This document shows positions 1 through 64,000 of a stretch of DNA of 64,000 bases, piece after piece; the stretch's first letter is position 1; every line of letters starts with the position of its first letter. This stretch comes from Microbacterium pumilum (lineage in GTDB: Bacteria > Actinomycetota > Actinomycetes > Actinomycetales > Microbacteriaceae), in NCBI RefSeq assembly GCF_039530225.1, contig NZ_BAAAOH010000001.1, forward strand, positions 2,046,001 through 2,110,000, read 5' to 3'. The position numbers and the translations under genes are program-made. Below the pieces are notes generated by a model, which saw nothing but the letters and a program-made list of their open reading frames with translations, was not told the DNA's origin and searched no databases.

Positions 1-426
1 AAGGCGTGGAATGTCCAGCGTCGCACCCTCAACGAGTTCGCGGAGGAGCGATTCCGCGAGTTCGACGTGCGGGCGCAGAGCATCGACACACCGGTCGGCA
101 CGCTGTCGGGCGGCAACCAGCAGAAGGTCGTCCTCGCCCGTGAGCTCAGTCGCGAGCTGTCACTTTTCGTCGCCGCGCAGCCCACGCGCGGAGTCGATGT
201 CGGATCGATCGAGTTCATCCACAAGCGCATCGTCGAAACCCGTGACGCCGGCGTCCCGGTGATCGTGGTCTCGACCGAGCTGGACGAGGTCACCGCGCTG
301 GCCGATCGGATCATGGTCATGTACCGCGGCCGGATCATCGGAATCGTGCCCGGCGACACTCCGCGCGACGTGCTGGGTCTCATGATGGCGGGCGAGCCCG
401 TCGCTGGGGAAGGGGCTGCCGCGTGA
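1..426 (+). CDS. Nucleoside/simple-sugar ABC importer ATPase, C-terminal part
   Basis: This is the 3' end of an ATP-binding subunit; its start lies before the window. Reading frame 1 is open from base 1. Visible are the ABC signature LSGGNQQKVVLAREL, a Walker-B-like stretch ending in AAQPTRGVDVGS, and the switch region VSTELDE. The C-terminal half of a duplicated NBD in the RbsA/MglA/YufO class has this LSGGNQQK form. The stop overlaps the GTG of the next permease gene, so the three transporter genes are translationally coupled. With cdd, deoA and add downstream, nucleosides are the likely substrate (inference). The usual Asp before the signature-adjacent PTRG motif reads Ala-Ala-Gln here, a mild oddity. 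Confidence 0.9.
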   Translation, partial: KAWNVQRRTLNEFAEERFREFDVRAQSIDTPVGTLSGGNQQKVVLARELSRELSLFVAAQPTRGVDVGSIEFIHKRIVETRDAGVPVIVVSTELDEVTALADRIMVMYRGRIIGIVPGDTPRDVLGLMMAGEPVAGEGAAA

Positions 427-1703
427 GCGCATCGACCGACACCACGGAGGTGGCGCCGCCATCCACCTGGCATAAGACCTTTCGCGACATCACGCAGGGC
501 AACGCGATCATCTCGGTGCTCGCGGTCGTGCTCGCGCTGATCGTCGGCGGGATCATGATCGCCCTGACGGACGAGAGCGTGCAGGCGGCAGCCGGATACT
601 TCTTCTCGCGGCCAGGAGACACGTTCGTCGCAATCTGGAACGCGGTCTCGGGCGCCTATGTCGCGCTCTTCCAGAGCGCGGTCTACAACTTCGGCGCTCC
701 CACGTTCGCGCGAGCGATCAGGCCTCTCACTGAGACGCTCACATTCGCGACACCGCTGATCGCCGCGGGACTCGGCGTCGCACTGGCCTTCCGTATCGGC
801 ATGTTCAACATCGGCGGTCGCGGTCAGATGCTCATGGCATCCGCGGCGGCCAGTTGGGTGGCGTTCTCGTTCGACCTGCCGTGGGGCATCCACATGATCG
901 TCGCGCTCCTCGCGGGTGTTCTGGCCGGGTCGCTGTGGGCGGGCATCGCCGGGCTGCTCAAAGCCCGCACCGGCGCCCACGAGGTGATCGTCACGATCAT
1001 GCTCAACTACGTCGCGGTCTACCTCGTGCTCTGGATGCTGCGCACCCAGGGTCTGCTGCAGGCACCGGGCTCGAACAACCCCACGTCGCCGGCCTCCAAG
1101 GACACCGCGATCCTGCCCGCTCTGCTCGGCCCGCAATTCAACCTCCACTTCGGCTTCATCCTGTCGATCGGCGCGACCTTCCTGGTGTGGTGGATTCTGA
1201 GCCGCTCGAGCCTCGGGTTCCAGTTCCGGGCGGTCGGCGAGAACCCGAACGCCGCCCGTGTCGCCGGCATCAACGTGAAGAACATGTACCTGTACGGGAT
1301 GCTGATCTCGGGCGCCCTCGTGGGTCTGGCGGGAGTGAACCAGGTGCTCGGCACGATCACCTCCGGATTCACGATCGACATCGACGCGGGCATCGGGTTC
1401 GATGCGATCACCGTGGCGCTGCTCGGCCGGTCCACCCCGTGGGGCACTTTCGCGGCGGGCATCCTGTTCGGCGCGTTCAAGGCCGGCGGCTTCGGGATGC
1501 AGGCCGCCGAGCAGATTCCGATCGACATCGTGACGGTGGTGCAGTCGCTCATCGTCCTGTTCATCGCCGCGCCGCCGCTGGTGCGGACGATCTTCTTCCT
1601 CCCGTCGCCCGAGCGCGATCGGCGCCGGCAGGAGAAGGCTCGCGAGAAGGCGCTCAAGGCCCGACTCGAGTCCGAGGCCGACCTCGAGGGGGCAGCCAAG
1701 TGA
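423..1703 (+). CDS. ABC importer permease, BPD_transp_2 family (nucleoside type, first subunit)
   Basis: A 426-residue polytopic membrane protein with about ten hydrophobic segments starting near residue 36. It carries the family stretch FRIGMFNIGGRGQ near residue 125 and the GENPNAARVAGI loop near residue 275, both typical of YufP/NupP-like permeases of nucleoside importers. The C-terminus is a charged Arg/Glu/Lys tail on the cytoplasmic side. GTG start, overlapping the ATPase gene by 4 bp (GTGA). It should form the channel together with the next gene product. Family assignment is strong; the nucleoside substrate is inferred from the salvage genes that follow. Confidence 0.93.
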   Translation: MSASTDTTEVAPPSTWHKTFRDITQGNAIISVLAVVLALIVGGIMIALTDESVQAAAGYFFSRPGDTFVAIWNAVSGAYVALFQSAVYNFGAPTFARAIRPLTETLTFATPLIAAGLGVALAFRIGMFNIGGRGQMLMASAAASWVAFSFDLPWGIHMIVALLAGVLAGSLWAGIAGLLKARTGAHEVIVTIMLNYVAVYLVLWMLRTQGLLQAPGSNNPTSPASKDTAILPALLGPQFNLHFGFILSIGATFLVWWILSRSSLGFQFRAVGENPNAARVAGINVKNMYLYGMLISGALVGLAGVNQVLGTITSGFTIDIDAGIGFDAITVALLGRSTPWGTFAAGILFGAFKAGGFGMQAAEQIPIDIVTVVQSLIVLFIAAPPLVRTIFFLPSPERDRRRQEKAREKALKARLESEADLEGAAK

Positions 1704-2998
1704 GCGTGCCCACGGTGTCGACGGCCGGTCTCATGCCGGCTGGTGGCGCCGAGCCCGGAGACGTCGCCGTCATCCGCAGCTGGAAGGCGCCGATCGGTCT
1801 CGCCATCTTCGCGGCGCTCTACGGCTTGCTCCTGCTTCTCGCCCCGCGGGGCGGCGACACCGCCTTCCGGCTGTCCACCGAGGCGGACGCGATCCAGCTG
1901 CCCGAACTCGTCGTTCCGGTCGCACTCACGACCTGGGTGTGCTTCGTTCTCCTCGTGCTGCTGGCGGCGGCATCCGCGTACTTCGTGCGTTCCTCAGCCC
2001 GGACGCCGCTGTGGATCATCATCGTCTACCTCATCGTGCTCGTCCTCGGTTTCCTCACCTGGGCCGCGTCCGGTGCGACGATCCCCGTGGTCGGCCTGCT
2101 GGCCGGCACCATCGCGCTCGCGGTCCCGCTCATCTACGGTGCGCTGGGCGGCGTGATCGGCGAGCGTGCCGGCGTGGTGAACATCGCGATCGAGGGTCAG
2201 CTGCTCGCCGGTGCCTTCAGCGCCGCGGTCGTGGCGTCGATCACCCGGCAGCCGCTCCTCGGGTTGATCGCTGCCGCGGTCGCCGGAGTCCTCGTCGCCT
2301 TCGTGCTCGCCGCGTTCGCGATCAAGTACGTCGTCGACCAGGTCATCGTCGGAGTCGTCCTCAACGTGCTCGTCATCGGACTCACGAGCTTCCTCTACTC
2401 CCAGGTCCTCCAGCCGAACGCCGCGCTTCTCAACACTCCGCCCCGGTTCGACCGGATTCCGATCCCGCTCTTGAGCGAGATCCCGGTGATCGGTCCCGTA
2501 CTGTTCCGGCAGACGATCGTCGTCTACCTGATGTACGTGGCGGTCGCGCTGGTCTATTTCGGGATGTTCCATACCCGCTGGGGCCTGCGCCTGCGCGCGG
2601 TCGGCGAGCACCCGCAGGCGGCGGACACCGTGGGTATCAAGGTGAACGCCACGCGATTCTGGAACGTGCTGCTCGCGGGCGCGATCGCGGGCATCGGGGG
2701 GACCGTCTTCACGATCGGGGCGGCCATCCCGTTCAACAAGGAGATGACCGGCGGTGTCGGATTCATCGCCCTCGCCGCGGTGATCTTCGGACAGTGGGAT
2801 CCGATCAAGGCCACTCTCGCGGCGCTGCTCTTCGGATTCGCGTCGAGCCTGCAGAACACCCTCAACATCATCGGCTCCCCCGTGCCGAGCGAGTTCATGC
2901 TGATGCTGCCGTACCTCGTGACGATCTTCGTCGTGGCCGGTGTGGTCGGCAAGTCGAGGGCACCAGCCGCCGACGGCAAACCGTACGTCAAGGGATAG
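1700..2998 (+). CDS. ABC importer permease, BPD_transp_2 family (nucleoside type, second subunit)
   Basis: A 432-residue permease paired with the preceding one. The GTG at 1700 overlaps the previous stop by 4 bp and was preferred to far-upstream in-frame starts that would run through the first permease gene. The product has an extended hydrophobic N-terminal half and then the family core: GERAGVVNIAIEGQ near residue 154 and AVGEHPQAADTVGI near residue 302, as in YufQ/NupQ. A 111-bp gap with a GAAGGAAGG ribosome site separates it from cdd. It completes a heterodimeric permease. The solute-binding lipoprotein (BmpA type) is expected upstream, outside the window. Confidence 0.92.
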   Translation: MSVPTVSTAGLMPAGGAEPGDVAVIRSWKAPIGLAIFAALYGLLLLLAPRGGDTAFRLSTEADAIQLPELVVPVALTTWVCFVLLVLLAAASAYFVRSSARTPLWIIIVYLIVLVLGFLTWAASGATIPVVGLLAGTIALAVPLIYGALGGVIGERAGVVNIAIEGQLLAGAFSAAVVASITRQPLLGLIAAAVAGVLVAFVLAAFAIKYVVDQVIVGVVLNVLVIGLTSFLYSQVLQPNAALLNTPPRFDRIPIPLLSEIPVIGPVLFRQTIVVYLMYVAVALVYFGMFHTRWGLRLRAVGEHPQAADTVGIKVNATRFWNVLLAGAIAGIGGTVFTIGAAIPFNKEMTGGVGFIALAAVIFGQWDPIKATLAALLFGFASSLQNTLNIIGSPVPSEFMLMLPYLVTIFVVAGVVGKSRAPAADGKPYVKG

Positions 2999-3109
2999 CG
3001 AGATGAACACGACGTCTCAGCGCGCCCGGTGCGCCGGCGCGCGTCGCTGTGCACGGCGGCAGGCCCGAGCCACCGACCCCCCTGATCCGACCCCGAAGGA
3101 AGGCCATCT

Positions 3110-3511
3110 GTGACCGACATCGACTGGGATGAGCTGCGCGCGGTGGCAACCGACGCCATGCAACGTGCGTACGCGCCCTACTCGCGCTTCAAGGTGGGGG
3201 CGGCCGCGCTCGTATCGGACGGCCGGATCGTGTCGGGGTGCAACATCGAGAACGCCTCGTACGGCGTGACGCTGTGCGCCGAGTGCTCGCTCGTGAGCGA
3301 CCTCTTCATGTCGGGCGGGGGAGAGCTCGTCGCGTTCGTGTGCGTCGACGGCGAGGGCCGCACCCTGATGCCGTGCGGTCGGTGCCGGCAGCTGCTCTAC
3401 GAGCACGCCCTGCCCGGGATGCTGCTCGAGACCGTGTCGGGCATCCGTACGATCGACGAGGTCCTGCCCGACGCGTTCGGCCCGAGGGACCTCGAGGAGG
3501 CCGGTCGGTGA
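3110..3511 (+). CDS. cdd: Cytidine deaminase
   Basis: A 133-residue homotetrameric-type cytidine deaminase, which hydrolyses cytidine and deoxycytidine to uridine and deoxyuridine. Zinc ligands C56, C89 and C92 and catalytic E58 are all present (CAE and PCGRC motifs), and NIENASYG at residues 45-52 forms the nucleoside pocket. GTG start preceded by GAAGGAAGG at 3095-3103 with good spacing. The stop overlaps the deoA start (GTGA). It follows the importer genes and precedes deoA and add, so it is part of one uptake-and-salvage operon. Length matches the family. Confidence 0.96.
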   Translation: MTDIDWDELRAVATDAMQRAYAPYSRFKVGAAALVSDGRIVSGCNIENASYGVTLCAECSLVSDLFMSGGGELVAFVCVDGEGRTLMPCGRCRQLLYEHALPGMLLETVSGIRTIDEVLPDAFGPRDLEEAGR

Positions 3512-4833
3512 CCCTCCCGCAGGATCAGGGACCGGCGCCGCAGAGCGCTCCTGAGCGACACGACGCGGTCGACGTGATCCGCGCCAAACGCGACGGGAAG
3601 CCCATTCCGGAGGACGCCCTGCGCTGGCTCGTCGACGCGTACACACGCGGGTACGTGATGGATGCGCAGATGGCCGCGTTCGCCATGGCGGTGCTCCTGA
3701 ACGGGATGTCGCGCGACGAGATCCGGGTGATGACCGAGGCCATGATCGCCTCGGGCGAGCGGATGAGCTTCGCCGACCTCGGCAAGCCGACGGTCGACAA
3801 GCACTCGACCGGTGGCGTCGGCGACAAGATCACGCTGCCGCTCGCCCCGCTCGTCGCCGTGTTCGGCGTCGCGGTGCCCCAGCTCTCCGGTCGCGGTCTC
3901 GGCCACACCGGCGGCACGCTCGACAAGCTGGAGTCGATCCCGGGCTGGCGTGCCGCGCTGTCGAACGACGAGCTGTTCGCGCAGCTGCGGGACGTCGGTG
4001 CCGTGATCTGCGCCGCAGGCTCGGGCCTCGCGCCCGCCGACAAGAAGCTCTACGCCCTGCGTGATGTGACCGGAACCGTCGAGGCCATCCCGCTCATCGC
4101 CTCGAGCATCATGTCGAAGAAGATCGCCGAGGGCACCGATTCGCTGGTGCTCGACGTGAAGTTCGGGTCGGGCGCCTTCATGCAGGATGTCGATCGCGCG
4201 CGCGAGCTCGCACGCACCATGGTCGCGCTCGGCACCGACTCGGGCGTCGCCACGACCGCGCTGCTCACCGACATGAACACACCGCTCGGCCTCGCGATCG
4301 GCAATGCCAACGAGGTGCGCGAGTCGGTTGAGGTGCTCGCCGGCGGCGGCCCGGCAGACGTCGTCGAGCTGACGGTCGCCCTCGCCCGCGAGATGCTCGC
4401 CCTGGCCGGCCGGCCCGACGCGGATGTCGAGGCGGCGCTGCGCGACGGCCGTGCCATGGACGTGTGGCGGGCCATGATCAGCGCGCAGGACGGTGATCCG
4501 GATGCGGCGCTCCCCACGCCGCGAGAGACCCACACCGTCACCGCCCCGACGTCGGGGGTCATCACGCGCATGGATGCGCTGCCGTTCGGAATTGCCGCGT
4601 GGCGACTGGGTGCCGGCCGCGCCCGCGCCGAGGACGCCGTCATCCACGCCGCGGGCGTCGACCTGCACGTCAAGCCCGGCGACGAGGTCGCCGCAGGTCA
4701 GCCCGTCTTCACCCTTCTCGGCGACGACGCATCCCGGTTCGAGCGGGCACTCGCCGCCCTCGAAGGCGCATGGGAGGTGGGCGTGGAAGCCCCAGCGCAC
4801 ACCCCCCTCGTGCTCGAGCGCATCACAGCCTGA
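3508..4833 (+). CDS. deoA: Thymidine phosphorylase
   Basis: A 441-residue pyrimidine nucleoside phosphorylase that splits thymidine or deoxyuridine with phosphate into base and deoxyribose-1-phosphate. The phosphate-binding KHSTGGVGDK is at residues 98-107 and the family signature SGRGLGHTGGTLDKLE at 127-142. The C-terminal domain near residues 345-425 has the usual biotinyl-like fold segment. The GTG at 3508 overlaps the cdd stop by 4 bp; an in-frame ATG further upstream would run through cdd and was rejected. Uridine made by Cdd can feed this enzyme if it also accepts uridine, as some family members do (inference). Confidence 0.96.
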   Translation: MTLPQDQGPAPQSAPERHDAVDVIRAKRDGKPIPEDALRWLVDAYTRGYVMDAQMAAFAMAVLLNGMSRDEIRVMTEAMIASGERMSFADLGKPTVDKHSTGGVGDKITLPLAPLVAVFGVAVPQLSGRGLGHTGGTLDKLESIPGWRAALSNDELFAQLRDVGAVICAAGSGLAPADKKLYALRDVTGTVEAIPLIASSIMSKKIAEGTDSLVLDVKFGSGAFMQDVDRARELARTMVALGTDSGVATTALLTDMNTPLGLAIGNANEVRESVEVLAGGGPADVVELTVALAREMLALAGRPDADVEAALRDGRAMDVWRAMISAQDGDPDAALPTPRETHTVTAPTSGVITRMDALPFGIAAWRLGAGRARAEDAVIHAAGVDLHVKPGDEVAAGQPVFTLLGDDASRFERALAALEGAWEVGVEAPAHTPLVLERITA

Positions 4834-4894
4834 CCGCGCAGCATCCGCCCCCCGAGACCCAGACCTGCAACACCGAACGTCCGAGGAGGACGAC

Positions 4895-6010
4895 ATGCCC
4901 ATCGAACAAGCCGGTGACTCGGTCATTGACGGTGTCTCGATCCGCAGCCTGCCCAAGGTGTCGCTTCACGATCACCTCGACGGCGGCGTGCGGCCGGCGA
5001 CCATCGTCGAGCTGGGCGACGAGATCGGCCTCGATCTGCCTGAGCGAGATGCCGCTGCGCTCGCGGACTGGTTCGCAGACAAGAGCGATTCGGGTTCCCT
5101 CGTCGAATACCTCAAGACGTTCGACCTGACGACCGCCGTGATGCAGACGCGCGAAGGCCTGACGCGCGTCGCGCGGGAGTTCGTCGAAGACCTCGCGACC
5201 GACGGCGTGATCTACGGCGAGGTGCGGTGGGCGCCCGAGCAGCATCTCGGCCGCGGGCTCTCGCTCGACGAGGTCGTGGCAGCCGTGCAGGAGGGCATCG
5301 AAGAGGGCGAGGATGCCGCGGAGCGGTCGGGACGCGACATCCGGGTCGGTCAGCTCATCAGCGCGATGCGTCACACCGACCGCTCGCTCGAGATCGCGGA
5401 ACTGGCCGTCAGGTGGCGCGGCCGCGGTGCCGTCGGGTTCGACATCGCCGGGCCCGAAGACGGCTTTCCGCCGTCGCGGCACAAGGTGGCCTTCGACTAC
5501 CTCGCGTCGGAGTTCTTCCCGGCCACTGTGCACGCGGGCGAGGCGGCGGGCATCGATTCGATCCGGTCGGCGCTCATCGACGGCCGGGCGCTGCGGCTCG
5601 GTCACGGCGTGCGCATCGCCGAAGACCTCGACGTCGTCTCTCGCGAGGGCGAGGAGGTGCTGGTGCAGTTCGGCGACCTCGCTCGATGGGTGCGCGATCG
5701 CGAGATCCCGCTCGAGCTGTCGCCCTCATCCAATCTGCAGACCGGCGCGATCGCGGCCTGGGGCACGACCCTCGAGGACCACCCGTTCGACCTGCTCTAC
5801 CAGCTCGGGTTCGCGGTGACGGTGAACGTCGACAACCGCACGATGAGCCGCACGTCGCTGACGCGCGAACTGGCCCTGCTCGCCGAGACCTTCGAGTACA
5901 GCCTCGACGACCTCGAGACGTTCCAGCTCAATGCGGCTGCCGGCGCGTTCCTGCCGGTGGAGGAGCGCGAGGAGCTGATCGACCTCATCGCCGACGGCTT
6001 CGGCGACTGA
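4895..6010 (+). CDS. add: Adenosine deaminase
   Basis: A 371-residue zinc-dependent adenosine deaminase (adenosine to inosine). Metal ligands H25 and H27 (HDHLDG), H213 with catalytic E216 (HAGE), the LGHG motif near 235 and D313 in NVDNRTMS are visible; the last motif is the form used by actinobacterial Add. The ATG at 4895 follows an AGGAGGA ribosome site at 4884-4890; longer in-frame starts overlap deoA. It closes the nucleoside operon. The inosine product is a substrate for the purine nucleoside phosphorylase encoded at 24557-25390. The 335 bp after this gene contain two palindromic repeats. Confidence 0.96.
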   Translation: MPIEQAGDSVIDGVSIRSLPKVSLHDHLDGGVRPATIVELGDEIGLDLPERDAAALADWFADKSDSGSLVEYLKTFDLTTAVMQTREGLTRVAREFVEDLATDGVIYGEVRWAPEQHLGRGLSLDEVVAAVQEGIEEGEDAAERSGRDIRVGQLISAMRHTDRSLEIAELAVRWRGRGAVGFDIAGPEDGFPPSRHKVAFDYLASEFFPATVHAGEAAGIDSIRSALIDGRALRLGHGVRIAEDLDVVSREGEEVLVQFGDLARWVRDREIPLELSPSSNLQTGAIAAWGTTLEDHPFDLLYQLGFAVTVNVDNRTMSRTSLTRELALLAETFEYSLDDLETFQLNAAAGAFLPVEEREELIDLIADGFGD

Positions 6011-6039
6011 TCCTCCGCGGGTTGCACCGGCGGCGGTGA

Positions 6040-6162
6040 GGTCCGGGTTTCGCAGGCTCCACGTGCGGCGAACCTGCGAAACCAGGACCGGTGCCGGCAG
6101 GGGGTCTGCGCGGTCCGGATTCGCGGGTTCCGGATGCGGGGATCCTGCGAAACCAGGACCGG
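6040..6162. repeat. Two palindromic GGTCC...GGACC elements upstream of the DUF559 gene
   Basis: Two roughly 50-bp elements lie at 6040-6091 and 6112-6162, inside the 335-bp gap between add and the DUF559 gene. Each begins with GGTCCGG, has arms around GGTTTCGCAGG and CCTGCGAAACC, and ends AGGACCGG. In the first copy 16 of 17 arm bases pair. They belong to the same family as the array at 7244-7970. The rest of this gap (6163-6345) shows no ORF of its own and only a weak promoter candidate. A transcription-terminator role for the nucleoside operon is possible. Confidence 0.75.
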
Positions 6163-6345
6163 CCGCGCGTTGATGGCCTCTCCCCAGGGAGGGACGCGGC
6201 CAGACTCTCCACATCTCGGGACGCAGCCCTCCCGACCGTGAGGACTGCAGGGTGCACTTGTGGGGTGACAACTCGGCACTCCCCATTCGGCAGCGAGCCC
6301 TTCCGCGTCTCACGCGGTCTCGATGAGGGGGTGGGCCGAGGTGCG

Positions 6346-7203
6346 ATGAACGGGCCTCGATTCGATCGTCCGTTCCACGGAGTGCGCGTGTGGCGAAAGC
6401 CTGGCGACGAGGAAGACGATGCGAAGTCGCTTCAGCTGTCCCGGAGCGAACGCCGACGCCGCGCCTTCACGAATCGCTGCCGGCAGTTCGCCACGCGGAT
6501 GGGGCAGGCAGACTTCTTCAGTCACGATACGGCGCTGGTCCTCAGAGGCGCTCCGACCCCGACGAACTGGGACGAGGCCATTCACGTGTCAGGGATCAGA
6601 CCACGCAATCCTGCCCGCACGAGGAGCGTGACCTCTCACCGCCTTGCTTCGCGTCCAGCCGCTCACACCCTCGTCGGTGGCCTTCGAGTCGAACACGCGG
6701 CGCGCGCGTGGGTGCAGGCATCCGTGCATCTCTCGGACACCGAGCTGATCGTCGCGGCCGATTTCCTGGTGGCACGTCAGCGGCGACTGGCCACGATCGA
6801 TGAGCTGCGCGCCGAGGCTCAGCTGCGCAGGCCGAGGTTGGACTCGCTGATCGATCGGGTCCGGGACGCTTCGGAGTCGTCTCAGGAGACGAAACTGCGC
6901 CTCGCGCTGGTCGACGGTGGATTGCCGGAACCGCAGCTGGCCCATGAGCTGTATCAAGACGACGGGACATTCATCGCGCGTCTCGACCAGGCCTACCCCG
7001 AGTACCGCGTAGGCGTCGAGTACGACGGTCGCCAGCATGCTGAAGACGTACGGCAATTCGCGCGGGACGCGGACCGATGGCGCGAGATCGACGACGCCGG
7101 TTGGCAACTCGTACGAGTCCTGAAACACCACCTCGAGCCTGACCCCAGTCTCGCGGTGAAGCTCGTGCGCCGGGAACTGCTTCGTGCCGGGTGGCGCCCC
7201 TGA
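6346..7203 (+). CDS. DUF559 / AbiEi-like protein with a PD-(D/E)XK-type C-terminal domain
   Basis: A 285-residue protein of the DUF559 type common in Microbacteriaceae. Residues 1-130 resemble the DNA-binding front half of such proteins. Residues 176-283 form the endonuclease-like domain with E181, D214, the E225-Y-D-G-x-x-H231 motif, D241-x-x-R and a final AGWQLVRVL strand. The usual ExK lysine is not evident, so nuclease activity is uncertain. The ATG at 6346 was chosen; an in-frame GTG at 6331 with GAGGGG upstream is also possible. Third codon positions look less GC-rich than in neighbours, which suggests transfer. It is flanked on both sides by one family of palindromic repeats. Function unknown. 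Confidence 0.75.
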   Translation: MNGPRFDRPFHGVRVWRKPGDEEDDAKSLQLSRSERRRRAFTNRCRQFATRMGQADFFSHDTALVLRGAPTPTNWDEAIHVSGIRPRNPARTRSVTSHRLASRPAAHTLVGGLRVEHAARAWVQASVHLSDTELIVAADFLVARQRRLATIDELRAEAQLRRPRLDSLIDRVRDASESSQETKLRLALVDGGLPEPQLAHELYQDDGTFIARLDQAYPEYRVGVEYDGRQHAEDVRQFARDADRWREIDDAGWQLVRVLKHHLEPDPSLAVKLVRRELLRAGWRP

Positions 7204-7243
7204 CTCTCTCTTGCCCCTTACCTCTAGCCTCTTGGCCACGTTC

Positions 7244-7970
7244 GGTCCGGGTTTCGCACGCTCTGGATGCGGGGAGCCTGTGTTTCCTGGACCGGGCGGG
7301 GTCCCGCAGGCACGAGCTCATCGGGGCGGTCCGGGTTTCGCACGTTCTGGTTGCGGGGACCCTGTGCTTCCTGGACGGGGCGGGGTCCCGCAGGCACGAG
7401 CTCATCGGGGCGGTCCGGGTTTCGCACGCTCTGGATGGGGGGACCCTGTGTTTCCTGGACCGGGCGGGGTCCCGCAGGCACGAGCTCATCGGGGCGGTCC
7501 GGGTTTCGCACGTTCTGGTTGCGGGGACCCTGTGTTTCCTGGACCGGGCGGGGTCCCGCAGGCACGAGCTCATCGGGGCGGTCCGTGTTTCGCACGCTCT
7601 GGATGCGGGGAACCTGTGCTTCCTGGACCGGGCGGGGTCTCGCAGGCACGAGCTCCTCGGGTCGGTCCGTGTTTCGCACGCTCTGGATGCGGGGACCCTG
7701 TGCTTCCTGGACCGGGCGGGGTCCCGCAGGCACGAGCTCCTCGGGGCGGTCCGGGTTTCGCACGCTCTGGATGCGGGGAACCTGTGCTTCCTGGACCGGG
7801 CGGGATACCGCAGGCACGAGCTCCTCGGGGCGGTCCGGGTTTCGCACGCTCTGGATGCGGGGAACCTGTGCTTCCTGGACCGGACGGAGTTTCGCAGGCA
7901 CGAGCTCCTCGGGGCGGTCCGGGTTTCGCACGCTCTGGATGCGGGGATGGTGCGAAACCTGGACCGGACG
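7244..7970. repeat. Tandem array of nine 84-bp units containing a GGTTTCGCAC palindrome
   Basis: Units begin with GGTCCGGGTTTCGCAC (or close variants) at 7244, 7328, 7412, 7496, 7580, 7664, 7748, 7832 and 7916, an exact 84-bp period. The last unit is partial and keeps a complete hairpin: 15 of 16 bases pair between its start and GTGCGAAACCTGGACC. The unit length is a multiple of three, so reading frames stay open on both strands, but no codon bias, ribosome site or known domain supports translation. There are no unique spacers, so it is not CRISPR. It fills most of the 804-bp convergent gap between the DUF559 gene and the epimerase gene; nothing else was seen there. Confidence 0.92.
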
Positions 7971-8007
7971 GCGCCGAGGCGGGCGGGTGCGGATGCGGGC
8001 GGGCGGC

Positions 8008-8964
8008 CTAGCGGCGCGCGACGCCGGGATGCGTGTCGAGGTACGCCTCGAACGCCTCGGCCGAGGTCTTCACGGGGATGAAGCCGAAGTCGCGCTTCAG
8101 CGCGTCATTCGCGAGCACCGGGCGGTAGCGCAGGAAGCCGACCTGTTCCGGACCGTGGACCGTGAGGCGCAGCATCCGCCCGACTCGCAGCGCGAACGCG
8201 AGCACCCCGGCGGGGACGGTCAGCAGGGGCTTGCCGAGCCGGGCCGCGATCTCGCGGACTGTCAGCCGGCCGTCGCCGGCGACGTTGTAGATGCCCGCCG
8301 GGCCGTCGGTCGCGGCCCGCGCCATGGCGCCGGCGACGTCGTCGACCCAGATGAACACGAACGGCGACTCCGAGCTGCGGATCGCGAGGATTCGGCGACC
8401 GTCCCACAGCGCCGTGATCTGGTTCTGGACGGTGGGCCCGAGGATCGTGCCGATGCGGAACACCACCTGCTCGAGTTCGGGGTTCGTCTCGCGGTAGCCC
8501 GCGAGCATCTCCTCGACCAGCCGCTTGTGCCGCGAGTAGGGGAACTCGTCGCTCCCGCGCACCGGGTCGGATTCCCGAAGCCACTCGGGGCTGTCACGGT
8601 GGTAGCCGTAGGCCGCTCCGGATGACGAGACCACGATGCGCCGGACGCCCGCGGCGACACAGGCCTCGAGCACATGGCGGGTGCCCTCGACGTCGACGCG
8701 GTACTCGAGGTCGTGATCGCGTCCGGGGTTCACGATGGCGGCGAGGTGCACGACGACATCGATGCGGTGTCTTTCGAGCAGCGGCAGGATGCCGGTGGGC
8801 CGGGTGACGTCGCATTCCTCGTAGACCACGCCCTCGACCGGATGAGACGAGCGGCGCACGTCGCCGGCGACGACCAGGTCGACGCCCGGGTGCGCGACGA
8901 GGGCGGCCGTGACGTGCCAGCCCAGGAATCCCGCCCCGCCCGTGACGAGGACGCGAGCGCTCAC
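8008..8964 (-). CDS. NAD-dependent epimerase/dehydratase (extended SDR)
   Basis: A 318-residue extended short-chain dehydrogenase. The Rossmann motif GGAGFLG begins near residue 9, the NAG-like HLAA is near residue 72, and the catalytic pair is Y-x-x-x-K in FPYSRHK with Ser from VSSSGA. It probably acts on a nucleotide-sugar or small hydroxyl/keto substrate; the precise substrate cannot be read. The GTG at 8964 overlaps the preceding symporter gene by 4 bp, so it is the last gene of a three-gene coupled set (monooxygenase, symporter, SDR). Longer in-frame extensions upstream run antisense to nothing sensible and were rejected. Confidence 0.85.
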   Translation of the reverse strand: MSARVLVTGGAGFLGWHVTAALVAHPGVDLVVAGDVRRSSHPVEGVVYEECDVTRPTGILPLLERHRIDVVVHLAAIVNPGRDHDLEYRVDVEGTRHVLEACVAAGVRRIVVSSSGAAYGYHRDSPEWLRESDPVRGSDEFPYSRHKRLVEEMLAGYRETNPELEQVVFRIGTILGPTVQNQITALWDGRRILAIRSSESPFVFIWVDDVAGAMARAATDGPAGIYNVAGDGRLTVREIAARLGKPLLTVPAGVLAFALRVGRMLRLTVHGPEQVGFLRYRPVLANDALKRDFGFIPVKTSAEAFEAYLDTHPGVARR

Positions 8965-9944
8965 GAAGCGGATCCGTCCGCAACCCCGGGTGCCACGGCA
9001 TCCGTCCGTGCAGCGTGCCGCGAGGCGTCGCCCTTGGACGAGCCCGTGCGGCGCTTGGTGTGGACCGCCCACAGCGCGGCCACCGCGAGACCCGCGATGA
9101 TGTCCCAGATGCCCCACCACCCGGCGACGATCGCCATGCCGCCCAGACCCCCGAAGAACGTGAAGACGAGCCCAAGGCCGAGGCCTGCGTTGCGGATGCC
9201 GACTTCGAACGTCATCGCCTTGCGCTCGCGGGTGCCGAGTCCGCCGATGACCGCGGTGCCATAGCCGATAGCCAGCGCCACGGCGTCGTGGATGAACACG
9301 ACCACCAGGATGACGCCGAGGAAGGCGATGAAGAACGCCCAATTGCCGGCGAGCGCCGCAACGATGAAGCCCACCAGCGCCAGGAGCGAGAACCACTTCA
9401 CGAACGGCTGGACCCGCGTCGCGAACACCGGGAACTTGGCCCGGATCAGCAGACCCGCCAGGAACGGCACGCCGATGATCAGGAAGACGTCGATGAGCAT
9501 CTGCAACGGGTCGAGCTGCACGGACTCCAGCAGCGTCCGCGCGGTCGGATGCAGCGAGCCCCAGAACGCCACGCTCAGCGGCAGCACGAAGATGTAGATC
9601 AGGTTCGACACGCCGGTCATCGACACCGACAGGGCCACGTTGCCGCCCGAGCGATGCGTGAGCACCTGCGAGATGTTGCCCGGCGGGCAGCACGCCACGA
9701 GGATCATGCCGAGCGCCATCGACGGCGTGACGGGCAGGATGAGGGTGAGGCAGAACGTCACCGCGGGCAGCACGATCAGCTGCGCGAGGATCGCGATGAC
9801 GAACGGCTTCGGCTTGCGGGCGACGACCTTGAAGTCGCTTGGGGAGGTGTCGAGCGCGATTCCGAACATGATGAGCGCCAGGACGACGTTGAGGATCACG
9901 AGGGTCGCCGGGTTGAAGTTCAGGACGACGTCGTCGATGTTCAT
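8961..9944 (-). CDS. Bile acid:sodium symporter family (BASS/SBF) transporter
   Basis: A 327-residue membrane protein of the SBF/BASS family with about nine hydrophobic segments. The family stretch VACCPPGNISQVLTHRSGGN near residues 75-95 and FEVGIRNAGLGLGL near 240 are clear. Known members move organic anions such as bile acids, pantoate or keto acids with sodium. ATG at 9944 overlaps the stop of the flavin monooxygenase gene (ATGA) and its own stop overlaps the epimerase start. The coupling suggests that the two enzymes act on whatever it transports (inference). Confidence 0.9.
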   Translation of the reverse strand: MNIDDVVLNFNPATLVILNVVLALIMFGIALDTSPSDFKVVARKPKPFVIAILAQLIVLPAVTFCLTLILPVTPSMALGMILVACCPPGNISQVLTHRSGGNVALSVSMTGVSNLIYIFVLPLSVAFWGSLHPTARTLLESVQLDPLQMLIDVFLIIGVPFLAGLLIRAKFPVFATRVQPFVKWFSLLALVGFIVAALAGNWAFFIAFLGVILVVVFIHDAVALAIGYGTAVIGGLGTRERKAMTFEVGIRNAGLGLGLVFTFFGGLGGMAIVAGWWGIWDIIAGLAVAALWAVHTKRRTGSSKGDASRHAARTDAVAPGVADGSAS

Positions 9945-11356
9945 GACGAGACCTGCCTCGTCGCGGCGCCGCGACGACCGTGCTTCGAACGACCCAGCAC
10001 ACGAGCGATCCGACGGCGACCCTCGGCCGCTGCATCCGGATCTTCGCGCAGGCTTCCGGCCGCCTCGCGCACCGCGTGCCGGTACGCGTCCTTGTTGACG
10101 TAGTACGACATGCGCTCGAGCGCGAGGTAGTGGTAGCCGCCGGTCAGATCGGGCCACGGCTCGTCGGCGACGCGGCGCCGGAAGTCCGCGGCCGCATCCG
10201 GGCGGTCCGTGAGCGCCGAGAGGTACTGGGCGATCAGCTCGGCCTGCTCGTAGCGCCCCTGCCAGCCGATGCCGGACGCCTCGATCATGCCCATGACGTA
10301 AAGCCCGTTGAACGACGGCGGGAAGACGTTGAGGAACAGCGAGGGGGAGTAGCCGCTCCAGTTGAGCTCGCTGCGATCGACGAACGGGTAGTCGAGGGAA
10401 TAGCCGGTGGCGAGCAGCACCAGGTCGTAGTCGCCGCTCGAGCCGTCGCGGAAATGGACGGTCTCGCCGTCGAACCTGTCGACGTCGGCGCGGACGCGGA
10501 GGTCGCCCTGGCCGAGGTGATTCAGGATCAGCGTGTTGACGATGGGATGCGACTCGTACAGCTTGTAGTCGGGCTTGGGGAAGCCGAAGTGCACCGGGTC
10601 GCCCGTGAACGCCTTGAGCACGCGCGTGTCGATGAACTGCTTGATGCGCGCGGGCATCGGCCTTCCCTGGTTGAGGGTGTCGGACGGGCGGCCGAACAGG
10701 TAGCGCGGAACGAAGTAGTACCCGCGGCGAACACTCATGTCGACGGATGCCGCGTGGTGGACGGCGTCCACGGCGATGTCGCAGCCGGAGTTGCCGGCAC
10801 CGATGATGAGGACGCGCTTGCCGGTGAGCTGCTGCGCGCTCTTGTAGGCGCTGGTGTGGAGGAGTTCCCCGGTGAACTCACCGCGGAATGAGGGCACGTT
10901 CGGCTCGGCGAGCGTTCCGTTCGCGAGGATCACCCCGGCGTAGCGCTGCTCGACGATCGTGCCGGCGGTCGCTGAGCCTGTCGAAGGGCCCTCGGCCCGC
11001 AGCATCCACGCACCGTCCCCCTCACGCTCGACTTCGGTCACACGCGTGTCGAAGCGGAATCGCTCGGTGAGCCCGAAGTGGTCGGCGAAGTCGCGGAAGT
11101 ACCTCAGCAGGGTGCGATGACCCGGATAGTCGGCATCCGAGTCCATCGGGAACTCCGCGAACTCGGTCGTCGTGCGGGACGAGATGAGATGCGCGGACTC
11201 GTACATCGTCGAGCGCGGATTGTCGATGTCCCACAGCCCACCGACGCCCTTCGACGCCTCGTAGCCGTCGAAGGCGACGCCCGCCCTCTGCAGCGCCCGC
11301 GCGACGGCGAGCCCCGACGGGCCTGCGCCGATCACCGCATATCGGTGCTCGTCCAT
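9941..11356 (-). CDS. Flavin-containing monooxygenase
   Basis: A 471-residue FAD- and NADPH-dependent monooxygenase. The FAD motif GAGPSG is at residues 10-15, the NADP motif GAGNSG is near 189, and the FMO identifying motif F-x-G-x-x-x-H-x-x-x-Y reads FTGELLHTSAY. ATG at 11356 is preferred for its GGGAG and AAGG ribosome signals; an ATG 18 bp upstream is possible. Residues around 137-146 (GPSTGSATAG) are encoded by a copy of the short repeat CTTCGACAGGCTCAG, an apparent in-frame insertion in a surface loop. First gene of the coupled monooxygenase-symporter-SDR set. Substrate unknown (heteroatom or Baeyer-Villiger oxidation). Confidence 0.9.
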   Translation of the reverse strand: MDEHRYAVIGAGPSGLAVARALQRAGVAFDGYEASKGVGGLWDIDNPRSTMYESAHLISSRTTTEFAEFPMDSDADYPGHRTLLRYFRDFADHFGLTERFRFDTRVTEVEREGDGAWMLRAEGPSTGSATAGTIVEQRYAGVILANGTLAEPNVPSFRGEFTGELLHTSAYKSAQQLTGKRVLIIGAGNSGCDIAVDAVHHAASVDMSVRRGYYFVPRYLFGRPSDTLNQGRPMPARIKQFIDTRVLKAFTGDPVHFGFPKPDYKLYESHPIVNTLILNHLGQGDLRVRADVDRFDGETVHFRDGSSGDYDLVLLATGYSLDYPFVDRSELNWSGYSPSLFLNVFPPSFNGLYVMGMIEASGIGWQGRYEQAELIAQYLSALTDRPDAAADFRRRVADEPWPDLTGGYHYLALERMSYYVNKDAYRHAVREAAGSLREDPDAAAEGRRRIARVLGRSKHGRRGAATRQVSS

Positions 11357-11483
11357 CCTTCTCCCACACGTCATCGTGCCGGACCCCTCGCCCGGACAAC
11401 CTCTCGATGTTAGCCGCTCTTAACTGAGACTCCTGAGTGGGAGCAGAACGGGTGACGAGTCAAGGTGCGCTGGATGCCGCGGC

Positions 11484-12278
11484 TCAGCCGGCCAGGAAGG
11501 GCACGGCTGCGGCGGTGATCTGCGCGATCATGTCCTCGTCGGAGATGGTGGGGGTCCCGTCGCCCGGCTGCAGTCCGTAGTCGCCGAAGCTCGAGTGACT
11601 CGCACCCGAGATCTCGACGAGTTCGGCTTCCTCTGGCAGAAGGTGGCGGTTGTCGGCGATCTTCTCCGGTGTCGACAGCCCGTCCTCGCTGCCGGCGATG
11701 CTGAGCACCCCGATCGAGGAGTCCGAGATGTCCGTCGCGCAGTACGACGCGAACAGGATGAGCTGCCCGGCGTCGGCCGCCAGCTGACACGCCTTCACGC
11801 CTCCCAGCGAGTGGCCGCCGACCGCCCATTCGTCGACCTCGGGAGCCAGGTCGGTGAACGTCGACAGGGGCCGTAGGTCGAAGAAGGCGAGGTTGAGCCA
11901 CGGCTTGACGATGACGACCGTCGTGCCCTCGGCGACCAGGCCCGACAGCTTCGACGCGTATGCCCACGGGTCGACCTTCGCACCCGGATAGAACACCAGG
12001 CCGTCGCCGGTGGCGCCCGAGGCCGGTGACATCACGATCGCGGCACCGTCATCCGTGATCTCGACCGCAGGGTCGGACTTCACCGCGGCCAGCGGCTCGG
12101 GTTCCGCGGCCATCACGCCGACCTGGCTGTAGACGACGATCGCGATCACCGCGAGCACGATGACGGCGCCGAGGATACCGAACACCCAGGCCGCGATCCT
12201 CCGGCCGCGCCGGCGAGGCCTCGCACGGGGGCGGTCTGTCGCGGGCGGCTGGTCCTCCGCGGGGTCGCGAGCCGTCAC
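11484..12278 (-). CDS. Membrane-anchored alpha/beta hydrolase
   Basis: A 264-residue protein with an Arg-rich N-terminus, one transmembrane segment at about residues 28-50 and an extracytoplasmic alpha/beta-hydrolase domain. The nucleophile elbow GGHSLGG is near residue 154, and a late [12 protein letters not shown] segment supplies the expected histidine. It resembles the alpha/beta hydrolase family 5 set found in many actinobacteria. GTG at 12278 overlaps the mtlD stop by 4 bp, so it is cotranslated with mannitol genes, although no role in mannitol use is evident. Substrate unknown. A 127-bp gap separates it from the monooxygenase gene downstream. Confidence 0.83.
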
Positions 12279-13429
12279 TCCACGAGCTCGGACTGCCGCG
12301 TGCCGACCACCGCCGCCACCTTTGCGAAGAGCGGGTGATCCGGGTCGAGCCCGGTGACCGCGGCCGTGAAGGTCGCGGCATCCTGCTCGCGCAGCATCCG
12401 CTGCAGGTCCACGGACTGCGCATCTTCGGGATCGTCGAACGCGAGGGCGGCGCCCATCGCACCCACCAGGGCGTCGACCGACAGGCCCTGCTCGGCGGCT
12501 TCGGCGGCCGGACCCACGAATCGCTCATGACGCGAGAGCTTGCGCAGCGGCTGTCGTCCCACTCGCCACACGGTGTCGGGGAGCAGCGGATTGCGGAATC
12601 GCCTGAGGATCGTCGAGCGGTACTCGGCGAGGTCAGCGGGGTCGAGTCCGTGCTTCGCTGCGAGCAGAGCGGATGTCTCCTCGAGCGTTGCGGCGACCTT
12701 GGCGGCGATCGCATCATCAGCGAGGGCGTCCGAGATCTTCTCGACTCCTGCTGCCGCGCCGAAGTAGGCCGTCGTCGCGTGACCTGTGTTGACGGTGAAG
12801 AGCTTGCGCTCGATGTAGGGCTCGAGGTCCTCGACGAAGTGCGCCTGGGGGATCTTCGGCGGATCGTCGCCGAACGGCGGCCGCTCGATCGCCCATTCGA
12901 AGAACGGCTCGACAGTGACGTCGACCCCGGCTCCTTCGGGCTGACCCGGCACGATGCGGTCGACGGCGGTGTTCGCGAAGACCGCCCGGCTCGCGAGGGC
13001 ATCCCAGGTCTCGGCGGCGAGCTCCTTGACCTCGTCGCGCAGCAGGTCCGTCGCGTTGATCGCGTTCTCGCACGCCATGATCTGCAGCGGCGGCGAGGCC
13101 GGGTCTCGCAGTGCGAGACCGGACAGGATGTGCGGCGCCACGAACTTCAGAATGGTCGGACCGACCGCTGTCGTGACCACGTTGGCGGTCGAGATCTCCT
13201 CGACGAGCTCGTCAGGATGCGTCGCACTGTTGATCGCGCGGAACCCGGTGACCACGCGATCGCGGCCGCCCTCGCCGACCTCATGCACGGTGTACTGCGA
13301 GACCGCGTTGATGGCATCCACGAGCGGGGCCGCGACATCCGAGAACACGAGCTCGTATCCGCCCTCGTGCAGCAGCAGACCGACGAAGCCGCGCCCGATG
13401 TTGCCGGCTCCGAAGTGGACAGCCTTCAC
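12275..13429 (-). CDS. mtlD: Mannitol-1-phosphate 5-dehydrogenase
   Basis: A 384-residue long-chain polyol dehydrogenase that oxidises mannitol-1-phosphate to fructose-6-phosphate with NAD. The N-terminal GAGNIGRGF dinucleotide motif at residues 8-16 and the catalytic-region [11 protein letters not shown] near residue 214 match MtlD. ATG at 13429 overlaps the mtlF stop (ATGA). The order mtlA-mtlF-mtlD on this strand covers uptake, phosphorylation and entry into glycolysis. Length is usual for the family. Confidence 0.95.
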
Positions 13430-13866
13430 GACACGCCCGCGGCTGACACGAGGGTGAAGAGCTCCTCCGGGCTCTGCGCGGCCTTGAGCTTCGCGACCTC
13501 GTCCTCATCCGAGAACAGGATCGCGATCTGAGACAGGATCTCGAGGTGCTCGTCGCCCTTGCCCGCGATCCCCACGACGAAGGTGACGGGCTCGCCGCCC
13601 CAGTCGACGCCACCGTCGTAACGCACGACGGAGAGGGCGGAATCGAGGATCGTGTGCTTCGTCTCGTTGGTGCCGTGGGGGATCGCCAACTCGCTCCCCA
13701 TGTACGTCGACACGGTCTGCTCGCGCTGCTGCATGGCGTCGTAGTACTCGCTCGTGACGGCGCCTGCCGCCTCGAGGATGTCGGCGGCTTCCTTCATCGC
13801 CTCCTCGCGGGTGGCGCTGCCGGAGTGGATGCGGACCTGACCCAGGCTCAGAACCTCACGTGCCAT
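13426..13866 (-). CDS. mtlF: PTS mannitol transporter subunit IIA
   Basis: A 146-residue EIIA of the mannitol/fructose family. The phosphorylated histidine is H64 in AIPHGT, and the surrounding [11 protein letters not shown] segment is typical. It accepts phosphate from HPr and passes it to the IIB domain of MtlA. ATG at 13866 is preceded by GAAGGG. It is separated from mtlA by 247 bp that contain a large hairpin, whereas it overlaps mtlD. Confidence 0.95.
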
Positions 13867-14040
13867 GATGATCGCCCTTCTTTGGTTGACGGATGCTGCT
13901 GTTCGATCTTTCGCGCCGGTTTCAGCCTAGGCTCGGCGACGCTCGCGGTGGGGTGCTGTGTTCGGTCGGGTTCGGCCGGAGGGTCGGCTCGCCGCCGCAA
14001 CGGCGACTCGTCAACCCTGGCTGCGAGACTCCTTCTCTTG

Positions 14041-14074
14041 CCGGCCTCGCAGCCCTAGGGGGCTGCGAGGCCGG
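14041..14074 (-). terminator. Perfect 15-bp hairpin between mtlA and mtlF
   Basis: CCGGCCTCGCAGCCC at 14041-14055 pairs perfectly with GGGCTGCGAGGCCGG ending at 14074, with a loop of about 4 nt. A third copy of GGCCTCGCAGC lies at 14091-14100 and could form an alternative pairing. There is no U-tract on the minus strand. It may be an intrinsic terminator, an RNA stabiliser, or a device that lowers mtlF-mtlD expression relative to mtlA. Confidence 0.6.
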
Positions 14075-14113
14075 GGCATCTCGCCGGCCGGCCTCGCAGC
14101 GGTCTTTGCGTGC

Positions 14114-15682
14114 CTAGACACTCTCCCCGTGCTGGGCACGGACCAGGTCCACGACCTCGTCGTACTTCGGCGAGTTCATGAAGTTATCGACCGACACGTG
14201 CACCGAGTTCGGAGACTGCGCCTTCGCGCGGTCCGTCAGCTGCTGCTGCGTGATGACGAGATCGGCCGAGCCGTCGAGAGCCGCGATCGCCTTGTTCACG
14301 ACCGTGACATCGTCGATGCCCGCCTTCTTGATCTTGTTGCGCAGCACGCTCGCGCCCATCGCCGAAGAACCCATGCCCGCGTCGCACGCGAACACGATGC
14401 TCTTGATCTCGCGCTCGGTCATGGTCGCCGGGTCGATGCCGCCACCGGCCTGCGTCACCGCGCCGCCACGGAGCCCGCCGAGGGCATCGGACGACTTGCC
14501 CTTCGCCGCCTCGGTCTGCGTGATCGCGGCGCCGAACGCGTCATCCGTCGCGGCCATCGCCTCGAGGTCACGCTTGCGCGAGGCCCGCAGGATGATCGCC
14601 GTGAGGACGAACGTGACGGCCGCGGCGAGGATCACCGACAGGATGACCGCGAAGTACTTGCCGCTCGCGGTCTGCGCGAGAACCGCGAAGATGCTCCCCG
14701 GTGCCGCCGGTGCGCGAAGCGCGCCGCCGAGCAGCATGTTCGTCGTCACACCGGTCGCGCCACCCGCGATGAGGGCGAGGATCACCATCGGCTTCATGAG
14801 GGCGTACGGGAAGTACACCTCGTGGATGCCGCCGAAGAACTGGATGATCGCCGCGCCCGGGGCTGAGGCCCGCGCCGCGCCGATGCCGAAGAACGTGAAC
14901 GCGAGCAGCAGACCGACGCCGGGGCCGGGGTTGGCCTCGAGGAGGAAGAGGATCGAGGATCCTTCCTCCGCGGACTGCTGGATGCCGAGCGGCGTCAGCA
15001 CGCCGTGGTTGATGGCGTTGTTGAGGAACAGCACCTTCGCCGGCTCGATGATGATGCTGGTGAGTGGCAGCAGGTTGTTCTCGACCAGCCAGTTCACCGC
15101 GTTGCTGAGGATCTGCATCAGGCCGTTGACGAGCCAGGCGATCGGGTAGAACCCGATGACTGCCATCACGAAGCCCCAGATGCCTGCTGAGAACATGTTG
15201 ACGAGCATCTCGAAGCCCGCCCTGATCTTGCCGTCCCACAGGCTGTCGAGCCACTTCATCGTGTAGGCCGCGAGTGGCGCCATGATCATCGCGCCGATGA
15301 ACATGTGGACCTGTCCGAGCGGCTTGGCGTCGGGATCGGCGGCGAGGGCCGCCGCGTTGAACTGGGCGATCAGGAAGTCGGAGCCCGCGATCGCGCCCAT
15401 CACGCCGATCGAGGCGACGACGCCGCCGCGGACGCCGTAGACGATATTGCCGCCGGTGTAGGCGATGATGATCGGCAGCAGGTAGTGGATGAACGGCCCC
15501 ACAATGGTTGCGAGGTCCGCGTTCGGTGTCCACCCGACATCGATGAAGAACGCGGTGAAGATGCCCCACGCGATGAGTGCGGGGATGTTCGGCATGATCA
15601 TGCCGGACAGGAACGTGCCGAAGCGCTGGACTCCGACCCGTACCGTGCTGGTGCCCTTCGCGGGCGCCGACGCCGTTGTCAT
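14114..15682 (-). CDS. mtlA: PTS mannitol transporter subunit IICB
   Basis: A 522-residue mannitol permease with an EIIC membrane domain (about residues 15-370, several hydrophobic segments, GGIHE at 284-288) and a C-terminal EIIB domain (from about 425) with the phosphocysteine C433 in FACDAGMGSS. It lacks a fused IIA, which is supplied by mtlF. It imports mannitol and releases mannitol-1-phosphate. ATG at 15682 follows GAAGGAGAGA. The linker between domains (about residues 370-425) is Ala/Gly rich. Confidence 0.95.
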   Translation of the reverse strand: MTTASAPAKGTSTVRVGVQRFGTFLSGMIMPNIPALIAWGIFTAFFIDVGWTPNADLATIVGPFIHYLLPIIIAYTGGNIVYGVRGGVVASIGVMGAIAGSDFLIAQFNAAALAADPDAKPLGQVHMFIGAMIMAPLAAYTMKWLDSLWDGKIRAGFEMLVNMFSAGIWGFVMAVIGFYPIAWLVNGLMQILSNAVNWLVENNLLPLTSIIIEPAKVLFLNNAINHGVLTPLGIQQSAEEGSSILFLLEANPGPGVGLLLAFTFFGIGAARASAPGAAIIQFFGGIHEVYFPYALMKPMVILALIAGGATGVTTNMLLGGALRAPAAPGSIFAVLAQTASGKYFAVILSVILAAAVTFVLTAIILRASRKRDLEAMAATDDAFGAAITQTEAAKGKSSDALGGLRGGAVTQAGGGIDPATMTEREIKSIVFACDAGMGSSAMGASVLRNKIKKAGIDDVTVVNKAIAALDGSADLVITQQQLTDRAKAQSPNSVHVSVDNFMNSPKYDEVVDLVRAQHGESV

Positions 15683-15742
15683 GTGCTTTGTCTCTCCTTC
15701 TTCTCGTTCTTCCCCAGCCGCGGGAAGCGGGCTGGGGTGCGG

Positions 15743-17434
15743 CTAAACCGCGACGGTGCTGTTCTGAGCTGCGGCGGCGCGCGCCGCGTCTCGGGCGGAT
15801 GCCGCGTCGTTCGCGGCGAGTGCAGCTCCGGCGATGACACGGGCATCGTCGATCGAGTGCTGCAGCAGGGTCGCCCGCACATCGGCGAGCGCAGTGGGTG
15901 CCATCGACAGGCTCGTCGCGCCGAGCCCGACGAGGACGACGGCGAGCAGCGGGTCGGCCGCAGCCTCACCGCAGATCCCGACGGGTTTGCCGTGGATGCG
16001 ACCGGCGTCGCCCACCTCGCGGATGAGGCGGAGGACCGCCGGGTGCCAGGGATCCTGGAACGAGGCCACCGAACCGAGCAGCCGGTCGGCCGCCAGCGTG
16101 TACTGGGTGAGGTCGTTCGTGCCGATCGAGGCGAAGTCCGCGCTCTCGAGGATGCGGTCGGCCAGCAGGGCCGACGACGGCACCTCCACCATGACGCCGG
16201 CCGTGCGGATGCCGTAATCCCTCGCGATCGCCGTGAAGTACTCGGTCTCTTCGACCGTCGCGATCATGGGGGCCATCACCCAGAGGTCTGCGGGGCCGTC
16301 CGGCAGACTGCGGGTCGCGGCATCCGCCTGCGCCAGGGCGGTCAGCTGTTCGCGCAGGATGTCCTCGCTCGCCCGCAGTGCACGGATGCCGCGGAGCCCG
16401 AGGGCCGGGTTCTCCTCGTGCGCATCGTTGAGGAAGGGCAGCGGCTTGTCGGCGCCCGCGTCGAGCACCCGCACGACGACCTTCTTTCCGGGGAACGCCG
16501 CGAGGAGCTTGGTGTACGACTGCTGCTGCTGCTCGATCGTCGGCGCGCTGCCGGAGCTCAGGAACAGGAACTCGGTGCGGAAGAGCCCGACGCCCTCCGC
16601 GCCGAGCGCGACGGCCTCGATCGCGCCGTCGGGGTTGCCGAGGTTCGCGAGCAGCGGGACAGGGGTTCCATCGGCGAGAGCACCATCGGTGATGGGGGCC
16701 GAGATGGCCGATGCCCGAGCCGCCGCGCGATGCTCGGCTCGTTCGAGCTCTTCGCCGGTCGGTTCCGTCGTGACGACGCCGGCTGCGGCATCCACGATCA
16801 CCATCTCGCCCTCGACGAGGTCTTTCGCGGCCTGGACGCCGACGACCGCGACGATCGACTTCTCTCTCGCCAGGATCGCAGTGTGCGAAGTCGGTCCGCC
16901 CTCGGTGGTCACCAGGGCAAGCACCTTGTCGAGGTCGAGGAGTGCCGTATCGGCGGGAGCGAGGTCCTTCGCGACGAGCACGAACGGATGCCCGGGGTCG
17001 GGCACTCCCGGAGCCGCGACACCGCGGAGCTTCGCGATCACCCGCTGCGCCACGTCGTCGAGATCGGCCGCGCGCTCGCCGAGGTAGCCGCCGAGCGCCG
17101 TGAGCTGGTCGCGGAACGACGCGAACGCGTCGAACACCGCCCATTCGCCGGTGCGGCCCTGTGCGACCCGGGTGGCGACCTCGTCGGCGAGCGACGGGTC
17201 CTCCGCCATCATCGCCTGCGCCTCGAGAACGTCCCGCGCCGCACCGCCTGCGAGAGCTCCGCGTTCTTCGAGCTCGCGCGCGACCGCCGCGACGGCCTCA
17301 CTCACGCGGGCTTTCTCCTCGTCCGCCGTGAGCGCGCTCGGCGCATCGCTCGGAGCCGGCAGCGGCTCCGCCATGCGGGCTACGGGTCCCTGTGCGACCC
17401 CGAGCCCGATTCCTACTCCGCGCAACTCGACCAT
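15743..17434 (-). CDS. ptsI: Phosphoenolpyruvate-protein phosphotransferase (PTS Enzyme I)
   Basis: A 563-residue Enzyme I that takes phosphate from PEP and passes it to HPr. The active histidine is H184 in TTEGGPTSHTAI. The PEP-binding TIM-barrel part shows GVGLFRTEFLFL near residue 285, LRGIRAL near 360 and the late GICGEAAADP. ATG at 17434 lies 3 bp after the ptsH stop, so the two are cotranslated. A 60-bp gap separates it from mtlA. Placing ptsH-ptsI at the head of a mannitol operon ties general PTS supply to this locus. Confidence 0.95.
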   Translation of the reverse strand: MVELRGVGIGLGVAQGPVARMAEPLPAPSDAPSALTADEEKARVSEAVAAVARELEERGALAGGAARDVLEAQAMMAEDPSLADEVATRVAQGRTGEWAVFDAFASFRDQLTALGGYLGERAADLDDVAQRVIAKLRGVAAPGVPDPGHPFVLVAKDLAPADTALLDLDKVLALVTTEGGPTSHTAILAREKSIVAVVGVQAAKDLVEGEMVIVDAAAGVVTTEPTGEELERAEHRAAARASAISAPITDGALADGTPVPLLANLGNPDGAIEAVALGAEGVGLFRTEFLFLSSGSAPTIEQQQQSYTKLLAAFPGKKVVVRVLDAGADKPLPFLNDAHEENPALGLRGIRALRASEDILREQLTALAQADAATRSLPDGPADLWVMAPMIATVEETEYFTAIARDYGIRTAGVMVEVPSSALLADRILESADFASIGTNDLTQYTLAADRLLGSVASFQDPWHPAVLRLIREVGDAGRIHGKPVGICGEAAADPLLAVVLVGLGATSLSMAPTALADVRATLLQHSIDDARVIAGAALAANDAASARDAARAAAAQNSTVAV

Positions 17435-17437
17435 GGT

Positions 17438-17713
17438 CTACTCCGCATCGTGGTCGGTCGAGAGCAGATCGGCAAGGGTGTCGAGCACAGAATCTGCGCC
17501 GTCCCCGTCCGCCGTGAGCGTCACATAGTCCCCCTGCTCGATCCCGAGGGCGATCACGCCCAGGATGCTGGCGGCATTGATGGGGCTGCCGGCATCCTTC
17601 GCGAGCGTGACCGGGATGCCGGCATCCTTCGCCGCCTGCGCGAACATCTTCGCGGGGCGCGCGTGCAGGCCGTGGGCCGAACCGATCCGCACCGTTCGTG
17701 TGATGACTGCCAT
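17438..17713 (-). CDS. ptsH: Phosphocarrier protein HPr
   Basis: A 91-residue HPr. Phosphorylation histidine H17 lies in GLHARPA. The region corresponding to the regulatory serine is SPINAASILG at residues 43-52. It relays phosphate from Enzyme I to EIIA proteins, here first of all MtlF, and probably also to the PRD regulator encoded divergently. It is located between a stand-alone IIB gene and ptsI. Confidence 0.95.
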   Translation of the reverse strand: MAVITRTVRIGSAHGLHARPAKMFAQAAKDAGIPVTLAKDAGSPINAASILGVIALGIEQGDYVTLTADGDGADSVLDTLADLLSTDHDAE

Positions 17714-17760
17714 GGGGTCGACCTCTCTGTCGTCTGTGGGTGGCGTTCGTGTCGCCGATA

Positions 17761-18108
17761 TCAGGGCCGTGCTGCGCCGCCCGCGGTCGGAAGGGTCCCC
17801 CCGGAGCCTCCGACCGCGGCGCGGACGAGTTCGAGCGTCCGCGTGCCGTCAATGTCCGAGAAGATGTCGGACGGCAGCAGCACCACCGTCGTACCGCGGG
17901 CCGCGGCATCCCGCTCGATTCGCGCGAGCGCGTGAACGAGATGCGGCCCGACGAGCACGACGTCGGCGGCATCGAGGTCGATGGGCAGCGACTTCTCGGT
18001 GCCTGCGAAAGCGGAGTAGGCCAGTCCCTGGTCGTGGGCGGCGTGCCGCACGCGCTGGGCGACGAACGTGCTCGACGCGCCTGCCCCGCAGACCACCAGG
18101 ATCCTCAT
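17761..18108 (-). CDS. Stand-alone PTS IIB protein, lactose/cellobiose type
   Basis: A 115-residue IIB-like protein with the phosphocysteine loop VVCGAGASSTF (C7) and the compact fold of the lactose/cellobiose IIB family. No matching IIA or IIC is encoded in the window, so the transport partner is missing or elsewhere. It is the first gene of the minus-strand run IIB-ptsH-ptsI-mtlA-mtlF-mtlD. It might serve a remote permease or act as a phosphorylation-dependent regulator (inference). The C-terminus is a Gly/Ala/Pro tail. Confidence 0.85.
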   Translation of the reverse strand: MRILVVCGAGASSTFVAQRVRHAAHDQGLAYSAFAGTEKSLPIDLDAADVVLVGPHLVHALARIERDAAARGTTVVLLPSDIFSDIDGTRTLELVRAAVGGSGGTLPTAGGAARP

Positions 18109-18184
18109 CGATCCGCCTCTCTTTCCGCCATTCTTGTGAAAACGCTGGGAGCCGACAACCAGGCCTGTTTCCGCGGGGGCGGAA

Positions 18185-18235
18185 GGCCAGTTCAGCGGAA
18201 GGGCGAATTCAGGGGAATGGCCAGTTCAGCGGAAG
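18185..18235. repeat. Three 17-bp tandem repeats in the PTS/mtlR divergent gap
   Basis: GGCCAGTTCAGCGGAAG at 18185-18201, GGCGAATTCAGGGGAAT at 18202-18218 and GGCCAGTTCAGCGGAAG at 18219-18235 follow each other without gaps. They sit in the 301-bp divergent region between the IIB gene and the MtlR-type regulator gene, a position expected for operator sites. The rest of this gap holds no ORF that I can support. Confidence 0.7.
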
Positions 18236-18409
18236 TAGGCGTCGTGCTCCAGCCATGGCTGCCCCTGTTCTCCGAGGTCGCCCAACGAGGCGGCCGGTGG
18301 GATCACGGTATCGCACGGCATCTTCGCCCTCCCCGGCGCGCCGCGTGATTGACTGGCACCTACTTCGGCCATGGCGACCGGAGAGCGGCCGGCGACACGA
18401 GGAATGCCC

Positions 18410-20371
18410 GTGACAAGAGCGAGACAGGATCAGCTCCTGGCGCTCTTGGTGCGCGACGGCGAGTGGGCGACGGCGGCGACGCTCGCCGACGCTCTCGGCG
18501 TGACTCCGCGCAGCATCCGTTCGTATGTCACCGCCCTCAATGCGCGTGTGCCTACGGGCGCCGCCGTGGAGTCGGGGCCACAGGGTTATCGGGCGGACGT
18601 CGACGCGTCGACCGCGCTGCGGGTGTCGGGGACGGATGCCGGAACCCCCCGCGCCCGCCTGCACACTCTCGTTCGCGCGCTGCTCGATGAACCGGAGGGG
18701 ATAGACGTCTTCGAAACCGCCGAGTCGCTGCACGTGAGCGCGGCGACGCTGGACGCCGACCTTGCCCGGGTGCGAGGACTTCTGGGCGGCACAGAGCTCA
18801 CGCTGGAGCGCTCGGCGTCCCGCGCGCGACTCCGCGGATCCGAGATGGCGCAGCGACGCCTGCTGAGCAGGCTCGCGCACGATGAGATGGATGCCGGATC
18901 GTTCGACCTGCTCGCCCTGCGTCGCACGCTCGGCGAGGACTCCGTCGGCGCAGCGGCCTTCGGCCCGTTCAAGACGGATCTGGTCGCCGAACTCGGCACG
19001 CTCGGCTACTTCGTGAACGAGATCGGGATCGGCGACGTCGTCATGCACATCGCCATCGCCGCCGACCGGGTGTCGCAGGACCGCGGTCTCGAGAGCGGAG
19101 CGATCGATGCCCGGCCGGCGCAGCAGGAAGTCGCGGCCATCATCGCGCGGCTGGCGCGCCGGCACCTCGGCATCGAACTCGGTCAGGGCGACCTGCAGCA
19201 CCTCGCCACCCTCGTGCTCACGAGAGTGGTCGCCCCCGGCAACGACGCACCCGTCGACCATGCGCGGTCGCGTCTGGATCCGGAGGTGGAGGCCGCGGTG
19301 CGGGAGGTCGTCGAGACCGCGGCGGGGGAGTTCCTCGTCGACATCGTGTACGAGGACTTCATCCTTCGGCTCGCCCTTCACGTGCAGAACCTGCAGCATC
19401 GCGCTCGTGAGCAGGCGTGGTCGCGAAATCCGCTGACGCGTTCGCTGAAGTCGACGTATCCGATGATCTTCGAGGTCGCCGTGTTCATCGCGAGCCGGCT
19501 GCAGGAGCGGCTCGGCATCCCGCTGCCCGATGACGAGATCGCCTACATCGCGATGCACGTGGGCGGCCGGCTCGAGCGCAGCCGGCGGGCGGATCAGCTG
19601 CTCACCGCGACGATCGTCTGTCCCGGCTACTACGATCTGCACGAGCTGCTGCGCTCGAGCGTCGACCGGTCGCTCGGCCAGGCGATCGAGGTCGTGGGCG
19701 TAGAGACGCGCGTCGACCCGGACTGGGGGTCGATCGACACCGACCTCGTGCTGACGACGATCGATCCGGATGAGCCCGCCGACCGGATCGTGAAGATCCA
19801 GCCGTTCCTGACCGGCGCCGACATCGAGCGGGTGCAGGCGGCGGCCGGGCGAATCCGTCGCGCGCGGCGGCTCGCACGGCTGCGGGCGGAGCTTGAGCGG
19901 TATTTCGACGCATCCGCGTTCGTCCACGGTCTGGATCACCTCGACCCGTCCGCGTCGGATCGTTCGGGCCCGGCGGCGACGAGCGAGGAGCGCGTCATCC
20001 GTCACCTGGGGTCGAGGCTCGTCGCCAGCGGCGTGATCGACGACGACTACGTCGAGCGCGCCATCCATCGCGAGCAGCTGTCGTCCACCGCGTTCACCGA
20101 TGCCCTCGCGGTGCCACATGCGCTGGAGATGACCGCGACGCGCACGGCGATCGCCATCGGCATCGCGGACCCGTCGATCCCGTGGGGCGGCGGCCGCGTG
20201 CAGGTCGTAGCCCTCGTCGCGTTCTCGGAGACCGATCGCGAGGCGTTCCAGACGGTGTTCGAACAGTTCGTCGAGGTGTTCTCCGAGCGCGAGAGCGTGC
20301 AGCGCATCGTCCGGCGTGCGACGGACTTCAGCGGGTTCCTGGACGAGCTCGTCGCCGTCATCGACGGCTGA
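18410..20371 (+). CDS. mtlR: MtlR-type PRD transcriptional regulator (BglG family)
   Basis: A 653-residue PTS-controlled activator. Order: winged HTH pair at about 1-140 (DQLLALLVRDGEWATAATLADALGV), two PRD domains at about 150-390 with histidines in VVMHIAIAADRV, LALHVQNLQH and YIAMHVGG, an EIIB-like domain near 410-490 with Cys in ATIVCPGYY, and an EIIA-like domain at about 520-650 with His in LAVPHALEM. This is the domain order of MtlR. GTG at 18410 is favoured by GAGGAA at 18399-18404; ATGs at 18404 and 18371 are alternatives. It is divergent from the PTS operon and is likely its activator through the 17-bp repeats (inference). Confidence 0.9.
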   Translation: MTRARQDQLLALLVRDGEWATAATLADALGVTPRSIRSYVTALNARVPTGAAVESGPQGYRADVDASTALRVSGTDAGTPRARLHTLVRALLDEPEGIDVFETAESLHVSAATLDADLARVRGLLGGTELTLERSASRARLRGSEMAQRRLLSRLAHDEMDAGSFDLLALRRTLGEDSVGAAAFGPFKTDLVAELGTLGYFVNEIGIGDVVMHIAIAADRVSQDRGLESGAIDARPAQQEVAAIIARLARRHLGIELGQGDLQHLATLVLTRVVAPGNDAPVDHARSRLDPEVEAAVREVVETAAGEFLVDIVYEDFILRLALHVQNLQHRAREQAWSRNPLTRSLKSTYPMIFEVAVFIASRLQERLGIPLPDDEIAYIAMHVGGRLERSRRADQLLTATIVCPGYYDLHELLRSSVDRSLGQAIEVVGVETRVDPDWGSIDTDLVLTTIDPDEPADRIVKIQPFLTGADIERVQAAAGRIRRARRLARLRAELERYFDASAFVHGLDHLDPSASDRSGPAATSEERVIRHLGSRLVASGVIDDDYVERAIHREQLSSTAFTDALAVPHALEMTATRTAIAIGIADPSIPWGGGRVQVVALVAFSETDREAFQTVFEQFVEVFSERESVQRIVRRATDFSGFLDELVAVIDG

Positions 20372-20523
20372 GCCGCGTCCATCGACCGGTGCTCGGCGGT
20401 CGGCGGTCCAGGAAGACCAGGATCTCGGCGCGAACAACCTGAGAATCCCGGACCGCGCCGCCCCCATCCTCGCGGTCGGACCAGCTCGGATCGGCTGAGC
20501 CGGGCGGGTACGTCAGCCTCGAG

Positions 20524-20648
20524 CTTCGACAAGCCTCGGACTCGACAGGATCAAGCTCGACAAGCCTCGGACTCGACAGGATCAGACTCGACAGGCTCAG
20601 ACTCGAGGGGCTCAGGCTTCGACGAGCTCAGGCTTCGACGAGCTCAGG
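20524..20648. repeat. Eight tandem copies of a 15-16 bp CTTCGACAGGCTCAG-like element
   Basis: Degenerate copies start at 20524, 20541, 20556, 20572, 20587, 20602, 20617 and 20633. Variants include CTTCGACAAGCCTCGG, CTCGACAGGATCAAG and CTTCGACGAGCTCAGG. The array fills the convergent gap between mtlR and the acetyltransferase gene, and its last copy supplies the TGA stop of the latter (TCA at 20644-20646 on the plus strand). One further copy is inserted in frame in the monooxygenase gene at 10971-10991. Confidence 0.8.
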
Positions 20649-21228
20649 CCCGCGCCAGGCGCTCGTGCAGACCCAGCCGCACGGCGGGCCACTCGTGGGG
20701 AAGGATCGAGAAGACGACGGTGTCGCGCAGCGTGCCATCCGGCCCGATCCGATGGTTTCGCAGCACGCCGTCCTGCTTGGCGCCGAGACGCGCGATCGCG
20801 TCGCGCGACTGCCGGTTGTGCCAGTGCGTGCGCAGCTCCACGGCGATGGCATCGCATGCCTCGAAGGCGTGTGTGAGAAGAAGCAGCTTCGCCGCGGTGT
20901 TGACCGCAGTCCGCTGCGCCTCGATGCCCAGCCAGGTGTGCCCGATCTCGACGTGGCGATTGGGCTGGTCGATGTTGCAGTAGGTGGTCATGCCGACCAG
21001 GCGACCGGTGTCGAGCCGGCGCACCGCCCACGGGTTCATCGATCCGGCCGCGTGCCACGCGAGCCGCTGCTCGATGTCGTCGCCCACTCCGTCGCCAGTC
21101 GGAACGGAGGTGTACCAGGCGTGCTCGAGCCCGATGGCGGCCTCGGCGAGCTGTTCCGCGTGATCGAGAGCCAGCGGCTCCAGTCGCACGTACGCGTTCT
21201 CGAGAGTGGCGGATTCGGTGAGCAGCAC
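20644..21228 (-). CDS. GNAT-family N-acetyltransferase (RimJ/RimL type)
   Basis: A 194-residue GNAT protein of the RimJ/RimL-like group. Residues 10-20 (ENAYVRLEPLAL) and HVEIGHTWLGIEAQRTAVNTAAK near 93-115 show the beta4-alpha3 acetyl-CoA site. Substrate could be a protein N-terminus or a small amine; it cannot be read. GTG at 21228 is 6 nt downstream of a TAGGCT box, so it may be leaderless, and that box contains the stop codon of the upstream MFS gene. The C-terminal stop comes from a repeat element. Confidence 0.87.
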   Translation of the reverse strand: MLLTESATLENAYVRLEPLALDHAEQLAEAAIGLEHAWYTSVPTGDGVGDDIEQRLAWHAAGSMNPWAVRRLDTGRLVGMTTYCNIDQPNRHVEIGHTWLGIEAQRTAVNTAAKLLLLTHAFEACDAIAVELRTHWHNRQSRDAIARLGAKQDGVLRNHRIGPDGTLRDTVVFSILPHEWPAVRLGLHERLARA

Positions 21229-21234
21229 GAGTCG

Positions 21235-21240
21235 AGCCTA
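21235..21240 (-). promoter_or_regulatory. TAGGCT -10 box of the acetyltransferase gene
   Basis: TAGGCT on the minus strand lies 6 nt before the GTG at 21228. Its first three bases are the TAG stop of the MFS gene. The spacing matches the other leaderless-looking genes in this window. Confidence 0.5.
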
Positions 21241-22662
21241 CGAGGCATCCTCGCGCTGCATGGCGGATTCCACCGCGACCGCGCGGGTCGCAGGATCCTT
21301 CGCGCGCGATGCCTCCCGTGCTGCCGAGACCGCACGTCGGCCGGCCGGCAGCCACACGGCCAGTCCGATGACGACGAAGGTCAGGATGCCTGCCGCAACG
21401 AGCAGCAGCTCGATGGGCACCGCGTCGGCGAGGGGACCGAATACCACCATCCCGAGCGGCATCGCGACCGCCATGACGATTCCGACGAAGCCGAAGACCC
21501 GGCCTTGACGCTCGGGCTCGACCGTCTCCTGCAGCAGGGTCATCGACGAGGTCGAGAAGAACGGCACCGAGAGCCCGAGCAGGAACATGAATCCGAGGAA
21601 CACCCAGACGTTCGGTGAGAGGCCGAGTCCGATCGACAGCACGCCGAAGACGAGCGACGACACCACGATCATCGCGATCCGGCTGCGCTTGGCGAAGAGC
21701 GACGCGACGACGATCCCGCCGAGGACCATTCCGATGCTGAACGACACCTCGAGCACCGCGAGGAACACCACGTTCTGCTGCTCGCCGGCGTCGAACGAGC
21801 GCACCAGCATCAGCGGTGTGAGGTTGGACGGTGCCACCGTGAGGATGAAGATGATCGCGAACACCACCAGCAGCCACCGGACGAATGCGTGATGAGCGAC
21901 GTAGCGGACGCCGTCGACGAGATCCGCGAAGTAGCCGGTCGGCACATCGGACGCGCGGCGCACGGCCCCGACGGGGATGAACGCGAGCAGCCCGATCCCG
22001 ATGGCGGCGGTCACCACGTCGATGAAGAAGATCGGGACGAGGGATGCGGCGCTGCCGCCCGTCGTGGCAGAGGCCCAGGCGTAGATCCCGCCGGCCGCCG
22101 CGGGCGCGAGCAGCGCCATCGCGGACTGGATCGAGCCGTTGATGCCGTTGACCCGCATGAGGCTGCGGGTCGGCGTGATCTGCGGAATGAGGGCCGATAC
22201 CGCGGGCATCTGGATGCCGGCACCGGCGGAGCGAAGAGCCATGGTCAAGTAGATCAGCCACACCGCGTCGAAGCCGGTCATCATGATGAGAGCCAGGGCC
22301 AGCGTGGTGAGCGCGATGGCCGCATCCGCGCCCATGATCAGCAGCTTGCGGTTGTGCCGGTCCGCCCAGACCCCGCCGAAGATCGAGATGACCGCCTGGG
22401 GGAGGAAGCCGAAGAGAGCGGCGAGCATCATGACGACGCCGGACTGGTAGGTGATCGTCAGATACCAGAGCACCGCGTACTGCACGAGCATCGAGCCGAA
22501 CAGGCTGATCGTCTGACCGCTCAGGAAGAGGACGACCTTGCGCAGCCAGTGCTCCGGGTCGGCGGCAGTCTCAGCGGTGTGCGAGGTGGTCGTCGCACCC
22601 TCAGCGCCGCGCGAGGCCTCAGTCTCGGCATCCTGAATTCGATCGCGCTCAGCGCTCGCCAT
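21238..22662 (-). CDS. MFS transporter, probable drug or macrolide-type exporter
   Basis: A 474-residue major facilitator with twelve hydrophobic segments, a charged N-terminal tail of about 38 residues and the inter-helix motif GVWADRHNRKLLI near residue 98. It is closest in style to DHA3-type exporters (proton antiport). ATG at 22662 has AGAGGG upstream. Two identical-core palindromes CGCGATATATCGCG lie at 22705 and 22750, 43 to about 100 bp before the start, so repression by an inducer-responsive regulator is likely. No regulator gene is adjacent. Confidence 0.88.
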   Translation of the reverse strand: MASAERDRIQDAETEASRGAEGATTTSHTAETAADPEHWLRKVVLFLSGQTISLFGSMLVQYAVLWYLTITYQSGVVMMLAALFGFLPQAVISIFGGVWADRHNRKLLIMGADAAIALTTLALALIMMTGFDAVWLIYLTMALRSAGAGIQMPAVSALIPQITPTRSLMRVNGINGSIQSAMALLAPAAAGGIYAWASATTGGSAASLVPIFFIDVVTAAIGIGLLAFIPVGAVRRASDVPTGYFADLVDGVRYVAHHAFVRWLLVVFAIIFILTVAPSNLTPLMLVRSFDAGEQQNVVFLAVLEVSFSIGMVLGGIVVASLFAKRSRIAMIVVSSLVFGVLSIGLGLSPNVWVFLGFMFLLGLSVPFFSTSSMTLLQETVEPERQGRVFGFVGIVMAVAMPLGMVVFGPLADAVPIELLLVAAGILTFVVIGLAVWLPAGRRAVSAAREASRAKDPATRAVAVESAMQREDAS

Positions 22663-22704
22663 GGCCCATCCCTCTGCGTCACGGCAGCCTTGCCGCGGTG
22701 AATT

Positions 22705-22718
22705 CGCGATATATCGCG
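22705..22718. promoter_or_regulatory. Palindromic operator CGCGATATATCGCG, proximal copy
   Basis: A perfect 14-bp palindrome upstream of the MFS gene. Its AT-rich core stands out from the GC-rich surroundings. Centre-to-centre distance to the second copy is 45 bp, close to four helical turns. Confidence 0.7.
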
Positions 22719-22745
22719 TGTGTCACTGTAGCAGGACCGCGAGGA

Positions 22746-22767
22746 GCTTCGCGATATATCGCGAAGC
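22746..22767. promoter_or_regulatory. Palindromic operator with CGCGATATATCGCG core, distal copy
   Basis: A perfect 22-bp palindrome whose 14-bp core is identical to the proximal site and which is extended by GCTT and AAGC arms. The location between the MFS start and the end of the mutase gene suggests that it controls the MFS gene. Confidence 0.7.
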
Positions 22768-22817
22768 GAAGCTGGGGGCCGGCTGCGAGCCTGGTCGCGG
22801 CGCCGCCCGGCGACGGC

Positions 22818-24560
22818 TCAGCCGAGGTGCTCCAGCATCGCTCGAGCGCCTGCCGAGAGTGCGCCGATGCGCGCCGCTGCGTCGTCCGAGGACTCGCCGC
22901 GCACATCGAGGTACAGCTTGAGCTTCGGTTCGGTCCCGCTCGGGCGGACGATCACGCGTGAGCCGTCGGCCAGCCAGAGGCGCAGCACATCGCCGGGCGG
23001 CAGTCCGTCGACCCCGTCGAGCAGGTCGTCGATGTGGTCCACCGCGACGTCGCCGATTGCCGACGGATGCTGCTCCCGCAGCGCAGCCATGATCCGGCTG
23101 ATCTGCGACACGTCGTCGACGCGGATGGCGATCTGGTCGCTCGAGAAGTATCCGAAGGTCTCGTCGAATTCCTCGATGAGATCGGTGAGACCCGCTCCGC
23201 GGCTGCGCGCCTCGGTGACCATGCCGAGCATCGCGACGGCGGCCGAGATGCCGTCCTTGTCGCGGACGGTCCCGGGGTTGACGAGATAACCGAGCGCCTC
23301 CTCGAAGCCGAACACCAGGCCGGGTGCGCGCGAGATCCACTTGAACCCGGTGAGCGTCGCATGGAAGTCGAGGCCGTAGTGCTCCGCCACCGCCTGAAGC
23401 CCCGGCGAAGAGACCAGCGAGCAAGCGAGCGACGCCCCGTCCACGGCGCCGGTCGCCGCCGCGTGCTTGGCCGCCTGCCAGCCGAGCAGCAGGCCGATCT
23501 GGTTGCCGCTCAGTCGTCGCCAGCCGCCGTCCACGCCGGCATCGGGCACCGCTACCGCGAGGCGGTCGGCGTCGGGGTCGTTCGCGATGATGAGCTCCGC
23601 CTGAGCGTTGCGCGCAGTCTCGAACGCGAGGTCCATCGCGCCGGGCTCTTCCGGGTTGGGGAATGCGACCGTCGGGAACGCCGCGTCGGGGTTCAGCTGC
23701 TCGGTCACCGGCTCCGGCTGCGGATACCCCGCGATGTCCAGGATGCGCGACAGCGTCTCCCAGCCGACGCCGTGCATGGCGGTGTACACCCAGCGGAAAC
23801 CGTCGGCGCCGACGGGGGCCGGTGCCACGGCCGCGGTCGCTTCGATGTAGGCGTCGACGATCGACTCGGCCGCGGTCTCGTAGCCGAGCGAACGGGGGAG
23901 CGCTGCGATGTCTCCCAGGTCGGCGACGCGCTGGATGTGCGCGGCGATCTCGGAGTCGGCCGGCGGGACGATCTGTGCGCCTTCCTCGGCGCCGCCGAGG
24001 TACACCTTGTAGCCGTTGTCGTTGGGCGGGTTGTGGCTCGCCGTCACCATCACGCCCGCCGCAGCGCCCAGCTGCCTCACCGCGAAAGCGAGGACGGGCG
24101 TCGGCAGCAGCCGTGGCAGCAGGATCGCCCGCAGCCCCGCGCCGGCGAACAGCTCGACAGAGTCCTGGGCGAATCGGTGCGAGTTGCGGCGTCCGTCGTA
24201 GCCGACGACGACAGAGGGAGCGACGGCGGCACCGGGGGCGTCGGCCGCCAGCGAGGCCTTCTCGATGAGGTAGGCCGCGAGACCGGCCGCCGCCTGCGCG
24301 ACCAGCACGCGGTTCATGCGGTTGCTGCCGGCGCCGAGTTCGCCGCGGAGCCCCGCGGTGCCGAAGGCCAGGCGCCCTGCGAACCGATCCGCGAGATCGG
24401 CCGTCGCCTCGTCATCCCCGGACTCTGCCGCCTCGATGATCGCGCGCAGCTCGGCGCGGGTCTCGCCGTCAGGATCCTGCGCCAGCCAGGCCCGCGCCGC
24501 GTCGAGGGTCCCGGTCGCCGCTTGCCCGGTCGCCGCTGCCGCGGAGTCCGACCCGCTCAC
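22818..24560 (-). CDS. Phospho-sugar mutase (phosphomannomutase/phosphopentomutase type)
   Basis: A 580-residue alpha-D-phosphohexomutase family enzyme. The phosphoserine loop TASHNPPNDNG, metal-binding DPDADR, sugar-binding GFEEALG and phosphate-binding RPSGTEPK occur in the expected order. GTG at 24560 overlaps the stop of the purine nucleoside phosphorylase gene by 4 bp. That coupling, as in deoD-pmmB of Mycobacterium tuberculosis (Rv3307-Rv3308), suggests that it converts ribose-1-phosphate or deoxyribose-1-phosphate to the 5-phosphate, although hexose phosphates are equally possible from sequence. Confidence 0.92.
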   Translation of the reverse strand: MSGSDSAAAATGQAATGTLDAARAWLAQDPDGETRAELRAIIEAAESGDDEATADLADRFAGRLAFGTAGLRGELGAGSNRMNRVLVAQAAAGLAAYLIEKASLAADAPGAAVAPSVVVGYDGRRNSHRFAQDSVELFAGAGLRAILLPRLLPTPVLAFAVRQLGAAAGVMVTASHNPPNDNGYKVYLGGAEEGAQIVPPADSEIAAHIQRVADLGDIAALPRSLGYETAAESIVDAYIEATAAVAPAPVGADGFRWVYTAMHGVGWETLSRILDIAGYPQPEPVTEQLNPDAAFPTVAFPNPEEPGAMDLAFETARNAQAELIIANDPDADRLAVAVPDAGVDGGWRRLSGNQIGLLLGWQAAKHAAATGAVDGASLACSLVSSPGLQAVAEHYGLDFHATLTGFKWISRAPGLVFGFEEALGYLVNPGTVRDKDGISAAVAMLGMVTEARSRGAGLTDLIEEFDETFGYFSSDQIAIRVDDVSQISRIMAALREQHPSAIGDVAVDHIDDLLDGVDGLPPGDVLRLWLADGSRVIVRPSGTEPKLKLYLDVRGESSDDAAARIGALSAGARAMLEHLG

Positions 24561-25390
24561 AGTGCGCCGATCACGCGGGCAAGCAGCGATGAGATGACGG
24601 GCTCTGCGACGCGCCCCGCCTCGAGCACCTCGTGATGGGTGAGCGGAGTGGTCTGGATGCCGGCCGCCAGGTTCGTGATGAGTGAGAAGCCGATGATCTC
24701 CATGCCCGACTGCCGTGCGGCGATCGCCTCGAGGGCCGTGGACATGCCGACGATGTGGCCGCCGAACGACTTCGCCATCTGGACCTCTGCGGGCGTCTCG
24801 TACTGCGGCCCGCGGAACTGGCAGTACACGCCCTCGTCGAGAGCAGGGTCGATCGAGCGGGCGAGGTCGCGCAGGCGGATCGAATAGAGATCGGTGAGGT
24901 CGATGAAGGTCGCGCCCTCGAGGGGTGAGGCGCCGGTGAGGTTGATGTGGTCGCTGATCAGCACCGGCTGGCCGGGTTTCCAGGTGCGCTTGATGCCCCC
25001 CGCCCCGTTCGTCAGCACCATCGTCTTCACACCGGCGGCGGCAGCGGTGCGCACGCTGTGCACGACCCGCCGCACGCCGTGCCCCTCGTAGAAGTGCGTG
25101 CGCGCGCCGATCACCAGGACGTGCTTCCCGCGAGGCGTGACGACGCTGCGGAGCGTGCCGATGTGGCCCGAGAGAGCGGGTGCGCTGAACCCCGTCACCT
25201 GGGTCGCCGGGAAGACCGCCGTCGTCTCGCCGATGAGCTCTGCTGACTTGCCCCAGCCGCTGCCGAGCGTGAGCGCGATGTCGTGGCGCTCGACGCCGGT
25301 GATCTGGGCGAGGTCATGGGCCGCCTGCTCGGCGATCTCGAACGGATCGGCGGTGGAATCGTCCAGCGGGTTGGGCGTGGTGTCTGACAT
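24557..25390 (-). CDS. punA: Purine nucleoside phosphorylase
   Basis: A 277-residue trimeric-type PNP that cleaves inosine and guanosine with phosphate. GSGWG near residue 43, the THFYEGHGV loop near 98, NGAGG near 128, the STALEAIAARQ segment and QYETPAEV are the family marks. ATG at 25390 lies 6 nt after a TAGAGT box and may be leaderless. It receives inosine from Add and hands ribose-1-phosphate to the coupled mutase. Confidence 0.95.
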   Translation of the reverse strand: MSDTTPNPLDDSTADPFEIAEQAAHDLAQITGVERHDIALTLGSGWGKSAELIGETTAVFPATQVTGFSAPALSGHIGTLRSVVTPRGKHVLVIGARTHFYEGHGVRRVVHSVRTAAAAGVKTMVLTNGAGGIKRTWKPGQPVLISDHINLTGASPLEGATFIDLTDLYSIRLRDLARSIDPALDEGVYCQFRGPQYETPAEVQMAKSFGGHIVGMSTALEAIAARQSGMEIIGFSLITNLAAGIQTTPLTHHEVLEAGRVAEPVISSLLARVIGAL

Positions 25391-25396
25391 GACCCC

Positions 25397-25402
25397 ACTC
25401 TA
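25397..25402 (-). promoter_or_regulatory. TAGAGT -10 box of punA
   Basis: On the minus strand TAGAGT is followed by six bases and then the ATG at 25390, which predicts a leaderless transcript. Confidence 0.5.
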
Positions 25403-25455
25403 GGAACGCGAGCACGCGAGGGCCAGATGCCGCGGCGACGGCGATGACCGGCATC

Positions 25456-25535
25456 CCGAGATCACATGCTCTGGGCGAGTGCGCACCACACGGGCGTCGC
25501 TGGGATGCGACTTCGCCGTGAGCATGTGATGTCGG
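25456..25535. promoter_or_regulatory. Inverted repeat in the punA/lpdA divergent region
   Basis: CCGAGATCACATGCT at 25456-25470 pairs with AGCATGTGATGTCGG at 25521-25535 (14 of 15 bases), spaced by 50 bp that contain further partial complementarity. It may be an operator pair or a cruciform element. No ORF is supported in this 210-bp gap. Confidence 0.5.
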
Positions 25536-25588
25536 TGAACAGAGGCGAGCCCGAACGACCGAAGTCGTGGCGGGGCCGTCGAGCAGGA

Positions 25589-25594
25589 CACAAT
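25589..25594 (+). promoter_or_regulatory. CACAAT -10 box of lpdA
   Basis: CACAAT is followed by six bases and the ATG at 25601. No Shine-Dalgarno sequence is present, which fits a leaderless transcript. Confidence 0.45.
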
Positions 25595-25600
25595 GGACGC

Positions 25601-27049
25601 ATGTCCTTGAGCTTCGAGCGCACTCAGAGCGTCGCCATCATCGGCGGCGGACCCGGCGGCTACGACGCGGCGCTGGCCGCAGCGCAGCTCGGCGCAGAGG
25701 TCACCGTGGTTGAGCGAGCGGGCATCGGCGGGTCTGCGGTCATCACCGACGTCGTCCCCTCCAAGACCCTCATCGCCACAGCGGATGCGGCCGTCGCGAT
25801 CAGGGGGGCGGGCGAGCTGGGCGTGCAGCTGTTCGCCAAAGGCGCCGAGGGCAAGCCGTTGAAGCCCGAGATCGCGATCAACCTTTCAGCCGTCAACAAG
25901 CGACTGCTGTCGCTTGCGCGGCAGCAGTCGGACGACATGCGGGCGTCCCTGGTCGAGGCGGGCGTACGGATCATCTCGGGGCACGGCCGCCTCGAGGGGG
26001 ATGATGCGGTGATCGTGTCGACGGGGCCCGGTGGCACCGACTTCGACCGGATCGAAGCCGACACCTTCGTGGTGTCGACGGGCTCGTCGCCGCGCGAACT
26101 GGCATCCGCGAAGCCCGACGGCGAACGCATCCTCACGTGGACGCAGCTGTACGAGATGGCCGCGCTCCCCCCGCACCTGATCGTCGTCGGCTCGGGTGTC
26201 ACGGGCGCCGAGTTCGCCTCGGCGTACATGAACCTCGGCGCAAAGGTCACGCTCGTCTCGAGTCGCGACCAGGTGCTGCCGGGCGAGGACACGGATGCCG
26301 CGGTCGTCCTCGAGCGCGTCTTCAAGCGCGGCGGGATGACGGTGCTGTCGAAGTCGCGCGCAGAGAAGGTCGAGCGGGTCGGCGATGGCGTGCTCGTGAC
26401 CCTCGCCGACGGCAGGACCGTCGAGGGCAGCCATTGCCTCATGGCCGTGGGCTCGATCCCGAACACCGCGGGCATCGGTCTCGAGGAGGCGGGCATCCAG
26501 ATGACGGACTCGGGACACATCCAGGTCAATCGCGTCGCTCGCACGTCGGTGCCGAACATCTACGCGGCCGGCGACTGCACGACCTTCGTGCCGCTCGCCT
26601 CGGTCGCCTCGATGCAGGGGCGGACCGCGGTGTTCCACGCGCTCGGAGACGTCGTCATCCCGCTCGAGCGCCGCCGGATCACGTCCAACATCTTCACGGC
26701 GCCCGAGATCGCGACGGTGGGCTGGCAGGAGAAGGACATCACCGACGGCCTCATCAACGGCGTGGTCCACAAGCTGCCGCTCGCGGCGAACCCGCGCGCC
26801 AAGATGATGGGCATCAAGGACGGCTTCGTCAAGCTCATCGCCCGGCAGGGCAGCGGCACGGTCATCGGCGGCGTGATCGTCGGGCCCCGGGCATCCGAAC
26901 TGATCTACCCGATCGCGATCGCGGTCGAACGCCGCCTCACCGTCGACCAGGTATCACGCGTGTTCGCCGTGTATCCGTCGCTGTCGGGCAGCATCACGGA
27001 TGCCGCGCGCGCGATGCACATCGTCGACCGTGCCAACGAGGACGGCTGA
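25601..27049 (+). CDS. lpdA: LpdA-type NAD(P)H:quinone oxidoreductase (Lpd-like flavoprotein)
   Basis: A 482-residue pyridine nucleotide-disulfide oxidoreductase family protein. FAD site GGGPGGYDAA at about residues 10-19, NAD site VVGSGVTGAEFASA near 190, second FAD motif IYAAGDCT near 325 and a C-terminal dimerisation domain. The redox-active CxxxxC is absent: the region reads GIGGSAVITDVVPSK with no cysteine. That matches Rv3303c of M. tuberculosis, which acts on quinones rather than lipoamide. ATG at 25601 is favoured over upstream starts by a -10 box 6 nt ahead. Confidence 0.9.
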   Translation: MSLSFERTQSVAIIGGGPGGYDAALAAAQLGAEVTVVERAGIGGSAVITDVVPSKTLIATADAAVAIRGAGELGVQLFAKGAEGKPLKPEIAINLSAVNKRLLSLARQQSDDMRASLVEAGVRIISGHGRLEGDDAVIVSTGPGGTDFDRIEADTFVVSTGSSPRELASAKPDGERILTWTQLYEMAALPPHLIVVGSGVTGAEFASAYMNLGAKVTLVSSRDQVLPGEDTDAAVVLERVFKRGGMTVLSKSRAEKVERVGDGVLVTLADGRTVEGSHCLMAVGSIPNTAGIGLEEAGIQMTDSGHIQVNRVARTSVPNIYAAGDCTTFVPLASVASMQGRTAVFHALGDVVIPLERRRITSNIFTAPEIATVGWQEKDITDGLINGVVHKLPLAANPRAKMMGIKDGFVKLIARQGSGTVIGGVIVGPRASELIYPIAIAVERRLTVDQVSRVFAVYPSLSGSITDAARAMHIVDRANEDG

Positions 27050-27084
27050 CCCCGGGCTGCCGTTCGCCGAGACCCGGGGTCGCT

Positions 27085-27485
27085 GCCGAGACCTGGTGGT
27101 AGGCCGCAGGGTTTCGGTCGAAACGCCGGGCCTCGGCGGAGAGCCAGGTCTGGTCGGGGCCGACCTGTTGCCGAGACCCGGGGTTGCCGCTGAGACCTGA
27201 TGGTGGGCCGGAGGGCGTCGGTCGAAACGCGGGGTCTCGGCGGAATCGCCGTCGCACCGGCTGAGCACGGACGGGTGGTGTCCGGGCTTCGGGTCCAGCC
27301 CCCGCATCCGCGGCCCAGAACCACCTTCGGCGCCGAGACCACCCGCGAACCGCCCTCGCCGAGACCTGCACCCCCGCCGAGACGGCGTCCCGCGCCGTGA
27401 CGGCTCACCCTCGCCGAAACCGCATCCCCCGCCGAGACCTGGTGGTAGGCCGCAGGGTCTGGGCCCAAACGCCGGGTCTCAGCGA
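27085..27485. repeat. Three copies of a ~55-bp GAGACCTGGTGG palindromic element
   Basis: Copies at 27085-27139, 27189-27243 and 27431-27485 share GCCGAGACCTGGTGGTAGG, GGCCGCAGGG, AAACGCCGGG and a closing CTCGGCGG. Ends are complementary (GCCGAGACC with GGTCTCGGC in copy 2). Shorter fragments such as GCCGAGACC recur between them. They fill the 477-bp convergent gap between lpdA and the carboxylase alpha gene. Nothing else was seen in that gap. Confidence 0.75.
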
Positions 27486-27526
27486 AAATGCGCGCGGGCG
27501 TGCGGACGACCGCCGGCGCGCCGAGC

Positions 27527-29293
27527 CTACGAAATCGTCAGCAGGGCGTGGCCGGCTGCGACCGTCGCTCCGGGCGAGGCGTTGATCGCGCCGATGATGC
27601 CGTCCTTGTGCGCTTGGATGGGCTGCTCCATCTTCATCGCCTCGAGCACCACGACGAGGTCGCCCTTGACGACGTGCTGACCGTCTTCGACGGCGACCTT
27701 GACGATCGTCGCCTGCATCGGCGACTTGACGGCATCGCCCGACGAGCCGGCGACGGCAGACGCAGCGTGCGACCGGCGTGACGGCGGCACGGCCGCGGGG
27801 CGTCCGATCGCGCGCGGTGCGGCGACGATCCGGTCCGGCAGGCTCACCTCGAGGCGCTTGCCGGCGACCTCGACGACGACCGTGTGGCGGCTCTCCGGTG
27901 CTGCGGGCGCATCGAGCTCGCCATCCCACGGCGGGATGTCGTTGACGAACTCCGTCTCGATCCACCGCGTGAAGACGCCGAAGCGTCCGTCTTCGGCCGT
28001 GAAGGCGGCATCCCGGACGACTTTGCGGTGGAAGGGCAGAACCGTGGGGAGCCCGGCGACTTCGAACTCGTCCAGGGCTCGGCGGGCGCGCTCGAGTGCC
28101 TCGCTGCGGTCGCGGCCCGTGACGATGATCTTGGCGAGCAGCGAGTCGAAGGCGCCGCCGACGCTGTCGCCGGCCGTGACACCCGAATCGAGCCGGATGC
28201 CGGGGCCGCCGAACGTCTTGAACACGTGGATCGGTCCGGGCTGGGGGAGGAATCCGCGACCCGGGTCTTCGCCGTTGATGCGGAATTCGATCGAGTGGCC
28301 CTCGGGGGTCGGATCGCCGTATCCGATGTCCTCACCTTCGGCGATGCGGAACTGCTCGCGCACCAGGTCGATGCCGGTCACCTCTTCGGAGACCGGATGC
28401 TCGACCTGCAGTCGCGTGTTGACCTCGAGGAACGAGATCGTGCCGTCGGCGCCGATCAGGAACTCGCACGTGCCCGCTCCGACATAGCCGACCTCACGCA
28501 GGATCGCCTTCGAGGCGTCGTACAGCGTCTGGTTCTGCGCGTCGGAGAGGAACGGGGCCGGGGCCTCTTCGACGAGCTTCTGGTGGCGGCGCTGCAGAGA
28601 GCAGTCGCGGGTCGAGATCACGACGACGTTGCCCGCGGCATCCGCGAGGCACTGCGTCTCGACATGTCGCGGCTTGTCGAGGTACTTCTCGACGAAGCAC
28701 TCGCCGCGGCCGAAGGCTGAGATCGCCTCGCGCGTCGCCGAATCGAACATCTCGGAGATCTCGTCGACCGTGCGGGCGACCTTGAGGCCGCGGCCGCCGC
28801 CGCCGTAGGCGGCCTTGATCGCGATCGGCAGTCCGTGCTGCTCGACGAATGCGAGCACTTCGCTCGCGTCGGCGACCGGGCCGGGCGTGCCGGGTGCGAG
28901 AGGTGCCCCGACCTTCTCGGCGACGTGCCGGGCCGTGACCTTGTCGCCCAGGGCCTCGATCGCATCGGGGCTCGGACCGATCCAGATCAGTCCGGCATCG
29001 ATCACGGCGCGCGCGAAGTCGGCGTTCTCGGCGAGGAATCCGTAGCCCGGGTGGATCGCGTCCGCGCCGGAGCGCCGAGCGATCGAGAGGATCTTCTCGA
29101 CCGAGAGGTACGTGTCGCCGCTCGTCGAGCCGTCGAGCGCGTACGACTCGTCGGCGAGTCGAGCGTGCATGGCGTCGCGGTCCGGGTCCGCATACACCGC
29201 GACCGACAGCTTGCCTGCGTCGCGCGCGGCACGGATGACACGTACGGCGATCTCGCCGCGGTTCGCGATGAGCACCTTGGCGATAGGGGGCAT
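27527..29293 (-). CDS. accA3: Acyl-CoA carboxylase alpha subunit (biotin carboxylase plus BCCP)
   Basis: A 588-residue fusion of biotin carboxylase (about 1-450) and biotin carboxyl carrier domain (about 515-588). Visible are the ATP-grasp loop [24 protein letters not shown] and the biotinylation motif EAMKME with K554. The enzyme carboxylates biotin for the acetyl/propionyl-CoA carboxylase; beta and epsilon chains are encoded at 34696-36509 and the biotin ligase at 38989. ATG at 29293 was chosen over one 51 bp upstream because TAGGCT precedes it by 7 nt (leaderless) and the protein then begins directly with [15 protein letters not shown]. Confidence 0.96.
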
Positions 29294-29300
29294 GTGTGCC

Positions 29301-29306
29301 AGCCTA
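29301..29306 (-). promoter_or_regulatory. TAGGCT -10 box of accA3
   Basis: The minus-strand TAGGCT is followed by seven bases and the ATG at 29293. No ribosome-binding sequence fits in the gap, so a leaderless start is likely. Confidence 0.55.
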
Positions 29307-29371
29307 CCGACGGCCACCGCATCGCCTTTGGCCGGTTCGTACAAGAAGCGCCCGAAAACGTGGGCTTCCTA

Positions 29372-30061
29372 CTACAACGTCGGATCCTCACCCGGCGCGG
29401 TCCCGAGTGACGGATCGGTGGTGCTCCAGAGGTCGGTCCACTCGATGTCCAGCTCGCGGACGAGCCGCCGCAGCGTCGAGACCGACATCCCCACGACGGT
29501 CGACGGATCGCCCTCGATGCGGGTGATGAACGCTCCGCCGAGGCTGTCGACGGTGAACGCGCCGGCGACGAGCAGCGGTTCGCCGGAAGCGACGTAGACA
29601 TCGATCTCGGCATCCGTCACGTCGTCCGCGAAGGTGACGGATGCCGCAGCCACTGCGTGCGCCTCGCGGGGAGCCTTGCCGGGCGACAGGCGGACGACCG
29701 CGTGACCCGAGTGCAGCACCCCCGTCCGTCCGCGCATCGCGTGCCAGCGCGCGGTCGCATTCGCCGCGGTGTAGGGCTTTCCGAGCACCGCGCCGTCGAT
29801 CTCGAACATCGAGTCGCCGCCGACGACGATTCCGTCGAAATCGGGGATGTCGTCCGCCAGTCGTGCCGCGACCTCGGCGGCCTTGCGGCGCGCGAGCAGC
29901 AGGACATGCTCATCAGGTGCCAGCACACGGCCCGCCGCGGCCTCAACGGATTCGATCACGGTTTCCTCGTCGACATCCGGAGCGATGGTCAGGGGGCGGA
30001 TGCCGAACTGCTGCAGCAGCATCAGGCGAGCGGGCGAGGTCGAGGCGAGGCACACGCGCAT
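29372..30061 (-). CDS. maf: Maf family nucleoside triphosphate pyrophosphatase
   Basis: A 229-residue Maf protein that hydrolyses non-canonical or methylated nucleoside triphosphates, typically dTTP/UTP or modified forms. Marks are LASTSPARLMLLQQ at residues 5-18, VVGGDSMFEIDG near 78, LGKP near 92 and SGEPLLVAGAFTVDSLGGAFI near 160. It lies directly upstream of accA3, the same neighbourhood as Rv3282 near accA3 in M. tuberculosis. ATG at 30061 is 6 nt from a TACGGT box that overlaps the promoter of the divergent methyltransferase gene. Confidence 0.93.
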   Translation of the reverse strand: MRVCLASTSPARLMLLQQFGIRPLTIAPDVDEETVIESVEAAAGRVLAPDEHVLLLARRKAAEVAARLADDIPDFDGIVVGGDSMFEIDGAVLGKPYTAANATARWHAMRGRTGVLHSGHAVVRLSPGKAPREAHAVAAASVTFADDVTDAEIDVYVASGEPLLVAGAFTVDSLGGAFITRIEGDPSTVVGMSVSTLRRLVRELDIEWTDLWSTTDPSLGTAPGEDPTL

Positions 30062-30067
30062 GGCTCC

Positions 30068-30077
30068 ACCGTATGCT
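30068..30077. promoter_or_regulatory. Overlapping divergent -10 boxes of maf and the RNA methyltransferase gene
   Basis: Minus-strand TACGGT (30068-30073) sits 6 nt before the maf ATG. Plus-strand TATGCT (30072-30077) sits 6 nt before the GTG at 30084. The hexamers share two bases, so RNA polymerase could open only one promoter at a time, and each -35 region must lie in the other gene. Confidence 0.5.
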
Positions 30078-30083
30078 CAATCC

Positions 30084-31430
30084 GTGGACGCTTCGACGGA
30101 TGCCGCGGGCGGCCTGCTCGATCTCGACATCACCGGAGTCGCGCACGGCGGCGTGTTCATCGGCCGCCACGAGGGACGCGTCGTCTTCGTTCCGGATGCC
30201 ATCCCCGGCGAGCGGGTGCGGGTTCGCGTCACGGATGCCGCGGGCGACGACAGCGATCGCAAGCGCTTCTGGCGCGGCGAGGCGCTCGAGATCCTGGATG
30301 CGTCGCCTTATCGTCGGCGGCACGTCTGGCGCCAGGCCGACATCGACGTGCCACCCGAAGACCGGCCGGGCGGGGCGGACTTCGGGCACATCGACCTCGA
30401 CCACCAGCGCGCGCTCAAGCTGGAGGTGCTCACCGACGCGCTGCACCGGATCGGCGGGCTGGACGTGCATGCCGGCATCTCGGGGCCCTCGGCGCCGCTG
30501 GCCGAAGACCTCGAGCACGCGATGGCGGAGGAGACCCCGGACGGCACGCGCTGGCGCACCCGCGTGAGCCTGCACGTCGATGCCGACGGCCGGGTAGGGC
30601 CGTTCGCGGCGCGGAGTCATCGCGTGATCCCGGTGGCGGATCTTCCGCTCGCGACCGACGAGGTGCAGCGCGTGGCACTGGGCCTCACATCGGGTAAGCC
30701 CGGCCGCATCGACGTGGTGCAGCCATCGGACGGACGCGTGCGCGTCATCCCGCGACCCGAATCGAATCGCCGCCGATCCGCGCGCCCCGACGAACGAGCG
30801 CGAGAGGTCGTGCTCGAGCGGGTCGGTGACCGCGACTTCCGCGTCGATGCGGGCGGGTTCTGGCAGGTGCATCGCCTCGCAGCCCACGCGCTCACCGATC
30901 TCGTGACGGCCAGGCTCCGCGACGGGTCGGGGGGCTGGGCGGTCGAGCCCGATGCCTGGCACCTGGACCTGTACGGCGGCGTCGGCCTGTTCGCCGCGAC
31001 CCTCGGAGACCTGGGGGGTCCGCTCACGCGGGTGACGAGCGTCGAGTCCGACCCGCGGGCCACCGATCACGCGAAGGAGAACCTCGCGGAGTGGGTGGGA
31101 GCGCGCGCCGAGACTGCGCGCGTCGACAGGTGGCTTGCCCGCACGGTCGTCGAGGCATCCGCCGGTGCACGAGAGCGTCTGTCGCGGGGGATCGTGGTAC
31201 TCGACCCGCCGCGATCGGGAGCCGGACGTCAGGTGGTCGAGTCGGTCGCGGCCCTGGATCCCGCCCGCGTCGTCTACGTCGCGTGCGACCCGGTGGCACT
31301 CGCCCGCGATCTCGCGATCTTCCGCACGGCGGGCTACGAGACGGGGCAGGTCGACGCCCTCGATCTGTTTCCGAATTCCCATCACGTCGAAGCGGTCGCC
31401 GTCCTCACTCGGGGCGGTGCGCCGCGCTAA
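30084..31430 (+). CDS. TrmA/RlmC/RlmD-family RNA uracil-5 methyltransferase
   Basis: A 448-residue SAM-dependent methyltransferase. A TRAM-like N-terminal part (GVFIGRHEGRVVFVPDAIPGERVRVRV) precedes the catalytic domain with LDLYGGVGLFAATL near residue 296, the DPPRSGAG motif near 375 and VVYVACDPVALARDL near 397, which holds the nucleophilic cysteine. Target is probably a uracil in rRNA or tRNA. No N-terminal iron-sulfur cysteine set is evident. GTG at 30084 with TATGCT 6 nt ahead is preferred; an ATG at 30060 is possible. The TAA stop is part of the next gene's -10 box. Confidence 0.87.
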   Translation: MDASTDAAGGLLDLDITGVAHGGVFIGRHEGRVVFVPDAIPGERVRVRVTDAAGDDSDRKRFWRGEALEILDASPYRRRHVWRQADIDVPPEDRPGGADFGHIDLDHQRALKLEVLTDALHRIGGLDVHAGISGPSAPLAEDLEHAMAEETPDGTRWRTRVSLHVDADGRVGPFAARSHRVIPVADLPLATDEVQRVALGLTSGKPGRIDVVQPSDGRVRVIPRPESNRRRSARPDERAREVVLERVGDRDFRVDAGGFWQVHRLAAHALTDLVTARLRDGSGGWAVEPDAWHLDLYGGVGLFAATLGDLGGPLTRVTSVESDPRATDHAKENLAEWVGARAETARVDRWLARTVVEASAGARERLSRGIVVLDPPRSGAGRQVVESVAALDPARVVYVACDPVALARDLAIFRTAGYETGQVDALDLFPNSHHVEAVAVLTRGGAPR

Positions 31431-31433
31431 CCT
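31428..31433 (+). promoter_or_regulatory. TAACCT -10 box of the response regulator gene
   Basis: TAACCT overlaps the TAA stop of the methyltransferase gene and lies 6 nt before the ATG at 31440. The intervening GAGGGC could also be a weak ribosome site. Confidence 0.45.
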
Positions 31434-31439
31434 GAGGGC

Positions 31440-32114
31440 ATGACCCGCGTGGCGCTGATCGACGATCACGAGTCCGTGCGGCTCGGACTCGAGGCGGCGT
31501 GCGCGCGGGCCGGCAAGGATGTGGTCTTCTCGGGCAGCAACGTCACCGAGTATCTCGATTGGCGGGCGTTCAGCGCAGGGCTCCCCGCCGACGTCGTGGT
31601 GCTCGACCTGACGCTCGGCGACGGCACCACCGTGACCGAGAACGTCAGGCGACTCGTCCGCGACGGGTCGAGCGTCATCATCCACAGCGTCGCCGATCGA
31701 CCGGCCGCGGTGCGCGAGGCGCTCGCCGCCGGCGCCGCCGGGATCGTGAGCAAGGCGTCGCCGATCGGCGACGTCATCGCCGCGATCGCCACGGTCGCCC
31801 GTGGCGAGCCGCTCAACAACGTCGAGTGGGCGAGTGCCGTCGAGGGCGACCGCGCGTTCGCGGACGCGCAGCTGTCCGCGCGCGAACGCGATGTGCTGCG
31901 TCTGTACGCCGCGGGTCTCCCTCTCAAAGTGGTGGCCGACCGGCTCGGCGTGGCCTACTCCACGGCCAAGGAGAACATCACGCGCGTGCGGGTCAAATAC
32001 GTCGAGGTAGGGCGCCCGGCGCCCACGAAGGTCGACCTGCTCCGGCGCGCGATGGAGGACGGCATCCTCGCGGAGCCCGCTTCCGATCCGAGAGGGCCGG
32101 CGGGTGACGACTGA
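31440..32114 (+). CDS. NarL/LuxR-family response regulator
   Basis: A 224-residue two-domain regulator. The receiver has acidic D8 and D9, phospho-acceptor D56 in VVVLDLTLGD and K105 in GIVSKASP. The LuxR-type HTH is at about 145-210 (LSARERDVLRLYAAGLPLKVVADRLGVAYSTAKENI, close to the canonical form but with YSTAKENI). Genes for a histidine kinase and a kinase-like membrane protein follow with overlaps, so they form one signalling unit. Target genes are unknown. Confidence 0.9.
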   Translation: MTRVALIDDHESVRLGLEAACARAGKDVVFSGSNVTEYLDWRAFSAGLPADVVVLDLTLGDGTTVTENVRRLVRDGSSVIIHSVADRPAAVREALAAGAAGIVSKASPIGDVIAAIATVARGEPLNNVEWASAVEGDRAFADAQLSARERDVLRLYAAGLPLKVVADRLGVAYSTAKENITRVRVKYVEVGRPAPTKVDLLRRAMEDGILAEPASDPRGPAGDD

Positions 32115-33351
32115 AGCGCCCAGCGCGGTCCTCGACAACGCGTGGGGGCACATCCCCCAGACGCGCGAGTCCACCGCCGGAATCGGCTCGTTCACCCAGA
32201 CCCGCGTCGAGCGGATCATCTCGCTCGTAGCCGGATTCGGCTCGCTCGTGCTCGGCACGCAGGCATTCGTCGCCGCGCTGGGACCCCACGACGAGATCCC
32301 CGGCTGGCACACCCCGCTCATGGTCGCGGTGTTCGTGCCGCTGACGGCGATGATCCTCGCGTGCATGATCGGCTGGGCGGTGCACCTCACCGCAGGCATC
32401 TTCGCGTTCGTCTACGTGGCGGCACTCGCGGTGTGGCCGATCGCGACCGCCGGCACCATCCCATCGTCGACGGCCGAGCCGTGGATCTGGTACCTGGTCA
32501 ACATCGCGACACTCGCCGCCGTCCTCGCGTTTCCACTGCCCCTGCAGATCGTCTGGACGGTGCTCGCACCGCTGCTGTTCGGCCTGGTGCGGCTCATCCA
32601 GGGCGGGTTCGCGCGGGACTTCTGGTTCTCGGTCGCGCTCGACGTGTCGTTCGCCCTGATCCTGGGAGGGGTGATCCTGACGCTCGGCTGGCTGTTCCGC
32701 TCGGTCGCCGCGAATGTGGACGAGACGCGGGCGCGCGCGGTCGCGTCGTACGCGCAGGCGGCGGCCGCGGATGCCGCAGAGCAGGAGCGCATCGCAGTGG
32801 CAGCGCTGATGCACGACAGTGTGCTGGCCGCGCTCATCGCCGCCGAGCGCGCGGAGACTCCGCGCGAGCGCACCCTCGCGGCCGGCATGGCGCGCGAAGC
32901 GCTGACGAGGCTCGCCAATACCGAGCAGGACGCCGGGGAAGGGCCGGATGAGCCGGTCGGCGCCGCCGCCGTCGCAGACGCGATCGAGGCCGCGGCACGC
33001 GAGCTCGGCGTCGACCTCACGATCGCACGGTCCGTCGGACCTGGTGCGCCGACCATCCCCGGGCGGGTCGCCCGGGCGCTCACGCTGTCGGCGACGCAGG
33101 CCGTGGCCAACGCGCTGCAGCATGCAGAGGGCAAGGGGCTCGCCGTGTCGGTCGCGGCGTCCTACGGCGAGCTGAGCATCGAGGTCCGCGACACCGGACC
33201 CGGGTTCGACCTGGGCGAGGTGCCGGACGACCGGCTCGGCATCCGTGCGTCGATCTTCGCGCGCGTGGCCGCGATCGGAGGCACCGCTGACATCGACAGC
33301 GGCGAGCGCGGCACCAAGGTGCGGCTGGTGTGGCGCGGGGGTGCGCCATGA
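32104..33351 (+). CDS. Sensor histidine kinase, HisKA_3-like
   Basis: A 415-residue kinase. About six hydrophobic segments span residues 38-200 with little extracytoplasmic sequence. The phospho-acceptor is probably H237 in AALMHDSVLAAL, a variant HisKA_3 box. The ATPase part has the N box ATQAVANALQHA near 335 and G boxes DTGPGFD and LGIRASIFARVAAIGG. GTG at 32104 overlaps the response regulator by 11 bp. The lack of a large sensor domain suggests sensing within the membrane (inference). Confidence 0.88.
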   Translation: MTTEAPSAVLDNAWGHIPQTRESTAGIGSFTQTRVERIISLVAGFGSLVLGTQAFVAALGPHDEIPGWHTPLMVAVFVPLTAMILACMIGWAVHLTAGIFAFVYVAALAVWPIATAGTIPSSTAEPWIWYLVNIATLAAVLAFPLPLQIVWTVLAPLLFGLVRLIQGGFARDFWFSVALDVSFALILGGVILTLGWLFRSVAANVDETRARAVASYAQAAAADAAEQERIAVAALMHDSVLAALIAAERAETPRERTLAAGMAREALTRLANTEQDAGEGPDEPVGAAAVADAIEAAARELGVDLTIARSVGPGAPTIPGRVARALTLSATQAVANALQHAEGKGLAVSVAASYGELSIEVRDTGPGFDLGEVPDDRLGIRASIFARVAAIGGTADIDSGERGTKVRLVWRGGAP

Positions 33352-34412
33352 TCAGCGTCCGCAACGTGCTCGTCGGCCTCGCGATGGCTTTCACGGCCTA
33401 CCTCGCGGCCCGGGGACTGTGGTGGACGGGGCCGGTGCCGGTTCAAGAGCCGATCGTGGTCATCGCAGCGCTCGGGCTGTATCTCGTCACCACCTGGCTG
33501 TGCCTGTTCTGGGAGCCGTTGCGTGCAGCGCCGAGGGAGGTCGACGGTTCACTCCCGCCTGGCGTTCCCCGTGGCCCGTCGAAGCTGCCCGCGATCGCCG
33601 CGGCGCTCGCCCTGGCGTGCGCCTTCCTCGTGCCGAGCGCCATCTCGGTGGCTGTGGGACCCGCATCCCGCACGGCATCGTTCGCCACGTGGTACCTCGG
33701 CGGCATAGGCGCGCTCATGACGATCGTCATCGTGCGCCGCAGGGCGTGGACCGCGTGGATCGGCATCGCCGCATTGGGAGTCGCATCCATGATCTGGATG
33801 GGGCCGGCGAACGCCCTCGGGCTCGGTCTGGTGGGATCGGTGGTGTGGGTCGCCTCCGCGCAGCTGCTCCTGCGCTCGATGGATCGGGCTGCTCGCGACA
33901 CCGCGCGACTTGCGCAGCTGCAGCGCGCGGCATCGGCCTGGCAGGCGTCGCAGGTCGGCCGCCAGCGCGAGCGCCGTCTCCAGGTGCAGGAGGCGCTCGA
34001 GGTCGCAGGTCCGGTGCTCGCCCGGACGGTGTCGTCGGGAGGTGTGCTGAGCGCGGAGGATCGCCTCGAAGCCCGGCTCGCGGAGGGACGCCTGCGCGAT
34101 GAGATGCGCGGTCCGCGCCTGCTCGACGACGACGTGCGCACCGAGCTCGAGCGCGCACGCCGCCGTGGGGCGAACGTCACCGTGCTCGATGAGGGCGGTC
34201 TCGACGGAATGGACGAGGAGTCGCTGGCCATCATCCGCGCACAACTCGCCGACACGCTTCGGTCGGCCAGCTCCGACCGCCTGTACATCCGCACATCGCC
34301 CCATGAGACGGTCGCCGTGACGGTCGTCGGTCGCTCCGTCGCGGGCGCGGGATGGAGCGACGAGGACGCCGTCGACCTGTGGCGCGAGATCGCGCATCCG
34401 CACGTCGACTGA
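33348..34412 (+). CDS. Six-TM membrane protein with coiled coil, possible degenerate kinase
   Basis: A 354-residue protein, start ATG 33348 overlapping the kinase stop (ATGA). Hydrophobic segments lie near residues 5-22, 37-55, 80-98, 108-126, 133-150 and 155-170. A charged helical stretch follows (about 175-270, RQRERRLQVQEAL), then a small alpha/beta part with RLYIRTSPHETVAVTVVGRS. The layout mirrors the preceding histidine kinase, but no phospho-acceptor HD box, N box or G boxes are seen. It may be a kinase partner or anti-kinase (inference). No known function. Confidence 0.7.
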   Translation: MISVRNVLVGLAMAFTAYLAARGLWWTGPVPVQEPIVVIAALGLYLVTTWLCLFWEPLRAAPREVDGSLPPGVPRGPSKLPAIAAALALACAFLVPSAISVAVGPASRTASFATWYLGGIGALMTIVIVRRRAWTAWIGIAALGVASMIWMGPANALGLGLVGSVVWVASAQLLLRSMDRAARDTARLAQLQRAASAWQASQVGRQRERRLQVQEALEVAGPVLARTVSSGGVLSAEDRLEARLAEGRLRDEMRGPRLLDDDVRTELERARRRGANVTVLDEGGLDGMDEESLAIIRAQLADTLRSASSDRLYIRTSPHETVAVTVVGRSVAGAGWSDEDAVDLWREIAHPHVD

Positions 34413-34484
34413 GGGAGCTCGGAGACAAGCTCGCTCCCCGTCCCGGCGGGGGAGGGGAGCCAGGGCGGGGAGCGGAATCGAAGG

Positions 34485-34519
34485 AGGCGAGGGGCGGCGA
34501 AGCCGCCCGCCCCTCGCCT
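34485..34519. terminator. Bidirectional hairpin at a convergent junction
   Basis: AGGCGAGGGGC at 34485-34495 pairs perfectly with GCCCCTCGCCT at 34509-34519, with inner GGC/GCC pairing around GAA. It lies between the 3' ends of the membrane-partner gene (+) and accE (-). Confidence 0.7.
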
Positions 34520-34521
34520 AG

Positions 34522-34546
34522 CGGACGGTTACCCGAAAACCGTCCG
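34522..34546. terminator. Second hairpin at the same convergent junction
   Basis: CGGACGGTT at 34522-34530 pairs with AACCGTCCG at 34538-34546 around a 7-nt loop. Two bases separate it from the preceding hairpin. The remaining 150 bp up to accE show nothing recognisable. Confidence 0.65.
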
Positions 34547-34695
34547 CGTGGCCGAACCTGAGATCTCCGCAGAGCGTTGATCAGGTCAGCCGAACGCAGA
34601 AGCGTTCCAGCGGTTCAAGTATGCAAGGGGGGTGTGGGCCCCGTCTGTAGGTATTTCGGGGGACATGCCGCCACGAAATGAACTCATGACGAGCG

Positions 34696-34923
34696 CTACC
34701 CTCCCCATCGCCCCCAGCCGAGTTCGCGGCGCAGCGGTTCGCGCAGCGACCGCTGCGACAAAGCCCAAGCGCTGCGCTCCTGCTCATCGTCGACGACCGC
34801 GTCGGCGAACTCGCGCGCATACGACTCACTGACCACCGCGATGAGCGCGGCGAGCTCATCATCGGCAGGCGCGCCGCGGCGCACCTCGATCGTGAGGTCG
34901 TCGTCAGGTTCCGCTTCGCTCAC
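34696..34923 (-). CDS. accE: Acyl-CoA carboxylase epsilon subunit
   Basis: A 75-residue actinobacterial epsilon chain. The conserved [16 protein letters not shown] segment at about residues 16-31 and [14 protein letters not shown] near the end, finishing in a Gly/Trp-rich tail, are the family pattern. It bridges alpha and beta subunits and stimulates carboxylase activity in Streptomyces and mycobacteria. GTG at 34923 overlaps the accD stop by 4 bp. Confidence 0.9.
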
Positions 34924-36509
34924 AGCGGGATGTTCCCGTGCTTCTTCGGCGGCAGGGTGGCGCGCTTGCCCCGCAGCGCGCGCAGCGCCTTCGCGATCGA
35001 GACGCGCGTCTGCGCCGGTTCGATGATGCCGTCCAGCTCACCGCGTTCGGCGGCGAGGAACGGCGAAGCCACGTTGTAGGTGTACTCGTTGGCGAGTCGC
35101 GTGCGGACGGCGGCGACATCCTCGCCGGCGTCTTCGGCGCGCTTGATCTCGCCGCGGTAGAGGATGTTGACCGCGCCCTGCCCGCCCATCACGGCGATCT
35201 CGGCGGTCGGCCAGGCGAGGTTGATGTCGGCGCCCAACTGCTTGGACCCCATCACGATGTACGCACCGCCGTACGCCTTGCGGAGGATCACCGTCACCAG
35301 CGGCACGGTTGCCTCGGCGTACGCGTAGAGCAGCTTGGCGCCGCGCCGGATGACGCCGGTCCACTCCTGGTCGGTGCCGGGAAGGTAGCCCGGCACGTCC
35401 ACGAGCGTGACGATCGGAATCGAGAACGCGTCGCAGAACCGCACGAACCGGCTCGCCTTCTCGCCGGCCTCGATGTTGAGGGTTCCTGCCATCTGTGACG
35501 GCTGGTTCGCGATGATGCCGACCGAGCGGCCCTCGATCCGGCCGAATCCGATCACGATGTTCGGAGCGAACAGCGGCTGCACCTCGAGGAAGTCCTCGGA
35601 GTCGACGATGTGCCGGATGACCTCATGGATGTCGTACGGCTGATTGGCCGAGTCGGGGATGATCGTGTTGAGGAAGCGGTCTGCATCCGTGGTCTCGAAC
35701 TCGAACGGGCTCTCGTAGACCGGGAGCTCCGCCATGTTGTTGTCGGGGAGGAACCCGAGCAGCGTGCGGACGTAGTCGATCGCATCGTCCTCGTCTTCGG
35801 CGAGGTAGTGGGCTACGCCCGAGCGGGTGTTGTGCGTGTAGGCGCCGCCGAGCTCCTCCATGCCGACATCCTCGCCGGTGACGGTCTTGATGACATCCGG
35901 ACCGGTGACGAACATCTGACTGGTCTTGTCGACCATCACGACGAAGTCGGTGAGCGCCGGGGAGTACACCGCGCCGCCGGCGGCGGGGCCCATGATGATC
36001 GAGATCTGCGGGATCACGCCGGACGCCTTGGTGTTCAGGCGGAAGATCTCGCCGTACTTGCCGAGTGCGACCACGCCCTCCTGGATCCGGGCGCCGCCGG
36101 AGTCCAGCATGCCCACGATCGGGATGCCGCTGCGCAGCGCGAACTCCATGACCTTGATGATCTTCTCGCCGGCGACCTCGCCGAGGGAGCCGCCGAACGT
36201 CGAGAAGTCCTGCGCGTAGACCGCGACGGTGCGGCCGTGGATCGTCGCGACGCCCGTCACGACCGAGTCGCCGTACGGCCGTGACTTCTCCATGCCGAAC
36301 GCAGTCGTCCGGTGGCGGACGTATTCGTCGAGCTCGACGAAGCTGCCGGCGTCGACGAGCAGCTCGATGCGCTCGCGCGCGGTGAGCTTGCCCTTCGCAT
36401 GCTGCTTGTCGTGCGCCGTCTTCTCGGCGTCGACGACCGCCTCCTGGTAGCGCGCTCGCAGGTCCGCGATCTTTCCGGCAGTGGTGAAGAGGTCCGGCTG
36501 ATCGGTCAC
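34920..36509 (-). CDS. accD5: Acyl-CoA carboxylase beta subunit (carboxyltransferase)
   Basis: A 529-residue carboxyltransferase of the AccD5/PccB type. Two crotonase-like halves are visible. The N-half oxyanion region reads [19 protein letters not shown] near 130 and the C-half shows [34 protein letters not shown] with [18 protein letters not shown] near 420. It transfers CO2 from biotin to acetyl- or propionyl-CoA to give malonyl- or methylmalonyl-CoA. GTG at 36509 lies 6 nt after TAGGGT (leaderless). Confidence 0.95.
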
Positions 36510-36515
36510 GCCTCC

Positions 36516-36521
36516 ACCCTA
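36516..36521 (-). promoter_or_regulatory. TAGGGT -10 box of accD5
   Basis: Minus-strand TAGGGT, then six bases (GGAGGC), then GTG at 36509. GGAGGC could serve as a ribosome site only with zero spacing, so a leaderless start is favoured. Confidence 0.5.
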
Positions 36522-36565
36522 TCGGCGGAGATACGGCAACCGTTGGAGGGTTCGCACAAGGGCCT

Positions 36566-36598
36566 GCGGCATCCGCTGTCGTAAGCGACGGATGCCGC
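36566..36598. promoter_or_regulatory. Hairpin in the accD5/surface-protein divergent region
   Basis: GCGGCATCCG at 36566-36575 pairs perfectly with CGGATGCCGC at 36589-36598. Its arms are made of the GCATCC/GGATGC word that recurs throughout the window. It could be a regulatory site or a transcription block between the divergent genes. Confidence 0.45.
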
Positions 36599-36683
36599 GG
36601 GCCCCAGTTCTCACGGGGGTCTCATGTGCGCCGCACGGCCCGAGGGGTAGCGTCGGAGGTCACCGGATGAAGGGGTGCGGCGA

Positions 36684-38969
36684 ATGGGACCTGGGCGGTT
36701 GAGGCGGACCGCGATGATCCTCGCTCCGGTGCTGGTGGTCGCTCTGCTGCAGTCGGTGGGGACCGGCGCCGCGGCCCAGCAGGCGACGCCGACCCCCATT
36801 CTGAGCTCGGCTCCCGCTCCCACCGGCACCCCGACCCCCGCCAGCACCCCGTCGCCGACGCCGACGCCGACGCCGTCGCCGTCGCCGTCGCCCTCAACGA
36901 CCCCGACGCCGACGCCGACATCGACTCCCACGCCCACACCGACGCCCGTACCGACCCCCACGCCGGCACCGACGCCCACGTCCGTACCGACGCCGACGCC
37001 GTCGCCCACACCGTCGTCCACACCGACACCGTCGCCCACACCGACACCGTCGTCCACACCGACACCGTCGCCGACGCCCACCCCCGACGTCGCGCCCCAG
37101 GTCGATCCCAGCGGCGCGCCCCTCGCGGTCGTCCCCACCACCGCCCGGATCGCAGGGGCCGATCGCTACGCCACGACCGTCGCGGCATCCCGAGCCGCGT
37201 TTCCCGATGGCGCCGACACCGTCGTGATCACCGAGGGCACCTATCCGGTGAGGGGGATCATCGCCGCCGCAGTGACCGGGACGCTCGATGCCCCGCTTCT
37301 CTACGTGCAGCGCACGGCGATCCCCGGGGTGGTTCAGACCGAGCTGCGCCGTCTCGCGCCGCAGCGCATCGTCGTGATCGGCGGCACCGACGGCGTGTCG
37401 GACGCGGTTATGGCCGCCCTGAAGCCGTACGCGGCGACGGTGTCGAGAGTGGCGGGCGCCAACCGCTACGGCACGTCTCAGGCCGCGATGGCCTCGCTCG
37501 GGCGCCAGTTCACTACCGTGTACGTCGCGTCGGGGGCGAATGACCTCCTCTCTCCGCTCGCCGCAGCCGCGGCGGCACGGACGGACCGCGGGATGCTGCT
37601 GGTCGACGGGCTCAGGACCGCTGCCGACGCCGCGACGATCGCCGCACTGCGAGGCGTCAACGCCCAGAGCGTCGTGATCGTCGGTCCTGCCACGCGTGTC
37701 AGCACGTCGTACGAAGCGTCGCTCCGCGCGGCAGGATTCGTCGTCAAGCGCCTGAGCGGCACCGACCGGTATACGACTGCCATCCTGCTGGCGAAGGAGT
37801 CGGGCGTCGCACCCCAGCGTGCGATCACGGTGAACTCCCTCGTCGCCGCGGCCGTGCCGATCGCCGCGGCCCTGGCGAGTGCGACGCACCAGCCGCTGCT
37901 GTACGTCCTGCAGGAGTGCGCGCCCGATTCCATCGCTGCCTACCTCGCGTCGGCGCGGCTGCCGATGACCGCGGTCGGCGCTGTGAGCTCGGTGGGCACC
38001 GATACGCTCGCCGGGCGCTCGTGCAGCGCGGTCAAGGCGCAGCGGGAGTTCGACCTGCTCTCCGCCATCCGCGCCACCGCGGCGCAGTATGCAGGCACGT
38101 ATCAGGTGACCGTGCGGCAGCTCGGCGGTATGAACGAGACCGTGAGCCTGTCAGGCGGCTTGCCGCACGAGCCCGCGAGCATGATGAAGATCTTCGCGGC
38201 ATGGGCCGCCCTCAAGCTCGTCGAGCAGAAGCGCGCGAATCTCTACGGCATCCTGCCTTCCGGGGTCCCGCTGAATGTCTGCATCCACACGATGATCCAT
38301 GTCTCGGACAACTACTGTCACAGCGACATCGTCCACTGGATCGGCATCGCGAACATCAACAGCATGATCCGCTCGGCGGGCTTCACCGGGACGTACTACG
38401 GAACGGTCGCGCCGGGAGTGAGCGTGCTGTACGCGGGCAACAGGACGACGACGAACGATCTCGCCAAGATGATGTCGCAGCTCGTCGGCGGCTCCGCACT
38501 CTCGCGGTCGTGGTCCGATTATCTGCTGAACGAGATGCGCGGCCAGATCTGGCGCTCGAGGATCGCATCGGGCATTCCTCCGAGGGTCGACCAGGCGAGC
38601 AAGCCCGGTGCGCTGTGGCTGACGTCCGGGCTCCTCCAGGCCGACACGGCGGTCGTATGGAGCAACAAGGGCACGTACGCACTGTCGATCATCGGCGACA
38701 ACGGTCCGCCGCAGGCCGCCCTGCGTGCCATCTCGCGGACGGTGTACGAGCATTTCAACGGTGCTTTCGGAGCAGCGGCCTCGTATCCGGTGCAGCAGAT
38801 GGTCACCGTCGAGCCGACGTGGGTGAGAGCGTCGCCGGGCGGCACGGTCGTGACCACGGCGCCCTCGGGCACGCCCATCCAGGTGCTCGACGCGGTGCGC
38901 GATTGGTATCTGATCAAGTGGGGCACCCGCGAGCTGTACATGCACTACTCGGCGCTGCGCAATCGATGA
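36684..38969 (+). CDS. Secreted CWB2 cell-wall protein with beta-lactamase-fold serine hydrolase domain
   Basis: A 761-residue exported protein. Signal peptide at residues 1-31; Pro/Thr/Ser-rich spacer at 34-137; three cell-wall-binding repeat 2 units at about 152-445, each with a G-[AT]-[DN]-R-Y motif; a class A beta-lactamase-like domain at about 455-695; and an SH3-like C-terminal part at about 700-761. Catalytic candidates are S499-x-x-K502, S541-D-N543 and K640-P-G642, the last departing from the usual K-T/S-G. It may be a peptidoglycan carboxypeptidase or an inactive binder. ATG at 36684 has GAAGGGG 8 nt ahead and a TAGCGT box at 36648-36653. Confidence 0.85.
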
Positions 38970-38976
38970 TCGACGG

Positions 38977-38982
38977 TAGCGT
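38977..38982 (+). promoter_or_regulatory. TAGCGT -10 box of birA
   Basis: TAGCGT, six bases, then the ATG at 38989; no ribosome site is present. Confidence 0.5.
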
Positions 38983-38988
38983 GTCGAC

Positions 38989-39786
38989 ATGACGGTTCCA
39001 CAGCAGGGGTATCCGCTTGCCGCAGCGATCAGCCCGCGCGTGCAGGTCATCGAGACCACCGATTCGACCAATGCGGATGTCATCGCACACGTCACCTCGG
39101 CCCCGAACGAGTGGCCGCATCTGTCGCTGCTCGTCACGACCGACCAGCGTGCCGGCCGCGGTCGCCTCGACCGGACCTGGACCGCGCCCCCCGGCACGGC
39201 GCTCGCGGTGTCGGTGCTCGTTCTCGTGGGCGGCATCCCGCCCCACATGCGCGGCTGGATTCCGCTGGTCGCCGGGGCGGCGATGACCCGCGCCGTAGCC
39301 GCCCAGCTGCGGGGCTCCGGCCACACCGCGGGCCTCAAGTGGCCGAACGACGTTCTCCTGGACGGTGGCAAGCTCTGCGGCATCCTCGCCGAGGTGGTGC
39401 CGGGCGAACCCGATGCCGTCGTCATCGGCGCAGGGGTGAACACCCGGATGCCGCGCACCGACCTGCCGGTCGAGACGGCCACGTCGTTCGAGTCCGTGGG
39501 GCTCCAGGCCGATGAAGATCGGCTGCTCGCGGACTTCCTGCTGAGTCTGGACGAACAGCTCACCGCGCTCGCCACGGCGGGCGGCGACGCTGCCGCGGCC
39601 GGCGTACTCGGCGAGGTCGAGGCGCTGTGCACCACGATCGGCAGCGACGTCGTGGTGTCGCTTCCCGACGGGACCAAGCTCGAGGGGCGCGCGCAGCGAC
39701 TCGACGTCGAGGGCAGGCTCGTCGTCAGCTCGCCCAGCGGCGTCGAGACCCCTGTCTCTGCGGGCGACGTGGTCCACGTCCGCTGA
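38989..39786 (+). CDS. birA: Biotin--[acetyl-CoA-carboxylase] ligase
   Basis: A 265-residue biotin protein ligase without the N-terminal DNA-binding domain of E. coli BirA. The ATP/biotin loop AGRGRLDRTW at about residues 55-64, LKWPNDVLLDGGKLCGIL near 115-132 and a small C-terminal SH3-like domain are clear. It attaches biotin to the AccA3 carrier lysine. It is leaderless by inspection. Location next to the carboxylase genes matches M. tuberculosis Rv3279c. Confidence 0.94.
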   Translation: MTVPQQGYPLAAAISPRVQVIETTDSTNADVIAHVTSAPNEWPHLSLLVTTDQRAGRGRLDRTWTAPPGTALAVSVLVLVGGIPPHMRGWIPLVAGAAMTRAVAAQLRGSGHTAGLKWPNDVLLDGGKLCGILAEVVPGEPDAVVIGAGVNTRMPRTDLPVETATSFESVGLQADEDRLLADFLLSLDEQLTALATAGGDAAAAGVLGEVEALCTTIGSDVVVSLPDGTKLEGRAQRLDVEGRLVVSSPSGVETPVSAGDVVHVR

Positions 39787-39848
39787 TCGCACTTCGAGTG
39801 GTGTTTCCCCGCGTGGCGTGGGAAGCGCGCGTGTCGGGCGGGGCGCTC

Positions 39849-39854
39849 CACAAT
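39849..39854 (+). promoter_or_regulatory. CACAAT -10 box of the PH-domain gene
   Basis: CACAAT, six guanines, then the ATG at 39861. The G-run might also act as a ribosome site, so the leaderless reading is tentative. Confidence 0.4.
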
Positions 39855-39860
39855 GGGGGG

Positions 39861-40415
39861 ATGACGCAGCCGACGAGCTACGGCGGTCGGCCCTTCATGC
39901 CGGCACCGGGAGCTCCTGCGCCGGAGCTGCGAGTTGCGCAGTTCCGAGGCCACGCGCGTCGGCTTACCTGGTCGGCGCTGGTCCTCATCGCGGTGGCGGG
40001 CGCGTGCGGCTGGTTCTACGACAATCTCCCCGCGCCGTTCGAGAACTGGATGATGTTCGCCGCCGCCGGGGTCGTGGTGCTGCTGCTGGTTCTGCTCCCT
40101 TTCTTCGCGTGGTGGTCGCACCTCTACACGATCACGACGCGTCGCGTGATCGAGCGGTCCGGTTTCCTCGCCCGAAGGCGTCGAGAACTCGTCCACGTGC
40201 GCGGATACACGATCCAGGTGCGTCGCGGCATCCTGCAGCGGATGTGGGGTGCCGGCACCTTGACGCTCTCGAACGGCGTCGATCAGCCGATGCGCCTCGC
40301 GAACATCCCGAGCGTCGGGCTCGTACACGAGGCGCTCGTCGACCAGGTCGAGGTCAACCAGATCCTCGCCCACCGCGACGCTCAGGCGCTTCCGCCCGCA
40401 CCTCCCACGGAGTGA
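39861..40415 (+). CDS. PH (bPH2/YdbT-type) domain membrane protein
   Basis: A 184-residue protein with two transmembrane segments (about 38-55 and 68-90) followed by a bacterial PH domain beginning YTITTRRVIERSGFLARRRREL. Similar proteins sit between birA and purK in actinobacteria (Rv3278c in M. tuberculosis). Function is unknown. ATG at 39861 gives a plausible N-terminus; longer in-frame forms overlap birA. Confidence 0.85.
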   Translation: MTQPTSYGGRPFMPAPGAPAPELRVAQFRGHARRLTWSALVLIAVAGACGWFYDNLPAPFENWMMFAAAGVVVLLLVLLPFFAWWSHLYTITTRRVIERSGFLARRRRELVHVRGYTIQVRRGILQRMWGAGTLTLSNGVDQPMRLANIPSVGLVHEALVDQVEVNQILAHRDAQALPPAPPTE

Positions 40416-40505
40416 GCCGGTCGCACGACCGAGCGCGACCTTCGCCGAGACCGCGGCACGGCGGCCGACCGCGTGAGAGATGATGGTGGCGGCGAAAGGA
40501 GCGGC

Positions 40506-41642
40506 ATGGCGCTGCGAGTCGGAGTGGTCGGTGGCGGGCAGCTGGCGCGCATGATGATCGCACCTGCGGTCGAGCTCGGCGTCGAACTGCGGGTGCTCGC
40601 CGAGGAGGAGGCCATGGCCGCATCGCTCGCCGCCGTCTCGGTCGGCGACTACCACGACGCCGAGATCGTTCTCGCGTTCGCGAAGGATGTGGATGTCGTC
40701 ACGTTCGATCACGAGCACGTCCCGCAGGAGGTGCTCAGCGCGCTCGTGGCGGCCGGGGTCGCGGTCCGGCCCGGACCCGGCGCACTGCAGTTCGCGCAGG
40801 ACAAGCTCGCGATGCGGGCCCGGCTGGGCGAGCTGGGCATGCCGCAGCCGGAGTGGGCTGCGGTGACGGACGCCGCCGGCCTGCAGGAGTTCATCGACGC
40901 CCACGGCGGCCGGGCCGTCGTCAAGACTCCGCGCGGCGGCTACGACGGCAAGGGAGTGCGCGTCGTCAGCGCCGCGACCGAGGCCGACGACTGGTTCGCG
41001 ACCCTCGCCGAAGACGCGCGGGGAGGTGCGCTGCTCGTCGAGGAGCTCGTCGACTTCGCACGCGAGCTCGCGCAGCAGGTCGCGCGGCGCCCATCCGGGG
41101 AAGTGCGCGTGTACGACGTCGTCGAGACGGTGCAGCGCGGGGGAGTCTGCGCCGAGGTGATCGCGCCGGCTCCGCATGCCTCCGAGCGCCTCCGCGAGGT
41201 GGCGGCCCAGGTCGGCGTCGGGATTGCGGACGGACTGGATGTCGTCGGGATGCTCGCGGTCGAGCTGTTCGAGACGACCGACGAGCGTCTGCTCGTGAAC
41301 GAGCTGGCGATGCGGCCGCACAACAGCGGGCACTGGACCCAGGATGGCGCGATCACAAGTCAGTTCGAGCAGCACCTGCGTGCGGTGCTCGACCTGCCTC
41401 TCGGTGATCCGACGGGCACCGCCGAGTGGGCCGTCATGGTCAACATCCTCGGCGGCCCGGTCGAAGGCACCCTCGAGGACCGCTTCCCGACGGCGATGGC
41501 CGCTCATCCCGGTGCGAAGATCCACACGTACGGCAAGCAGCCGCGCCCCGGCCGCAAGGTCGGTCACGTCAACGTCTCGGGTGACAGCCTCGACGATGTC
41601 GCGTACGAGGCACGAGCCGCGGCATCCGTCTTCATCGACTGA
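40506..41642 (+). CDS. purK: 5-(carboxyamino)imidazole ribonucleotide synthase
   Basis: A 378-residue ATP-grasp enzyme converting AIR, bicarbonate and ATP to N5-CAIR in purine synthesis. GGGQLARMM begins near residue 8, DHEHVP near 70, KTPRGGYDGKG near 140, and the C-half contains ELAMRPHNSGHWTQDG. ATG at 40506 has AAAGGAG upstream; an in-frame start 33 bp earlier is less well placed. purE follows 79 bp downstream. Confidence 0.95.
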   Translation: MALRVGVVGGGQLARMMIAPAVELGVELRVLAEEEAMAASLAAVSVGDYHDAEIVLAFAKDVDVVTFDHEHVPQEVLSALVAAGVAVRPGPGALQFAQDKLAMRARLGELGMPQPEWAAVTDAAGLQEFIDAHGGRAVVKTPRGGYDGKGVRVVSAATEADDWFATLAEDARGGALLVEELVDFARELAQQVARRPSGEVRVYDVVETVQRGGVCAEVIAPAPHASERLREVAAQVGVGIADGLDVVGMLAVELFETTDERLLVNELAMRPHNSGHWTQDGAITSQFEQHLRAVLDLPLGDPTGTAEWAVMVNILGGPVEGTLEDRFPTAMAAHPGAKIHTYGKQPRPGRKVGHVNVSGDSLDDVAYEARAAASVFID

Positions 41643-41709
41643 TCGGTCGCCGAGCCGCTCGCGCAGACTTCGGTGCGCGTTGTTGCCGGGAACTTTCAGC
41701 CTCGCGCCC

Positions 41710-41715
41710 TAGCCT
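41710..41715 (+). promoter_or_regulatory. TAGCCT -10 box of purE
   Basis: TAGCCT, six bases, then GTG at 41722, which suggests that purE has its own leaderless promoter besides read-through from purK. Confidence 0.5.
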
Positions 41716-41721
41716 GGTCGG

Positions 41722-42237
41722 GTGACCCGACCGCTGCATTCCTCGGACGAGCCTCTGGTCGGCGTCGTCATGGGCTCCGACTCCGACTGGCGCGTCATGA
41801 GCGACGCCTCTCAGGTCCTCACCGATTTCGGCGTGGGGCACGAGGTGGAGGTCGTCTCGGCGCATCGCACACCCGACAAGCTCATCCGCTATGGGCGTGA
41901 GGCACGCGCGAGGGGTCTGAAGGTGATCATCGCCGGGGCCGGCGGCGCGGCGCATCTGCCGGGAATGCTCGCGTCCGTCACGGCTCTACCGGTGATCGGC
42001 GTGCCGGTGCAGCTCGCAACGCTCGACGGGCTCGACTCGCTGCTCAGCATCGTGCAGATGCCTGCCGGCATCCCGGTCGCGACGGTCTCGATCAACGGTG
42101 CCAAGAACGCCGCTCTGCTCGCGGTGCGTATCCTCGGCGCCTCCGACGAAGCCACGGCCGTCCTCGTCGAGAAGTACGCCCTCGATCTCGAGGGGCAGGT
42201 CGAGGAGAAGAACCGGCGGCTCAAGGAGTCGCTATGA
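41722..42237 (+). CDS. purE: N5-carboxyaminoimidazole ribonucleotide mutase
   Basis: A 171-residue class I PurE that turns N5-CAIR into CAIR. The MGSDSDW motif is at residues 17-23, SAHRTP near 46 and [12 protein letters not shown] near 70, followed by GVPVQ. GTG start. The stop overlaps the ATG of the LCP gene (ATGA), so purine synthesis and a cell-wall ligase share a transcript. Confidence 0.96.
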
Positions 42238-43679
42238 GCGTGATGAGTCCGCCACGGCCCACTGCCGCGCCCCGCATCCCACGACACGTCGTCGAGGAGC
42301 GCCCGCTCCGCTACCCCGACACCGGCTCGCGCGAGGTCATGACGCGGCGCGGGTGGTGGTTGGTCCTGCTCAACTTCCTCATCCCTGGCTCGCCGCAGGC
42401 GGTCGCGGGCAATCGGCGGCTGGCGCGCATCGGCCTGGGAACCACCCTCGCGATGTGGACGTTCGTGATCGTCGGGCTGCTGTGCGCTCTGCTGTGGCAG
42501 CCGGTCTTCCTCACCATCGCGACGAACTGGTTCGCGCTCCTCGCTGCCCAGATCGTGTTCGTCGCCTACGCCGCGCTGTGGGTCGTCCTCACGATCGACG
42601 CGCTGCGCCTGGTGCGCCTGGTCAAGACGGGAAGGCTCGCGCGCTACGCGATTGCGATCGTCGCGGTCATGCTGACGGTGGTCTCGAGCGGCGGCGCCGT
42701 GTACGCCGCGAACATCGCCGGTGTCACCCGTGACACGCTGGCCTCGATCTTCGGGGTGAGCGGACCTTCGGTGCCGCCGTCCGACGGCTATTACAACGTC
42801 CTGCTGCTCGGTGCCGACAGCGGGGTCGGCCGCGACTCGATGCGATTCGACAGCATCTCTGTCGTATCGGTGAACGCCACCACCGGCGCAGCGACGATCA
42901 CCGGCATCCCGCGCGATATGCCGGGCTTCCCGTTCGCCGCCGGACCGATGCAGGACCGCTACCCGGACGGACACACCGGTCATGCCGACCCGAGCTGCGG
43001 GTGGGGAAGCGGAATCAACCAGCTGCGCACCGAGGTCGAGATCTGCCAGGACGGCGATGCGCTCTATCCGGACGCCGTCGCAAACGGGTCCGCCCCAGGC
43101 ATCGAGGCGACCAAGGATGCCGCGGAGGGCATCCTCGGCATCGAGATCCCGTACTACGTCTTCCTCGACATGCATGGCTTCGCCTCGCTCGTCGACGCCC
43201 TCGGCGGCGTCGACATCACCGTCGAGGAGCGCCTGCCCGAAGGCGGCGGGCCGGCGTATGAGGGGCAGCCCGCCGAGGAGTGGGCCATCGGCTGGATCGA
43301 AGCCGGCCCTCAGCACATGAACGGCGACACCGCGCAGTGGTACGCCCGTTCGCGGTACACGACGGACGACTTCGATCGGATGAAGCGCCAGCGCGTCCTG
43401 CAGGAGGCGATCCTCACGCAGTTCACGCCGCAGAACGTGCTGAGTCACTTCCAGGATGTCGCGACCGCCGGTGCGGACATCGTCCAGACCGACCTGCCGC
43501 AGTCGCTCATCCCGACGCTCGCCGAGCTCGCCGTCAAGGCGAAGGAGCAGTCGGTCGCGACGATCGAGCTGACTCCCGAGGGCGGCGTCGACGAGTACAC
43601 GCCGGACTTCGCTTACGTGCAGCAGCTCATCTCGACAGCGCTGCACCCGCCCACGCCGAGTCCCGACCCTGCACCCTGA
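42234..43679 (+). CDS. LytR-CpsA-Psr (LCP) family glycopolymer ligase
   Basis: A 481-residue membrane protein. Hydrophobic segments lie near residues 40-56, 66-88, 94-116 and 135-158, then the extracytoplasmic LCP domain from about 185. Conserved residues include [22 protein letters not shown] and [21 protein letters not shown] proteins transfer lipid-linked wall polymers to peptidoglycan, here presumably the rhamnose-containing polymer made by the genes downstream. Three additional N-terminal membrane segments are typical of actinobacterial forms. The C-terminus is Pro/Thr-rich. Confidence 0.92.
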
Positions 43680-43726
43680 CGTCCGCGTCGGCCAGGTCGG
43701 GCCGCGAATCCGGCGCCGAGCCTGGG

Positions 43727-43732
43727 TAGGCT
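43727..43732 (+). promoter_or_regulatory. TAGGCT -10 box of the glycosyltransferase gene
   Basis: TAGGCT, seven bases, then ATG at 43740; no ribosome site. Confidence 0.5.
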
Positions 43733-43739
43733 CGAAGCC

Positions 43740-44864
43740 ATGACGGCGACGCTTCGAGTGATGCTGGACCAGCTCGTCGCTCCGACCGAGCCCGACCTCG
43801 CCGAAGCCTCCCGCGAGCTGGCGCGCGCGCTCGTCCTCGGTGCTCCTGCAGGCTGCGAGGTCGAGGCCATCGCACCGGCCGGGGGGCAGGGAGACCTGTC
43901 GGACGTGCCCGGGTTGGCGGGCATCCGTCGCACCGCGCTCCCGAGGCGTGAACTCTCCGGGGCGCTGCAGCTCGGTGTGGGCACCGGAATCGGCGGTGGC
44001 ATGATCCACTCGCCCTCCCTGTTCGCACCCCTCGTGCGGCACGACCGGGTGCACGACCATGACCAGACCGTCGTCACGGTCTGGGATCTTCGGCCCTGGG
44101 AGGCCGCCGATGAACTGCCGCGCGGCGCGGCCGGATGGCATCGCGCGATGCTCAAGCGCGCGGCGAAGCACGCCGACGCGGTCGTCGTGCCGACGCACTC
44201 CATCGCCGCGCGCCTGGCCGAACTGGCCAAGCTGGGGGACCGCATCCGGGTCATCGCGGGGGCTGCTCCCCTCTCATTCGCCGTGCCCGCCGACGAGGTC
44301 GGGCGTCGTCGGCTCCTCGACCTCCCGGAGGGCTTCATCCTGCTGAGCGGCGGCCCCGCGCATTCCGATGGGCTCGAGGCGGGATTCGGTGCGGTGGGTG
44401 CATCCGGCATCGACCTGCCGGTCGTCGTGATCGATACGCCGGACGGCCACGAGCCGGCGGTCGCCGAGCTCGCCTCGGCAGCCGGGATCCCGGAGCGGAG
44501 CCTCCATGTGCGGGGTGCTCTCGAGGCGCCGGACCGCGCGGCGGTATTCGGCGGCACGCTTGCGTTCGTCGCGCCGTCGCGTCGCGCGGCATTCCCGTGG
44601 CGCGTCGTCGACGCGCTGACGCTCGGCGTGCCGGTGATCGCCGCGCAGTCTGCGGCGCACACCGAGGTGATCGTCGACGGCGGTGAGGTCGTCGAGGCGC
44701 CGGACGCGCCGCTGCTCATCGAAGGACTCGCGGACGCGCTCCATCGCGCGCTGGCGTCGACGGCGGCGGCAGACCGTCTCGCGGTGCTCGCGGGCGACCG
44801 CGGCCGGGCGTTCTCGTGGCGTGAGGCGGCAGACCGGGTGTGGCAGCTTCACGCCGATCTGTAA
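43740..44864 (+). CDS. Glycosyltransferase, GT4-like (GT-B fold)
   Basis: A 374-residue protein resembling family 4 glycosyltransferases. N-terminal domain has GGGMIHSPSLFAPL near 82 and VVVPTHSIAARL near 147; C-terminal domain has FVAPSRRAAFPWRVVDALTLGVPVIAA near 277-303, the nucleotide-sugar site, though the common E-x7-E motif is degenerate. It is probably a transferase of the wall polymer made nearby. Leaderless by inspection. Confidence 0.82.
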   Translation: MTATLRVMLDQLVAPTEPDLAEASRELARALVLGAPAGCEVEAIAPAGGQGDLSDVPGLAGIRRTALPRRELSGALQLGVGTGIGGGMIHSPSLFAPLVRHDRVHDHDQTVVTVWDLRPWEAADELPRGAAGWHRAMLKRAAKHADAVVVPTHSIAARLAELAKLGDRIRVIAGAAPLSFAVPADEVGRRRLLDLPEGFILLSGGPAHSDGLEAGFGAVGASGIDLPVVVIDTPDGHEPAVAELASAAGIPERSLHVRGALEAPDRAAVFGGTLAFVAPSRRAAFPWRVVDALTLGVPVIAAQSAAHTEVIVDGGEVVEAPDAPLLIEGLADALHRALASTAAADRLAVLAGDRGRAFSWREAADRVWQLHADL

Positions 44865-44938
44865 TCAGCGCTTGACCGCGAGTTGCCTGACACCCGCGTG
44901 TCGCAGCCGCGAATCTGCGCCGAATGTTGTACTCATCC

Positions 44939-44961
44939 GTCACTTCGGTCACACTGGTCAC
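44939..44961. repeat. Three 9-bp-spaced GTCAC repeats before a surface-protein gene
   Basis: GTCAC occurs at 44939, 44948 and 44957 with exact 9-bp spacing, ending at the ATG at 44962. No ribosome site separates it from the start, so the repeats occupy the initiation region and might be a regulator or RNA-binding site. Confidence 0.45.
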
Positions 44962-47211
44962 ATGTTGGCCGATGGAGGACGAGCACGGCGATCGCTCCTG
45001 CGGTCGAGATTCGCGACCATCGTCACACTCGCCGCGCTGATCGCCGGAGGCCTCGCTGCGGGCCCCGCGATGGCTGCGACGCCCGAACCCGCTCCTTCGT
45101 CGACGAGCGAGCCGACGCCGCCACCGACCGCTGAGCCCACGCCGACCGCTGAGCCCACGCAGACACCGAGCGCTGAGCCCACGCCATCGCCGACGAGTGA
45201 GCCGACGCCCGAGGCCACCCCGACGACCGTGCCGACACCCGAACCCTCCCCATCGCCCACGAGCAAATCGCCGAGCACCGGGCCCGTCGAGAGCAGTCCC
45301 GTGGCGCCCGCGAGCCTCGCGAACTTCGCACCGGGCAACATCATCAGCGACGCGGTCTTCTTCGACCACCGCAGGATGTCGGCGGGGCAGATCCAGAGCT
45401 TCTTCCAGTCGAAGGTGCCGGTCTGCCAGGCCGGGTACACGTGCCTCAAGGACAAGTACGACACGTCTCGCACCACGACGGCCGATGCGATGTGCCGCGC
45501 CTACCCGGGCGGCGTCCGCGAGCGGGCGTCCACGATCGTCTACAAGGTCGCGCAGGCGTGCGGCATCAACCCGCAGGTGCTCATCGTCACGCTGCAGAAG
45601 GAGCAGGGGCTCGTCACCCATACGTGGCCGAGCGAGTGGCGGTACACCATCGCGATGGGACAGGGGTGCCCTGACACCGCAGCATGCGACACCCGGTACT
45701 ACGGATTCTTCAATCAGGTGTACGGCGCAGCGTGGCAGATGAAGCGGTATGCCAACCCGCCGGGCACGAGCAACTTCTTCAACTGGTACGCGCCCCGAAA
45801 CACCTGGAACGTCCTCTTCCACCCGAACCGCGCCTGTGGCACGTCGCCGGTGTCCATCCAGAATCAGGCGACGGCGAATCTGTACTACTACACGCCCTAT
45901 CAGCCGAACGGCGCGGCATTGCGTGCGGGGTACGGTCAGGGCGACGGCTGCTCGAGCTACGGAAACCGCAACTTCTACAATTACTTCACCGACTGGTTCG
46001 GATCGACCCAGAAGCCCGCCAACGCCTGCTCGACCCCGGCGGGCGCGAACGCCGCGAAGCGGACCTATGTCGTCACCGCCCCGCTGAACGCGCGCATCGC
46101 ACCCTCGACGTCATGTGAGACACGGAAGATGACGCTGGCCGCGGGCACGGTGGTCCAGGCCGTCGCCGGATCGGGTGAGTGGCTCAAGGTCCACGTCGAG
46201 ACCTCGGATCGCTGGGTGAATCGCGCGTATCTGCGATACGCGACGGCCGCGGAGAGCGCCTGTGCCCTGCCAGGTGGCGTTCAGTCGGCCAAGTACGCGT
46301 ACGTGGTGGGCCAGCCGGTCGTCGCGCGCATCGTGCCGAACGGTGGATGCGGTGCCGGCCAGGCTCCCGTCGCGACCGGAACGATCCTTCAGGCCATCGC
46401 GGTGAACGCCGACCGGACCTGGATCAAGGTCCACGCAGGCGACTCCGACCGCTGGATCATGCGCTCCACGGTCCGGCGCGCCACCCCAGTCGAGACTCCG
46501 TGCGCGATACCAGGCGGGGTCGGCGCCGCCATCCGCGCTTACCTCATCAAGCCCGAGGGAACAGCCGGCCGCGCAGCACCTTCCGCTGCCTGCGGGATGG
46601 GGGCGACCCGCCTTTCGGGTGGACTGATCGTCCAGGCCGAACAGGTCAGTGCCGATCGGACCTTCATCAAGGTGTCGACGGGCCGCGGCCACCTCTGGGT
46701 TGCACGTGCGGACGTCACCCGGTTCGACGGAGCGGACGCCTGTGCCACGGCACCGGCGACACGCGTGGCCACACGGGCCTACGTGGTCCTCGATGGCGGC
46801 ACGACCGCTCGCCGCCAGCCGACCACGTCGTGTTCGACCGGCGCCGTGGACCTGGCTGCGGGCACCCTCCTCGCCCCGGCGGCCGGCACCGTCGCCGGCG
46901 ACTGGCTGAGGGTGACGAGCGCGTCCGGCGAACGGTGGGTGCCGCGGGTATCGGTCAGGACGGCCACCCAGGACGATGTGTGCCGGCAGCCGACGGATGC
47001 CGCCGCCGCCAAGCGTCAGTATGTGGTGTCGGCCAGCGGGACGACGGCCCGTGTCGGACCCCACCCGAGCTGCACGGCCGGATCTGCAAAGGTGCCCGGC
47101 GGTACCGTGGCTGTAGCCGTCGCCGTCACCGCCGACGGCAGCTGGCTCAAGCTCAAGCTGGGCGTCGGCGATCGGTGGGTCCTCCGCCGGGACGTGACCC
47201 GCGCACCCTGA
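44962..47211 (+). CDS. Secreted lysozyme-like protein with five SH3-like repeats
   Basis: A 749-residue exported protein. Signal peptide at residues 1-39 (AMAAT), Pro/Thr/Glu spacer at 40-115, then a domain at about 125-350 with an INPQVLIVTLQKEQGLVT helix; E214 resembles the catalytic Glu of lysozyme-like wall hydrolases (inference). Five repeats of roughly 78 residues run from C356 to the end, each starting with a Cys before a Gly/Ala-rich turn and Y-V, with a second Cys and a W-V/W-I strand, so each probably holds one disulfide. They look like bacterial SH3-type wall-binding repeats. ATG at 44962 lacks a clear ribosome site. Confidence 0.78.
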   Translation: MLADGGRARRSLLRSRFATIVTLAALIAGGLAAGPAMAATPEPAPSSTSEPTPPPTAEPTPTAEPTQTPSAEPTPSPTSEPTPEATPTTVPTPEPSPSPTSKSPSTGPVESSPVAPASLANFAPGNIISDAVFFDHRRMSAGQIQSFFQSKVPVCQAGYTCLKDKYDTSRTTTADAMCRAYPGGVRERASTIVYKVAQACGINPQVLIVTLQKEQGLVTHTWPSEWRYTIAMGQGCPDTAACDTRYYGFFNQVYGAAWQMKRYANPPGTSNFFNWYAPRNTWNVLFHPNRACGTSPVSIQNQATANLYYYTPYQPNGAALRAGYGQGDGCSSYGNRNFYNYFTDWFGSTQKPANACSTPAGANAAKRTYVVTAPLNARIAPSTSCETRKMTLAAGTVVQAVAGSGEWLKVHVETSDRWVNRAYLRYATAAESACALPGGVQSAKYAYVVGQPVVARIVPNGGCGAGQAPVATGTILQAIAVNADRTWIKVHAGDSDRWIMRSTVRRATPVETPCAIPGGVGAAIRAYLIKPEGTAGRAAPSAACGMGATRLSGGLIVQAEQVSADRTFIKVSTGRGHLWVARADVTRFDGADACATAPATRVATRAYVVLDGGTTARRQPTTSCSTGAVDLAAGTLLAPAAGTVAGDWLRVTSASGERWVPRVSVRTATQDDVCRQPTDAAAAKRQYVVSASGTTARVGPHPSCTAGSAKVPGGTVAVAVAVTADGSWLKLKLGVGDRWVLRRDVTRAP

Positions 47212-47274
47212 GCCCCGGCGCGATTTGCGGCCCGGAGGTCGCGTTCGGCGAATCGTCAGCGACCCCGCGGATAG

Positions 47275-47280
47275 GATACT
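47275..47280 (+). promoter_or_regulatory. GATACT -10 box of the wzm-like gene
   Basis: GATACT (overlapping TAGGAT at 47272-47277), then six bases and the ATG at 47287. Confidence 0.45.
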
Positions 47281-47286
47281 CGGGGC

Positions 47287-48195
47287 ATGTTCCGTGGTGC
47301 CGTCTGTGCACGCCCACCTCCCGAAAGCCTTGATGTGACAACAATCGATCTCGCTGAATACGACGTCCCGGGCCGCGGTCGCGGCATCCTCGACGTCATC
47401 CGCTGGCGGTATCTGCTGCGTCTGCTGGTGCGGAAGGGCACGGCGACCCGCTATCGCAACTCCGTGCTCGGCTGGACCTGGTCGTACGTGAAGCCGGCCG
47501 CACAGTTCGTCATCTACTACTTCGTGATGGGGATCATCCTGCAGATCCATCACGATGTGCAGAACTTCGCGATCTACCTGTTCTCGGGTGTCGTGATCAT
47601 CAACCTCTTCAACGAGGGATTCGGAAACGCGACGAATGCGATCGTCGACAACGGTTCGCTGGTCCGCAAGATCTACCTGCCGCGGGAGCTCTTCCCGATC
47701 GCGGCGATCATCGTGGCGTTCATCCACTTCCTGCCGCAGGTCGCGATCCTCCTGCTCATATGCCTGGTGGTGGGATGGACGCCCACCTTGGCCATGGTCG
47801 GCGCAGTGCTGCTCGGGGTGCTGATCGTCGTGATGTTCGCCCTGGGTCTCGGGTTGTTCTTCAGCGGCATCAACGTCCGATTCCGCGATGCTCAGAACGT
47901 GGTGGAGATCATCCGGATGTTCTCGACGTGGACCTCACCGGTGCTCTACATCTGGCCCTTCGTCCAGGCTGCGCTGCCGACCTGGGCCTTCCACATCTAC
48001 ATGTGCAACCCGTTGTCGGTGGCCGTCGAGCTGTTCCACTACGGATTCTGGGAGGGCACAGTGACCGAGAGCGTCGGCCTCCCGCAGCCGTTCTGGCTGT
48101 ACATCATCATCGCGCTCGTGGCCTGCGTCGTGAGCCTCGTCGTCGGCCAGGCGGTCTTCCGCCGCTTCGAGCGCACTTTCGCCCAGGATCTGTGA
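47287..48195 (+). CDS. wzm: Polysaccharide/teichoic-acid ABC exporter permease (Wzm/TagG type)
   Basis: A 302-residue ABC-2 type permease with six hydrophobic segments. VRKGTATRYRNSVLGWTWSYVKPAAQFVIYY near the N-terminus and FRDAQNVVEIIRMFSTWTSPVLY near 200 are family marks. Together with the overlapping ATPase gene it exports a lipid-linked polysaccharide across the membrane. ATG at 47287 follows a -10 box by 6 nt; a GTG at 47335 that trims 16 residues is the alternative. Confidence 0.92.
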   Translation: MFRGAVCARPPPESLDVTTIDLAEYDVPGRGRGILDVIRWRYLLRLLVRKGTATRYRNSVLGWTWSYVKPAAQFVIYYFVMGIILQIHHDVQNFAIYLFSGVVIINLFNEGFGNATNAIVDNGSLVRKIYLPRELFPIAAIIVAFIHFLPQVAILLLICLVVGWTPTLAMVGAVLLGVLIVVMFALGLGLFFSGINVRFRDAQNVVEIIRMFSTWTSPVLYIWPFVQAALPTWAFHIYMCNPLSVAVELFHYGFWEGTVTESVGLPQPFWLYIIIALVACVVSLVVGQAVFRRFERTFAQDL

Positions 48196-48947
48196 TGCAT
48201 CGACTTCTCGTAGCCGAAACCACCACGCAGCCGTCGATCATCGTCGACCGCGTGACCAAGGTGTTCCTGAAGCGCAACTCGCATTCCTTCAAGGAAGCCT
48301 TCATCGGCTGGGTCCGCAAGAAGAAGGTGCGCGCCGACGAGTTCCTCGCGCTGGACGACTTGAGCTTCCAGGTCGGTGAGGGCGAAGCCGTCGCCGTCAT
48401 GGGACTCAATGGCTCCGGAAAGTCGACGACCCTGAAGCTGGTGTCGGGCGTGCTCGAACCCGACCGCGGACGCGTCTTCACGCGGGGCCGGGTCGCGGGT
48501 CTGATCGAGGTGGGCGCCGGATTCCACGCCGACCTCTCGGGGCGCGAGAACGTCTATCTCAACGCCGCGATCCTGGGGATGAATCGCGCCGAGATCGATG
48601 CCCGCTTCGACGACATCGTGGCGTTCTCCGAGATCGGCGAGTTCATCGACCAGGAGGTCAAGCACTACTCCTCCGGAATGTTCATGCGCCTCGCTTTCTC
48701 GGTGGCGATCCACGTCGAGGTGGACGTGCTGCTCGTGGACGAGGTGCTGTCGGTGGGCGACGCACCCTTCCGGGCGAAGTGCGCGGCGAAGATCAAGGAG
48801 CTGACGGCGACAGGCGTCACGATGCTGGTCGTCAGCCACGACATGAACATGATCCGTCAGCTGTGCGAGCGCGGCATCGTCATCTCGAAGGGCAAGAAGG
48901 TCTTCGACGGCCCCGTCGAGGAAGCCATCACCGCGCTGACGAAGTGA
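48195..48947 (+). CDS. wzt: Polysaccharide/teichoic-acid ABC exporter ATPase (Wzt/TagH type)
   Basis: A 250-residue ATPase. Walker A GLNGSGKST is at residues 70-78, the signature reads YSSGMFMRLAF, Walker B is VDVLLVDEVLSVGD and the switch is VVSHD. The long N-terminal RNSHSFKEAFIGWVRKKK stretch is typical of Wzt/TagH. It lacks the C-terminal carbohydrate-binding domain of some Wzt proteins, so it is the short form. ATG shares one base with the wzm stop (TGATG). Confidence 0.93.
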   Translation: MHRLLVAETTTQPSIIVDRVTKVFLKRNSHSFKEAFIGWVRKKKVRADEFLALDDLSFQVGEGEAVAVMGLNGSGKSTTLKLVSGVLEPDRGRVFTRGRVAGLIEVGAGFHADLSGRENVYLNAAILGMNRAEIDARFDDIVAFSEIGEFIDQEVKHYSSGMFMRLAFSVAIHVEVDVLLVDEVLSVGDAPFRAKCAAKIKELTATGVTMLVVSHDMNMIRQLCERGIVISKGKKVFDGPVEEAITALTK

Positions 48948-48959
48948 CCGGCGGCCGCG

Positions 48960-48978
48960 CGCTCGACTAGTTCGAGCG
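48960..48978. terminator. Short hairpin at the wzt/GT2 convergent junction
   Basis: CGCTCGA at 48960-48966 pairs with TCGAGCG at 48972-48978 around CTAGT. It contains the TAG stop of the minus-strand glycosyltransferase. Confidence 0.5.
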
Positions 48979-49890
48979 TCGCTTGTCGCGCCGCTCCGAG
49001 ACGACGCGGCGGACGCGGCGCTCGACGCGCCGGAACGGATTCATCGCTGCGATCTCGCTGCGAAGGCCGTTCTCGACCTCGACGAAGCGCTTGTCGATGA
49101 AGCGCGTCAGATACAGCACCAGGCCGAGCCCGTTCGCGTCGACGTACTCACGGAGGGCATCGTCGCGGATGCGCGCGTCATAGTAGGCGTGCTCGCCCTT
49201 GGAGCTGATCACGCTGTTCCCGTCCGCGCCCGAGGCGCCCACTCGCTGATGCCAGTACGCGTACGGCTCGGGACCGAGGTAGTCGACCGGTCCGCGGGCG
49301 AGGACGCGCAGGTTGAAGGCCCAGTCGCCGACGACCGGAAGTCTCTCGTCGTACAGACCGAGCTCCTCGTGCAGGCTGCGTCGGTAGACGAACGCGATGG
49401 GAACGAACCGATTGAACAGCAGCGTGTCCGACAACGTCGGCGCGGGCAGGTCGGGCTGGAAGATCTCGCTGCTGACGACCTCATAGCCCGACGGCGTCTG
49501 ATGCTCCCACCTGATCTCGATGCGCGAGACGACGCCGTTGCGCTCGGGGTGGCTGTCCAGATAGTCGACGGATCGCGCGAGGAATTCCGGATGCCACGAG
49601 TCGTCGTCGTCGTGAAGGGTGAGCAGCGGGGCGGATGTCGCCAGGACGCCGGCGTTCGCGCTCACCCAGCGGCCCCTCGAGGCCGGCGCGTGGATGACAC
49701 TGACGCGCGCCGCGTGCTCGGCGGGGAGCTCGGCGACGGCCGCGTCCACCGGTCCGGGCTTGCCGCCGTCATTGACGATCACGCACTCCCAGTCGCTCAG
49801 GGTCTGGGAGGTGATGCTGGCGAGCGCGCGGCGCAGGAACTCGGGGCGGTCTTTCGTGCGCACGACGACGGCGACGGCGGAATCGCTCAT
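48967..49890 (-). CDS. Glycosyltransferase family 2
   Basis: A 307-residue GT-A enzyme. VVRTKDRPEFLRRAL starts near residue 9, the donor-binding VIVNDGG near 38 and the metal-binding DDDD near 100 (LHDDDDSWHPEFL). A basic C-terminal tail follows. ATG at 49890 has GAGGAT 6 nt ahead; longer starts overlap rmlCD. It is the last gene of the rmlA-rmlB-rmlCD run, so it probably uses dTDP-rhamnose (inference). Confidence 0.88.
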   Translation of the reverse strand: MSDSAVAVVVRTKDRPEFLRRALASITSQTLSDWECVIVNDGGKPGPVDAAVAELPAEHAARVSVIHAPASRGRWVSANAGVLATSAPLLTLHDDDDSWHPEFLARSVDYLDSHPERNGVVSRIEIRWEHQTPSGYEVVSSEIFQPDLPAPTLSDTLLFNRFVPIAFVYRRSLHEELGLYDERLPVVGDWAFNLRVLARGPVDYLGPEPYAYWHQRVGASGADGNSVISSKGEHAYYDARIRDDALREYVDANGLGLVLYLTRFIDKRFVEVENGLRSEIAAMNPFRRVERRVRRVVSERRDKRRSN

Positions 49891-49900
49891 CGGTGGATCC

Positions 49901-51333
49901 TCACGGCCGGCCCTGGCGGTCATCCGCTGACGCGAGGTACTGCCGAAGGGCATCGTCCATGTCATCGACGCGGAAGCCGGTCGCTTGGATCTTGCTCAGG
50001 TCGAGTGTGCTGTTGTGCGGCCGCGGCGCGATAGGACCGGACGCCGTGGCGTAGTACTCCGCCGTCGACACGGGCGTCACGCGGTCCGGGTCGCTGCCCG
50101 TCAGCTCGAAGACCCGCCGCGCGATCTGGGCCCATGAGGCGGGTTCGCCCGCGCTCGTGAGGTCGTACACGCCGTACGGCGGCGTCGTCGTGAGGAGGTG
50201 GCGGATGCCGCGCGCGATGTCGCGCGTGAAGGTGAGCCTGCCGGTCTGATCGTCGACGACCTTCGGGTCGATGCCGCGCTCGGCCAGCGACGCCATCGTG
50301 CGGACGAAGTTCGCGCCGTCGCCGATCACCCAGCTCGTCCGGACGATGTAGTGCCGAGGAGTGGTCGCGGCGAGCGCATCGCCCGAGGCCTTCGTCTGGC
50401 CGTACACCCCGAGTGGCGCCGGCAGGTCGTCCTCGGTGTACGACCCGCTCTTCGTCCCGTCGAAGACGTAGTCGCTCGACACATGGACGAGGGTGATCCC
50501 GTTCGCTGCAGCGACGCCCGCGAGCGCGCCGACGGCCGTGCTGTTGGCGGCCCAGGCATCCGGTCGTCCCTCGGCGGTCTCGGCCTTGTCGACGGCCGTG
50601 TAGGCCGCGGCGTTGATGATGGTCGAATAGTCCCGCCAGTGACGGGCCGAACCGAGATCGGCGGCGGTCAGATCGAGCGAGGCGCGATCGGCATACTCGA
50701 GCCGGCCTCCCTCGCCGAACTCCGCCCGAAGTGCGCGACCCAGCTGCCCGTTGGCGCCCAGCACCAGGATCTTCCTGGGCGGAACCGGTGTGACGTTCGC
50801 CAGACGCGGGTGACCGGCATCCTTCGCTGAGAGCTCTGCCTGCTCGAGCGGGATCGGCCATGTGATCGCTGCGGTCTCGTCGGCCAGATTGAGGAATGTG
50901 TACTGCGCGTCGGGCGACCAGTGGTCGTTGACGAGGTATGAGTAGGCGGTGTCGGGCTCGAGGGTCTGATACGAGTTGCCGACCCCGCGCGGCACGAAGA
51001 TGGCCCGCGACGGGTCGATCTCGGTGGTGAAGACCGCCCCGAATGTCGGGCCCTCGCGCAGGTCCACCCACGCGCCGAAGATGCGTCCGGTGGCGACCGA
51101 CACCCACTTGTCCCACGGTTCGGCGTGGATGCCGCGGGTCGTGCCGACCGCGTCGTTGAACGAGATGTTGTTCTGCACCGGACCGAAGTCGGGCAGCCCA
51201 CCGGCGAGCATCTTCTGGCGCTGCCAGTTCTCCTTGAACCAGCCACGGCTGTCGCCGTGCACGGGAAGTTCCCACACGACCAGGCCGGGGATGGGAGTCT
51301 CAGCAGACGACAGCGGCTTGCCGTACTCCGTCA

Positions 51334-51334
<1 letters not shown>
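49901..51334 (-). CDS. rmlCD: Fused dTDP-4-dehydrorhamnose 3,5-epimerase / dTDP-4-dehydrorhamnose reductase
   Basis: A 477-residue fusion. The RmlC-like cupin at about 1-190 has RGWFKENWQRQ, RGIHAEPWDKWV and PRGVGNSYQTLEPDTAYSYLV. The RmlD part at about 195-477 has the Rossmann GANGQLGRAL, VHVSSDYVFDGTKSG and catalytic YGQTK. The two steps convert dTDP-4-keto-6-deoxyglucose to dTDP-L-rhamnose. RGIHAEPWDK replaces the usual RGLHYQ, a variation seen in such fused forms. ATG shares one base with the rmlB stop. Confidence 0.92.
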
Positions 51335-53201
<1,867 letters not shown>

Positions 53202-53328
53202 CTGACAATCGTGCCATACGCGCCCCTGCGCCACCTGACGTGCCTCGGCGACAACTCCCAGGATCCGCCTGGGTATCCTGGACCGACCGTCCGGGTGCGC
53301 TCGCCCCGTGTTCGAAAGGCTCTCCTCC

Positions 53329-55287
53329 GTGGCTTGGATCGCATTCTCGTGGGCGGCGCTCGCGACCGTGCTGCTGCTCGGGGTGGTCGGGGTACCACTG
53401 GCCAGGATCATCGGCGTGCGTGGATTCGCTTCGGTCGCTCTCGCACCCGCGTTCGCCGTCACGGTGATCGGCATCGCTGCTGTCGTGGCGCCGTGGGCCG
53501 GGCTCCCGTGGTCGATCGTGCCGGTCATCCTGCTGACGATCGTGCTGGGTGGCGTGCTCTGGGGTGTCCGGCGCGCGACCCGTCGATTCACCCCGCCGCC
53601 CGTGGCGCGACACCGATTCGACGGGTGGCTGCTGTTCGCACTTCTCGTCGCGGCCGTGCTTCTGACGGCCCGAGTGGCGGGTGTCTTCGGGGATCCCGAG
53701 AACATCTCGCAGACGTTCGACAACATCTTCCACCTCAACGGCGTGCGGTTCGTGCTCGACACCGGCAACGCGTCCTCGCTGTGGCTCGGCCACATGACCA
53801 ACCCCAGCGGCGGGCTGGCCTTCTATCCCGCGGCATGGCATGCGCTCGTCTCGCTGACTGTCCAGCTCTCGGGCGTGTCCATTCCGGCCGCGATCAACGC
53901 GGTGACGGTCGTGGTGTCGGCTGTCATCTGGCCGCTCGGCGCGCTGCTGCTCACCCGTGTCCTCTTCGGGCGGTCGCCCGTGCTCTCGGTGACTGCGGGC
54001 CTGCTCGCTGCCTCGCTGCCCGTGTTCCCGATCTTGCTGATGGATTACGGCGTCCTGTACCCGTACCAGCTGGGGCTGGCGCTGCTCCCGGCGGCGTTGG
54101 CAGCGACGATGCGCGCGCTCGGCCTCGCCGGAGGCCGCATGGCGCCTGGGCGGGTGTGGTGGGCGGTCGCGCTCCTGGGCTGCCTCCCGGGACTCGCTCT
54201 CGCCCACCCGGGCGCGCTGCTGGGGTGGCTCGCGCTCACCGCGCCGATGGCGCTCGTGGTCGTGGTGACGAGGCTGCGCGCCGCTCGCACCGCGCGCGCA
54301 CGCTGGGCGGTGCTCGGCGTCTTCGTCGCCTATCTGGCCATCGGCGTCGTGCTCCTGAAGGTGCTGCGCCCACCCGCCGAGGCACGGGGGTGGCCGCTGC
54401 GGATGGGCATGGTGGACGCCGTCGTCGACGTGCTGACCGTCTCGGCCTGGTACGACGTGTCGGCGGTGCTCGCCGCGGTGCTCGTCGTCGGCGGACTGGT
54501 GTGGGCCGTCGTCGCACGCACACCGCGGGCGATCGTGGCGCTCGGGATGTACGTGGTGGCGGCGATCCTCTACATCGCCGTCGCGGCGCTGCCCCTGATG
54601 CCGTTGCGCGACATCCTCACCGGCGGCTGGTACAACAACCTGCCCCGCCTGGCCGCGATGCTGCCGATCGCGCTGGTTCCGCTGGGCGCCTACGGGGCGG
54701 CATGCTCCTGGGCCTGCATCGCACGGCATCAGGGCGTTCGCCGGCTGGATGCGAAGCTGCCCCGATGGGCAGCCGCAGGTCTCGGCATCATCGTGACCGT
54801 CGGTGCGGCCGCCGCGATGCAGGCGCCTTCGGTATCGCCTCTCCCCGTCGCGCAGCAATGGGCGGCGAGCCCGTTCGTGCTCGGGCCCGGCTCCGCCCTC
54901 CTCACGGCCGACGAAGCGGCCGTGATCTCGCGCCTCGATGAGCACGTGCCCGAGGGCGTCGTGGTGGCGGGCAGCCCCTGGACAGGGGCGTCATTGGCCT
55001 TCGCGCTCGCCGACCGGCCGGTCTTGATGCCGCACACGCTGATGGAGATCGGTGACGAGATGCAGCTCATCAACGACGGGCTCGCGGATGCCACGCCCGG
55101 CGGGGTCGTGTGCGATGCCGTCGACGAGCTCGGCGTGGGTTTCGTGCTGGACTTCGCCGGCCGCGAGGTCCACCCCGGTGAGCATGTCTTCCCCGGCCTG
55201 CAGGATCTCGCGACGTCGCCGGCCGTCGAGCTGGTCGACGAGCAGGGCGACGCGAAGCTCTACGAACTCACCGCGTGCGAGCGGTGA
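53329..55287 (+). CDS. DUF6541 polytopic membrane protein
   Basis: A 652-residue protein with about fourteen hydrophobic segments and a soluble C-terminal part (about 510-652). The stretch [32 protein letters not shown] is characteristic of DUF6541, found in actinobacterial wall-polysaccharide loci. It resembles GT-C glycosyltransferases in layout, but its activity is unknown. GTG at 53329 (GAAAGG 10 nt ahead) is preferred; GTG at 53308 would add 7 residues. A TATCCT box lies at 53274-53279. Confidence 0.82.
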
Positions 55288-55324
55288 CCGGCCCCGCGTC
55301 CTCAGGAGCTCCGCGCGCCGTCGA

Positions 55325-55330
55325 TAGAAT
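55325..55330 (+). promoter_or_regulatory. TAGAAT -10 box of the DPM1-like gene
   Basis: TAGAAT, nine bases, then ATG at 55340; the transcript would have a leader of only 2-3 nt. Confidence 0.5.
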
Positions 55331-55339
55331 GAGGCCACT

Positions 55340-56086
55340 ATGACTGAGGCCCCCGACCGCGTGCTGGTCATCGTTCCGGCCTGGAACGAGGCGAAGAATG
55401 TCGGGACCACCGTGCGCGAGATCCGAGCCGAGAATCCGGCGTTCGATGTGGTCGTCGTCGATGACGGATCGGCCGACGACACCTCGCAGGTGGCGAAGGA
55501 TGCCGGAGCACGTGTGCTGCGGCTGCCGTTCAACCTCGGAGTGGGCGGCGCCATGCGGACGGGGTTCACATACGCGCAGCGACACGGCTACGCGCGTGCG
55601 ATCCAGGTGGATGCCGACGGCCAGCACAATCCGGCAGACATCGAGCGGGTGCTCTCGGGCCTCGAACGAGGCGACATCTCCATCGGCGCTCGGTTCGCCG
55701 ACGTCGGCGACTACAACGTCCGCGGGCCGCGCCGGTGGGCGATGGTCTTTCTCGCGAGCGTCGTGTCGCGGGTGGCGAAGACCCGGCTCACGGACGTGAC
55801 GAGCGGCTTCCGGGCGGCCAACGCGCGGGCGATCGACCAGTACGTCCGCTACTACCCGGCCGAGTACCTCGGCGACACGCTGGATTCCCTCGTCGCCGCC
55901 TGCCACGCCGGACTCGTGGTCGTGCAGGTGCCGGTCGCCATGCGGCCCCGCGTGCACGGCGTGCCGAGCAAGGGCCCCGTCGGCTCGAGCGTGTACCTGC
56001 TGCGCTCCGTCTTCGCGCTGTCGCTCGCGGTCATGCGTCGCATGCGCCCGGTCGCCCCCGAGGCCATGCAAGAGGTGCCCGCGTGA
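55340..56086 (+). CDS. Polyprenyl-phosphate glycosyltransferase, DPM1-like GT2
   Basis: A 248-residue GT2 enzyme. VIVPAWNEAKNV near residue 10, VVVDDGSADDT near 38, QVDADGQHNP near 90 with the D-x-D metal site, and a GRF-free C-terminal region. It probably loads a sugar onto undecaprenyl-phosphate. Its stop overlaps the DUF2304 gene (GTGA); such pairs are common, with DUF2304 as membrane partner. Confidence 0.88.
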   Translation: MTEAPDRVLVIVPAWNEAKNVGTTVREIRAENPAFDVVVVDDGSADDTSQVAKDAGARVLRLPFNLGVGGAMRTGFTYAQRHGYARAIQVDADGQHNPADIERVLSGLERGDISIGARFADVGDYNVRGPRRWAMVFLASVVSRVAKTRLTDVTSGFRAANARAIDQYVRYYPAEYLGDTLDSLVAACHAGLVVVQVPVAMRPRVHGVPSKGPVGSSVYLLRSVFALSLAVMRRMRPVAPEAMQEVPA

Positions 56087-56490
56087 TCGTCGTCGTGGGC
56101 ATCGCGCTCGCTCTCGTCATCCTGATCATCGTCGTCTGGATGCTGCTGACCCGCAGGCTCCGCGAGAAGTACGCCGTGATGTGGCTGGTCATCGGCCTGG
56201 CGGTGCTGCTCCTCGGGGTCTTCCCGCAGCTGCTGCTGTGGCTCACCTCCGCACTCGGCGTCCAGGTGCCGGCGAACCTGCTCTTCTCGCTCGCGATCGT
56301 GCTGCTCCTCGGCGTCACGCTGCACCTCTCGTGGGAGCTCTCCCAGGCCGAGGACGAGATCCGGCGCGTCGCGGAGGAGTCGGCCATCGGCCGCGCGGAG
56401 CTCGAGCAGCTCGCCGCCCGGGTCGAACGGCTCGAGGCGGATGCGGCGGGTTCGACGAATGCGGGCGCTGACGCCGAGACCACCGGCTGA
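56083..56490 (+). CDS. DUF2304 membrane protein
   Basis: A 135-residue protein with three hydrophobic segments (about 1-20, 32-55, 64-83) and a C-terminal coiled coil (AEDEIRRVAEESAIGRAELEQLAARVERLEAD). It is typical of DUF2304 encoded beside DPM1-like glycosyltransferases. GTG at 56083 overlaps the preceding stop by 4 bp. It probably anchors or regulates the transferase (inference). Confidence 0.85.
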   Translation: MIVVVGIALALVILIIVVWMLLTRRLREKYAVMWLVIGLAVLLLGVFPQLLLWLTSALGVQVPANLLFSLAIVLLLGVTLHLSWELSQAEDEIRRVAEESAIGRAELEQLAARVERLEADAAGSTNAGADAETTG

Positions 56491-56517
56491 CTTTGCCGGG
56501 GAACCCCGCACCCGCGC

Positions 56518-56581
56518 CAGGCGATTCGGTGGATTCAGGATGGCTCGGGCCGGAATCGTCCTGGTGCGGGCGAATCGCCTG
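56518..56581. repeat. Inverted repeat at a convergent junction
   Basis: CAGGCGATTCG at 56518-56528 pairs perfectly with CGAATCGCCTG at 56571-56581, spaced by 42 bp that include inner complementary words (CAGGAT and ATCGTCCTG). It lies between the DUF2304 gene and the flippase gene and may act as a terminator in both directions. Confidence 0.6.
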
Positions 56582-56597
56582 AGCTCGCGGCAGGTCG

Positions 56598-57893
56598 TCA
56601 GGTGGGGTCGGGGTCGGGCTGTGACGGCCCCGTCGGCTCGGTCGGCGGCATCCCGCGCAGCAGCGTGAGCCGCAGGATGACGAGCTGGTAGATCGTCACG
56701 ACGAACTCCGAGATGGCGACCGACCACGCGATCAGCTCGAGGCTCTGCAGCGTCGCGGAGATCACGATGAGCGGGGCGCCGATCGAGGCCGCCATCACCG
56801 ATGCGATCGCGACGTGCCGCACCTGCCCGAGGAGGATGAGGCACGCGTAGCCGGCGATCGCCGAGCCCGAAACGAAGAGGAACGCGACCCCGAGCGGCAC
56901 GCTGAGGATGAACGGCACCAGCACGGCACCGCCGCTGAGCAGATCCGCCGCCAGGGGACTCAACGCGGCGATGAGCGATCCGCCCACGAAGCCGAATCCC
57001 AAGCCGATCACGACGGCGCGGATGCAGCGACCGGGGATGTGCTGCGGCCCGTCCTCGGGCACCCAGCCCTGCAGGAACTGCTGCACGGGGGCCAGGGCGA
57101 GCGAGCCGAACTTGAAGAGCCTGTCGGCCATCGCGTAGACGGGAACCTGCGCGGGGATCAGCGCCTGCACCATCACGAGCGGCAGCGACACGTACAGGCT
57201 GCTGACGAGGGATCCGGTCACCGCGTGGCGCTGCGACCGCAGCAGCACCAGCACGGATCGCAGGCGGTACGGCGGATGCTCGCCCGCCGGCATGGTGGCG
57301 AGGATGTGCCGTCGTTCGAGGATGATCGCGACGAGGTAGCCCAGTGCCTGGACGAGCAGGAACGCCGCGATGCTGCCCGTGAACCAGGCTGCGGCGAGCC
57401 CGAGCAGCGTGCCCACCACGGAAGGGATCGTGTTGAGCACGAACAGTCGGCCGGGCTGTGCCTGACCGACGAAATACCAGGGCGATGCGACGTAGGGCAG
57501 CAGATAGGCGATCGTGCCCAGCACCGACAGCGCGACATCCCCTCGCGTGAGCAGCAGTGAGATGACGATCATGGTCGGCGCCGCGACCGCATAGAGCGTC
57601 AGCCGGGCCGAGAACGACTCCCGGAAGATGAGTGGACGGCGCTCGCGCGTCGCCCCGGCGATCATCGACGGTCCGGTGGCGCCCCAGCCGAAGGCGACGA
57701 TGACGCCGAACACCCCCGCGAGCACCTGGATCACAGTGAGCTGCGCCCAGACCTCGGCACCGACCGACTGGATCAGCACCGGTATCGCGAGCACCCCGAC
57801 GAGCGCCACGAGGCCGACCGTGGCGGAGAAGCTCAGGATGCGGGAGAGGAAGGGAATGGTCGGATGCCGATCTTCGCGGTTGTCGTCGCGCAA
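56598..57893 (-). CDS. Polysaccharide flippase (MATE/Wzx-like)
   Basis: A 431-residue protein with about twelve hydrophobic segments and the family-type N-terminus SRILSFSATVGLVALVGVLAIPVLIQSVGAEVWAQLTVIQVLAGVFG. It is expected to flip lipid-linked oligosaccharide repeat units. The start is uncertain: TTG at 57893 is the only plausible one after the upstream gene's stop at 57911, with no clear ribosome site. The C-terminus is Pro/Asp/Thr-rich. The window thus encodes both a Wzx-type and a Wzm/Wzt-type export route. Confidence 0.8.
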   Translation of the reverse strand: MRDDNREDRHPTIPFLSRILSFSATVGLVALVGVLAIPVLIQSVGAEVWAQLTVIQVLAGVFGVIVAFGWGATGPSMIAGATRERRPLIFRESFSARLTLYAVAAPTMIVISLLLTRGDVALSVLGTIAYLLPYVASPWYFVGQAQPGRLFVLNTIPSVVGTLLGLAAAWFTGSIAAFLLVQALGYLVAIILERRHILATMPAGEHPPYRLRSVLVLLRSQRHAVTGSLVSSLYVSLPLVMVQALIPAQVPVYAMADRLFKFGSLALAPVQQFLQGWVPEDGPQHIPGRCIRAVVIGLGFGFVGGSLIAALSPLAADLLSGGAVLVPFILSVPLGVAFLFVSGSAIAGYACLILLGQVRHVAIASVMAASIGAPLIVISATLQSLELIAWSVAISEFVVTIYQLVILRLTLLRGMPPTEPTGPSQPDPDPT

Positions 57894-57910
57894 TGCTATT
57901 GGGTGACGGA

Positions 57911-58915
57911 CTATCGGGCCGGGGGAAGGCGCCGCCCGAGCCACGGATGCAGCGCCTTGCCGCTCGTCAGCATCAGCGCGTTGGACGGGCCGTGGATCGA
58001 GCCTCGCGCGAGGTAGCGGAGCGCATACCCGCTGCGTGTCGCCGACCCGAACACGCGCTGCACCGTGCTGAGCGTGGTGGTCGCGGGCGTGATGCGGGCG
58101 GAGAGCGTCGCCGTCATCTGCGCCCGCCACCCGAATCCCATGTCGTAAAGCGCACGCGCCAGTGCGAGCGGGCTGCGCGAGCCTTCGTACCGCTGCCCGG
58201 CCGCCAGCAGGGTTCGCAGGGCGGATGCCGGCCGAAGCCGTTCGGGGTTGCCGGCCACCTCGCCGAGGACGTTCGCGGCGTGCTGCACGTAGTCCTGCAG
58301 GACGTCGTCCACCACCACCGTCGGGCCGAGCATGGCGGCGCAGACGGCGATCCAGTGGTCGTGCACTTCGACGCGCGTGGGCATCCGCGGAAACGGCAGG
58401 GCCAGGTCGAGCACCTCACGCCGGAACACGCTCATGGCGCCGGAGAACTGGTTGATCGCGGTCAGCGCGAGCGCATCCGAGTTCCTGCGTGCCGTCGTCG
58501 CCTGGATGACCCGACCGGACGGGAACTCGACCACGCGAGCCTGCCCGGATGCGATCGTGTGCTCTTGGAGGAGCGGCACGAGGCGCTCGAGCTTGTCGGC
58601 GTGCCAGACGTCGTCCTGGTCGCTCAGCGCGACCCATTCGACGGATGCCGGGACCGCCCGCACGGCTCGTTCGAAGTTGGCGTAGAACCCGACGCGGTCC
58701 GGGTGCCCCGTGACGGTGAACCGGGGATCCGCACCCGTCGCCTCGGACACCAGCGCCTGCACGTCCTCCACCTCGCCGTCCGCGGAGATGACACAGACGA
58801 AGTCGCGCACGGTCTGGTTCTGCAGCGACACCAGCTGCCGGGCGAAGAGCTCGGGGTCAGGTCGGTAGGCGGCGAGCGCGATCGCCCCAGAACCCCTCGT
58901 GGTCGCCGGGGTCAC
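57911..58915 (-). CDS. Glycosyltransferase family 2
   Basis: A 334-residue GT2 protein. IALAAYRPDPELFARQLVSLQNQTV near residue 12, CVISADGE near 41 and the metal site SDQDDVWHADKL near 96. The middle INQFSGAMSVFRREVLD and VHDHWIAVCAAMLG stretches match rhamnosyl- or galactosyltransferase-like GT2s. GTG at 58915 overlaps the preceding stop by 4 bp. Acceptor unknown. Confidence 0.88.
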   Translation of the reverse strand: MTPATTRGSGAIALAAYRPDPELFARQLVSLQNQTVRDFVCVISADGEVEDVQALVSEATGADPRFTVTGHPDRVGFYANFERAVRAVPASVEWVALSDQDDVWHADKLERLVPLLQEHTIASGQARVVEFPSGRVIQATTARRNSDALALTAINQFSGAMSVFRREVLDLALPFPRMPTRVEVHDHWIAVCAAMLGPTVVVDDVLQDYVQHAANVLGEVAGNPERLRPASALRTLLAAGQRYEGSRSPLALARALYDMGFGWRAQMTATLSARITPATTTLSTVQRVFGSATRSGYALRYLARGSIHGPSNALMLTSGKALHPWLGRRLPPAR

Positions 58916-59898
58916 AGCGGTGCTCGCCAGGTGATGTCCGCAGCCGCCCGCGCGACCGCATCCGGAATGCGACCCAGCCGGCCGCGCCGTCCGTCCGCGC
59001 GTCCGGCCCGCAGAATGGCCGCGAAGCGGCGACGCTCACGCACGGCGAACCACACGATCACGTAGTGCCGCCACTCGAGCACCGTCGCGCGCGCAACGGC
59101 GAACGGTCGCCGCCGGCGGTAGGCGCGATTGACCACGACGCGGTTGCGCGCGCGGTAGTAGTAGCGGAACGGCGCGCTGACGGTGAACCCGATGGGCTGC
59201 CCTCCCGGGACCCGGACGACCCGGCCGAACGGCGAGAGCGCGACCCGGCGGCCGAGAGCGTGAGGAAGGTCGAGGCCTCGGGCGGCGATGGTCACGAAGC
59301 CGTGTGCTTCTGCCCGCATCGTGTACTCGGTATCGACGAGGTCGATGAACAGGTCGTCCCGAAAGGGCCCGACGACCCCCACGGCGACGGCGGAGACGAG
59401 CAGCCCCGACTGGATCGGCTGCCGCGACAGCAGGTGCCCGTCCCGTTCGCCGTGCGCTTGCGAGACGCCGGCGAAGAACTCGGGTGCGGTGGCGGCCACA
59501 GGTATACCGGCTCGCGCGGCCGCCACGTGGGCCGCGGTGAGCGACCGGACGAAGCCGGGCCCGATGCGGGAGTCCTGGTCGAAGAACACGATCCCGTCCG
59601 GCTCGCGTGCCGCATCCGGCTCGAGAAGCGCTGCGACACCCGCATTGAGCGCCGCGGCGATGCCGAGATTCTCGGGCAGGCGGACCACCCGAGCACCGAG
59701 GCTCGTGGCCGCGGCCAGCACGTCGTCGTAACCGGGACCGCTGCCGTCGTCGACCACGACGACCTGATCGACCTGTTCGACCAGCACGCGCAGATTGTCG
59801 AGCAGATCGGCCGTCGGGGCGAACGCCGTCACGACGGAGCTCACGACGAATCCGGTCGGGTCCGCATCAACGGTGGGACGATCTCGCGGGGCGGGCAT
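58912..59898 (-). CDS. Glycosyltransferase family 2, rhamnosyltransferase-like
   Basis: A 328-residue GT2 protein. VVTAFAPTADLLDNLRVLVEQVDQVVVVDDGSG at residues 22-54, LGIAAALNAGVAALL near 79, the metal-binding FFDQDSRIGPGF near 105 and LFIDLVDTEYTMRAEAHGF near 190 fit the RfbF/WbbL-like rhamnosyltransferases. With dTDP-rhamnose made next door that donor is likely. ATG follows a TAGGTT box by 9 nt. First gene of the GT2-GT2-flippase run. Confidence 0.9.
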   Translation of the reverse strand: MPAPRDRPTVDADPTGFVVSSVVTAFAPTADLLDNLRVLVEQVDQVVVVDDGSGPGYDDVLAAATSLGARVVRLPENLGIAAALNAGVAALLEPDAAREPDGIVFFDQDSRIGPGFVRSLTAAHVAAARAGIPVAATAPEFFAGVSQAHGERDGHLLSRQPIQSGLLVSAVAVGVVGPFRDDLFIDLVDTEYTMRAEAHGFVTIAARGLDLPHALGRRVALSPFGRVVRVPGGQPIGFTVSAPFRYYYRARNRVVVNRAYRRRRPFAVARATVLEWRHYVIVWFAVRERRRFAAILRAGRADGRRGRLGRIPDAVARAAADITWRAPL

Positions 59899-59907
59899 GG
59901 CTCTGAC

Positions 59908-59913
59908 AACCTA
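59908..59913 (-). promoter_or_regulatory. TAGGTT -10 box of the rhamnosyltransferase-like gene
   Basis: Minus-strand TAGGTT, nine bases, then ATG at 59898, predicting a 2-3 nt leader. Confidence 0.45.
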
Positions 59914-59968
59914 CCAGCGAGGGCCGCGCGGACCACGTTCGCGCCCGGGGCCCGTGCGGCGGGCCGCG

Positions 59969-59974
59969 TAGGAT
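59969..59974 (+). promoter_or_regulatory. TAGGAT -10 box before a ten-codon leader ORF
   Basis: TAGGAT, seven bases, then the ATG at 59982 of a short ORF. Spacing equals that of the leaderless genes here. Confidence 0.5.
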
Positions 59975-59981
59975 GGCGGAG

Positions 59982-60014
59982 ATGTTCGGCGCCCTCGCGA
60001 AAGGCCACCGGTGA
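59982..60014 (+). CDS. Ten-codon leaderless leader ORF
   Basis: ATG at 59982 opens MFGALAKGHR and stops at TGA 60012-60014. The stop overlaps the GTG start of the glycosyltransferase at 60011. The GAAAGG inside the short ORF (59999-60004) would serve as the ribosome site of the next gene. This suggests translational coupling: a leaderless ribosome would terminate on the downstream start. Whether the peptide is made is untested. Confidence 0.5.
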   Translation: MFGALAKGHR

Positions 60015-60763
60015 GCCCTCCCACCCGGGTCAGTGTCTGCATGGCGACGTACAACGGTGCCGTCTATGTCGAGCATCAGCTGCGATCGATCCTGTCGGAA
60101 CTCGTCGAGGATGACGAGATCATCGTCGTCGACGACGCCAGCACGGACGACACCGTGGCTGTGATCGCCTCGATCGGCGATCCCCGCATCCGCGTCACAC
60201 CGCAGTCGGTCAATCGCGGCTACGTGCGGACGTTCGAAACCGCGCTCCTCGCGGCCACCGGCGACGTGCTGCTGCTCGCCGACCAGGATGACGAGTGGAT
60301 CCCCGGTCGACGTGCGGTGCTGGTGGATGCCGCCACCCGCAGCGGGGTCGCGGCATCCAATCTCGTCCTGCTGGATTCCGGCGACCCGCTCCGCTCACCG
60401 GTCTCGGGGAGGCCCTGGCTGCTGCGCGCCGCGACGTCGACACAGCGGCTGCGGAACGAGGCACGGATCCTCGCGGGAGTCGCTCCGTACTTCGGATGTG
60501 CGATGGCGATCAGGCGCGACATGCTGGCGGCCATCACGCCGTTCCCTTCCTTTCTCACCGAGTCCCACGACCTCTGGATCGCCACGGTGGCCAACACGGC
60601 AGGCCGCATGAGCCATGTCGAGCAGGCGACGGTGCGCCGCCGCATCCACGGGGCCAACGCGTCCTCGGCGTCGCCGCGAGGGCTTCGTCCGGCCATCGCA
60701 TCGCGGTGGATGCTGCTGCGCGCATGGCGCGAGGCCGGGCGCCGCCGCCGAGCGCTGAGGTGA
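60011..60763 (+). CDS. Glycosyltransferase family 2
   Basis: A 250-residue GT2 enzyme. VSVCMATYNGAVYVEHQLRSILSEL near residue 7, EIIVVDDASTDDT near 36 and the metal site LLADQDDEWIPGRR near 87. GTG at 60011 overlaps the stop of a ten-codon leader ORF. It ends 3 bp from the convergent acyltransferase stop. Acceptor unknown. Confidence 0.88.
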   Translation: MSPPTRVSVCMATYNGAVYVEHQLRSILSELVEDDEIIVVDDASTDDTVAVIASIGDPRIRVTPQSVNRGYVRTFETALLAATGDVLLLADQDDEWIPGRRAVLVDAATRSGVAASNLVLLDSGDPLRSPVSGRPWLLRAATSTQRLRNEARILAGVAPYFGCAMAIRRDMLAAITPFPSFLTESHDLWIATVANTAGRMSHVEQATVRRRIHGANASSASPRGLRPAIASRWMLLRAWREAGRRRRALR

Positions 60764-60766
60764 GTC

Positions 60767-61873
60767 TCAGCCCTCCTGGATGTCGCCGGGAGGGCCCACC
60801 GGCTCGGGGCGCAGCCGCTCGCCCGTCGGCCGGACGAGCAGCATCGCGGGACGCTCGATGAGCACCCAGCTGAGCCACGCCAGCGCGAACGTGACGACGA
60901 TCGTGATCAGGATGTAGACCGGCATCCCGAGTGCGGCGCCGCCGATCAGCACCACGAGCTGCTGCACCGGCCACGCGTAGATGTAGAAGCCGTACGAGAC
61001 GTCATTGCGGGCGACCCACGACGGCTGGCGGACCCACGTCGACAGCGACAGAAGGCCGTAGGCGAGAACCGGCGCCGCCGCCTGTCCTCCCCAGTGCGGG
61101 ATGAGCAGGATCAGCGCGACGGTGAGGACCAGCGCCCCGATGCCCAGCAGGCGATTGACGCCGATCCTCTCGACGACGAAGTAGATCAGCGATCCACCCA
61201 GGAAGAAGGGCAGCAGCCGCGAGAACAGCTCGAAGCTCATGTCGAGGCCGACCCGGTGCGCGGCGCCGACGTAGGCCCACGTGGCGACGCTCAGCAGCCA
61301 CAGCACACCCACCAGGATCGGCGACCGTCGGAAGATCGCGATGAATCCCAGCACCCAGATGACGATGTAGCAGAGGAACTCGTAGAAGAGCGTCCACAGC
61401 GACCCGTTCCACGCGCCCGGGTAGGGCACGCTCTGCAGCGTGACACCGATGCTGTAGTGGTCGATGTAGAGCGTGATGTTGCCCCAGACGTACTGGAACG
61501 GCGTGACCGGAGTGGTGAGATATCCGCTGAGCGACCCCTGCTGGATCAGCAGCGCGACGGGTCCGAAGACGAACGCCGTGACGACGAGCACCACGACGAA
61601 GGCCGGGTAGATGCGAGCGACGCGATGCAGGAGGTACTCGCCGGGCGAGGTGCGCAGCCGGCTGCGGGTGATGAGGAACCCGCTCAGCACGAAGAATCCG
61701 GCGACGGCCCAGCCGCCGAGGTTCTCGCCCTGGATCAGCGGTCCGGTGCCTTGACCCGTGATGTACCAGCTGTGCGCGAACAACACGAGCGCCGCCAGGA
61801 TCAGCCGGAAGAGGTTGAGGCTGTTCTTGCGGTACGGATACGGCGTGCCACGCAGGGCCGCGGGCAGGCTCAC
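60767..61873 (-). CDS. Acyltransferase family 3 membrane protein
   Basis: A 368-residue acyltransferase 3 protein with about ten hydrophobic segments. Family marks are RLILAALVLFAHSWYI near residue 20 with the conserved His, GFFVLSGFLITRSRLR near 56 and RVARIYPAF near 82. It probably O-acetylates the wall polysaccharide. GTG at 61873 overlaps the epimerase stop by 4 bp, preferred to longer in-frame starts. Confidence 0.9.
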   Translation of the reverse strand: MSLPAALRGTPYPYRKNSLNLFRLILAALVLFAHSWYITGQGTGPLIQGENLGGWAVAGFFVLSGFLITRSRLRTSPGEYLLHRVARIYPAFVVVLVVTAFVFGPVALLIQQGSLSGYLTTPVTPFQYVWGNITLYIDHYSIGVTLQSVPYPGAWNGSLWTLFYEFLCYIVIWVLGFIAIFRRSPILVGVLWLLSVATWAYVGAAHRVGLDMSFELFSRLLPFFLGGSLIYFVVERIGVNRLLGIGALVLTVALILLIPHWGGQAAAPVLAYGLLSLSTWVRQPSWVARNDVSYGFYIYAWPVQQLVVLIGGAALGMPVYILITIVVTFALAWLSWVLIERPAMLLVRPTGERLRPEPVGPPGDIQEG

Positions 61874-63006
61874 TTCAGCAGGTTCCGCGACGACATCTCG
61901 TCGAGGGAGCGCTGATAGCTGTCGCCTTCGATCGGCTCGGTGAGAACCCACTCGACGAAGCGGGCGACGCCGTTGCGGAAGCTCACGGCAGGGGCGTAGC
62001 CGAGGATCTCGCGCAGGCGCGTGGTGTCGGCGATGTTGTGCCGGATGTCCCCCAGCCGGTAGTTGCCCGACACGCGGGTCGGAACCTCGGTGCCGAACGC
62101 CGCGAAGAGCGCCGCGACGACTTCGTTGACGGTGGTGGCGACGCCCGAGCCGACGTTGAACACCCCGCCCGCGGCATCCGGCATCGTGGCCGCGAGGAAC
62201 GTGGCCTCGACGACATCGTCGATGTACACGAAGTCGCGGCTTTCGAGCCCGTCCTCGAAGATGTTGATCTCTTTGCCCTGGCGGATCAGGTTCGAGAAGA
62301 TCGAGAGGATGCCGGTGTACGGGTTCTTGAGCGACTGACCGGGCCCGTAGACGTTCTGGTACCGCAGGGCGACGGGTTCGATCCCGACCGTGGGCGCGAC
62401 CGTCATGATGAGCGATTCCTGCACCTGCTTGGTGATGCCGTACACGGACGACGGATGGAGCTTCGCGGTCTCGTCGGTCGGGATGACGCTCAGCGCGCCC
62501 TCGCCGGCGATGTGCACCTCGAAGTCGCCCGCTGCCATGTCGGCGTCCGCGCGGTGGCCGGGGTACACCCTTTCGCCGGACGGCGTGAGGTACGCGCCCT
62601 CGCCGTAGATCGATCGCGACGAGGCGACGACGATCCTCCGCACGTCGTGCGGCTCGTTCGCCAGCACATCGAGCAGCTTCGCCGTGCCCCCGATGTTCGC
62701 CTCGGTGTAGCGGTCGATCTCGTACATCGACTGGCCGGTGCCGGTCTCGGCGGCCAGGTGCACGACGATCGTCGCGCCGGTGAGGGTCGATCGGAGGTCG
62801 TCCGTGGACGTGACCGTGCCCTCAACCAGCGTCGCGACGCCGTCGAGGGATCGCACGAGGGGAGATGTGATTTCCGGGTGGTCGCCGTGGACCTGCGGGA
62901 TCAGGGCGTCGAGCACCGTGACGGTGTGGCCGGCGTCGACGAAGCGGCGCGCCAGGCGGGTGCCGATGAAACCGGCACCGCCGGTGATGAGCACATGATC
63001 GGACAT
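61870..63006 (-). CDS. NAD-dependent sugar-nucleotide epimerase/dehydratase
   Basis: A 378-residue extended [18 protein letters not shown] at residues 8-22, HLAAETGTGQSMYEID near 84, catalytic SSVYGITKQ near 190 and RYQNVYGPGQ near 218. It resembles dTDP-L-rhamnose 4-epimerase-like or UDP-glucose 4-epimerase-like proteins of actinobacteria; substrate not certain. First ATG at 63006. It sits between a GT2 gene and the acyltransferase on the same strand. Confidence 0.88.
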   Translation of the reverse strand: MSDHVLITGGAGFIGTRLARRFVDAGHTVTVLDALIPQVHGDHPEITSPLVRSLDGVATLVEGTVTSTDDLRSTLTGATIVVHLAAETGTGQSMYEIDRYTEANIGGTAKLLDVLANEPHDVRRIVVASSRSIYGEGAYLTPSGERVYPGHRADADMAAGDFEVHIAGEGALSVIPTDETAKLHPSSVYGITKQVQESLIMTVAPTVGIEPVALRYQNVYGPGQSLKNPYTGILSIFSNLIRQGKEINIFEDGLESRDFVYIDDVVEATFLAATMPDAAGGVFNVGSGVATTVNEVVAALFAAFGTEVPTRVSGNYRLGDIRHNIADTTRLREILGYAPAVSFRNGVARFVEWVLTEPIEGDSYQRSLDEMSSRNLLK

Positions 63007-63041
63007 GCGGGTGGCTCCTGGGGTGCGACCCGCGGGCGGGT

Positions 63042-63932
63042 TCAGAGGGCGACGATGTGCGCCAGCGTCGATTCTAACCCGGCGCGGTTTCGCCCCCGAA
63101 GGACCTTGGGGAGCTCCGTGACGGCGTGCAGTCGCGACATCACCCTCGCACGGGCGGCGCGCGCCGTGCGCGTCCAGCCCCGTACGGCCGCGAGCCGTCG
63201 CGCCTGCGCGTAGTACATGCGCTCGTCGCGGAAGCGCCTGCCGTCGAGCAGCGTCTTCTGCGACGCGCTTCCACCGTGTCGGCGATACGAGAACGCCACC
63301 ACGGGGTTGTACGCGAGCGTTCCTCCCTCGAAGGCGATGTCCATGAGCAGGGCGAGGTCCTGGATGATCGGCAGGCCCTCGCGGAAGTCGATGCGCTTGA
63401 GGGTCGACGTGCGGAACGCGAGCGAGGGCCAGTACAGCCAGTCGCCGCGGATGAGGCTCGTCGCCATCCGCTCTCCGGTGAGCACCGCGATGCCGCTGCC
63501 CCCGCGCGGCGCCAGGATCCCCTGCTTCACGCGATCCGCGAGCGGCGTCACGACGGTGCCGTGCTCGTCGATGACCTGCACCCCCGGCTGGATGACGTCC
63601 GCCTCGGGGACGTTCGCGATCGTGCGGGTGATGACGTCGACGTAGTCGGGGTGCATCAGGTCGTCGCAGCCGAGGATCGCGATGTACTCGGTCGTCGCGC
63701 GCCTGATCGCCTCCCGGTAGTTCTCGGTGATGCCGAGGTTGACCTCGTTGCGCAGATACGAGATGCGCGGGTCGGTGAGCGCAGCGAAATAAGCTGGGAC
63801 GGCGTCATCCGGATAGCAGTCGTCTATCACGATGAGCCGCCAGGCCGGATTGCGCTGCGCCAGCACGGAGTCGACGGTCTCGTAGAGCAGGGCGGGCTCG
63901 CCCCAGAAGGGCACGAAGATCTCGAGAGTCAT
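63042..63932 (-). CDS. Glycosyltransferase family 2
   Basis: A 296-residue GT2 enzyme. IFVPFWGEPALLYETVDSVLAQ near residue 5, LIVIDDCYPDD near 33 and the metal-type site LGCDDLMHPDYVD near 87 (C-D-D instead of D-x-D with an extra acidic residue). A basic C-terminal helix follows. ATG at 63932 lies 9 nt after TACGCT, the same layout as two other GT2 genes here. First gene of the GT2-epimerase-acyltransferase run. Confidence 0.88.
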   Translation of the reverse strand: MTLEIFVPFWGEPALLYETVDSVLAQRNPAWRLIVIDDCYPDDAVPAYFAALTDPRISYLRNEVNLGITENYREAIRRATTEYIAILGCDDLMHPDYVDVITRTIANVPEADVIQPGVQVIDEHGTVVTPLADRVKQGILAPRGGSGIAVLTGERMATSLIRGDWLYWPSLAFRTSTLKRIDFREGLPIIQDLALLMDIAFEGGTLAYNPVVAFSYRRHGGSASQKTLLDGRRFRDERMYYAQARRLAAVRGWTRTARAARARVMSRLHAVTELPKVLRGRNRAGLESTLAHIVAL

Positions 63933-63941
63933 GGCGGTTCC

Positions 63942-63947
63942 AGCGTA
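63942..63947 (-). promoter_or_regulatory. TACGCT -10 box of the last glycosyltransferase gene
   Basis: Minus-strand TACGCT, nine bases, then ATG at 63932. Bases 63948-64000 hold nothing else that I can support. Confidence 0.45.
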
Positions 63948-64000
63948 GGGGAGGGGGAGTGGCTCGGAACGAGTGGATCCGCTGCGCCGCCGGAGGCGCC

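Follow-up and report, generated by a model that had tools for sequence, protein, structure and literature searches.

A nuclease gene of Microbacterium pumilum is bracketed by its own family of palindromes, and the association of gene and palindrome proved real and far more general than the initial annotation had proposed, recurring in all seven orthologs and, as an enrichment, across 80 named loci of the family and 61 loci in other genera. In most of the loci examined, a nuclease family that Pfam records chiefly as a domain of unknown function thereby gains a palindrome partner matched to it in sequence. The many natural protein-site pairs that result make it possible to test directly how specificity is encoded, what the repeats do and how they spread. 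At the level of sequence, the comparisons establish bracketing of the gene, matching of its two sides, co-variation of protein and palindrome, helical phasing, dispersed copies, one insertion, cassette replacement and conservation of the catalytic residues. The best overall explanation, to which we give an even chance, is that the nuclease binds its cognate palindromes, represses its own gene and spreads the palindromes.

The window (the whole stretch of 64,000 nucleotides analysed) is part of one 4.45-Mb chromosome. As first annotated, two palindromes lie upstream of the gene, at 6040-6089 (50 nt) and 6111-6160, and nine lie downstream, following one another in exact 84-bp steps between 7244 and 7965. 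All are on the plus strand and were matched by R1, a covariance model built from 19 palindrome copies, six of them from the window, such that recovery of these 11 gene-side copies is partly by construction. R1 scored the upstream copies at 64.6 bits and 59.8 bits (the latter at 6112-6160) and the downstream copies at 71.3 (7244-7293), 56.5 (7328-7377), 62.0 (7412-7461), 67.7 (7496-7545), 58.3 (7580-7629), 55.7 (7664-7713), 68.3 (7748-7797), 68.3 (7832-7881) and 65.6 bits (7916-7965). The downstream array as a whole (7243-7965) has a period corresponding to 8 helical turns and was reported by TRF as 7243-7947, with period 84 and 94% matches. One member of the family, described as GGTCC...GGACC palindromes, departs from this form in that the copy at 7328-7377 closes with GGACG. 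In place of the GAAA of a perfect arm, eight of the nine downstream copies carry GTTT or GCTT, and GAAA is present only in the last (7916-7965). Since 84 is divisible by 3, several reading frames stay open across the array, and the resulting long open frames at 7184-8011 and 7267-8625 are probably not genes.

Elsewhere in the window, the family is represented by a single dispersed copy on the minus strand at 20405-20454. This copy had been called a weak possible relative, but at 41.1 bits (E = 2.5e-7) it is a clear family member, and it was not among the sequences from which R1 was built. A 31/15-bp tandem repeat (20526-20649) lies about 70 bp from it. A single-arm pattern with up to three mismatches had 23 matches in the window versus 8.5 expected, a count that none of 100 shuffles reached; a chance origin was rejected by such shuffles and by the comparisons of intergenic gaps, control genes and control windows given below. 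Rfam returned no family at gathering scores over the window or over six loci, and a known RNA family was rejected on this basis.

The gene occupies positions 6265 to 7203 on the plus strand and encodes 312 amino acids. Its start had been placed at 6346; according to the family alignment, a GTG at 6265 is the most likely start, because relatives have in common the N-terminal stretch that begins there. Against Pfam, the protein matched REase_MTES_1575 (E = 1.4e-6, 28.7 bits, cut-off 38.2) and DUF559 (E = 1.3e-3, 19.0 bits, cut-off 20.6), in both cases below the curated gathering cut-off. REase_MTES_1575 was matched by all 22 aligned family members at E <= 0.1, and DUF559 by 18 of them. Among PADLOC models, the protein matched AbiEi (E = 1.7e-7). 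Its predicted structure had a pLDDT of 90.2, with AbiEi and I-Bth0305I among the fold matches listed; a profile search of PDB sequences gave three weak matches, which were taken as unrelated. The protein thus models as an AbiEi-type DNA-binding half (codons 1-200, 6265-6864, plus strand) followed by an EDxHD homing-endonuclease/Vsr-like half (codons 203-310, 6871-7194, plus strand), in which E208, D241, H258 and D268 are the predicted catalytic residues. Each of the four was kept in 80/80 proteins of the genus set, and in the set from the order they were kept in 61, 60, 61 and 59 of 61 proteins, respectively. Homologs in plasmid and phage records were few and partial, with 5 among 72,556 and 1 among 50,697, respectively.

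At least 37 R1 copies were found in the window's genome (G000), 11 at the gene and 26 at 12 other sites, including a weak one at 2739545 (E = 0.008); genome copy counts for R1, and for the R2 model described below, are lower bounds with both strands listed. The palindromes are therefore no curiosity local to the window, a reading that we rejected on these numbers. The statement that the family appears nowhere else stands inside the window, apart from 20405-20454, but fails for the genome, which holds at least 26 copies at 12 further sites, and, unlike in the initial picture of palindromes kept adjacent, most copies (26/37) lie away from the gene. Arrays in this genome mostly have a period of 83-85 bp, with a spacer sequence that differs from array to array. 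REase_MTES_1575 was matched at six places in the genome at E below 0.02, and among the R1 copies listed only the window gene was adjoined. Both flanks of the paralog at 431892 bear palindromes of its own that are unrelated. By contrast with the bracketed genes, the paralog at 2335198 (L041), one of three homologs detected in this genome, has downstream elements with no upstream match to them. Another short repeat, with 18/36-bp-type units around CAGCGACCG, seems recurrent in the same genome (L045 10077-10361, L043 10655-10736, L050 11566-11723 and L053 7193-7337).

Among 366 genomes of the genus, nine had R1 copies at E <= 1e-5 and seven, the window's included, had an ortholog with at least 67% identity (next best, 54%). 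All seven ortholog-bearing genomes were among the nine with R1 copies, and the remaining two, G318 and G360, carry R1 palindromes without a close ortholog. Taken alone, this co-occurrence could be explained by shared ancestry. Every one of the seven orthologs is bracketed by palindromes; R1 matches were weak in G192, G245 and G362 (best E per locus, 2.4e-6 to 1.5e-3) because the palindromes there have diverged. Downstream epimerase sequence is common to five of the seven orthologs, with a different gene in G233 and no match to the window at that place in G179. Six relatives were inspected for close relatives carrying the gene without repeats at the same site, and none was found.

Almost all of the named relatives belong to Microbacterium. 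Sequences at L216 (Planococcus sp. APC 4015) and L222 (Stenotrophomonas maltophilia P13) are also Microbacterium-like, and these contigs look mislabelled or contaminating. We analysed 80 named loci, the best 80 of 170 candidates retrieved with an alignment of 22 family proteins. Strict palindromes occurred at 1.35 per kb in the 250 bp immediately upstream of the gene and at 2.13 per kb in the 250 bp immediately downstream, and bins beyond 500 bp had 0-0.21 per kb. Within 600 bp, a strict palindrome was found upstream at 30, downstream at 37 and on both sides at 19 of the 80 loci. A 49-52-nt palindrome with a GTC box was present upstream at 55/80, downstream at 53/80 and on both sides at 41/80, and control windows located 1.2-1.8 kb off contained a 49-52-nt palindrome in 0/77 and 0/77 cases. 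The two flanks of a locus also matched each other: where both carried strict palindromes (19 loci), the median score was 56 versus 15 for cross-locus pairs, and the own pair was the best one in 15 cases. A flank-match score of 40 was reached by 71% of 78 target genes and by none of 47 control genes taken from these loci. In longer loci of 10-14 kb, 6 of 173 genes called by a crude GC3 gene caller reached this score, and five of the six are or overlap a nuclease gene.

Such counts bear on the reading that the palindromes are ordinary hairpins, that is, bidirectional terminators or generic REP-like repeats that are moved by an unrelated enzyme and lie beside the gene by chance or tolerance. Of the 12 non-gene R1 sites in the window's genome, five lie between convergent genes, as this reading would have it, and four lie inside a called ORF (crude GC3 gene caller). 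However, with the same crude caller, a palindrome was present in 61 of 146 intergenic gaps beside the gene and in only 6 of 107 other gaps in the same loci (p = 1.6e-11), on which grounds simple terminators were rejected. Y1 transposase (PF01797), positive in 5 of 14 control genomes, had no match in the window's genome, which speaks against a generic REP-like repeat and led us to reject a RAYT system. Given in addition that palindrome sequence tracks the protein, that length is nearly fixed at 50-51 nt and that spacing is helically phased (see below), we regard ordinary hairpins as a very improbable explanation.

The association reaches beyond the genus to other members of its order. When 297 genomes of the order were searched with a profile, the family was detected in 157 of them, representing 49 of 94 genera. 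The order-level set of 61 loci comprised 21 non-Microbacterium loci and 40 regions taken down the match table with their flanks unseen when picked, Microbacterium rows and rows further down the table being left out. At these loci, strict palindromes occurred at 1.55 per kb upstream, 1.45 per kb downstream and 0.017 per kb beyond 500 bp, and were found upstream at 32, downstream at 31 and on both sides at 24 of the 61. Flank-to-flank similarity exceeded the 99th percentile of mismatched pairs at 48/61 loci, 13 of which had no strict palindrome, and fell short of it at the other 13. The palindrome sequences themselves were quite unlike those of Microbacterium.

Palindrome sequence follows the protein and not the chromosomal neighbourhood. 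Over the 72 loci with usable arms, arm similarity tracked protein identity (Mantel r = 0.64, 0/2000 permutations). At the chromosomal site shared by many loci (see below), where 43 had arms, the partial correlation given flank identity was 0.55 (0/1000 permutations), and that of flank identity given protein was -0.08. The two arms of TGTCCCA-type palindromes also change jointly, with 79 double-change cells versus 31.7 in shuffled and 13-31 in slid controls. In a search spanning 48-60 nt, palindromes of this type were 50 or 51 nt long in all rows but one, in a listing where some loci are one place fetched twice (e.g., L110 and L256).

Centre-to-centre distances between neighbouring palindromes favoured multiples of 10.5 bp (R = 0.64, phase -0.4 bp, Rayleigh p = 3e-8) in a set of 83 spacings, duplicates included, thinned to 42 non-homologous spacers. 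None of 20,000 uniform draws was as high, and 10.25 bp fits about equally. Out-of-phase spacings were seen in G179, at 9.5 and 10.5 turns, and at L262, at 12.5 turns. Dispersed arrays of G057 (contigs C3, C4, C5, C9 and C10) have a 63-bp period, or 6 turns, versus about 84 bp (8 turns) mostly in the window's genome, and the array period looks genome-specific. Spacing in whole helical turns suggests that duplex DNA is bound on one face. In place of the hairpin initially put forward, duplex DNA is the target suggested, if indirectly, by the phasing and by the AbiEi-like half. We consider it highly probable from these sequence patterns that the protein binds its palindrome. A pair of protein molecules would sit on each 50-60-bp palindrome as a duplex, one molecule per arm, through the AbiEi-like half, and palindromes lying whole helical turns apart would be bound on one helix face. 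Binding to the upstream palindromes would probably repress the gene in the manner of AbiEi, and self-repression through these copies seems to us somewhat better than an even bet.

Repression could also be the whole story. Under this serious rival, which we nonetheless hold to be unlikely, the palindromes are AbiEi-type operators, of which those upstream repress the gene, those downstream help by looping or end the transcript and the dispersed ones serve other regulatory targets, while the nuclease half acts elsewhere (e.g., on invading DNA) and has no role in spread. The AbiEi fold favours such autoregulation and helical phasing suits cooperative repressors. Moreover, AbiEi and Rv2827c are both described as repressing their own promoters through inverted repeats, AbiEi binding two 23-bp repeats 3 bp apart and Rv2827c having repeat pairs 13 bp apart (PMC7319586 and PMC3943268, which jointly also cover the I-Bth0305I site below). 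These published pairs sum to sites of 49 and 59 bp, alike in length to the palindromes. By itself, however, autoregulation leaves unexplained the matching downstream elements (53/80) and nine-copy arrays, as well as the palindrome-only insertion and the large dispersed sets reported next.

R2 was built from 51-nt palindromes matching TGTCCCA...TGGGACA only, which makes its outer seven pairs invariant by construction. It had matches in 10 of 20 genomes, from 2 to at least 123 per genome with both strands counted, and none in the other ten. Among the matches listed, R2 pairs flank a nuclease gene on both sides in G008, G032 and G054, R2 is found at several other sites in G008, G018, G054 and G057, and in G035 the R2 sites lie apart from all three nuclease-family genes. 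At site 3327503 of the window's genome, the flanks are also present in three relatives that have no palindrome between them, corresponding to a clean insertion of about 55 nt. This was the one clean insertion among nine dispersed G000 sites examined; the rest were ragged, had a flank missing or differed by 1.2-1.7 kb, and no target duplication was seen at the dispersed sites examined. Empty-site comparison at L043, L044, L045 and L047 found one flank or neither, or flanks far apart, and R1 had no match at E <= 1 in 16 relative regions spanning six G000 sites. With the exception of the gene site, no array site fetched for G000 coincided with one fetched for G052 or G179. A flank of one G000 site recurs at arrays of both G192 and G360, and a site of G052 corresponds to one of G179. 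At two single-palindrome sites, L049 6846-6895 and L051 6018-6067 (G000 1047845 and 680017, respectively), the relatives whose flanks were located carry about 1.2-1.7 kb more sequence in the corresponding interval, G179 being the exception at L051. It looks as though the palindrome marked the place of gene loss in the window's genome.

Copying of palindromes through cutting is suggested by the nuclease fold, the one clean insertion and the dispersed sets. Nicks or cuts in the palindromes or close to them, once repaired by copying, would probably place palindromes at new intergenic sites. From the sequences at hand, cutting at the palindrome seems to us evenly balanced, and spread driven by the AbiEi-EDxHD protein falls just short of that.

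Movement of whole cassettes was evident at a site between prolyl oligopeptidase and phosphofructokinase genes, which is shared by 48 of the 80 loci, with 23 in one orientation versus 25 in the other. One switch of orientation is forced by well-supported branches, and two are most parsimonious. Identity of flanks and identity of proteins part ways here: L242 and L265 have flanks that are 95.2% identical and proteins that are 69% identical, and L258 and L265, in opposite orientation, have 91.2% and 58%, respectively, with L242 and L245 at 91.3% and 98%. Inversion between palindromes was dropped as an explanation, the inverted cassette being far more divergent than its flanks, and replacement fits better. 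In swapped cassettes, homology stops at the neighbours' stop codons and not at the palindromes. The exchange therefore need not involve the palindromes, and ordinary recombination in the flanks could explain it, although cutting and repair copying may aid the mutual replacement of gene-plus-palindrome cassettes at fixed chromosomal sites.

The exchange of divergent cassettes between flanks 91-95% identical is also what would be expected of a defence or selfish restriction-like locus, with a nuclease directed at foreign DNA, palindromes that serve for control or protection and cassettes swapped under diversifying selection; the AbiEi models, moreover, belong to PADLOC, a library of defence proteins. 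Yet dN/dS was 0.10-0.15 in eight pairs of family genes, and selection is therefore purifying rather than diversifying overall. Neighbours scanned at two sites, the window and L258, were A_deaminase, Epimerase, FMO-like, Peptidase_S9, PFK and SNF2 in Pfam, among which the adenosine deaminase, epimerase, prolyl oligopeptidase and PFK are housekeeping families, and no methylase or toxin partner was among these few genes. We consider a defence locus improbable.

The reading that we prefer, of binding, self-repression and spread, may also be cast more broadly: tentatively, and with somewhat less confidence, AbiEi-EDxHD nucleases of Actinomycetes may form a new palindrome-moving class whose members recognise their own 50-60-bp duplex palindrome, cut, copy it genome-wide and swap cassettes at fixed sites. 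The Pfam family names DUF559 and REase_MTES_1575 give no function and no repeat partner, and among the papers listed from an open-access library, judged by titles and the starts of abstracts, neither DUF559 nor AbiEi-DUF559 was tied to palindromes; this points to an undescribed partnership of enzyme and repeat.

Despite its AbiEi-like and EDxHD-like halves, the system does not qualify as a standard toxin-antitoxin pair or as a homing endonuclease of an intron. It resembles the AbiEi/Rv2827c autorepressors of type IV toxin-antitoxin systems in the fold of residues 1-200 and in the length of the paired site, but its protein is fused to a nuclease and its palindromes lie on both sides of the gene and are dispersed; scans of the adjoining genes at two sites, the window and L258, showed no DUF1814 toxin gene. 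With I-Bth0305I and Vsr it shares the catalytic fold and the E-D-x-H-D residue order, and with I-Bth0305I, described as dimerising on nearly 60 bp, it would share a long dimeric DNA target. Unlike these, the gene is free-standing and chromosomal, located between housekeeping genes and not in an intron, and intact palindromes flank it, rather than a target split by the gene. Repeat palindromes are found in numerous bacteria, those known best being tied to the enzyme RAYT (PMC3733652, PMC3116915); the REPs are described as 20-40 bp long with a GTAG (or CGTC) end tag (PMC3733652). The CGTC-tagged REPs of alpha-proteobacteria, said to have no dedicated transposase (Di Nocera 2013, PMC3733652), are likewise palindromic repeats, but have short stems of 8-9 bp and belong to another phylum. 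As in RAYT/REP systems, the enzyme gene adjoins its cognate palindromes and non-autonomous copies are dispersed between genes. Unlike in those systems, the gene has other domains in place of a Y1/HUH enzyme, the palindromes are about 50-60 nt (about 50 in Microbacterium) versus 20-40 nt, their ends are GGTCC or TGTCCCA and not a GTAG (or CGTC) tag, and their helically phased spacing points to duplex recognition. In its workings the system parallels RAYT/REP, yet it lies outside that group, having no Y1 enzyme and another repeat size and other tags. If the proposed class is real, relatives of the nuclease might provide the enzyme that other orphan palindrome families lack, and the system would be a RAYT/REP counterpart made of a toxin-antitoxin-type repressor and a homing-type nuclease.
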